From a virus, in IMG/VR virus record IMGVR_UViG_3300025889_000618, positions 1 through 30,413 of that record: a DNA stretch of 30,413 bases. One strand, written 5' to 3'. The notes beneath the pieces are model-generated. The model was not told the origin of the DNA. It was given only the letters and a program-made list of their open reading frames with translations, and made no database searches. A program made the position numbers and the translations under genes. Positions 1 through 30,413 of the stretch are shown here, in pieces. The stretch's first letter is position 1, and each line of letters begins with the position of its first letter.

Positions 1-66
1 GTGCAAACAGATATAAATAACCAAACAGCGTTAGATAAAAGAATCAATCAAAGAGCAACATTATGA
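1..66 (+). CDS. 3' end of a truncated upstream gene
   Basis: An open frame enters from the left edge and ends at a TGA that overlaps the next ATG as ATGA, the junction style used throughout this phage. The 21 visible residues are polar (ending QRATL) and show no recognisable domain. Its position directly before the prohead protease suggests a late or packaging operon gene, but that is only context. Confidence 0.6.
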   Translation: MQTDINNQTALDKRINQRATL

Positions 67-656
67 CACAAATAGTAGAATTAATTTTAGACGAAGAAGA
101 AGAAGGCGGAATCTATGCAATTAGCATAGTTGATATGCCTGCAATAGAAAGTAATTTTATAGCCCTTTCAGAAGATAAAAAGACAAAGTATAGTTTAGCC
201 CAAGTAGATAATGAACAGCGTTTGTTAGTTGGGGCTGCATTGATACCTAACAAGCAAATTTTTAGAAAGGATGCAGAGGACAATGAGTTTTATGTGTATT
301 TTTCTAAAGATACGGTTAAAAAAGCGGCTTATAGATTCTTAAAAAGCAATGCACACCATAACCACACCTTACAACATCAAGAACAAATAGAGGGGCTTTA
401 TGTGGCTGAAAGTTGGATAGTTGAATCAGAGCAAGACAAGTCAAGAAAGTACGGTTTAAATGTACCAATAGGCACTTGGATGGTTGCGGTAAAAGTAGAT
501 AATGAACAGATTTGGAATGAGCAAATTAAAAGCGGTAACGCCAAAGGGTTTTCAATTGAGGCTTATTTTGCAAACAAATTAGGAAGCATTAAACAGAGTG
601 TTGATGACGTTGTAATTGAATCTGCCCAACTTTTAAATAAAATGCTAAATTTGTAG
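63..656 (+). CDS. XkdF-like prohead serine protease
   Basis: Likely capsid maturation protease (Peptidase_S78_2 / XkdF type, 197 aa), which would process scaffold and capsid proteins inside the prohead. Visible features are an acidic N-terminus ending in a DMPAIE segment, a His-rich stretch AHHNH around residues 97-101 that could supply the catalytic His, and the GFSIEAYF segment with Ser164 in the position of the family nucleophile. The length fits the family. It overlaps the preceding frame by ATGA and leads the packaging operon. In most phages the protease lies between portal and capsid genes; here it is upstream of the terminase. Family call from motif layout and context; the catalytic assignment is inferred. 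Confidence 0.78.
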   Translation: MTQIVELILDEEEEGGIYAISIVDMPAIESNFIALSEDKKTKYSLAQVDNEQRLLVGAALIPNKQIFRKDAEDNEFYVYFSKDTVKKAAYRFLKSNAHHNHTLQHQEQIEGLYVAESWIVESEQDKSRKYGLNVPIGTWMVAVKVDNEQIWNEQIKSGNAKGFSIEAYFANKLGSIKQSVDDVVIESAQLLNKMLNL

Positions 657-673
657 AAACTAAATAACTAAAT

Positions 674-1243
674 ATGAATATAACCAACGATTTAAAACCA
701 TTAGGAATTGATGACGTGGCTAACAGTAGTTGGTTTTATGATAAGAATTGGTTAATTGTTGGCACAGGTCACAGCATTGAGAAATGGACACCTGAATTAA
801 AACAGGAATACAATATTTGGACTATAAATGCGGCGATTAGCCACACAAAATACGCAGATATTGCGGCAATTCACGACCAAGTTATCTACTACGACATTAA
901 AAAGTTTATTCAAAACGATTTTGATTATAGATATATCTTAACCCGAACACCAAACATTCAAAAACAGCCTAACACTTGTTACGTTCAGTTAGAATGTGAT
1001 ACAAAATATAGGGATTTGGGGTTAAAACAATACCCACGTTTAAATAGCAGTGCCTTTGCATTTAGGTTTTTAGGTGAACGTTTTAAAAATATTTATTCAA
1101 TTGGTATTGATGGAGGTAATAAAGTAAGTGAATTAATGCCTGACTTTTACCAAAACCACGAAAACGGGCAGAATTTTGATGCCCATAACGGTTTTATACC
1201 TATATTTAAAAAGGAATTTGGATTTAATCATATAAAATTATGA
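674..1243 (+). CDS. DUF115-like Rossmann-fold protein, possible glycosyltransferase-related
   Basis: The 189 aa protein begins with a hydrophobic strand and glycine turn, WLIVGTGHS at residues 26-34, resembling the GxGxS nucleotide-sugar binding loop of DUF115/MAF-type and sialyltransferase-like proteins. A second strand-like segment, IYSIGIDGG, lies near residue 140. It sits between the protease and the small terminase with an ATGA overlap to the latter, so it is co-expressed with packaging genes. A role in decorating virions or other glycans is possible, particularly as a GT-B glycosyltransferase lies just beyond the large terminase. Function not established; other Rossmann-fold roles are possible. 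Confidence 0.5.
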   Translation: MNITNDLKPLGIDDVANSSWFYDKNWLIVGTGHSIEKWTPELKQEYNIWTINAAISHTKYADIAAIHDQVIYYDIKKFIQNDFDYRYILTRTPNIQKQPNTCYVQLECDTKYRDLGLKQYPRLNSSAFAFRFLGERFKNIYSIGIDGGNKVSELMPDFYQNHENGQNFDAHNGFIPIFKKEFGFNHIKL

Positions 1244-1689
1244 GTGAAAAAGAGCATTTCGGCAGGCCATTTGGCAGCTTTAAAGTTTCAGTTGAGCAAA
1301 TAAAAGCTGAATGGAACAAGTATATTGACTATTGTTCTAAGTTTAAGGTTGAACACCCAACAGGAAGCGGTAAGGTAGTTGAGGTTAGAAAGCCAAGAGT
1401 GCCAACAATAGGCGAATTTATAGAGCGTTTAGATATTTGTTACTATACTTGGGAAAAATTCACCTTAGAAGAAAGCCACAAAGAGTTTAAAGAAACGGTT
1501 AGCAAGATTAACGAGATAATTCAGAATAGAAAAGTATCTGCATTATTAAACGGTGAAGGCAACACAACAGGGTTAATATTCGATTTAAAGGCTAACTACG
1601 GTTGGAAGGATAAACAAACGGTTGAGCATACAGGTGACACAGATAATCAATTAGTGGTTAGGGTTATTGATGGAACTCAAAACAAATAA
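1240..1689 (+). CDS. terS: Terminase small subunit
   Basis: A 149 aa protein with an N-terminal GRPFGSF segment followed by helices (EQIKAEWNKYIDYC), resembling the DNA-packaging gp3 / small terminase family. Small terminases recognise the packaging site and regulate the large subunit. The C-terminal part (LIFDLKANYGWKDKQ) matches the usual small-terminase ending. Its 3' end overlaps the start of the large subunit by 20 nt, the standard neighbour. The call rests mainly on synteny plus this pattern. Confidence 0.8.
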   Translation: MSEKEHFGRPFGSFKVSVEQIKAEWNKYIDYCSKFKVEHPTGSGKVVEVRKPRVPTIGEFIERLDICYYTWEKFTLEESHKEFKETVSKINEIIQNRKVSALLNGEGNTTGLIFDLKANYGWKDKQTVEHTGDTDNQLVVRVIDGTQNK

Positions 1690-2818
1690 AGTATTTTGGC
1701 ATCTTGAAAACTCAAAAAGCAAGTATGTAATTGAGCAAGGTGGCACAAGGTCGGGCAAGACTTATAATATTTTAATTTGGCTAATTTACTATGCTAATTT
1801 ACACAAGGGTAAAACCATTACCATTTGTCGTAAATCATTTCCATCATTAAGGGGTTCAGTGTATCGAGATTTTATAGAGATACTTCAAAACGCAGATTTA
1901 TATGATGAATCTTTGCATAACAAAACAGAAAACATTTATAGGCTTAACGGCAACCTTTTTGAATTTATTGCAGTAGACCAAGCCCAAAAAATTAGAGGTC
2001 GTAAAAGAAACATACTTTTTATCAATGAGGCCAACGAGATAAACTATGAAGAATTTTTTCAGTTGGACATTCGAACCACAGACAAAGTAATAATAGACTA
2101 CAACCCTTCAGAAGATTTTTGGGTTGAGGATATTAAAAAACAAAATGAGTGCGATTTCTTTATTACTACTTATTTAGATAACCCCTTTTTACCTAAAGAA
2201 TTAATTGAAAAGATTGAAAGGATAAAAGACCAAGATGAAAACTATTGGCGAGTTTACGGTTTAGGGTTAAAAGGATTTATAGAGGGACAAATATTTGCTA
2301 ATTTTAATGAAGTTGATAAATGGCCTGAATGCAAATGGGAGGCTTTGGGGTTAGATTTTGGTTATGTGAACGACCCAACCGCATTAATTAAATTTGGTAT
2401 GTTTGAGGGTGAAATATATTTACAAGAGTTACTTTACCAAACGGGTTTAACAAATCAAGAAATTGGCAACCATTTAAAAAGTTACAACATTGATAGGCGG
2501 ATTGAAATAATTTGCGATTCAGCCGAGCCAAAGAGTATTCAAGAAATCTATTTAATGGGTTTTAACGCCAAAGGAGTTATAAAAGGTGCTGACAGTATCA
2601 AGAATGGAATTGATATCTTAAAACGCCACAAAATAAACGTAGTTAAAGGTTCACCAAACATTGTAAAAGAGTTTAGGAATTACAAATGGCAAAAGGATAA
2701 AAACGGTAATATGATAAACAAACCGATTGACTTTTACAACCATGCTTGCGATGCGATTAGATACGTTGCATTAACTAAATTACAAATTGAAAACAAAGGT
2801 AAATATATTATAGGATGA
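1670..2818 (+). CDS. terL: Terminase large subunit (ATPase and nuclease)
   Basis: DNA-packaging motor of the PBSX/Terminase_3 type, 382 aa. Walker A is GGTRSGKT at residues 24-31 and Walker B is within ILFINEANE near residues 114-122. The C-terminal RNase H-fold nuclease shows the three expected acids: Asp229 in LDFGYVNDP, Asp283 in IICDSAEP and Asp361 in HACDAIRY. The frame can also open at a TTG at 1667, but ATG at 1670 is the better start. It overlaps the small terminase upstream and the glycosyltransferase downstream (ATGA). All catalytic residues are present, so it should be active. Confidence 0.95.
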   Translation: MELKTNKVFWHLENSKSKYVIEQGGTRSGKTYNILIWLIYYANLHKGKTITICRKSFPSLRGSVYRDFIEILQNADLYDESLHNKTENIYRLNGNLFEFIAVDQAQKIRGRKRNILFINEANEINYEEFFQLDIRTTDKVIIDYNPSEDFWVEDIKKQNECDFFITTYLDNPFLPKELIEKIERIKDQDENYWRVYGLGLKGFIEGQIFANFNEVDKWPECKWEALGLDFGYVNDPTALIKFGMFEGEIYLQELLYQTGLTNQEIGNHLKSYNIDRRIEIICDSAEPKSIQEIYLMGFNAKGVIKGADSIKNGIDILKRHKINVVKGSPNIVKEFRNYKWQKDKNGNMINKPIDFYNHACDAIRYVALTKLQIENKGKYIIG

Positions 2819-3771
2819 GAATACTAACAGCAGCAACAATGAAAGGGGCGATAAATTACCACAGGTTAATTAGCCCGCATATTATGTTAAAGGCGGCTTA
2901 CCCCGACACCGAAATTTTAACCACCGTAAGTCAATCTTCAATTTTAAACACTGATTTAAATAAAATTGATATGATAATTTTTACAAGGTTTATTGCCTTT
3001 AAAGAAATTGAAAGAATAACAGATTGGTTGAGAAAAAAAGCCCATGTTAAATTAGTGTTAGATATTGACGACTATTGGAAGTTAGACGACCATCATATTT
3101 TAAGCCATTTATACAATAAAGACTTTGAAGAACAAACAATAAAAACTTTTAGATGTGTAGACCATATAATTACCACCAATAAAAGGTTGGCTAAAATGAT
3201 TAAGCCATATAACAAAAGGGTAACTGTTATACCCAACATAATTAACACCGATGAAATGCAATGGAAGCCATCGCCAAAAAGAAAAGGCAAGGTTAAAATA
3301 TCTTTCTTTGGAGGTGAAACACATTTTGAGGATTTGAAATTTAGCAAGGTAGATTACAGCAAACTAAATGCGGTGGCCTATGTTGAAAAATACAAAGAGT
3401 TAGGTTTTAAAATTGAGCCACCAAAAGATGAATGGACATACGGCACTTTATTTGATGACACCGACATTTCAATTGCGCCTTTATTACCTACAAAATTTAA
3501 CAGCTGCAAATCAAATTTAAAAGTAGTTGAGGCGGGTGTAAAGGGTAAGTTAATTTGTACGACCAAAACACCACCATATTTAGATTTTCAAAGCGAAAAT
3601 ATTATTTATTTTGAGCCTAACGAAGATTGGACAGATAAATTAACCTTACTTTCAAAAGATAGGGCAACGGTTGAGCAAATTTCTAAACGATTGCAAGAGG
3701 AAATTTTAGACCATTACAACCCACATAGGTGGACAAAATTCAGAATGGATTTGTATAAATCAATTTTATAA
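2815..3771 (+). CDS. GT-B fold glycosyltransferase
   Basis: A 318 aa protein resembling glycosyltransferase group 1 enzymes, which move sugars from nucleotide donors. An Asp-rich segment DIDDYW lies at residues 83-88, a TTNKRLAKM helix follows the first Rossmann half, VTVIPNIIN marks the interdomain link, and SNLKVVEAGVKG at about 233-244 carries Glu239 of the donor-binding helix. It is the last gene of the packaging operon and starts inside the terL stop. Glycosylation of virion proteins, phage DNA or a host surface glycan are all possible; no modified-base pathway gene points to DNA as its acceptor. Acceptor unknown. Confidence 0.75.
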   Translation: MRILTAATMKGAINYHRLISPHIMLKAAYPDTEILTTVSQSSILNTDLNKIDMIIFTRFIAFKEIERITDWLRKKAHVKLVLDIDDYWKLDDHHILSHLYNKDFEEQTIKTFRCVDHIITTNKRLAKMIKPYNKRVTVIPNIINTDEMQWKPSPKRKGKVKISFFGGETHFEDLKFSKVDYSKLNAVAYVEKYKELGFKIEPPKDEWTYGTLFDDTDISIAPLLPTKFNSCKSNLKVVEAGVKGKLICTTKTPPYLDFQSENIIYFEPNEDWTDKLTLLSKDRATVEQISKRLQEEILDHYNPHRWTKFRMDLYKSIL

Positions 3772-3774
3772 CAT

Positions 3775-3801
3775 TTTGTAAAATACAATTTGTTATATTT
3801 G
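3775..3801 (+). promoter_or_regulatory. Bacteroidota-type promoter before the capsid operon
   Basis: TATATTTG at 3794-3801 matches the Bacteroidota -7 consensus TAnnTTTG. A TTTG at 3775-3778 could be the -33 element, but the 15-nt spacer is shorter than the roughly 19-21 nt usual for this class. It starts immediately after the glycosyltransferase stop. The predicted start of transcription is near 3807. Confidence 0.5.
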
Positions 3802-3868
3802 AAGCATTACTAACAGTCTTTCTTAGCTTAAAACCCCTTTTGGATAGAAACCCCAAAAGGGGTTTTTT
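3802..3868 (+). terminator. Intrinsic terminator 30 nt after a promoter (short RNA or leader)
   Basis: A perfect 14-bp inverted repeat (AAAACCCCTTTTGG at 3830-3843 with 3853-3866) encloses a 9-nt loop and ends in a run of six T. A weak upstream hairpin (AAGC at 3802-3805 with GCTT at 3826-3829) may form first. The promoter at 3794 lies just upstream, so transcripts from it would either be a free RNA of about 60 nt or be attenuated before the capsid operon. It could also terminate the packaging operon. About 60 nt of A/T-rich sequence follow before the next gene. Confidence 0.75.
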
Positions 3869-3900
3869 GTTTCTAAATGCAACACAAGCCCATTTATTTA

Positions 3901-3912
3901 GTTATTAGGTTA
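3901..3912 (+). promoter_or_regulatory. GTTATTAGGTTA motif, copy 1
   Basis: This 12-mer lies 15 nt before the scaffold-gene start. An identical copy precedes the gene at 23107 and a one-mismatch copy precedes the gene at 6977. All three are upstream of structural genes. It may be a late regulatory or translation-initiation element. Confidence 0.35.
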
Positions 3913-3927
3913 AGCAATAATTAAAAA

Positions 3928-4614
3928 ATGGCAGAAAAAAATATCAAAGAAACTATTGGTGAGTACCTTTTAAAATTAGGACATCAATTAACCAATACAG
4001 ATGAAAACGGCCTTAAACCTGAAGAAGCCGCACAAGTTCACGAGATTAAATTCATGGTTGAATCAATGCTTGAAGATGGTGTTACTAACATCGCTTCACC
4101 TGCCGATGAATGGGCAGCAGGCGTTGAAGTATTTATTATGGCAGATGGCGAGCAAATGCCGTTACCTGTTGGTGAATACGTTTTGGCAGATGGTTCAATG
4201 TTGGTTGTAGAAAATGACGGAATCGTTGCAAACTACACACCTGCAAACGTTGAAGAAGAAAGCACAAATGTTGAGCAAGATGCAAACGCAGTAGCAGAAG
4301 CAGCCCCAACACAAAGCCCACAAGCAAAAGCAATCATTGAAAGCGTGGTTAAAGAAACCAAGTTTGAAGCTGAAAAAGAAATTGAATCATTAAAAGCTGA
4401 ATTATCAACTTTGAAAGGTTTGATTGATGAGAAATTTTCAGCCGTTGCAGGTTCAGTTGATGTTATTACAAATGAGTTGGTAGAATTATCAAAACCAATG
4501 GACAAGGTAAAACACAGCCCTGAAAAAAACACAGTGAAACAAATAACAAAAGACGATTTATTAAAAATGTCTTTAAGTCAAAGAATAGAATATTTTAAAA
4601 ATAAATTAAATTAA
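3928..4614 (+). CDS. Probable head scaffold protein
   Basis: An acidic 228 aa protein encoded 8 nt before the major capsid gene. The middle holds a glycine-turn beta segment (GEYVLADGSMLVVENDG, about residues 77-93), then an Ala/Glu-rich low-complexity linker, then a long heptad-like coiled coil (about 140-190, KEIESLKAELSTLKGLIDEKF), and a basic C-terminus. Acidic coiled-coil composition, a charged tail and position between terminase and capsid are typical of scaffolds, which would be cleaved by the XkdF-like protease. No catalytic motif is visible. Role inferred from composition and synteny. Confidence 0.65.
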   Translation: MAEKNIKETIGEYLLKLGHQLTNTDENGLKPEEAAQVHEIKFMVESMLEDGVTNIASPADEWAAGVEVFIMADGEQMPLPVGEYVLADGSMLVVENDGIVANYTPANVEEESTNVEQDANAVAEAAPTQSPQAKAIIESVVKETKFEAEKEIESLKAELSTLKGLIDEKFSAVAGSVDVITNELVELSKPMDKVKHSPEKNTVKQITKDDLLKMSLSQRIEYFKNKLN

Positions 4615-4622
4615 TTAAAAAA

Positions 4623-5543
4623 ATGGCAACAGAAACAACTTTATCAGGTAATTTTGTAGGCACAAAAGCCGCAGGTTATTTTTACCCTGCAATATTGCAA
4701 GGTAACACAATTAACGACAATGTAATTACTATACATGAAAACGTTGATTATAAATTAAACATTAGAAATTTAGGTTTAGGCACGACAGGATTTTTATCAG
4801 TGGCTTCGTGCGATTTTACACCAACAGGCGATGTATCTTTAAGCGATGTAGTATTAGAGCCCACCGACCTGCAAGTAAACATCCAACTTTGCAAAAAAGA
4901 TTTTCGCAGTCAATGGGAGAAATTAGAAATGAGAGGTGCATTGTTAAACCAAGAGTTACCTTCTTCTTTCCAAGAATTTTTCATTCAAAAAAACTTAGAA
5001 TTAATTGCTAAAGATTTTGAGGTAGCAGTTTGGCAGGGTGGATCATTTGGCGGATTTGAAGCTAAATTAGCGGCTAACGGAGATGTAATTGATGTTACAG
5101 GTACTACTCTAACTGCAGCTAATATATTAGCTGAAATAGGAAAAGTTTATGCAGCTATTCCTGATGCGTTATACAGTGCAGATGATATTAAAATATATGT
5201 GCCAATTTCAGCAGCTAAATTATATCAACAAGCAACAGCCGCAGTTGGTGCAGGCTATTCAGGAGGAACAGGTGCAGGTTACAGAGGTGAATCTTATGTA
5301 GGAGAAAAACCATTTGATTACTTAGGTATTCCAATTGTAATAGCAAACGGAATGAGTGCTAATAAAATGGTTGCTGCAAGAAAATCAGATTTACATTTTG
5401 GTACAAACATAATGACTGATATGTCAGAAATTAGAGTTGTGGACATGGCTGCAACTGACGGCTCAGATAATGTGAGATTTGTAGCAAGAATGACAGGTGG
5501 CACGCAATTAACCAACGGGAGCAATATAGTATATTATTCATAA
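4623..5543 (+). CDS. Major capsid protein
   Basis: A 306 aa protein following the scaffold gene by 8 nt. The sequence runs from an N-terminal arm (FVGTKAAGYFYPAILQG) through a CDFTPTGDVSL segment to a helix-rich region (LCKKDFRSQWEKLEMRG), then Gly/Ala-rich beta segments and a C-terminal part that ends in a GGTQLTNGSNIVYY stretch. Size, the adjacent scaffold and abundant-protein composition (few Cys, many Ala/Gly/Thr) fit an HK97-fold capsid protein of Bacteroidota siphophages. The fold cannot be proven from sequence alone by eye. Confidence 0.8.
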   Translation: MATETTLSGNFVGTKAAGYFYPAILQGNTINDNVITIHENVDYKLNIRNLGLGTTGFLSVASCDFTPTGDVSLSDVVLEPTDLQVNIQLCKKDFRSQWEKLEMRGALLNQELPSSFQEFFIQKNLELIAKDFEVAVWQGGSFGGFEAKLAANGDVIDVTGTTLTAANILAEIGKVYAAIPDALYSADDIKIYVPISAAKLYQQATAAVGAGYSGGTGAGYRGESYVGEKPFDYLGIPIVIANGMSANKMVAARKSDLHFGTNIMTDMSEIRVVDMAATDGSDNVRFVARMTGGTQLTNGSNIVYYS

Positions 5544-5559
5544 TTAAAAGAAATTCAAA

Positions 5560-6078
5560 ATGGCTTGTGATTTAACATCAGGGCGTTTGTGGCAGTGTAA
5601 AGAGCAAGTAGGCGGTATTAATACCGTTTACTTTGCTGATTTTGGCGACCTTAGTGGATTGACCGTTACAGACGGTGAAATTGCTACGGGTGCTTTAAGC
5701 GGCAAAACTCTTTATCAGTACCAACTACCCGACTATACAGGAAACTTAACCGAAACATTAACAGCATCTGCCGAAAGTGGAAGCATTTTTTATGAACAAG
5801 CCCTTGAGATTACTTTACACAAATTAAGGGCAGTTGATAGCGATGAAATTAAGTTATTGGCTAAAGGCAGACCTCATATAATTGTAAAAGATAATAACGA
5901 TAATTTACTTTTATTAGGTAAGATAAAAGGAATGAATGTAACCACAGTAGCAGGGCAGTCGGGAACGGCAGCAGGTGATATGAGTGGCTATGTTTTAAGT
6001 TTTACAGGCAGTGAATATGATGCTGCCCCTTTTGTAGCCGATTTAACGGGTGCTTCAATAGTAACGACAAACCCATAA
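5560..6078 (+). CDS. Virion structural protein, possible tail tube protein
   Basis: A 172 aa, beta-rich protein in the capsid operon, 16 nt after the capsid gene. It starts MACDLTSGR and contains several Gly/Asp turns (VYFADFGDLSGLTV), one long helix-like segment (YEQALEITLHKLRAVDSDEIKLLAKG, about residues 88-113) and a C-terminal YVLSFTGSEYDAAPF stretch. Tube-like proteins of the gpV type share this beta-helix-beta layout and abundance near the capsid gene, so a tail tube is my best guess. A head decoration protein is the alternative. Followed by a strong terminator at 6109-6136. Confidence 0.5.
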   Translation: MACDLTSGRLWQCKEQVGGINTVYFADFGDLSGLTVTDGEIATGALSGKTLYQYQLPDYTGNLTETLTASAESGSIFYEQALEITLHKLRAVDSDEIKLLAKGRPHIIVKDNNDNLLLLGKIKGMNVTTVAGQSGTAAGDMSGYVLSFTGSEYDAAPFVADLTGASIVTTNP

Positions 6079-6108
6079 TTCTCTCTTTCATATTTAGTTT
6101 TAGTTTTG

Positions 6109-6136
6109 AGGGGCTGCATTTTGTAGCCCCTTTTTT
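6109..6136 (+). terminator. Terminator of the capsid operon
   Basis: GGGGCTGC at 6110-6117 pairs with GTAGCCCC at 6123-6130 (8 bp with one G-U) around a 5-nt loop and is followed by six T. It lies 30 nt after the stop of the last capsid-operon gene. The T/A-rich 20 nt in front (from 6087) closely resemble those before the hairpin at 12261. Confidence 0.88.
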
Positions 6137-6146
6137 ATTATATTTG
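6120..6146 (+). promoter_or_regulatory. Promoter of structured leader RNA A
   Basis: TATATTTG at 6139-6146 fits the -7 consensus TAnnTTTG. A TTTG at 6120-6123, inside the terminator loop, could be the -33 element with a 15-nt spacer. The same box and arrangement recur at 3794, 12215 and 16144. Confidence 0.5.
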
Positions 6147-6151
6147 CTTTA

Positions 6152-6240
6152 ATAAGTTGAGTTGCGGCAACTATTAAAAAAAATTTTAAAGCCTTTGGTG
6201 AGTAGAGCCCGCAACCTCGAAAGCCAAAGGTTTTTTTTGT
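6152..6240 (+). ncRNA. Leader/small RNA A: pseudoknot with built-in terminator
   Basis: Helix 1 is GTTGCGG (6161-6167) with CCGCAAC (6209-6215). Helix 2 is AAAGCCTTTGG (6188-6198) with CCAAAGGTTTT (6224-6234), containing one G-U. The order is 5' arm 1, 5' arm 2, 3' arm 1, 3' arm 2, so the helices cross as in an H-type pseudoknot. Helix 2 runs into eight T (6231-6238), making it an intrinsic terminator, and the HNH gene's ATG is only 3 nt further on. An alternative hairpin GTTG-CGG-CAAC (6161-6171) competes with helix 1. Related elements lie at 16157 and 17851. Whether it is a free RNA, an attenuator or a translational switch is not known. Confidence 0.7.
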
Positions 6241-6241
6241 T

Positions 6242-6937
6242 ATGAAAGAAATGGATGTTTTAGATTATTTTATAAATAATTTTGACACAGCAATTTTTGA
6301 TAAATCAAATAATAAGTACAAATTTACAAATGGGTTATCCTTATTTTTAAACGATAAAATATATGAAGAAAACCCCTACATAATTAGACCTAAATTAAGA
6401 ACTTGCTGCAAATGCAAGATTGATAAATCTTATGATTTTTATCATAAAAATAAAAGTAAAAAAGATGGTTATAATTCAGAGTGTAATCAATGTAGAAAGG
6501 AATTTACTAGTATTTATTTTAAAACAGATAAACATAAATTACTACATAAAGAATATATAAAAAAAATGCCTTTTGGATATGAGAAGCAAAGAATTAGGTC
6601 TGCTACTAGTCAAATAAGGAAAAGGTCTAATAGCCCTTTAAAAACTTGTGATGTTTTAGGTTGTAGTTATGAATTTATATTTAAATACCTTGATTTATCT
6701 AATAATATTAAAAAAGAAATAGACCATATTATACCTTTATCATGGGCAGAAACAGAGGAAGAAGTAATAAACTTAGGACATTACTCAAATCTACAAATGC
6801 TAGATAAATTTAACAACCTATCTAAAAATAATAGATTTTGTTTAAAAAAGAACTTGCAAAAAGTTTATAAATATCATCCTAATATAGAAATAATAAAGCC
6901 AATAATAAATAGAAACCAAGATAAAATAAAAGACTAA
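6242..6937 (+). CDS. HNH homing-type endonuclease
   Basis: A 231 aa protein with a zinc-finger pair (C55-C56-K-C58 and C81-N-Q-C84) followed by an HNH core: the EIDHIIPLS motif with Asp161-His162, then HYSNLQML with His180 and Asn183, and a final NNLSKNN segment. These are the metal-binding and catalytic elements of free-standing phage HNH nucleases. The gene is more AT-rich than its neighbours (many ATA, AGA, AAT codons) and interrupts the row of structural genes with its own promoter and leader, which suggests a mobile insertion. No intron or intein boundary is visible. Confidence 0.88.
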   Translation: MKEMDVLDYFINNFDTAIFDKSNNKYKFTNGLSLFLNDKIYEENPYIIRPKLRTCCKCKIDKSYDFYHKNKSKKDGYNSECNQCRKEFTSIYFKTDKHKLLHKEYIKKMPFGYEKQRIRSATSQIRKRSNSPLKTCDVLGCSYEFIFKYLDLSNNIKKEIDHIIPLSWAETEEEVINLGHYSNLQMLDKFNNLSKNNRFCLKKNLQKVYKYHPNIEIIKPIINRNQDKIKD

Positions 6938-6962
6938 ATATCAACAAAAAGCGTTTTTTAGC

Positions 6963-6974
6963 GTTATTAGATTA
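6963..6974 (+). promoter_or_regulatory. GTTATTAGATTA motif, copy 2
   Basis: This copy has one mismatch to the 12-mer at 3901 and 23096 and lies 2 nt before the ATG of the following structural gene. Another CGTT sits exactly 10 bp upstream of its own CGTT, a spacing also seen at the 23096 copy. Confidence 0.35.
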
Positions 6975-6976
6975 GC

Positions 6977-7315
6977 ATGATTTACATAGGTACTACAACA
7001 GCTTACATATTTATTAATCTATTTGAACGTGGTGAAAGTTTAACAAGCAATACTACTTATGATTTAATATTTACAAATCAAGCCACCAAGAAAGAAACTA
7101 CTATTCCTGCTCAAGCCACAGCTATAACAGAAAGGTATTTTCAGTTTTTATTAAATGATGGGTTAGCGGGTGAGCCTGATGGCTTTTATGAGTTGAATGT
7201 TTATAGCGGTTCAAATTTAATTTACAATGAACTTTGCTTTGTAAACGATAAAACAGACGTTACCTATAATGCTAATTCAATTACAACAATATACAACGTA
7301 AATGAGCCGAGTTAA
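6977..7315 (+). CDS. Small beta-rich virion-associated protein
   Basis: A 112 aa protein without a recognised family. It consists mainly of alternating hydrophobic/polar strands (AYIFINLFERG, TYDLIFTNQAT, FYELNVYSGSNLIYNELCF), with no signal peptide or membrane helix. It overlaps the portal gene by 14 nt, so co-translation is likely. The first gene after the HNH insertion, it probably belonged to the interrupted structural operon. A small head, neck or decoration component is plausible from context only. Confidence 0.6.
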   Translation: MIYIGTTTAYIFINLFERGESLTSNTTYDLIFTNQATKKETTIPAQATAITERYFQFLLNDGLAGEPDGFYELNVYSGSNLIYNELCFVNDKTDVTYNANSITTIYNVNEPS

Positions 7316-9056
7316 AAGAACACAACCAACCAATAAATACGAATTTTCTATTGTAAACTTACAAGAGGACAACGAGCCTTTAGCAAGTATTCAAAGAAAT
7401 AAAGAATGGGTTGGCTATGGCACAGACCAAAGACTACCAACGGGGTACTTTAACTACATTAATTACCTATACAAAAACTCAAGCCTCAACTATGCGTTAA
7501 TTTCGGGTATTGCAGACCGTATTTATGGTCAAGGTTTATTTACTTATTCAAGAGATAAAATTGGATTAACCAAATTTAAGTCGGTATTCAACAAAGAAGA
7601 ACAAAAGAAATTTATTTTAGACGTTTACGAGCAAGGCAACGGTGCTTTACAGCTTATTACGGATAAAACAGGCAGAATAAAGGAGGTTGAACATATGCCA
7701 ATCAACACTTTATTACCAAATAAGGCGGATGAAGATGGTTTAATTCCTTCTTATTGGTATTCGGCCAATTGGGATGACCACAGAAAGCAAGAATTTAAAC
7801 CAATTGAAATAGAGGCTTGGAATCCTGACAAGCCAAAGGCGGGTAACTTTATCTATTATTATAGAAACTATGCACCTGACAGCTTTTATTTTGGCACACC
7901 TACTTGGTTAGGTGGCGTTAAATGGGCTGAAATGGATATTGAGTTGGCTAACTACCATCTAAGTAATATTAAAAGCGGTTTTAGTGGGGCAACTATTGTG
8001 CAATTCAATAACGGAATACCTGACCCACATGAAAGAATGCAAATTGAAAAACTTTTTAAAGACAAGTTTACAGGAACACATGGTGAAAAGATTGTGTTTA
8101 TGTACAACGATTCTAAAGAAAGAAGTGCAGAAATATACAATGCCGAGTTACCTGATGCCGACAAGCAATATGAGCAAATGGCAACACAAATAAGAGATAA
8201 TATTTTAGTGGCGCACAAGGTTACAAGTCCAATGTTATTAGGTATAAGACAAGCAACAGGGTTAGGTAATAATGCAGACGAAATTAGAACGGCTAACGAG
8301 TTGTTTCAAAATACGGTTATCAAACCTATTCAAAATGATTTGATTGATTTCTACGACCCTATTTTGCAGTATATGGAATTATCAAGCGCATTGTATTACA
8401 TGCCGTTTAAACCCGTTCAAGATGCGCCTGAAGTGCAAATGAAAGAGGTGAGAATGTCAGCCGAGCCAACACCATTTAAAATACTAACAGAAGAAGAAAG
8501 CGAGTGGTTAAATGCAGAGTTAGATAATTTAGGGGAAAGCGAAGATGACTTATTAAATGATGGGTTTATTTGTGTTGAAGAAGAAGATTGCGATGGAGAT
8601 GATGAATTAAGTATAAAAATGAGCCAAGTTAATTTACAATCAGCTTGGGGAGTAACACCTAACAACCCTTCAAAATACGATGTAGAAAATAAAGATAAAA
8701 CAGGGATGTGGTTAGTTAGGTATCAATATTCTTTAGCTAAACAATTAGAAAGAAAAGGCGAGCCTGATTTAATAGATACATCAAGAAACTTTTGCATAAC
8801 TCAAATTGATAACGCTAAAAATGGCAACAGGGTTTATAAAAGGGAATTAATAGAAAATCTATCTAATCCTGATTTTGGAAGTTATAATTTATTTTGGTAC
8901 AAGGGTAGTTATAATTGTAGGCACGTTTGGAAGCGAAAGCTATTTTTTAAAAGTTATGATGAGCCAAAGGCAAGACCCGTTGGAAATGTGCCTTATGTAG
9001 CAAATAGGGTTAGTGATAAACGAGCAACAACTAAAAATAGACCCGTAAAAAGATGA
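7302..9056 (+). CDS. Portal protein with C-terminal MuF-like domain
   Basis: A 584 aa protein. Residues about 1-400 look like a portal: a start region with YKNSSLNYALISGIADRIYGQG, and a helix-rich segment VTSPMLLGIRQATGLGNNADEIRTANE followed by the wing/stem region. The portal forms the dodecameric DNA channel at the capsid vertex. After a very acidic linker (about 400-440), residues about 447-584 carry SRNFC near 495-499 and NCRHVWKR near 538-545, a Cys/His arrangement reminiscent of MuF-type head morphogenesis domains. This suggests that the portal and a minor capsid function are fused. Ends with an ATGA overlap to the adaptor gene. Portal call firm; domain naming of the tail is tentative. 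Confidence 0.85.
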   Translation: MSRVKRTQPTNKYEFSIVNLQEDNEPLASIQRNKEWVGYGTDQRLPTGYFNYINYLYKNSSLNYALISGIADRIYGQGLFTYSRDKIGLTKFKSVFNKEEQKKFILDVYEQGNGALQLITDKTGRIKEVEHMPINTLLPNKADEDGLIPSYWYSANWDDHRKQEFKPIEIEAWNPDKPKAGNFIYYYRNYAPDSFYFGTPTWLGGVKWAEMDIELANYHLSNIKSGFSGATIVQFNNGIPDPHERMQIEKLFKDKFTGTHGEKIVFMYNDSKERSAEIYNAELPDADKQYEQMATQIRDNILVAHKVTSPMLLGIRQATGLGNNADEIRTANELFQNTVIKPIQNDLIDFYDPILQYMELSSALYYMPFKPVQDAPEVQMKEVRMSAEPTPFKILTEEESEWLNAELDNLGESEDDLLNDGFICVEEEDCDGDDELSIKMSQVNLQSAWGVTPNNPSKYDVENKDKTGMWLVRYQYSLAKQLERKGEPDLIDTSRNFCITQIDNAKNGNRVYKRELIENLSNPDFGSYNLFWYKGSYNCRHVWKRKLFFKSYDEPKARPVGNVPYVANRVSDKRATTKNRPVKR

Positions 9057-9607
9057 GTATAACACAAAATATGTTTATTAGCTTGGGGTTCTTAAAAGAA
9101 ACCACCCCGTTGAATGATAATGTAGACGATGCTAAGATTAGGAGTGTACTTTTAGCCACACAAAGAATGTATATTGAGCCAATTTTAGGAAGTGATTTAT
9201 ACAACAAAATCTCAAACGATATTGCGGGCAGTTCATTAACGGGTAATTATAAAACATTAACCGACACTTGGGTTGCGCCTTGTTTGGCGTGGTACACTTA
9301 CAGCGAATTAATACCTGATGTTGGGGTACAAGTTGCAAGGGGCGGTGTTTATAGAAGCAATGCAGAAAACAGCCAAACGGCAAGCATATCAGAATTAAAT
9401 TACTACCAACAAAAACAAAGGGATAGGGGCGAACATTTTGCAGACCGTTTAACGGAGTATTTATGTAGTAATTCAAGTTTGTTTCCTGAATATTCAACCA
9501 ATAGCGATGAAGATTTAAGGCCGATTAAAAGCAAAGCATTTCACGGAATTAGTTTAGATTATACAACACCAAACGCATATGAAAAAAGAACAGGACAAAG
9601 ATATTAA
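9053..9607 (+). CDS. Head-tail adaptor (neck) protein
   Basis: A 184 aa, mainly helical protein. The N-terminal TTPLNDNVDDAKIRSVLLATQRMYIEPILGSDLYNKI pattern is typical of head-completion proteins of Bacteroidota phages (DUF6712-like), which dock below the portal. It overlaps the portal stop (ATGA), the usual position for this function. A conserved-looking Gly/Arg-rich middle (GVQVARGGVYRS) precedes a long helix. No enzymatic motif. Confidence 0.72.
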   Translation: MSITQNMFISLGFLKETTPLNDNVDDAKIRSVLLATQRMYIEPILGSDLYNKISNDIAGSSLTGNYKTLTDTWVAPCLAWYTYSELIPDVGVQVARGGVYRSNAENSQTASISELNYYQQKQRDRGEHFADRLTEYLCSNSSLFPEYSTNSDEDLRPIKSKAFHGISLDYTTPNAYEKRTGQRY

Positions 9608-9695
9608 GAGGGATAGAAGCCCAAGCAAGGAAAACATTAAGAAATTACAAGAATATATTTTAAACAAAATAAAAAAAGAAAACAGCAAGATTTAG
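9579..9695 (+). CDS. Lysine-rich 38 aa small protein
   Basis: A short frame starting inside the last 29 nt of the adaptor gene and ending 4 nt before the next ATG. It fills an otherwise empty gap of 92 nt, which supports it as a real gene. The product starts MKKEQDKDIKRD and is dominated by Lys, Glu and Asn, forming one long charged helix. Function unknown. Confidence 0.5.
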   Translation: MKKEQDKDIKRDRSPSKENIKKLQEYILNKIKKENSKI

Positions 9696-9699
9696 AATA

Positions 9700-10008
9700 A
9701 TGGCAGCAGATTTAGTAGACACTTTAATTAATACAGGAGGCGGTGCAGGTGGGGGCGGTCTATTTGGGTTTTTAGTTGCTAAATATTTAGGCAATAAAAG
9801 CGATAAGGAGATTGAAGATATTAAAAAGGAGTTGCAAAATAATAAAGATGCTGACTCAATTAGAGATACTGCTATTCAGTTGCTTAAATTAGAGGTTGAA
9901 AATAGTAAACAACTAAGCGGTAAATTAGAATCTCAATTGAGCAAGATGGAAGAAAAGTTTGAAAAGAAATTAGATGCTATATTTGACAGATTAAATCAAG
10001 GCAGATAA
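9700..10008 (+). CDS. Small protein with Gly-rich hydrophobic N-terminus and coiled coil, possibly lysis-related
   Basis: The 102 aa protein starts with a short helix, then a glycine-rich hydrophobic segment (about residues 12-30, TGGGAGGGGLFGFLVAKYLG) that could insert in or lie on a membrane, then a long coiled coil (about 33-98, heptads of Leu/Ile with Lys/Glu). It lies two genes before the endolysin with a TAATG junction to the next gene. A holin-accessory or hemolysin-XhlA-like membrane coiled-coil role is possible. Family not recognised. Confidence 0.6.
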   Translation: MAADLVDTLINTGGGAGGGGLFGFLVAKYLGNKSDKEIEDIKKELQNNKDADSIRDTAIQLLKLEVENSKQLSGKLESQLSKMEEKFEKKLDAIFDRLNQGR

Positions 10009-10241
10009 TGGAAATTAAAATAACAGGTGATTCAGACGAATTTAACGAGCAAGGCAATTTTGATAAAGAGATTATTTTGAGTAATGATTCCTTAGCTAAT
10101 TTATCTTATGTTGAGTTATACATTGATGATAAAGTAGTGGCTTTAGATTTAACCCAATTGTATGTTGGCGTTAAAGCCTTTTACGAGCAGTATATTTTAG
10201 TTGAAAATAGAGAAGTTAGAATTGCACAAATAAATAATTGA
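10008..10241 (+). CDS. Acidic 77 aa hypothetical protein in the lysis cassette
   Basis: Starts at the TAATG junction of the previous gene and ends at a TGATG junction with the endolysin gene, so translational coupling is likely. The product is acidic and beta-like (SYVELYIDDKVVALDLTQL) with a C-terminal helix. No membrane segment or known motif seen. Confidence 0.6.
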   Translation: MEIKITGDSDEFNEQGNFDKEIILSNDSLANLSYVELYIDDKVVALDLTQLYVGVKAFYEQYILVENREVRIAQINN

Positions 10242-10651
10242 TGGATTACTTTGAATTACATGAGTTAGTTGATAAACCTACATGGGAAAGGTTAGGCAAC
10301 AAATCAATTTGGATGCTTAACCCAACAGCAGTTAAAGGTTTAATTGCTTTACGCAAAGAATTAAACAGCCCTATGACGGTTAATAATTACTTTTGGGGCG
10401 GCAATCTATCAAACAGAGGTTATCGTTCAATATACAGCACCGTAGGCGGTAAATTTAGCCAACATAGAGTTGGTAACGCTTTTGATATTAATGTAAAAGG
10501 AATGACACCTGACCAAGTTTATGACTACATTTTAGAGAATTACAAGGCTTTTGGAATTACAACCATTGAGCATAAGAGTTTCACACAGACTTGGACTCAT
10601 ATAGATTTCAGGAAAACAAATGAAAAAACAATTAAAATAGTTAAACCATGA
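10241..10651 (+). CDS. Peptidase M15-type endolysin
   Basis: A 136 aa zinc peptidase that would cut peptide cross-bridges of the host cell wall at lysis. The M15 signature is clear: SQHRVGNAFDINVKG with His75 and Asp82 as zinc ligands, and WTHIDFR with His120 as the third ligand; Glu110 is a possible catalytic base. There is no separate wall-binding domain and no signal peptide, so a holin is needed. A TTG codon at 10238 extends the frame by one codon; ATG 10241, overlapping the previous stop, is preferred. Neighbours are lysis-type membrane proteins. Confidence 0.9.
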   Translation: MDYFELHELVDKPTWERLGNKSIWMLNPTAVKGLIALRKELNSPMTVNNYFWGGNLSNRGYRSIYSTVGGKFSQHRVGNAFDINVKGMTPDQVYDYILENYKAFGITTIEHKSFTQTWTHIDFRKTNEKTIKIVKP

Positions 10652-10962
10652 GTAAATTAAAAAAGTTTCTAAATAGCAAAGCAGGGGGTTATGTTAAATC
10701 AGTAGGCTTAGGCTTACTGAAGGGTGTTAGTGGCCCTGTTGGTGGGGCTGTTGGAGGTATATTTAACGGGGTACGAGATGAGATTTTAAGCAATGTTGAT
10801 AGTGAACAAGGAGGGTCAGGTCAAATTGATTGGCTTCGTTTACTATCATTTATTGGCGGTGCTATTGGTTTTGCATATTTGGCTTATGCTTTGTTTACAG
10901 GTTTAATTACTTTTGATGACTTTATTAAAATGTTAGAAAACATTTTAGAGGTTGTTGAATAG
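10648..10962 (+). CDS. Holin-like membrane protein
   Basis: A 104 aa protein overlapping the endolysin stop (ATGA). It has a basic N-terminus, a Gly/Val-rich amphipathic stretch (about residues 13-42) and one strong membrane helix (about 62-86, LLSFIGGAIGFAYLAYALFTGLI) followed by an acidic tail. Size, a single clear membrane helix and the position next to the endolysin fit a holin, which would release or activate the peptidase. No family-specific motif, so the role is inferred. Confidence 0.6.
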   Translation: MSKLKKFLNSKAGGYVKSVGLGLLKGVSGPVGGAVGGIFNGVRDEILSNVDSEQGGSGQIDWLRLLSFIGGAIGFAYLAYALFTGLITFDDFIKMLENILEVVE

Positions 10963-11004
10963 CGAACTTTTCGTAACGAACTTTTCGTTCCGTAATTTAC
11001 GGAA
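10963..11004. repeat. Cluster of three adjacent palindromes, candidate operator
   Basis: Three inverted repeats stand side by side in the gap between lysis and early genes: CGAA-CTT-TTCG (10963-10973), AACGAA-CTT-TTCGTT (10975-10989) and TTCCGTAA-T-TTACGGAA (10988-11004). The first two share the direct repeat CGAACTTTTCG. No T-tract follows, so a terminator is unlikely. A repressor or replication-protein binding site is plausible. AACGAA/TTCGTT recurs at 12338-12350. Confidence 0.6.
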
Positions 11005-11021
11005 TTATTAAATAAACAAAT

Positions 11022-11237
11022 ATGTCCCTAAGTAATTTCATGAAATATAAAACAGATTTTTTAGCAAGACATCAGATTGATAGACTTTTGCGAATACAGG
11101 CTACAATATGCACTAATTTAGGCATAGATAGCAGCAAGCAAGAAAAGAAAGAAGCCGACAAAAAGATTGCAATACTTGATAGAATGATTAGGAAAATTGA
11201 CAGAACATTTTTTCCATCTCTTGAAAGCACAAAATAA
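11022..11237 (+). CDS. Small basic helical hypothetical protein (71 aa)
   Basis: First gene of the early module, directly after the palindrome cluster. The product is helical and rich in Lys and Arg (HQIDRLLRIQATICTNLG, DKKIAILDRMIRKIDRTF). It may bind DNA or a protein partner, but no family is recognised. An A-rich sequence before the ATG fits Bacteroidota translation starts. Confidence 0.55.
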   Translation: MSLSNFMKYKTDFLARHQIDRLLRIQATICTNLGIDSSKQEKKEADKKIAILDRMIRKIDRTFFPSLESTK

Positions 11238-11251
11238 ACTAAAATAAAACT

Positions 11252-12202
11252 ATGAAATTTGATTTTGAGAAACACAAAGCCGAAATATCAGAGTGGAAAA
11301 GAAAAGGTAATGGTTCAAGAACAATTGCCGACAAACTCTATGAAAAATACAAAGTAGAGGTTCTTAGTTCATCAATTAGAAAAGCCATTGCACGTTGGGG
11401 TGTAACGGAGGATTTTATACCTAACAATCAAGCCAAAGTTTTATTGATTGATTTAGAAACTTCACATATCATTGCAAGGGTTTGGGGTAAGTGGAATCAA
11501 AACATAAATGACAACGATATTATAAAAGATTGGATGATTTTATGTTGGAGTGGAAAATGGTTATTTGATGAAAAGGTTTATAACTGTTCCATGACAAAAA
11601 AGGAAATTAAAAACGGAAACGATAAGAGGGTTACAAAAGCCTTGTGGCAAATGTTTAATGAAGCAGATGTAGTTATTGCTCATAACCTTAATAAGTTTGA
11701 TGCAAAAAAAGCAAACTCTAAATTTATTTTACATGGTTTAAACAGCCCTAAACCATATTTAAGTATAGATACACTACTTCATGCGAGAAAGCAGTTTAAA
11801 ATGACTTCAAATCGTTTAGACTATTTGGGTGAAATTTTAGGAGTTGGTAGAAAGATTGATACACCAAAAGGTTTATGGAATATGGTTGAGGATGGCGACA
11901 TGGAAGCAATGAAAGAAATGGTTAAATATTGCGACCAAGACGTTAAACTTTTAGAAGATGTTTATTTAAAGATGAGGGGTTGGATTAAACCTGCACCAAA
12001 TTTAGGGTTATTTTCAAATGATAATGAACCTGTTTGCCCTTCTTGTGGTTCAAATGATTTAAAACCAAATGGTGAATATCATACAACAGTTTCTACATAT
12101 CAAAATTACAGCTGTAATAATTGTGGTAGTCATAGTAGAGGTAGGAAAACAAATTTATCAAAAGAACAAAGCAGTAAAATATTAAGTAGTAGCCCAAAGT
12201 AA
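11252..12202 (+). CDS. DnaQ-like 3'-5' exonuclease with N-terminal HTH and C-terminal zinc ribbon
   Basis: A 316 aa protein. Residues 1-50 form a helix-turn-helix-like segment (WKRKGNGSRTIADKLYEKY). Residues about 62-240 are an RNase H-fold exonuclease: Asp67 and Glu69 in LLIDLETS, Asp150 in IAHNLNKFD and YCDQD (226-230) with Asp230, the four acids of DEDD nucleases. A CxxC pair at 262/265 and another at 288/291 make a zinc ribbon. No polymerase domain is attached, so it may proofread, trim ends or recycle DNA or RNA. It is followed by the 12215 promoter/terminator unit. Confidence 0.85.
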   Translation: MKFDFEKHKAEISEWKRKGNGSRTIADKLYEKYKVEVLSSSIRKAIARWGVTEDFIPNNQAKVLLIDLETSHIIARVWGKWNQNINDNDIIKDWMILCWSGKWLFDEKVYNCSMTKKEIKNGNDKRVTKALWQMFNEADVVIAHNLNKFDAKKANSKFILHGLNSPKPYLSIDTLLHARKQFKMTSNRLDYLGEILGVGRKIDTPKGLWNMVEDGDMEAMKEMVKYCDQDVKLLEDVYLKMRGWIKPAPNLGLFSNDNEPVCPSCGSNDLKPNGEYHTTVSTYQNYSCNNCGSHSRGRKTNLSKEQSSKILSSSPK

Positions 12203-12214
12203 TTACAAATTAAT

Positions 12215-12222
12215 TATATTTG
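12215..12222 (+). promoter_or_regulatory. TATATTTG box before a 60-nt promoter/terminator unit
   Basis: A perfect TAnnTTTG box 12 nt after the exonuclease stop. No clear -33 TTTG at the right distance was found. Transcription would start near 12228 and meet a terminator by 12287. Confidence 0.45.
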
Positions 12223-12260
12223 TTTAGGTAATAGGTTTTTTCATAGTTTAGTTTTAAGTT

Positions 12261-12287
12261 AGAAGGGGTATAATAGCCCCTTTTTTT
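12261..12287 (+). terminator. Intrinsic terminator after the exonuclease gene
   Basis: AAGGGG (12263-12268) pairs with CCCCTT (12277-12282) around an 8-nt loop and continues into seven T (12281-12287). It may end the exonuclease operon, or end a short RNA from the 12215 box. The 22 nt before the hairpin resemble those before the terminator at 6109. Confidence 0.8.
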
Positions 12288-12316
12288 ATGTTCTAAAAAA
12301 AATAATTGTTAAAAAG

Positions 12317-12350
12317 TTTGGCAGTTATCAACAAAAAAACGAATTTCGTT
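12317..12350 (+). promoter_or_regulatory. Candidate early promoter with overlapping palindrome
   Basis: TTTG at 12317-12320, a 20-nt spacer and GAATTTCG at 12341-12348 give the Bacteroidota promoter spacing with a degenerate -7 box. The box lies inside a perfect palindrome AACGAA-T-TTCGTT (12338-12350), so a bound repressor would block it. TTATCAACA at 12325-12333, in the spacer, differs from a DnaA box at one position. The block around the -33 (AAAAAGTTTGGCAG) resembles the one at 20499. Confidence 0.5.
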
Positions 12351-12372
12351 GAGAATTTAAAACTAAAACAAA

Positions 12373-12693
12373 ATGAAACTACCAACAATTAAAGACCTTA
12401 ATCAAGGCAAATGGGATAACCATTTTACTTTCTCAATTAAAAATTTAGGCAGCTTTGAGTTTGATTATGAAGCCACCGAGCCTATATTTAACTTTGATGA
12501 CGTTAATTATGTTACGGTTGTAAGGCAGGGAGATTTTAATTTAAACGGCCTTGCTTTTTATTTTGATGACGATTCAGAGCCAATAGCTGACAATGACATT
12601 AAAGATTCATCAATTTATGAATTGTTAATGACCAAATTTTCAGAATACAATGTAATACACGATGAAACTCACAATTTTTATATTAACTTTTAA
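12373..12693 (+). CDS. Acidic 106 aa hypothetical protein
   Basis: First gene of the recombination operon. It holds about 20 Asp/Glu against 7 Lys/Arg, with clustered acids (FDDD) and strand-like hydrophobics (FTFSIKNLGSFEFDYEA). No family is recognised. The strong negative charge would fit a DNA-mimic or host-protein inhibitor, but this is only a charge argument. The start follows the A-rich leader AACTAAAACAAA, which is repeated before the next gene. Confidence 0.6.
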   Translation: MKLPTIKDLNQGKWDNHFTFSIKNLGSFEFDYEATEPIFNFDDVNYVTVVRQGDFNLNGLAFYFDDDSEPIADNDIKDSSIYELLMTKFSEYNVIHDETHNFYINF

Positions 12694-12704
12694 AACTAAA
12701 ACAA

Positions 12705-12947
12705 ATGAAAACTATTGAACAAATTGAACAAATGATTGAACTTAATTTATACCTTAACGAAATACTTGAGGATATAATTTCCTACCAAAAAGAGATTAAG
12801 ATTCATTTAGATTACAGACAAAAGTTTAACGATTTATTTCCTGAATTAGCCGATAGAGGCATCAAGAAAATAAAGGTACTTGAGCAGGAAATTAAAGACC
12901 TTAAAAAAAGATACAACGAAATTCAAACTAAAACATCTATAAAATGA
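12705..12947 (+). CDS. Coiled-coil hypothetical protein (80 aa)
   Basis: Almost entirely helical with heptad-spaced Ile/Leu and many Glu/Lys (TIEQIEQMIELNLYLNEIL, KVLEQEIKDLKKRY). It overlaps the Rad52-like gene by ATGA, so it is probably co-translated with it. It could be a small recombination-associated partner. No known domain. Confidence 0.55.
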   Translation: MKTIEQIEQMIELNLYLNEILEDIISYQKEIKIHLDYRQKFNDLFPELADRGIKKIKVLEQEIKDLKKRYNEIQTKTSIK

Positions 12948-13585
12948 GCAAAGAATTAAAACCCGTTTCAATCACAGTATTGAACAAATCAGAAAAGCAA
13001 ATACTAAACAAAGAGCAGTTAAATTTTCTACTTGGGAAAACACCCGAAACACATATTTACACAAGACCCGGAAAAGGTGGAGGCCAATGGAAATTTGTAA
13101 CAGGTGTTTACGTTAAAAAAGTCTTAAATTCAATCTTCGGTTGGGATTGGGATTTTGAAATAGTTTCTTTTGATGTAAACATGGCAGCAAAGCAAGCCAT
13201 TGTTCATGGTAAATTAACTTGCAGGGCAAACGGCGCAACTGTTGTTAAACATCAATTCGGAAGGGCAGATATTAAAATACGCAAGGCAGATGGAAGCCCC
13301 TTAGATTTGGGTAATGATTTGAAAGCAGCAAGCACCGATGCATTGAAAAAATGTGCAAGCGAATTAGGTATTGCTTCAGATGTTTATGGTGAATCAGAAT
13401 TTAAAAGTATTACCGTTACAGATGAGCAAACATCAAACGAATCTTTATTAAAAGAATTAAGCCAATTATTAATTATCAAAAAGACTTATCTATCTGACGA
13501 AGATTTAAAGCGCATTGAGGAGATAATTATAGAAGAGGAGGCCACAAGCTACCAAAAAGCAATTCAAACCCTTAAATCGCTTTAA
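12944..13585 (+). CDS. Rad52/22-family single-strand annealing protein
   Basis: A 213 aa recombinase of the Rad52/22 (Sak-like) group, which anneals complementary single strands during phage recombination-dependent replication. The core is visible: NKEQLNFLLGKTP at the start, VKKVLNSIFGWDWDFEIV near residues 52-70, and LGNDLKAASTDALKKCASELGI around 122-143, the family's most conserved helix. The C-terminal 60 residues are acidic and helical and may bind partners such as an SSB. The YqaJ exonuclease follows by 1 nt, the usual exonuclease/annealase pairing. Confidence 0.9.
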   Translation: MSKELKPVSITVLNKSEKQILNKEQLNFLLGKTPETHIYTRPGKGGGQWKFVTGVYVKKVLNSIFGWDWDFEIVSFDVNMAAKQAIVHGKLTCRANGATVVKHQFGRADIKIRKADGSPLDLGNDLKAASTDALKKCASELGIASDVYGESEFKSITVTDEQTSNESLLKELSQLLIIKKTYLSDEDLKRIEEIIIEEEATSYQKAIQTLKSL

Positions 13586-13586
13586 A

Positions 13587-14306
13587 ATGAGCAGAGTAGG
13601 AAATTTTACAAGCAGTCAGGTTTATAGGCTTTGTACTTTTGGTAGGGCTAAAGATTCAATCGGTGCGCCTTTTTACACTTATGTTCAGGAAAAGTTAAGA
13701 GAGCATAGAACGGGCAGACCAATAGGAAAGGACACAAACGCAAAAAGTACTAATTGGGGTAATTTTATGGAACAATGGGTATTTGAAGAAAAAATGGGCT
13801 TAAAATATAGCTTAGTTTCAAAGAAGCGATATAAACACGAAACTTTATTGTTTAGTGGTATGCCCGATATAATTACAAGCGATACAGTAGGCGATATTAA
13901 AAACCCTTATACCGTTAATTCTTTCTGCGATTTAGTTGATAGTATGGAATCAATCGAAGCATTAAAGAAAAATAACCCAAATTACTATTGGCAGTTGGTG
14001 GCAAACTCAATTCTAACAGGTTTACCAAACGCTTTATTATTGGTACACATACCTTACAAGGATGAGCTAACTAAGATTAGAGAATCAGCCGACAATTACA
14101 ACGGCAATCAAAATCAAATAGCCTTTTTAAATTGGGCAGAAGATTCAGAGTTACCGTACATTGAAAGGGGTAAATATTACCAAGACATCAACGAGTTTAC
14201 TTTTGAAGTGCCACAAGAGGACAAAGACTTTTTGATTGAGAGATTAACAGAAGCAACCGAATTATTAACTAAACAAATTGAAGAAGATGACATTAGAAGA
14301 AATTGA
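13587..14306 (+). CDS. YqaJ-like 5'-3' exonuclease (PD-(D/E)xK)
   Basis: A 239 aa nuclease of the lambda-exonuclease/YqaJ family that would resect DNA ends for the annealing protein encoded next to it. Seen are WGNFMEQWVFE at about residues 57-67, catalytic FSGMPDII with Asp94, VGDIKNP with Asp103 and Lys105, and YYWQLVANSILTG further on, where Gln is the usual motif residue. All expected active-site residues are present. The 3' end overlaps the next gene by 20 nt. Confidence 0.88.
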   Translation: MSRVGNFTSSQVYRLCTFGRAKDSIGAPFYTYVQEKLREHRTGRPIGKDTNAKSTNWGNFMEQWVFEEKMGLKYSLVSKKRYKHETLLFSGMPDIITSDTVGDIKNPYTVNSFCDLVDSMESIEALKKNNPNYYWQLVANSILTGLPNALLLVHIPYKDELTKIRESADNYNGNQNQIAFLNWAEDSELPYIERGKYYQDINEFTFEVPQEDKDFLIERLTEATELLTKQIEEDDIRRN

Positions 14307-14715
14307 TTTAATAATTGAGGGTAAAATAAACATCATTGATAAATACAGGCTTGAGTTAAACAATTTAAAGCAAAAGAGAAAAGAGATTATTGATTTGATG
14401 AACACCGATATTAAACCAAGTAGATTAAACCTAACAGAGTTAAAAAAATTCATAGATGAGTTTGTTGGTTTTGATATTGCCGACAAGAAAAAAACAATGT
14501 ATTATACTTGGGCAAGAATGGTTTATTGTAAAATTGCAAAAGACAACAGCCATTATTCACTTAGAGAAATTGGAGAGGCTTTAGGAGGCCGAAACCACGC
14601 AACGGTAATCCATAATATTTCACAATTTAACGACAATTACAAGTTTGATCCTGAATTTAAAAAAGAAGCAAATAAAATTATTAACCATTTTAATAAATAT
14701 TTCAATGACAAGTAA
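14287..14715 (+). CDS. Stand-alone DnaA domain IV-like DNA-binding protein
   Basis: The 142 aa protein has an N-terminal coiled coil (about residues 1-40), a linker and a C-terminal domain ending in LREIGEALGGRNHATVIHNI, with GGRNHATVIH at 100-109. This is the signature of DnaA domain IV (GGRDHTTVxHA), which reads DnaA boxes. There is no AAA+ ATPase domain, so it cannot be a full initiator. It could mark the phage origin, compete with host DnaA, or regulate transcription. A TTG at 14278 extends the frame by three codons; ATG 14287 is preferred. Confidence 0.85.
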   Translation: MTLEEIDLIIEGKINIIDKYRLELNNLKQKRKEIIDLMNTDIKPSRLNLTELKKFIDEFVGFDIADKKKTMYYTWARMVYCKIAKDNSHYSLREIGEALGGRNHATVIHNISQFNDNYKFDPEFKKEANKIINHFNKYFNDK

Positions 14716-14863
14716 TTATTCACCACAAAAAGATTTTCCTGATAATGATGATTGGGATTACATTTTTAAATTAATGATAACCATTTCACTTTTAATAGTA
14801 GCTTTAGCAGTTGCATTAATTGTTTTAACACCTGAAATTTTTAACTACTTAATAACTTTATAA
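14705..14863 (+). CDS. Small single-pass membrane protein (52 aa)
   Basis: The frame is open from 14645, but the best start is ATG 14705, overlapping the previous gene by 11 nt. A polar, acidic N-terminus (about 20 residues) is followed by one long membrane helix (LMITISLLIVALAVALIVL, about residues 24-42). In an early operon such proteins may act in exclusion or host takeover. Function unknown. Confidence 0.6.
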   Translation: MTSNYSPQKDFPDNDDWDYIFKLMITISLLIVALAVALIVLTPEIFNYLITL

Positions 14864-14864
14864 A

Positions 14865-15194
14865 ATGAAAAAACAAGAACTAACAAAGCAAGAGGAGTAT
14901 TTAATAAACGAAGTTTTAAGATACCCCAACATTAGTCAAAAAGATTTAGCGGGGCAATGCCTAACAAGTAAGCGAGATATACGCTTAAAAGTTAATTCTA
15001 TTCGTAAAAAAGGATGGATTACCAAATATACAACCCCTCTTTGGTTGGTTGGTGATAACAGCGGGTATTCATTAGAAAGTAAAGACAGCCCAAGACTTGA
15101 ACAATGGGCAAAGAGATTCGGCAACCAAGCCCAAGACATGAATACTATTTTGGAGGTATTTAATAGAACAGATTTATTTACAAATTTTAATTAA
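14865..15194 (+). CDS. Winged-helix DNA-binding protein
   Basis: A 109 aa protein. Residues about 8-55 match a helix-turn-helix with wing: LINEVLRYPNISQKDLAGQC then SKRDIRLKVNSIRKKGWI. After a hairpin, SGYSLESKDSPRLEQWAKRF forms a C-terminal helix, a layout common in small phage transcription regulators. It starts 1 nt after the previous stop. It is a candidate for binding the palindromes at 10963 or 12338, but no direct link can be shown. Confidence 0.7.
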   Translation: MKKQELTKQEEYLINEVLRYPNISQKDLAGQCLTSKRDIRLKVNSIRKKGWITKYTTPLWLVGDNSGYSLESKDSPRLEQWAKRFGNQAQDMNTILEVFNRTDLFTNFN

Positions 15195-15198
15195 TATT

Positions 15199-15519
15199 AT
15201 GAGCAGTTTAAATTCACTTTATTTAAAATTATCAACTTTAAAAGAGATGGTTGATGTTTTGGAAAGAAAACAAGAAAACGGAATAAGCATTACAGTTTCA
15301 ATTAACGATGAAGTTAATAATTATGGGCAAAACATTTCAGCATTTGTTGCCCAAACTAAAGAGCAAAGAGAAGCCAAAACCAATAAGTTTTATGTTGGTA
15401 ATGGTAGAACAGTTTGGACTGATGGCAAGATTCAGGCGTTTGAATACAAAAAAGATTCAGGTCAAGAAAAAAAAGCCGAAAGCGATAAACAAGCTGATGA
15501 AACGGATTTACCTTGGTAA
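15199..15519 (+). CDS. SSB-like protein with acidic DLPW tail
   Basis: A 106 aa protein lacking an obvious standard SSB signature. It has an N-terminal helix, a beta-rich middle (ISITVSIND, NISAFVAQTKEQR, NKFYVGNGRTVWTDGKI) and a disordered charged region ending in ETDLPW. That ending resembles the acidic C-terminal peptide of bacterial SSB proteins (DDDLPF type), which recruits DNA-repair partners. Its position in the recombination operon agrees with a single-strand binding role. Inferred from tail, size and context. Confidence 0.6.
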   Translation: MSSLNSLYLKLSTLKEMVDVLERKQENGISITVSINDEVNNYGQNISAFVAQTKEQREAKTNKFYVGNGRTVWTDGKIQAFEYKKDSGQEKKAESDKQADETDLPW

Positions 15520-15521
15520 TT

Positions 15522-16133
15522 ATGATTAAAATAACAAACGAGGACAACATGCAACTTATGGCAAGGTACGAAGATAACCACTTCGACCTTGCTATTGTAG
15601 ACCCACCTTATGGGATTGAAAGGTTTAAGGCTAAAGATGGTGGTAATAGCAAGAAAATTAAATCTTTTGGAGACAAAGACAAAAATTGGAATGACATTAA
15701 ACCAATTGATGAGTATTGGAATGAACTTTTTAGAGTAAGCAAATACCAAATTATTTGGGGTTCTAATAACTTTAATTTGCCAACCACCGAGTATTTTATA
15801 GTTTGGGATAAAATGCAAATGATGCCAAGTTTTGCACAATGTGAGCAGGCTTGGACTAATTGCAGAGTGCCTGCAAAAATATACAGAAAAAGAAGTATTG
15901 ACACTGAAAGAATACACCCCACCCAAAAGCCAGTTAAACTTTACGAATGGCTTTTAATGAACTATGCTAAAGAGGGTGATAAAATATTAGATACACATTT
16001 AGGAAGTGGTTCAATCGCTATTGCTTGCCACAATTTAAAGTTTGATTTAACTGCTTGTGAGTTAGACAAAGATTATTATGAGGCAGCTTTAAAAAGATTG
16101 AAAATTCATCAGCAACAACTTACAATTTTTTAA
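15522..16133 (+). CDS. DNA adenine- or cytosine-N4 methyltransferase (beta-class order)
   Basis: A 203 aa amino-methyltransferase. Catalytic motif IV DPPYG is at residues 27-31. HPTQKPVKLYEWLL lies near 131-144 and the AdoMet-binding motif DTHLGSGS is at 157-164, followed by the LTACELD acidic end. Motif IV before motif I is the beta-class order. Little room for a target-recognition domain, so specificity may be short. The frame opens at TTG 15513, but ATG 15522, just after the SSB-like gene stop, is preferred. Probably protects phage DNA from restriction. Confidence 0.9.
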   Translation: MIKITNEDNMQLMARYEDNHFDLAIVDPPYGIERFKAKDGGNSKKIKSFGDKDKNWNDIKPIDEYWNELFRVSKYQIIWGSNNFNLPTTEYFIVWDKMQMMPSFAQCEQAWTNCRVPAKIYRKRSIDTERIHPTQKPVKLYEWLLMNYAKEGDKILDTHLGSGSIAIACHNLKFDLTACELDKDYYEAALKRLKIHQQQLTIF

Positions 16134-16143
16134 ATAAAATTGT

Positions 16144-16151
16144 TATATTTG
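16144..16151 (+). promoter_or_regulatory. Promoter of structured leader RNA B
   Basis: TATATTTG, a perfect TAnnTTTG box 10 nt after the methyltransferase stop. The 10-mer GTTATATTTG is also present at the 3794 promoter. No clear -33 box. Confidence 0.5.
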
Positions 16152-16156
16152 ATAAA

Positions 16157-16240
16157 GGGTAGTTGCATTACCTAAAAATTATTTTTTTACCTAAAGCCTT
16201 TTGGTAATTCGATGCAACCGATGAACTGAAAGGCTTTTTT
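16157..16240 (+). ncRNA. Leader/small RNA B: pseudoknot with built-in terminator
   Basis: Helix 1 is GTTGCAT (16162-16168) with ATGCAAC (16212-16218). Helix 2 is AAAGCCTTT (16193-16201) with AAAGGCTTT (16229-16237). They cross in the same order as in RNA A and helix 2 ends in six T. RNA A and B share GTTGC, AAAGCCTTT, GGT and GCAACC in register, so they are probably related by descent. Alternatives exist: GGTA/TACC (16158-16161 with 16169-16172) and ATTACC/GGTAAT (16167-16172 with 16203-16208). The next start codon is 13 nt after the T-tract. Confidence 0.7.
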
Positions 16241-16253
16241 ATTAATTAAAATT

Positions 16254-17135
16254 ATGAACAGAGATTTATTTGGAAACGAAATTATTACAAATCCTTTATT
16301 AAGGGATAAATTTTTAGAACCACCTTTTAGTGTTTTAGATACAAAAGGAGGCGCGTGGCAAAGTAGAAAAAAAGAGTGGAAAAGATTAGGTATCAAAAGT
16401 CATTTAGGAAGAGATGCAGAGTGTAATGTAAAAACTATGAGTGGTTTAACTCCTGAGCAATACTTTGAAAAATACGGAAGAAAGCCAATGACAGGTGTAT
16501 CAATTTTTGACCCTGCCTTATGCGAGTTAATTTATAATTGGTATTGTTTTAAAAATGGAGAAATATTAGATCCATTTTGTGGTGGTTCAGTTAGGGGTGT
16601 TGTAGCAAGTTATTTAGGTTATAAATATACAGGCATTGATATAAGACAAGAACAAATTAATAGCAATAGAGAACAAGCGTTAGAGTTATGTGAAATAACA
16701 AACCAACCAAACTATTATGTAGGTGATAGCAATAAAATTTTAAATGATTTTAATAAAAAGTTTGATTTGGTGTTTAGTTGTCCGCCTTATGGTGATTTAG
16801 AAGTTTATTCAGATTTGGAAGGCGATATTTCAAATAAAGATTACGAAACATTTATAAAAATATATTCTGAAATAATTTTAAAGAGTTGTAATTTATTAAA
16901 AAGCGGAGGTTATGCGTGTTTTGTAGTTGGTGATATAAGAGATAAAAAGGGTAACTATAGAGATTTTATAAGCCATACAAAAAAGGCTTTTATTGATGCA
17001 GGTTGTCCACTTTATAATGAGGCTATTTTATTACAGCCTTTAGGTACTGCAATGTTAAGAGCGGGAAAAATATTTGAAGCAGGCAAAAAATTAACAAAAG
17101 TTCACGAAAACGTACTAATATTTAAAAAACCTTAA
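16254..17135 (+). CDS. DNA methyltransferase with CPPY catalytic motif
   Basis: A 293 aa enzyme. The N-terminal EPPFSVLDTKGGAWQSRKKEW segment is typical of phage modification methylases. AdoMet motif I is DPFCGGSVRG (106-115), then TGIDIR, and motif IV is SCPPYGDLE (175-183), with Cys where most have Asp, Asn or Ser. The product is likely N4-cytosine or N6-adenine methylation, or an unusual base reaction. It is preceded by pseudoknot leader B and followed after 1 nt by a PLP-fold enzyme, so the two probably act together. Confidence 0.85.
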   Translation: MNRDLFGNEIITNPLLRDKFLEPPFSVLDTKGGAWQSRKKEWKRLGIKSHLGRDAECNVKTMSGLTPEQYFEKYGRKPMTGVSIFDPALCELIYNWYCFKNGEILDPFCGGSVRGVVASYLGYKYTGIDIRQEQINSNREQALELCEITNQPNYYVGDSNKILNDFNKKFDLVFSCPPYGDLEVYSDLEGDISNKDYETFIKIYSEIILKSCNLLKSGGYACFVVGDIRDKKGNYRDFISHTKKAFIDAGCPLYNEAILLQPLGTAMLRAGKIFEAGKKLTKVHENVLIFKKP

Positions 17136-17136
17136 T

Positions 17137-17829
17137 ATGATAACTTTAGAAAAATATAATGAAATAATAGTTTTAAGAGATGACCTTTTAACAGGAGGAA
17201 CTAAAAGTATTCTAATGCCCTCAATAATTGGAGATGCAAATGAGTATGTTTATGCTTCTCCTGTTTACGGTGGATTTCAAATTGCTTTATCTGCTTACTG
17301 CCAAAAAGTAGGCAAAAAAGCTACAATATTTTGCGCTAAAAGAAAGGTTAAACACGCCAATACTTTAGAGTGTATTAAATACGGTGCAACTATAAAAGAG
17401 ATACCGTACGGATATTTGACAGTAGTTGAAAAACACGCAAAAGATTATTGCAAAGAAACAGGTGCTGAAAAACTTGTATTTGGTGCAAATAGTATGGAAA
17501 ATAAAATACTAATAGGAAACAGAATGCGACAAATAATAAAACAACTTGGGAGAGAACCAAAAGAAATTTGGTGCGCGATAGGTAGCGGAACGCTTGTAGA
17601 TAGTATTTTAATGGCCACAGATAACGCGAAAGTTTATGGTGTACAAGTTGGCACAGAATATAAAAAAAAACACGACAGATTAACTGTAATAAAGTATCAT
17701 AAAAAGTTTGATAAAGTAAGCAAACACAAAGCACCTTTTACAAGTGTACCTAATTATGATTTAAAAGCATTTGAATATTGTGAAAAATATAAACATTCTA
17801 ACGATGTTTTATTTTGGAATGTATTATAA
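17137..17829 (+). CDS. PLP-dependent fold-type II enzyme (threonine synthase/ACC deaminase-like)
   Basis: A 230 aa protein, shorter than the usual 300-350 aa. RDDLLTGGTKS places Lys23 as the probable PLP Schiff-base residue, YGGFQIALSAYCQKVGKKATIF matches the fold's second conserved helix/strand, YGATIKEI follows, and GSGTLVDS (149-156) resembles the phosphate-binding Gly loop. Such enzymes do eliminations or replacements on amino acids. Next to two methyltransferases it could supply or attach an amino-acid group to a DNA base, as PLP enzymes are reported to do in some hypermodifying phages; metabolic or nucleotide roles are alternatives. Confidence 0.75.
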   Translation: MITLEKYNEIIVLRDDLLTGGTKSILMPSIIGDANEYVYASPVYGGFQIALSAYCQKVGKKATIFCAKRKVKHANTLECIKYGATIKEIPYGYLTVVEKHAKDYCKETGAEKLVFGANSMENKILIGNRMRQIIKQLGREPKEIWCAIGSGTLVDSILMATDNAKVYGVQVGTEYKKKHDRLTVIKYHKKFDKVSKHKAPFTSVPNYDLKAFEYCEKYKHSNDVLFWNVL

Positions 17830-17845
17830 TTTTTTAGTATTTTTG
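17813..17845 (+). promoter_or_regulatory. Promoter of structured leader RNA C
   Basis: TATTTTTG at 17838-17845 fits TAnnTTTG, and TTTG at 17813-17816 lies 21 nt upstream, within the usual range. It is the best -33/-7 pair among the leader promoters. The -33 box is inside the end of the PLP-enzyme gene. Confidence 0.6.
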
Positions 17846-17850
17846 ACAAA

Positions 17851-17943
17851 ATGAAATTACTCCTACATTTAATTAAGACATTATTTATAACCCTTGAATT
17901 TGGGATGCCGTGTAGGAGTGGCTACCATTTTCAGGGGTTTTTT
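17851..17943 (+). ncRNA. Leader/small RNA C: pseudoknot with built-in terminator
   Basis: Helix 1 is ACTCCTACA (17859-17867) with TGTAGGAGT (17911-17919), 9 perfect pairs. Helix 2 is AACCCTTGAA (17889-17898) with TTCAGGGGTT (17930-17939), 10 pairs with one G-U, running into six T. The arms cross as in RNAs A and B, and gap lengths match (21, 12 and 10 nt; A 20, 10, 8; B 24, 10, 10), although the sequence is quite different. A 33-codon frame (17851-17952) spans the element and could be a leader peptide. The replisome-organizer start is at 17954. Confidence 0.72.
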
Positions 17944-17953
17944 ATTTTATAAC

Positions 17954-18643
17954 ATGGCAGAAGGTAAAAAATCAGTTTTACTCTATTGCGACTTGATTCA
18001 TACCATTGAAAAAATGGACAATGAAACAGCAGGACAATTTTTTAAACATTATTTAAGATACATAAACGATTTAAACCCTCAAACAGATAACACATTAGTG
18101 GATATTGTGTTTGAATCTGTTAAACAAAACCTTAAAAGAGATTTAAAAAAGTGGGAATCGAGAGCAGAAAAGAGTAGAGAAAACGGTAAAAAGGGAGGTA
18201 GACCACCAAAAAAAGAACCCAAAGAAACCCAACAGGTTAATTCAAAACCTAAAAAACCTGTTAAAGATACAGTTACAGTAACAGTAACAGATACAGTTAA
18301 TGATATTCTTTTAGAAAAAGAAACAAAAGAGATAGTTTTTCCTTTTCAATCAGAAAATTTTATTCAGCAGTGGCAAGTTTGGAAGCGATACAAAAAAGAA
18401 CAGCATAAATTTACTTACAAATCAGAAGCAAGTGAGCAGGCGGCTTTAACCCAATTACAAAAAATGGCAACAAATCGAGAATTAAAAGCGATTGAAATAA
18501 TTCATCATACAATGGCAAATGGATGGAAAGGATTTGTTGAGCCTAAAACAGACCCAAGAAAAGAAACACAAGAGGCTTTTCAAGCGGTTAAAGAAAAAAT
18601 TAACTTTGATTTTAGTGATGGTAAATTAAGTTTTGAAAGATGA
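17954..18643 (+). CDS. Replisome organizer / primosomal protein (DUF6291-like N-terminus)
   Basis: A 229 aa protein. Residues 1-70 (KKSVLLYCDLIHTIEKMDNETAGQFFKHYL) match the N-terminal DUF6291-type domain of phage replication proteins. A basic AT-hook-like KKGGRPPKK is near 80-88, a Lys/Thr-rich linker contains TVTVTVTDTV, and a C-terminal helical part (MATNRELKAIEIIHHTMANGWKGF) resembles DnaD/DnaT-type ends. It probably binds origin DNA and helps load the helicase. The frame is open from 17894 through the leader RNA; ATG 17954 is the credible start. ATGA overlap to the next gene. Confidence 0.75.
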   Translation: MAEGKKSVLLYCDLIHTIEKMDNETAGQFFKHYLRYINDLNPQTDNTLVDIVFESVKQNLKRDLKKWESRAEKSRENGKKGGRPPKKEPKETQQVNSKPKKPVKDTVTVTVTDTVNDILLEKETKEIVFPFQSENFIQQWQVWKRYKKEQHKFTYKSEASEQAALTQLQKMATNRELKAIEIIHHTMANGWKGFVEPKTDPRKETQEAFQAVKEKINFDFSDGKLSFER

Positions 18644-19125
18644 AAGTTATTGAAATATCAGAAGACCAAATTAATAGAGCAAAAAAATTATATCCTTTTA
18701 AGGAATTGAAAGGTTCTATTACAAAAGGGAAAAGTAATATTTATGGGGCATTAGGTGAAATTATTATTTATGATATTAATAAAAAAAAAGGTTTAAATGT
18801 TGATTTTAATTCTACTTATGATTATGATTTAATTATAAATAATTATAAAATAGATGTTAAAACCAAAAGAACAACAGTAGTTCCAAAACCATATTATTTA
18901 TGTACTATATCATCTTTTAATACAAAACAAAAATGCGACTTTTATTTCTTTTTAAGAATTAATGAAAATCTAAAATATTGTTATCTTTTAGGTTATAAAA
19001 GAAAAACAGATTTTTTTAAGGAAGCACAATTTAATAAAAAAGGAAGTTTAGATATTAATGGATGGGCATTTAAAGATGATTGTTATAATTTAAAAATTGA
19101 TATGCTTAATAAATTTAAATTTTAA
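18640..19125 (+). CDS. PD-(D/E)xK nuclease-like protein
   Basis: A 161 aa protein. GALGE with Glu40, a YDYDLIINNYKIDVKTKR segment with Asp72 and Lys74 (D-x-K) and preceding Asp63 match the restriction-endonuclease fold active site. It is more AT-rich than the neighbours (long runs of AAT/ATT/AAA codons), hinting at separate acquisition. A C5-methyltransferase gene begins 1 nt after its stop, so a restriction-modification-like pair or an endonuclease in host DNA degradation or recombination should be considered. Substrate unknown. Confidence 0.7.
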   Translation: MKVIEISEDQINRAKKLYPFKELKGSITKGKSNIYGALGEIIIYDINKKKGLNVDFNSTYDYDLIINNYKIDVKTKRTTVVPKPYYLCTISSFNTKQKCDFYFFLRINENLKYCYLLGYKRKTDFFKEAQFNKKGSLDINGWAFKDDCYNLKIDMLNKFKF

Positions 19126-19126
19126 G

Positions 19127-19789
19127 ATGAAAAAATATAAGATTTTAAATTTATACGCTTGTTTAGGTGGTAATAGATACAAGTGGGATGAGGTTGCAGA
19201 TATTGAAGTTACTGCGGTTGAATGGGATGAAGAACTTGCAAAATTATATCAAGATAGATTTCCTAACGATAAAGTAATTGTAGCAGATGCACACCAATAT
19301 TTATTAGACCATTACAAAGAGTTTGATTTTATTTGGACTTCTCCACCTTGTCCTACTCATTCAAGAGCAAGATATTGGGCTTTTGGTTTAAATGGTAAAA
19401 ACCCTGTTTATCCTAACATGAAATTGTATGAGGAAATAATATTTTTACAACATCATTTTAAAGGTAAATATGTTGTTGAAAATGTAATTCCTTATTATCA
19501 ACCAATGCTAAACCCTATTACAAGAGATAGACATTTATATTGGACTAATTTTAATTTACCAAGCAAACTAAGCACAAGGAATAATTCAGGTTGTTTAAAT
19601 CAAAAAAGCGTAATGCAGGATTTATGCGATTTTCATGATTATGATTTTAGAAAATATAAAGGCAATCAAAGGGTTTTAAAAATAGCAAGAAATTTGGTAG
19701 ATTATGAAGCAGGTAAAACAATATTAGAAACAGCTTTAAATATTCAGAAAAAAGAAAATATGAATCAATTAGATATTTTTGATGTATGA
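19127..19789 (+). CDS. C5-cytosine DNA methyltransferase (compact)
   Basis: A 220 aa enzyme, short for this family (usually more than 300). Motif I is LNLYACLGGNR, motif IV is WTSPPCPTHSR with the nucleophile Cys75 (Thr-His after it rather than the common Gln-x-x-Ser), motif VI is ENV at 118-120, motif VIII is RDRHLYWTNF, and NQRVLKIARNLV resembles the final motifs. The target-recognition region is very small. The C-terminus ends NQLDIFDV; QLDIF resembles the sliding-clamp binding peptide. A TTG at 19097 extends the frame into the preceding gene; ATG 19127 is chosen. ATGA junction downstream. Confidence 0.88.
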   Translation: MKKYKILNLYACLGGNRYKWDEVADIEVTAVEWDEELAKLYQDRFPNDKVIVADAHQYLLDHYKEFDFIWTSPPCPTHSRARYWAFGLNGKNPVYPNMKLYEEIIFLQHHFKGKYVVENVIPYYQPMLNPITRDRHLYWTNFNLPSKLSTRNNSGCLNQKSVMQDLCDFHDYDFRKYKGNQRVLKIARNLVDYEAGKTILETALNIQKKENMNQLDIFDV

Positions 19790-20475
19790 AAACAATAAAA
19801 GAAGAAAACCCACAATTTATAAACAACCTTTTGTTAGAGTTGATTCACTACTACATGAAGTCAATAGGCCAATCAATTAACAAGGATGAGCAAATGGTGA
19901 ACATAACTTTAACCGAGTTATCAAAATACATTTTTAAACATCATTTAAGCTACACTATGCAAGAAATCAGAGAAGCTTTTAGTTATGGTAGAGATAACGA
20001 CCAAACACAAGGAGGGGCTATTTATGCCCAACGAATGATTTTTTGGCTTAAAAATTATCATCAGGATATTTGGCTAAAGAAAAATAAAACAGCCATACAC
20101 AACGGAACCTTTAAAAAACCCGTTGAACCTGAAAAACGTTTGGCAACTTCAAGAAATGTTTCTTTGGAATTTATTAAAGACCAACAAAGAAAACACCTAA
20201 ACGGTGAATTTGCAATGCTTGCAGCCTGTTATGAAACCCTTGACCGAATGGGTAAAATTCAAGTTAGCAACGAAGCTAAATGGAACATTGTTAAAAGAGC
20301 TTGTGAAAACCTTTTAAAAGAGCAGGAGAAATTAAACGATTTATTTAAATTTAGAAATGTTAAAAAAGAGGTTGAAGCAGTTGAAATTGGGAATCATAAA
20401 ACATTAACGCCAAGAATAAAAGCGGAGTGCCAAAGAATTTTAGTTGGTGATTTGTTTGAAATAGAAGATTTTTAA
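19786..20475 (+). CDS. Hypothetical early protein, possibly replication-associated
   Basis: A 229 aa, mostly helical protein without recognised catalytic motif. The first half contains an aromatic-rich helix set (TLTELSKYIFKHHLSYTMQEIREAFSYGRD, QRMIFWLKNYHQDIW) and the second half is basic and helical with a short acidic end (GDLFEIEDF). It follows the methyltransferase with an ATGA overlap, in the same operon as the replisome-organizer-like gene. A helicase-loader or primosome partner is conceivable, but no evidence beyond context. Confidence 0.55.
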   Translation: MKTIKEENPQFINNLLLELIHYYMKSIGQSINKDEQMVNITLTELSKYIFKHHLSYTMQEIREAFSYGRDNDQTQGGAIYAQRMIFWLKNYHQDIWLKKNKTAIHNGTFKKPVEPEKRLATSRNVSLEFIKDQQRKHLNGEFAMLAACYETLDRMGKIQVSNEAKWNIVKRACENLLKEQEKLNDLFKFRNVKKEVEAVEIGNHKTLTPRIKAECQRILVGDLFEIEDF

Positions 20476-20503
20476 AAATATTTACATTTTTTTTATTAAA
20501 AAG

Positions 20504-20534
20504 TTTGCAGGTATTAATATTTGTTGTATTTTTA
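20504..20534 (+). promoter_or_regulatory. Strong-looking Bacteroidota promoter
   Basis: TTTG (20504-20507), a 19-nt spacer and TATTTTTA (20527-20534, one mismatch to TAnnTTTG) fit the Bacteroidota -33/-7 pattern. Transcription would start near 20541 and no terminator lies before the gene at 20561. The AAAAAGTTTGCAG block resembles the -33 region at 12311. Confidence 0.6.
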
Positions 20535-20560
20535 CACTATCAAATTAAAACAAAAAAATT

Positions 20561-20737
20561 ATGACAGCTCAAGAAATTTTCACAGGTATTACAACAGCAG
20601 AACTAATCTCTTATAAAGTATCTGGAGATAACTCTAAAGAATTGAAACAAGAAATAGAAAGAAGAATAGCAAAAGAAGCGGCCTCAAGAAAAGGAAAAGT
20701 AAATAATACTCAATTAGATGCAAAATACAACGGATAA
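20561..20737 (+). CDS. Small helical hypothetical protein (58 aa)
   Basis: Starts behind the 20504 promoter and an A-rich leader. The product begins MTAQEIFTGITTAEL and continues with a Lys/Glu/Arg-rich helix. No known family. Its 3' end overlaps the next frame by 20 nt, and together the two fill a stretch that would otherwise be non-coding. Confidence 0.6.
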   Translation: MTAQEIFTGITTAELISYKVSGDNSKELKQEIERRIAKEAASRKGKVNNTQLDAKYNG

Positions 20738-20876
20738 AGCAAAATGGATAGGCTACTCAAAAGGGGTAGCTTATCCCATCATAAGACTTGGAAAAGAAAA
20801 GAAAACAGGATGGTGTATTATTGAAGGATGTAGCCTCCCTGTTTGTTGTTTGTTTGAAAGAATAGAAAAACAATGA
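20718..20876 (+). CDS. Small Cys-containing hypothetical protein (52 aa)
   Basis: Overlaps the preceding gene by 20 nt and the following one by ATGA, the local operon style. The sequence has a strand-rich core (GVAYPIIRLGKEKKTGW) and four Cys (WCII, GCSL, VCCL), which could bind a metal. Function unknown. Confidence 0.5.
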   Translation: MQNTTDKAKWIGYSKGVAYPIIRLGKEKKTGWCIIEGCSLPVCCLFERIEKQ

Positions 20877-21058
20877 ACAAAAACATAATAATATTAACTA
20901 ACGGAGAATTTTACGAGGCGTGGGGTTCTCTTGTCGAGTTGTGTAAAGTAAAAGAATTTAGTCATAACTATTTGAAGCGTTTTAAATATCCTTTTTATTA
21001 CAAAGGCTTAAAATTTATTCGTGTACCGTTTCGTGCTGTCAATAATAGTTTAAAATAA
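20873..21058 (+). CDS. Small basic hypothetical protein (61 aa)
   Basis: ATGA overlap with the upstream frame. The product starts MNKNIIILTNGEFYEAWGSLVELCK, then an SHNYLKRFKYPF helix, and ends basic (IRVPFRAV). The pattern resembles small phage DNA-binding or host-takeover proteins, but no family is recognised. Confidence 0.55.
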   Translation: MNKNIIILTNGEFYEAWGSLVELCKVKEFSHNYLKRFKYPFYYKGLKFIRVPFRAVNNSLK

Positions 21059-21133
21059 CTGCCATAGCTAAACATTGATTTTTAACTTAATAAACAAACT
21101 TAATTTGTAAATGCAAAGAACAAATTGAAATTT

Positions 21134-21460
21134 ATGGAAATTCAAATTAAACCATTATCAGTTAATGAAGCATGGCAAGGTAAAAGATTTAAAACGCAGA
21201 AGTATAAAGATTGGATTGATTATAGTATTATTCAATTAAAGTCAATACCAATACCCGAAAGCCAAAAATTAACTTTAATAGTGATATTTGGAGTTAGTAG
21301 CAAGGCAAGCGATATTGATAATCCTTTAAAACCTCTTTTAGATTTAATTCAAAAAAAATACTTGATAAATGATAACCGATTCTATAAACTTCAAGTAACA
21401 AAAGAGATAGTAAAAAAAGGCAAAGAATTTATTAAATTTGATATTCAAGAATTTAACTAA
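21134..21460 (+). CDS. rusA: RusA-family Holliday junction resolvase
   Basis: A 108 aa endonuclease resolving branched DNA before packaging. SVNEAWQGKRFKT at the start and SDIDNPLKPLLDLIQKKYLINDNRFY carry the family acids: Asp60, Asp62, Asp70 and Asp80, with Lys66 nearby. The length agrees with RusA (about 120 aa). A TTG at 21125 opens the frame earlier; ATG 21134 is the better start. It complements the annealing protein and exonuclease encoded upstream. Confidence 0.88.
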   Translation: MEIQIKPLSVNEAWQGKRFKTQKYKDWIDYSIIQLKSIPIPESQKLTLIVIFGVSSKASDIDNPLKPLLDLIQKKYLINDNRFYKLQVTKEIVKKGKEFIKFDIQEFN

Positions 21461-21469
21461 ATTTGGTGA

Positions 21470-21952
21470 GTGAAAATCATAACCGAGATAGCAATTAAAC
21501 ACGATAAATTTTTTAGAGATAAAGCTTACAAAATATGCAAGAATAAATTTGATGCTGATGACCTTGTTCAAAATATGTACATAAAGCTATACAACTATGA
21601 TGACACCAAGTTAAAAGCAATACACGAAAAAGGCGTACTAAAATTTATTTGTGTTCGTATGATTAACCAACTGTTTTTAGATAGCAAGAAGAAAATTAAA
21701 TACGAATACTCTACTAACTTTGCAGACTTATATTGTAATAACAAAAATGAAATTGAGGAAAAGGAGTTAGCTGAACATATCAGATACTTTTTTAAAGACC
21801 TTTATTGGTTTGATAGTAGGCTGTTCAATGAGTACGTTTCAAGCGATTCAAGTATGCGAGATTTAGCCAATGATACGGGTATTGAATTGCGAAGCATTTA
21901 CAACGCAATCACAAGAGCAAAAAAAGAATTGAGAAAATATATTAAAGATTGA
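21470..21952 (+). CDS. Sigma-70-like transcription factor
   Basis: A 160 aa protein starting at GTG. Residues about 13-60 (RDKAYKICKNKFDADDLVQNMYIKLYNY) look like sigma region 2, and about 126-156 (SMRDLANDTGIELRSIYNAITRAKKELRKYI) like the region 4 helix-turn-helix. Length and layout fit an ECF-type factor that would redirect host RNA polymerase. It lies between the early genes and the tail genes, a position suited to switching on late transcription. The repeated GTTATTAGRTTA motif before structural genes is a possible target, unproven. Confidence 0.75.
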   Translation: MKIITEIAIKHDKFFRDKAYKICKNKFDADDLVQNMYIKLYNYDDTKLKAIHEKGVLKFICVRMINQLFLDSKKKIKYEYSTNFADLYCNNKNEIEEKELAEHIRYFFKDLYWFDSRLFNEYVSSDSSMRDLANDTGIELRSIYNAITRAKKELRKYIKD

Positions 21953-21953
21953 T

Positions 21954-22334
21954 ATGGCAAAAAGAGGCAGACCAAAAAGTAAAGGGTTAGGCGACACCAT
22001 CGCCAAAGTAACCAAAGCAACGGGAATAGACAAAGTAGTAAAAGCGGTTGTCGGTGATGATTGTGGATGCGCTGAAAGGCAGGAGAAATTAAATAAACTA
22101 TTTCCTTACTACAAAGACAAATTAAGCCTTACAGATGCACAAAGAAGTATTTATGCAAGGATTAGGGGCCATCTTTACAAAGACCCTGTTAGACGTGATG
22201 CAATTGAGGCGTTAAGGTTGTTACATAATGACGTATTTAAACGCAATTTAAAGCCATCAAGTTGTGGCAGTTGTATCAGGAAGTGGCGTGATGAATTTGA
22301 AAAGGTTTACCAAAATCAATGTGATGAAAATTAA
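21954..22334 (+). CDS. Hypothetical protein with AT-hook-like start and Cys pairs
   Basis: The 126 aa basic protein starts KRGRPKSKG, an AT-hook-like segment. It then has CGCAERQEKLNKLFPY near residues 37-52 and CGSC near 102-105; the two Cys pairs could bind one zinc. The middle is helical. It follows the sigma-like gene by 1 nt and overlaps the tail-chaperone gene. The pattern is familiar from Bacteroidota phages but its role is not known to me; DNA binding is likely. Confidence 0.6.
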   Translation: MAKRGRPKSKGLGDTIAKVTKATGIDKVVKAVVGDDCGCAERQEKLNKLFPYYKDKLSLTDAQRSIYARIRGHLYKDPVRRDAIEALRLLHNDVFKRNLKPSSCGSCIRKWRDEFEKVYQNQCDEN

Positions 22335-22926
22335 ATTCACCATCCCCGAATCACTAACTGAAATTAAACTTTACCAATATCAAGACTTTTTAAAACTGCA
22401 AACAGATTTAGAAAAGAAAGATGTTAGTGAGGTTGAGTATATGATTCAAGTAATTAAGATTTTTGTGAAAGGTGATTTAACCCAAATTGAAAAACTACCT
22501 AAAGCTAAGTTGGAGGAAATCTTTGAAGTGTTGATGAATATGTTTTCAACTGCAAATAATCAACTTCACAAGGTGGTTAAAATTGATGGGGTTGAGTATG
22601 CAATGCACAGCAACCTTTCAGAAATAACAACAGCAGAATTTGCCGACATTCAAGAGTATGAAAAGAAAGGATTTAACGAAAACCTGCATAACATTTTAGC
22701 GGTGCTTTACAGGCCAATAATTCAAAGGTCAAAGGGTTTGTATAGGTTGAAACCGTACAAAGGCACAGAAGGCAGACCAAAGCTATTCAGAGAAAAGTTT
22801 CCTTGCGATGCTGTAAACGGTGCGATGGTTTTTTTTTGGACTTTGAGAAGCGACTTATTGATAACTTTAGCTTCTTATTTACCACAAAAGGAGATAAACA
22901 AACCTTTCAAACAAGCCGAAGCATAG
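22324..22926 (+). CDS. Tail assembly chaperone, short form (gpG-like)
   Basis: A 200 aa zero-frame product. It contains LSEITTAEFADIQEYEKKG, ENLHNILAVLYRPII, YRLKPYKG and a final GAMVFFWTLRSDLLITLASYL, a pattern found in Bacteroidota phage proteins near tail genes. Such proteins chaperone the tape measure during tail assembly. The frame opens from 22264, but ATG 22324 (11-nt overlap with the preceding gene) is preferred. A T9 run inside the gene permits -1 frameshifting into a second frame (see long form). Confidence 0.7.
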   Translation: MKIKFTIPESLTEIKLYQYQDFLKLQTDLEKKDVSEVEYMIQVIKIFVKGDLTQIEKLPKAKLEEIFEVLMNMFSTANNQLHKVVKIDGVEYAMHSNLSEITTAEFADIQEYEKKGFNENLHNILAVLYRPIIQRSKGLYRLKPYKGTEGRPKLFREKFPCDAVNGAMVFFWTLRSDLLITLASYLPQKEINKPFKQAEA

Positions 22927-23090
22927 ATTGGGGTTGGTATCATTACCTAATTGAATTAAGCAATAACGATGTGTTTAAATTAGACGAGGCGGGAAAGTTA
23001 CCAATTGAAAAGGCTTTAATGTTTTTAATGTACCGAAAAGACCAAGCCGAACAGCAGGTTAAGCAAATAAAAAATAACAAAACACGTTAA
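22324..23090 (+). CDS. Tail assembly chaperone, frameshifted long form (gpGT-like)
   Basis: A -1 shift at 22830-22836 would join residues 1-171 of the short form to a second frame giving LDFEKRLIDNFSFLFTT, SIDWGWYHYLIELSNNDVFKLDE and ALMFLMYRKDQAEQQ. This matches the lambda G/GT strategy in which a minor fused form carries a second domain that binds the tail tube protein. The second frame has no good start of its own, covers what would otherwise be an empty gap of 180 nt, and ends just before the next gene. A single-base homopolymer error would mimic this; see findings. Confidence 0.72.
22829..22875 (+). promoter_or_regulatory. -1 ribosomal frameshift signal
   Basis: Nine T at 22829-22837 contain the slippery heptamer T-TTT-TTT (22830-22836) in the correct register for the zero frame. 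Nine nt later AGAAGC (22846-22851) can pair with GCTTCT (22870-22875), a 6-bp hairpin that might stimulate the shift. Confidence 0.7.
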
Positions 23091-23095
23091 ATTTC

Positions 23096-23107
23096 GTTAT
23101 TAGGTTA
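23096..23107 (+). promoter_or_regulatory. GTTATTAGGTTA motif, copy 3
   Basis: Identical to the 12-mer at 3901. Its last base is the A of the next start codon. A CGTT lies 10 bp before its own CGTT, as at the 6963 copy. Confidence 0.35.
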
Positions 23108-23619
23108 TGCAGACACTTTACAAGGTAGTTAAAGAAGTTGAAGAACTTGCAACTAATCACCCACAAATAACATCATTCTACTATGGTGATTCTATTCAAT
23201 TAGATGTTAAAAGTGATGCCTTACCTGCTTTATTAATTGAGCCACAAACAAGCCAAAGCGGTAAAGGGTTTGTTACTTTTACGGTTTTAATCACAGTGTT
23301 TGATTTACCCAAAGAAGATAGGTCAGATGACTTAGAAGTTGATTCAAGGTTGTTTGATATTATTCAAGATGTAGTAGGGCAATTTATAAACGGTGATATA
23401 TTTAAAAACCATGAAGATTATTCAGTTGGTAACGATATAACCATATCACCAAGCCAACCAAGAATAGATAAAAATGATAGAATGCTTGCATGGACAGCAA
23501 GTGTAGATATAACAGTAAAATATGCTAAAACAGGCTGCAACGATTCAATAATTAACAGAGGTATTATTACGGATGGAATCGGAGTTTGGGAAATTGGCAC
23601 AACATTTATAGTACAATAA
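23107..23619 (+). CDS. Tail terminator/completion-like protein
   Basis: A 170 aa protein with helix/strand alternation: VVKEVEELATNHPQITSFYYGD, LPALLIEPQTS, VTFTVLITVFDLPKEDR, then a long helix around the DLEVDSRLFDIIQDVVGQF segment and a final strand region. Tail terminators cap the growing tube and typically show this helix then paired-strand layout at this length. It follows the tail chaperone and precedes the fiber gene. No catalytic motif. Call by layout and context. Confidence 0.55.
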   Translation: MQTLYKVVKEVEELATNHPQITSFYYGDSIQLDVKSDALPALLIEPQTSQSGKGFVTFTVLITVFDLPKEDRSDDLEVDSRLFDIIQDVVGQFINGDIFKNHEDYSVGNDITISPSQPRIDKNDRMLAWTASVDITVKYAKTGCNDSIINRGIITDGIGVWEIGTTFIVQ

Positions 23620-23620
23620 A

Positions 23621-24958
23621 ATGGCAGAACAAGGAAGAACAACTCTAAAGAGTTACTTTGAAACAGGTGACAAACCAACACAAGTTCAATTTGAAGATTT
23701 AATTGATAGTGTACCAAACACATCAGATTCAGGTGTTAGTAATACGGAATTTGGTTATTTGAATGGCGTTACATCAGCTATCCAAACTCAGATAAATGGA
23801 AAGCAAGATGAATTGACAGGATTAACAGCAAGCGTTACTGAATTAAATTATAGTGATGGAGTAACAAGCGCAATACAAACTCAAATTGATGGTAAGTTAG
23901 CCAATGTAGTTGATGATACAACGCCTCAGCTTGGTGGAAATTTAGATTTAAATAGTAATGATATTACAGGAACAGGTAATATAGATATCACAGGTAGTGT
24001 TACTGTTAGTGGGGAGTTTTTAGGTGATTTAGATGGTGCAGTATTTGTCAGAGTCTATAACAATACAGCAAGCACAATAAACAAAGGTGATGCGGTTTAT
24101 TTAACAGGTGGCAATAACGGTGATAAACCTCATATAGATTTAGCAGATTCAAGTGATGCCAACAAAATGCCTGCATTGGGAATAGTTAAAGAAAACATTA
24201 ACCCAAGTAGTGAAGGTCAAGTTGCTGTAAGTGGTAAAATTAATTTTAGCTCGCATGGTTTTACAGCAGGTGCAAATTTGTATATTAATGGTCTTGGTGC
24301 TTTACAAGAAACAGCCCCAACAGGAGAGGGCAATTTAATTCAAAAAATTGGCAAGGTTGTTTCGCCAAATATTATACTTGTTCAAGGGGCATTTAGGTCA
24401 AACGCCACACCAAATCTTAACAATGGAAAAATATTCTTAGGTAATGGTTCTAATCAAGCAGTTTCAACAACACTTGATACAAGTGTAGTACCTGAGAACA
24501 CAAACCTTTATTACACAGATTCTAGAGTACAAGCTGTTTCTATTAACAATGTCGTAGAAGATACAAGTCCACAACTCGGTGGTAATTTAGATGTTAATGG
24601 TAATGATATTACAGGCAATCCTGCAATAGATGGAAGAAGGGCAATAATTGTTGAGGCTGACACAAGTAGAACCTTATCTTTAGAAGATGCAGGAGATTTT
24701 ATAATAGCAACAAATGTTGGTGACCCTACTACTATAATAATACCAATAGATGACAATGTAGAATTTACAACAGGCACAGAAATAGATTTTATACAAAAAA
24801 CAGAACAACAACTAACTATCGAAGCTGATGCAGGAGTAACTCTAAACGGAGTTGACGGGGGGTCAACATCAATAACAGCCCAATGGGGTGGAGCAACTAT
24901 TAAAAAAATAGATGCAAATGAATGGATAATTGTTGGTAAAATTAACGATGTAGCATGA
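23621..24958 (+). CDS. Tail fiber protein with internal repeats
   Basis: A 445 aa, Gly/Asn/Thr/Asp-rich protein without Cys. GVTSAIQTQINGK and GVTSAIQTQIDGK repeat about 33 residues apart (about 50 and 83), and PQLGGNLDLNSNDITG and PQLGGNLDVNGNDITG repeat at about 104 and 321; such repeats are typical of trimeric fiber shafts. The first 40 residues probably attach to the tail, and the last 100, rich in strand-like segments, may be the receptor-binding or chaperone end. It overlaps the next fiber-like gene by ATGA. Target receptor unknown. Confidence 0.75.
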   Translation: MAEQGRTTLKSYFETGDKPTQVQFEDLIDSVPNTSDSGVSNTEFGYLNGVTSAIQTQINGKQDELTGLTASVTELNYSDGVTSAIQTQIDGKLANVVDDTTPQLGGNLDLNSNDITGTGNIDITGSVTVSGEFLGDLDGAVFVRVYNNTASTINKGDAVYLTGGNNGDKPHIDLADSSDANKMPALGIVKENINPSSEGQVAVSGKINFSSHGFTAGANLYINGLGALQETAPTGEGNLIQKIGKVVSPNIILVQGAFRSNATPNLNNGKIFLGNGSNQAVSTTLDTSVVPENTNLYYTDSRVQAVSINNVVEDTSPQLGGNLDVNGNDITGNPAIDGRRAIIVEADTSRTLSLEDAGDFIIATNVGDPTTIIIPIDDNVEFTTGTEIDFIQKTEQQLTIEADAGVTLNGVDGGSTSITAQWGGATIKKIDANEWIIVGKINDVA

Positions 24959-25779
24959 TAGGGTTAGGATTTGGTAATTTTCAAAGTGTTGTTGGTGGTT
25001 TTGACCCCGATGCACAAGCATTTATTACAGCGGCAGGGATTACGGGTGAAACACAGCAAGCAGCTATTAATCAATTGGTTTTAGATTTAAAAGGCATAGG
25101 TAGTACTACTAATAATTCAGATGTTTGGAGTAGTGCAACTGCAATTTATCCGATTTGTCCTGTTGATGATAGCACAGCTACAAGAACAGCTTATGAATTT
25201 AATCTTATAAACGCATCTAATTTTAGAATAACATGGCAGAACAACCCAACAGCAACTGTCAATGGTATTACAGGAAATGGAACTAACCAATATGGCACAA
25301 CAGGTATAGTTACAAATACCGATTTAATAGAAAATAATACTTCATTAACTATATCAACATCGAATAGTGCATCTTCTACTGTATTTGGTATAGGAGGTTC
25401 AGTTGGTGGTGCTTTAGCTGAAACTTTAGGTATATTATCAACAAATAGCGGAAATGATATTTCTTCAATAATGTATGGTAATATAGGTAGACTAAATGCT
25501 GTAGGTGTTGGCACTTCGGGTATTCAAACAGCGACAAGAAACGCAGCAAATGACCATAAAATATATCTTAATGGAAGTCAGGTTGCAACACAATCTACAT
25601 TGTCAGGAACCTATCCTTCTATTGAATTATATATTTTATCTTTAAATAATAATGGGGTTTCTAATTTTCACGACAGAAGGACTTTTAATTTTTTTATGAT
25701 TGGTAATTCATTATCAGCAAATCAAGCTAAAGATTTATCAGATGGAATTACAACTTATAACACAGCATTAGGAAGATAA
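24955..25779 (+). CDS. Tail-associated lectin-like protein
   Basis: A 274 aa protein. Residues about 16-50 (FDPDAQAFITAAGITGETQQAAINQLVLDLKGIG) form a helical N-terminal unit common in Bacteroidota phage tail proteins. The rest is beta-rich and concanavalin/LamG-like (GNGTNQYGTTG, LTISTSNSASSTVFGIGG, DHKIYLNGSQVA, FNFFMIG). It probably binds host surface sugar. It is coupled to the fiber gene by ATGA overlap. Confidence 0.65.
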   Translation: MIGLGFGNFQSVVGGFDPDAQAFITAAGITGETQQAAINQLVLDLKGIGSTTNNSDVWSSATAIYPICPVDDSTATRTAYEFNLINASNFRITWQNNPTATVNGITGNGTNQYGTTGIVTNTDLIENNTSLTISTSNSASSTVFGIGGSVGGALAETLGILSTNSGNDISSIMYGNIGRLNAVGVGTSGIQTATRNAANDHKIYLNGSQVATQSTLSGTYPSIELYILSLNNNGVSNFHDRRTFNFFMIGNSLSANQAKDLSDGITTYNTALGR

Positions 25780-25792
25780 TAAATTAAATTTT

Positions 25793-25984
25793 ATGACAGC
25801 ATTAATAATTACATACCTTTCAAAATTTCCTTTATTAAATGAAAATGGAGATAGCTATTGGAATCCTACAAACAACACCGTAAGCGGTGAATATTGGCTA
25901 CAATTAGAGGCAGAACAAGATTTGATTGATAATGGAATTGAATATACAATTGGAGAGGTAGAAATAAAACAAGATATAGAATAG
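25793..25984 (+). CDS. Small acidic hypothetical protein (63 aa)
   Basis: The product starts MTALIITYLSKFPLLNENG and is acidic in the second half (EAEQDLIDNGIEYTIGEVEIK). It lies between a lectin-like tail gene and an HK97 gp10-like gene, preceded by an A/T-rich translation start. Perhaps a small fiber chaperone or tail component; no known family. Confidence 0.55.
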   Translation: MTALIITYLSKFPLLNENGDSYWNPTNNTVSGEYWLQLEAEQDLIDNGIEYTIGEVEIKQDIE

Positions 25985-25990
25985 TAGTAA

Positions 25991-26539
25991 ATGTTTGACA
26001 CCAAAGAAATAAAGCAGGCTTTTGAAACCTTTGGCAAAGAGGTAATACAAGAGGCACGTTCAAACCTTACCCGAAAGGATAAGAATGTTTCTAAAGAATT
26101 ATACAACGGTTTAAACTATGAATTTGAGGGTTATAAAAACGGTTTTCGTTTTGTTATTAATATGCCTGAATATGGGATGTATCAGGACTTAGGTGTAAAA
26201 GGTAGCGAAAGTACATATGCAAAAACAAAAACAGCACAATCTAAATCAAAAACTACCTTTTCTTATAAAAATAAAATGCCACCTTCAGGTAATTTAGATA
26301 GGTGGGTAATAAGAAGAGGATTAGGTGATACAAGAGATGAATCAGGTAGGTTTATTTCAAGAAAGTCAATCGTTTTTGCAATAAGAAAATCAATATTTCA
26401 AAAAGGAATAGAAGCTTCTGAATGGTTCACAAGGGCATTTGAGTTAAAATATAAAAGACTAACACCTAAAATAGAAGATGCTTTGGCAATATCAATGGAA
26501 AAATTATTAGACTTTACAATTAAAGAAAACTTTAAATAA
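25991..26539 (+). CDS. HK97 gp10-like tail/neck completion protein
   Basis: A 182 aa basic protein with the gp10-like outline: an N-terminal helix (EIKQAFETFGKEVIQEARSN), EYGMYQDLGVKG near residues 60-71 (Y-x-x-x-x-x-G-x-x-G), and FISRKSIVFAIRKSIFQKGIEASEWFTRAFE in the C-terminal half. Such proteins sit at the head-tail joint or tail completion site. The next gene starts within its stop codon (TAATG). Confidence 0.72.
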   Translation: MFDTKEIKQAFETFGKEVIQEARSNLTRKDKNVSKELYNGLNYEFEGYKNGFRFVINMPEYGMYQDLGVKGSESTYAKTKTAQSKSKTTFSYKNKMPPSGNLDRWVIRRGLGDTRDESGRFISRKSIVFAIRKSIFQKGIEASEWFTRAFELKYKRLTPKIEDALAISMEKLLDFTIKENFK

Positions 26540-27813
26540 TGGCAGTTACAATTCAAAATACTTTTAACGATGTAGTTGCACTTCAAAAACCGTTAGTATT
26601 AACAGCATCTTCTACCAACACATCAGAGGAAAAGTTTAGGTATGTGATGACAATTGATGTAAATGGGACTGAGGTTATAAAAGTAAAACAGCAAGCCAAT
26701 GCAAATAACTATGTTCATTTTGATTTGTACCAAATATTAAAAGACTATTTGACTTCTAAAAATTTAGATGGAGGTACACCAATTCATAAGATACTTACAA
26801 CAGTTGATGGTGGCAATACTTCAATATTTATTGAGATAAATGTTTATGAGGAATATGCAACAAGTGCAACCACAGACCCAACCGAATATCCATCAACAGG
26901 AAACGCCACTACTTCATTTATAGCAATAAACACTACTTACCAATTTAAGGATGGAGTTACACCAACTTTAGCAGGCATTTATGAATTTAATAATGATACA
27001 ACCGAGATTCAATGGCTAACCAATATGCCCACAAGAGTTAAAACGAGGGCGGGGGAATATCAGAGTGCAGCTATTTTAGCAAGTGCATTTAATGGTACGG
27101 TTGATACAGATTTAAGGGTTAATTTTACATTCTATGAAGCTGATGGAACGCAAATAAGCACTGCGAATGTTACAAGGGCTACAGTTGGGATGGAGAATTT
27201 TATAAGCACTAAATCCACAGCAAATGCAGCAAAGTTGTATCAGTTTATACCTGTTGGTTATCAGAATTTGGAGGAACAAAGTTTTAATGTAAATGTAAAA
27301 CCAAGTGCAAATGCAAATCTTGCATATTATACTATGCAGGTATTTGATAACGTTGGAGATTACCAAACCAAAACTTATAGATTTGATATTGCTGAATGTT
27401 CAAAATACACACCTATTCAATTAGCTTGGGTTAATGCTTTAGGTGCTTGGGATTATTACACCTTTGAGTTAGCCCACACCGAAAAGTTAAACATTCAAAG
27501 AGAAACATTTAGAAAGCCTTATGGTAATTGGGGTGCAGGTGCAACTTACACTTATAGTCAATATGAAAGCGGTGATACCATTTACAAGATTGAAGCAGAT
27601 AAACAATACACTGTTAATTCAGATTGGTTAAATGATTCGGATTTTGAATGGTTGCAAGAATTATTAATGAGTAAAGAGGTGCAATTTGTAAACGAAAACG
27701 GGAATTTTACACCTGTAATTATTACCGATACCGATTATGAGTTTAAACAGGATGTAAATAATAAGTTAAATAATTTACAATTGACTTTTAAATTAGCCCA
27801 CAAAATTAAATAG
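26539..27813 (+). CDS. Large tail structural protein
   Basis: A 424 aa, beta-rich protein (LVLTASSTNTSEEKFRYVMTIDVNG, YVHFDLYQILKDYL, TFYEADGTQIS) with IQLAWVNALGAWDYYTFELAH around residues 294-314, a segment characteristic of Bacteroidota phage tail proteins. Only one Cys. Position between gp10-like and tail-tip genes suggests a distal tail or baseplate component. No enzymatic motif. Confidence 0.6.
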   Translation: MAVTIQNTFNDVVALQKPLVLTASSTNTSEEKFRYVMTIDVNGTEVIKVKQQANANNYVHFDLYQILKDYLTSKNLDGGTPIHKILTTVDGGNTSIFIEINVYEEYATSATTDPTEYPSTGNATTSFIAINTTYQFKDGVTPTLAGIYEFNNDTTEIQWLTNMPTRVKTRAGEYQSAAILASAFNGTVDTDLRVNFTFYEADGTQISTANVTRATVGMENFISTKSTANAAKLYQFIPVGYQNLEEQSFNVNVKPSANANLAYYTMQVFDNVGDYQTKTYRFDIAECSKYTPIQLAWVNALGAWDYYTFELAHTEKLNIQRETFRKPYGNWGAGATYTYSQYESGDTIYKIEADKQYTVNSDWLNDSDFEWLQELLMSKEVQFVNENGNFTPVIITDTDYEFKQDVNNKLNNLQLTFKLAHKIK

Positions 27814-27842
27814 ATGAAAATTCAAAAATATTTTGTTAATTA

Positions 27843-30245
27843 ATGATTCAACTTATAGCATATAACCAATCAACAGATGCAGCCAATTATTTAGATATTG
27901 ATGCAGATGAAGATATTTCTTTAAACTTTCAGGTTTCAGAGGTTCAAGATTTTAGCAGCAGAAAGTCAAGTAGAAGTAATTCATTTAGCTTGCCATTTAC
28001 CGATACAAACAATAAATTCTTTAACCACCTTTATAACGTTAATTTAGCAACAGGTTCATTTAATATTTACCAAAAAACTAAATGTGAATTACAAGTTGAT
28101 AGTTTAACGCAAATACAAGGCTATTTGTATGTTGAAAGTGTAAACCTATTAACCGAACGTTATGAGGTTGTTGTAATTGGTGAAACGGGAAATCTTAAAG
28201 ATGAATTAGGCGAAAAAAAGCTTCAAGATTTAGATTCAGATTGGCAAAATACATTTGCTCATAATTTAACTTATAATAACATAGTTAATAGTTGGGATGA
28301 TAATATTACATACATATCAGCAGGAGCTGACCAAAGCGTAATTAAATACCCTTTTATAAATTGGGGTATAGATAACAAAGTATGGACATTAGGCGGTAAT
28401 AATACAAATGATATTATTCAATCAACGGGGGCAATTAAAGAGTATGAATTTAAACCTGCAATAAAATTAGTTACATTATTTGATAAAATATTTTCAGATG
28501 CAGGTTATTCTTATGATAGCCAATTTTTTTCAACATCGGGGTTTAATATTTATGATACTTACATAACACTTGCACCACAACACAGTGTTGTTAAATATAG
28601 AATAACAAATAATGGGTTTAAGGCAATACAAACGGCAGATTTACAAATATCAACAAACACTGCTTTTGATATGCCATTTAATAATGATTCAACAGGTGGT
28701 GCTTATGATACAAATAATAATTATGATAATGTAAATTATCAATACACAGCACCAAGACAGGGTACATACGCATTTAAAATTAAAGCCTTTGTTGAGTTTA
28801 CCCGTAATGATGCAGCAGACCAATTTTCGGCTATTTATAATTTTGATATTGCTGTCAATAATACAAGTTATGCAACAAGTCAAAATTATTCTATTGCTAA
28901 CGTTGTTGATGGTGGTACTACTACTCAAGAAATTGATTTAATATTTTATTTAAATTTAAATGTGGGCAGCGTTGTAAAAATGCAAATAACAGCAATTGAC
29001 CCTTCTCCGCCATTAACATTATATTTAAAAGAAAATTCATACTTTCAATTATTAAAGCAACCAAATACACCAACAGGTGAAACAATTTATTTGCAAGATA
29101 ATATGCCTGATGAATTTCAGATTGACTTTTTAAAATCAATCTTTGAGCATTTTAATATGTTTGTTGAGCCTAAGCAAGATAATCCAAAAGAATTAATTAT
29201 TGACCCTTACCCAATTTATATGGATAGGGGAACAACTTTAGATTGGACTGATAAACTTGACGAAAACAAAGAGATTCAAATAATACCTACAACCAACTTT
29301 AGAAAATCTAAATTGACTTGGGAATGGCGAGAAGATAAAAACTATTTATCAACCTATAGAAGGGATTTTTCAAAGAAGCCATATGGTTCATTTATCTACG
29401 AAGATGAAAGCGATTTGGTAGAGGGTGAATATAAAAACAAAACAATATTTTCAGAGCCTACCAATAGGTTAATAAATATTAGTGGCACAACTCAAATTTA
29501 TGAGTTATGCGTGATGGATTTAACAGCACGTCAAAGTGATGGAAAAATAGCAGTTTTAAAGGGCAATCCAAGAATATTTTTCTTTAAAAAGAAAACAATA
29601 CAAGGGGCAACAATAAAATTATATGATGAAGCCACAACCACATTTAATACTTTAGATACTTATGGTTATGCAGGGCATTATTCAGATGTGCCTGCTTCAA
29701 GTGGTGTATTCAATTTAAATTGGTCAGATACTTATTCGGGTATTTATAATTTCGATGTTTGGGTAGATTCAGCCACAGAAAATACACCGTTTACTTTATA
29801 TTGGAAACAATATTTAAATGAAATTTACACAAGTGAGGCAAGAATGGTTAAGGCTTATTTTAACCTTAATTCAGTTGATATCCACAACCTAAGATTTAAC
29901 AATAAAATATTTGTAAAAGATACCTTTTACCGAATTAACTCTATTCAAAATTACAAGGTAAATGAAACACAACCAACAATGGTTGAGTTGATAAAGTTAG
30001 GTGTTGGCAATGCAGGCTTAGGTAATAAATGCGCTTTAATTATAGATTCATTTAATTTAGATGGAACAGTAAACTTTGCAAATGCTGAAACGGGTGCTAG
30101 TGCAACGGCAAATAAAGGTTGTTGTGAGGCTTACGGATATAGTTGGCAGGCAGAAGGTGATGGGGGTATTTGCTATTGGAAACAACCAACAGATAATGGT
30201 GACCCATTTGCGCCACAAGGATTAGATGCACCCGAAGGAGGATAA
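27843..30245 (+). CDS. Tail tip / baseplate protein with Cys-containing C-terminus
   Basis: An 800 aa protein, the longest in the window. The N-terminal 130 residues (DISLNFQVSEVQDFSSRKSSRSNSFSLPFTDTNN) are typical of large Bacteroidota phage tail proteins. A beta-sandwich-like middle follows, then QIDFLKSIFEHFNMFVEPKQDNPKELIIDPY near 425-455, resembling gpD/gp27-type hub segments. The end has four Cys (730, 760, 761, 777) in a Gly-rich context and finishes in Pro/Gly/Asp. It probably forms the tail tip or hub. Confidence 0.65.
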   Translation: MIQLIAYNQSTDAANYLDIDADEDISLNFQVSEVQDFSSRKSSRSNSFSLPFTDTNNKFFNHLYNVNLATGSFNIYQKTKCELQVDSLTQIQGYLYVESVNLLTERYEVVVIGETGNLKDELGEKKLQDLDSDWQNTFAHNLTYNNIVNSWDDNITYISAGADQSVIKYPFINWGIDNKVWTLGGNNTNDIIQSTGAIKEYEFKPAIKLVTLFDKIFSDAGYSYDSQFFSTSGFNIYDTYITLAPQHSVVKYRITNNGFKAIQTADLQISTNTAFDMPFNNDSTGGAYDTNNNYDNVNYQYTAPRQGTYAFKIKAFVEFTRNDAADQFSAIYNFDIAVNNTSYATSQNYSIANVVDGGTTTQEIDLIFYLNLNVGSVVKMQITAIDPSPPLTLYLKENSYFQLLKQPNTPTGETIYLQDNMPDEFQIDFLKSIFEHFNMFVEPKQDNPKELIIDPYPIYMDRGTTLDWTDKLDENKEIQIIPTTNFRKSKLTWEWREDKNYLSTYRRDFSKKPYGSFIYEDESDLVEGEYKNKTIFSEPTNRLINISGTTQIYELCVMDLTARQSDGKIAVLKGNPRIFFFKKKTIQGATIKLYDEATTTFNTLDTYGYAGHYSDVPASSGVFNLNWSDTYSGIYNFDVWVDSATENTPFTLYWKQYLNEIYTSEARMVKAYFNLNSVDIHNLRFNNKIFVKDTFYRINSIQNYKVNETQPTMVELIKLGVGNAGLGNKCALIIDSFNLDGTVNFANAETGASATANKGCCEAYGYSWQAEGDGGICYWKQPTDNGDPFAPQGLDAPEGG

Positions 30246-30247
30246 TT

Positions 30248-30391
30248 ATGATAACAGAAACTTTAGAAATATTAAGCAAGATTAAAAAGCCACCAAAGAA
30301 GGCAAGCAAAGAGTTAAAATTTGCATTTGGTAACGATTACCTGCCTTTTTCGTTTAGAGATATGATAACCCATTTAAAAAAGTTGGTATAA
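30248..30391 (+). CDS. Small basic hypothetical protein (47 aa)
   Basis: Starts 2 nt after the tail-tip stop and ends at a TAATG junction. The product starts MITETLEILSKIKKPPKKASKEL and contains NDYLPFSFRDMITHL. Too short for the family to be recognised; a small tail component or chaperone is plausible. Confidence 0.55.
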   Translation: MITETLEILSKIKKPPKKASKELKFAFGNDYLPFSFRDMITHLKKLV

Positions 30392-30413
30392 TGGCAAAGG
30401 TAATAGCAGTTGA
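30391..30413 (+). CDS. 5' end of a gene cut by the window edge
   Basis: ATG at the TAATG junction with the previous gene. Only MAKVIAV can be read. The tail gene order suggests that the tape measure gene has yet to come and this could be it, but the visible residues cannot decide. Confidence 0.55.

Follow-up and report, generated by a model that had tools for sequence, protein, structure and literature searches.

The HNH gene at positions 6242 to 6937 of the viral DNA analysed here (IMG/VR record IMGVR_UViG_3300025889_000618, positions 1 to 30,413; hereafter the window, 30,413 nucleotides) is closely preceded by a promoter-like box and a terminator hairpin, which raises the question of what this arrangement does in front of a start codon and whether it came with the gene. 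A preliminary description regarded the RNA, called RNA A, as a switch of two exclusive folds and proposed that, if the gene is a mobile insertion, it brought its own control element. The features of the locus are the following.

6108 to 6136, plus strand: terminator of the upstream 172-aa gene, outside the insert; hairpin kept in the HNH-less relatives L003, L010, L005, L013 and L004
6139 to 6146, plus strand: Bacteroidetes -7 box TATATTTG, by match to the consensus; the same box lies upstream of family members
6143 to 6935, plus strand: inserted cassette of about 0.8 kb (RNA A and HNH gene), ends approximate; site empty in L003 and L010
6151 to 6238, plus strand: RNA A, kissing-loop terminator leader of about 88 nt, by predicted fold and match to covariance model R1
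6155 to 6172, plus strand: hairpin H1, AGUUG-AGUUGCGG-CAACU (6155-6159 / 6168-6172), in the minimum free energy (MFE) fold
6161 to 6167, plus strand: 5' kissing arm GUUGCGG in the H1 loop, by complementarity scan
6188 to 6234, plus strand: terminator hairpin H2, in the MFE fold
6188-6199 / 6223-6234, plus strand: H2 stem P2, 12 bp
6200-6204 / 6219-6222, plus strand: H2 internal loop GAGUA/GAAA, loop-E-like
6205-6207 / 6216-6218, plus strand: H2 stem P3, 3 bp
6208 to 6215, plus strand: H2 apical loop CCCGCAAC, 8 nt
6209 to 6215, plus strand: 3' kissing arm CCGCAAC in the H2 loop, exact complement of GTTGCGG
6231 to 6238, plus strand: T8 tract, read from the sequence
6242 to 6937, plus strand: HNH / endonuclease VII-like gene, 231 aa, matching phrog_1035 endonuclease VII at E 1.7e-12 (PHROGs); second in-frame ATG at 6251

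In Bacteroidetes, the housekeeping sigma factor uses a -7 element with the consensus TAHHTTTG at -12 to -5 (PMC6847099), and TATATTTG fits this consensus, so that transcription is predicted to start at about 6151. No other TAnnTTTG box is present between this box and the HNH gene; a sigma-70 scan gave no informative result. The T8 tract ends at 6238 and the ATG stands at 6242, as first described, and the spacing of 3 nt between RNA and start codon holds for this ATG; with the second in-frame ATG at 6251 as the true start codon, it would be 12 nt.

MFE folding predicts two hairpins, H1 and H2, in the leader, with an unexceptional energy for 6151-6241 (z -1.6), and the significance of RNA A therefore rests on comparison (shuffles, covariation and held-out tests), not on MFE alone. 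The arm GTTGCGG can indeed pair with 6209-6215, where its exact complement was found: seven of the eight bases of the H2 loop are complementary to the arm in the H1 loop, forming a kissing helix of 7/7 pairs. The competing local hairpin GTTG-CGG-CAAC (6161-6171) can be drawn as well, but in a weaker register (-0.8 kcal/mol vs -2.6 kcal/mol for H1 alone), and the register used by the MFE fold presents the arm in a loop, so that local and long-range pairings are compatible. On these predicted folds, the pairing GUUGCGG/CCGCAAC is better read as an interaction of kissing loops than as a competing fold. A switch between the compact hairpin and the long-range pairing, although both can be drawn at these positions, is highly improbable: H1 and the long-range pairing can coexist, the kissing pairs covary, the compact alternative is not general (RNA C, L135 and L163, for example, hold the arm in a 7-12-nt loop on the H1 stem), and the plan recurs before many genes, mostly non-endonuclease genes.

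This plan was searched for with a kissing scan, i.e., for a 5' hairpin loop complementary to the loop of a terminator hairpin. The scan identified three copies in the window (RNA A, RNA B and RNA C), whereas ten one-strand shuffles of its sequence yielded no copy. The two additional copies are organized as follows.

16144 to 16240, plus strand: RNA B, preceding a DNA methyltransferase gene at 16254
16144 to 16151, plus strand: RNA B box TATATTTG
16162-16168 / 16212-16218, plus strand: RNA B kissing arms GTTGCAT / ATGCAAC
16193-16205 / 16225-16237, plus strand: RNA B terminator stem
17838 to 17945, plus strand: RNA C, preceding a DUF6291 gene (ATG at 17954)
17838 to 17845, plus strand: RNA C box TATTTTTG
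17859-17867 / 17911-17919, plus strand: RNA C kissing arms ACTCCTACA / TGTAGGAGT
17889-17898 / 17930-17939, plus strand: RNA C terminator stem

RNA B lies between adjacent DNA methyltransferase genes (15513-17135) that match different, partly overlapping parts of phrog_498, and the phage gene at 17137-17829 has a match to a threonine dehydratase-like, pyridoxal-phosphate dependent enzyme. Elsewhere in the window, a terminator-like hairpin separates each of two intergenic TATATTTG boxes (3794-3867 and 12215-12284) from the next gene, with no convincing kissing loops.

Applied to 722 kb of related loci, the kissing scan returned 36 matches (including some duplicates), 26 of them after a TAnnTTTG box, vs 6-9 matches, none with this box, in shuffled controls. 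A looser scan (66 matches vs 19-23 in shuffles) has a high background and was excluded from the counts unless further filtered. A stricter, promoter-anchored list contains 39 distinct members in Bacteroidetes phages, cultured ones included. All 39 are located between a TAnnTTTG box and an ATG, found 7-46 nt after the stem (median 16); box and stem were scan criteria, whereas the ATG distance was not. The kissing helix measures 6-10 bp across the family (7 bp in RNA A) and its length does not correlate with that of the linker, so that the geometry does not argue for strain between the kissing helix and the terminator. A loop-E-type AGUA...GAA motif is present in 15 of the 39 members vs 0.14 expected in shuffled loops, members not being independent, and, in the upstream regions, a -33 TTG element shows no enrichment (6/39 vs a background of 13%).

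Since MAFFT alignment of all members misaligned the helices, covariation was counted on orthologous leaders and in own-versus-cross tests only; P1, inconsistent in alignment A1, was omitted from the count. Across 12 orthologous leaders, pairing reaches 98.8% in the kissing helix vs 35-44% in slid controls, and three of the seven kissing pairs are changed on both sides, as are four pairs of P2 and two of P3. The covariation score of the whole structure is 0.413 in these leaders vs 0.158 +/- 0.020 when shuffled. Furthermore, the near-identical L066 and L067 show one compensatory kissing difference, G-to-T in one loop and C-to-A in the other.

Covariance model R1, built from the 12 orthologous leaders with kissing pairs omitted and RNA A outside the training set, matches RNA A at E 3e-6, and RNA A thereby combines the two characters of the family, a covariance-model match and complementary H1 and H2 loops. 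The clean held-out test is that of model R2 on 466 kb outside its training; the sources of another test were chosen knowing the kissing scan. R2 gave 17 matches with E values of 0.2 or less; 14 of these either coincide with places that the kissing scan had identified or are backed by a complement of their own, and one match, L148 1491-1606, had been missed by that scan. A strong own kissing complement is present in 13/16 distinct matches vs 11/240 cross-pairings (permutation p 2e-5), a test held out for structure, as kissing pairs were never used, and largely, though not entirely, for sequence, as some of the records include copies already known from other loci (e.g., L148 and L127).

Phages carrying the family include Flavobacterium phage 11b, Lillamyvirus, Elemovirus and Cellulophaga phi13:2, and a single phage can have as many as three copies. 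At low search sensitivity, no convincing copy was detected in 299 Flavobacteriaceae and 149 Bacillota genomes; the lone chromosomal covariance-model match (L167) is a plain terminator with neither promoter box nor kissing arm and was rejected. The genes behind the leaders share no pathway and encode DUF6291 replication-type proteins, ParB-like proteins, DNA methyltransferases, HNH-type endonucleases and small ORFs, DUF6291 being the commonest, but most such loci were retrieved using the DUF6291 protein. Upstream of DUF6291 genes, the leaders of L091 and L119 are 94% identical, and the principal group of differences between them is compensatory (CTTCGACA/TGTCGAAG vs CTACCAC/GTGGTAG); other conserved-looking leaders before such genes (L101-L113, L087/L088, L098/L123) do not fit the kissing-loop plan. 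RNA B is nearly identical in L050-L052, where it precedes a ParB-like gene instead of the methyltransferase gene, which indicates that the leader is portable; it is missing from L042 and L043, which have the methyltransferases closest to that of the window.

The same observations bear on the possibility that these RNAs are free-standing small RNAs acting in trans on a host or phage RNA or protein, the downstream gene profiting from leaky termination. An independent unit of about 88 nt with its own promoter-like box and terminator would suit such a role, and the gene order is that of type III toxin-antitoxin systems, in which promoter, structured RNA, terminator and ORF follow one another. However, the diversity of the downstream proteins (DUF6291, HNH, methyltransferase, ParB-like) and the constancy of RNA B while its downstream gene changes make an RNA-protein partner relation unlikely, and the kissing sequences differ among copies within one phage. 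We thus consider a trans-acting RNA improbable.

Twelve loci, some of them near-identical to each other, span the site of the HNH gene and lack both this gene and RNA A, indicating that promoter box, RNA and gene form one insert of about 0.8 kb. The empty site reads TTTTTTATTA joined to AATAAC in L003 and L010, and across the same interval the window exceeds L003 by 799 nt. Relatives identified by their portal (74-98% identity) have no HNH match and no RNA A, the close ones retaining the 6108-6136 terminator. An HNH gene at a site empty in near relatives is one of the characters of a homing endonuclease cassette, the other being an enzyme that cuts the empty site and drives its own transfer; the HNH protein has just distant relatives among cultured phages. 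When the exact 16-nt core of RNA A was searched in viral contigs, the matches besides same-phage records (L016, L026) were unrelated DNA. A self-contained control element on a mobile HNH gene, as initially suggested, is strongly supported by these sequence comparisons: relatives keeping the leader without the gene were looked for and none was found, and an Elemovirus insert has the same composition (see below). At the site of the HNH cassette, four near-identical relatives (L002 at 5484-5640, L006, L014 and L015) carry a different insert of about 155 nt with inverted arms AATTATAGCTACAATAGA...TCTATTGATTTTAGCTATAATT; this site may be an insertion hotspot.

In Flavobacterium phage elemoA_10-9C, the region 5' of an HNH gene contains TATATTTG, a hairpin with the loop arm CCGCCAAG, a terminator hairpin whose loop contains CTTGGCGG, and then the ATG. 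Its kissing sequence is unrelated to that of RNA A and its HNH gene only distantly related. The block is absent from most of 68 matching Elemovirus records, and alignment of elemoA_10-9C with elemoA_1-9A reveals an insert of about 0.7 kb that starts just 5' of TATATTTG and comprises RNA and HNH gene together. In Lillamyvirus hemulen6-1, a kissing RNA (arm GTCGTCG) directly precedes the endonuclease gene gp037 (annotated by Pfam PF07463), and lillamy9-7 has neither RNA nor endonuclease at this site, another gene being present instead. Judged from these alignments, the Elemovirus block is an independent insert of the same kind and Lillamyvirus a third case. HNH relatives in L034, L036 and L037 do not exhibit the kissing-loop architecture.

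The promoter-like box, terminator and immediate ATG present in every member make a cis-acting leader with read-through the simplest reading. We propose, with a probability of roughly 0.6, that RNA A is a 5' leader with a built-in intrinsic terminator at which most transcripts would stop, the gene being expressed by regulated read-through. Transcription would start from the host-type promoter TATATTTG; the 5' hairpin would form first, followed by the terminator hairpin with its loop-E-like internal loop and 8-nt loop, and the latter would pair with the loop of the 5' hairpin before the U-tract is made. Most transcripts would then end at the U-tract as RNAs of about 88 nt, and the HNH gene would be expressed through read-through past the terminator, on which it probably depends, as a separate promoter would not fit into the few nt before its ATG. 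Regulation of this read-through could come from a factor or condition that targets the kissing/loop-E region of the terminator. The sequences themselves show the structure, its covariation, the family, the co-insertion and the layout; promoter activity, termination, dependence on read-through and any regulation are what we infer. As box, leader and gene move as a unit, the putative homing endonuclease would bring along its own control for low or conditional expression.

Alternatively, promoter and leaky terminator could act as a constitutive damper that keeps costly or harmful products low, the kissing helix merely stabilizing the short RNA. The presence of leaders before endonuclease, methyltransferase and replication genes suits this explanation, as does the fact that leader hairpins also limit endonuclease genes of T4 (PMC2988022). 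However, a hairpin and a U-tract would suffice for damping, which leaves the conserved kissing helix, P3 and the loop-E-like motif as surplus; we regard a plain damper as rather unlikely and favour regulated read-through. That these three elements are kept while the sequence drifts suggests that they matter for read-through. The loop-E motif is nevertheless not universal and the -33 TTG element not enriched, both of which count against the proposed mechanism; moreover, a terminator hairpin so near the ATG might leave the read-through mRNA poorly translated, and another step may be needed. It is conceivable, though doubtful, that all leaders respond to one trans-acting factor or condition, phage operons and landed homing endonucleases sharing an antitermination programme via an undescribed loop-E/kissing-loop type of terminator.

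Regulated read-through in RNA A would demonstrate that a portable expression controller can travel with a homing endonuclease, and would offer a testable system for studying the effect of a tertiary contact between loops on intrinsic termination. The structured RNA family, recurrent in cultured and uncultured Bacteroidetes phages, is absent from Rfam 15: none of its 4227 families reaches the gathering threshold in the window or in 20 loci that contain leaders of this kind. Sub-threshold matches to window positions 6135-6250 were obtained for TEG147 (RF03535; 20.3 bits in both RNA A and L116 vs a gathering score of 56.1), RT-14 (RF02921; 24.2 vs 48.1 bits) and RT-19 (RF03073; 20.2 vs 78.3 bits), and all three were rejected. 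They share with RNA A a hairpin with an AGUA/GAA-type internal loop, followed by a U-tract in TEG147, but mainly the H2 part aligns and the genetic contexts differ. RT-14 and RT-19 are associated with a reverse transcriptase gene, whereas no reverse transcriptase match exists among the genes beside RNA A, B and C; an RT-14 search of 198 Bacteroidota genomes gave no match, its control being silent too. The AGUA/GAA hairpin seemingly common to RNA A and three otherwise unrelated Rfam families is a lead. No description of a kissing-loop terminator leader was found in the literature searched, in which journal coverage is incomplete.

Among known systems, the put RNA of phage HK022 is a pair of hairpins located immediately after early phage promoters; it influences terminators further downstream and does not itself include a U-tract. 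RNA A resembles it as a hairpin pair behind a promoter and differs by having its own U-tract, a comparison based on the description of put rather than on its sequence. The HMP-PP riboswitch (thiS motif) is, like RNA A, a compact element embedded in an intrinsic terminator directly before a gene, with a possible pseudoknot (PMC6478431). Its loop sequence is conserved and it serves one biosynthetic pathway, whereas the kissing sequences of the leaders vary freely and the genes behind them are unrelated, and the kissing pairing of RNA A does not obviously break the terminator stem. In T4-type phages, hairpins at the ribosome-binding sites of the homing endonuclease genes I-TevI, segB and mobE limit expression; seven free-standing endonuclease genes of T4 lack a promoter (PMC2988022). 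As with RNA A, the gene of a phage homing endonuclease has an RNA structure immediately ahead of its start codon. However, the T4 structures mask the ribosome-binding site within long transcripts, whereas the RNA A cassette has its own promoter box and kissing-loop terminator, and the kissing-loop leader also serves non-endonuclease genes.
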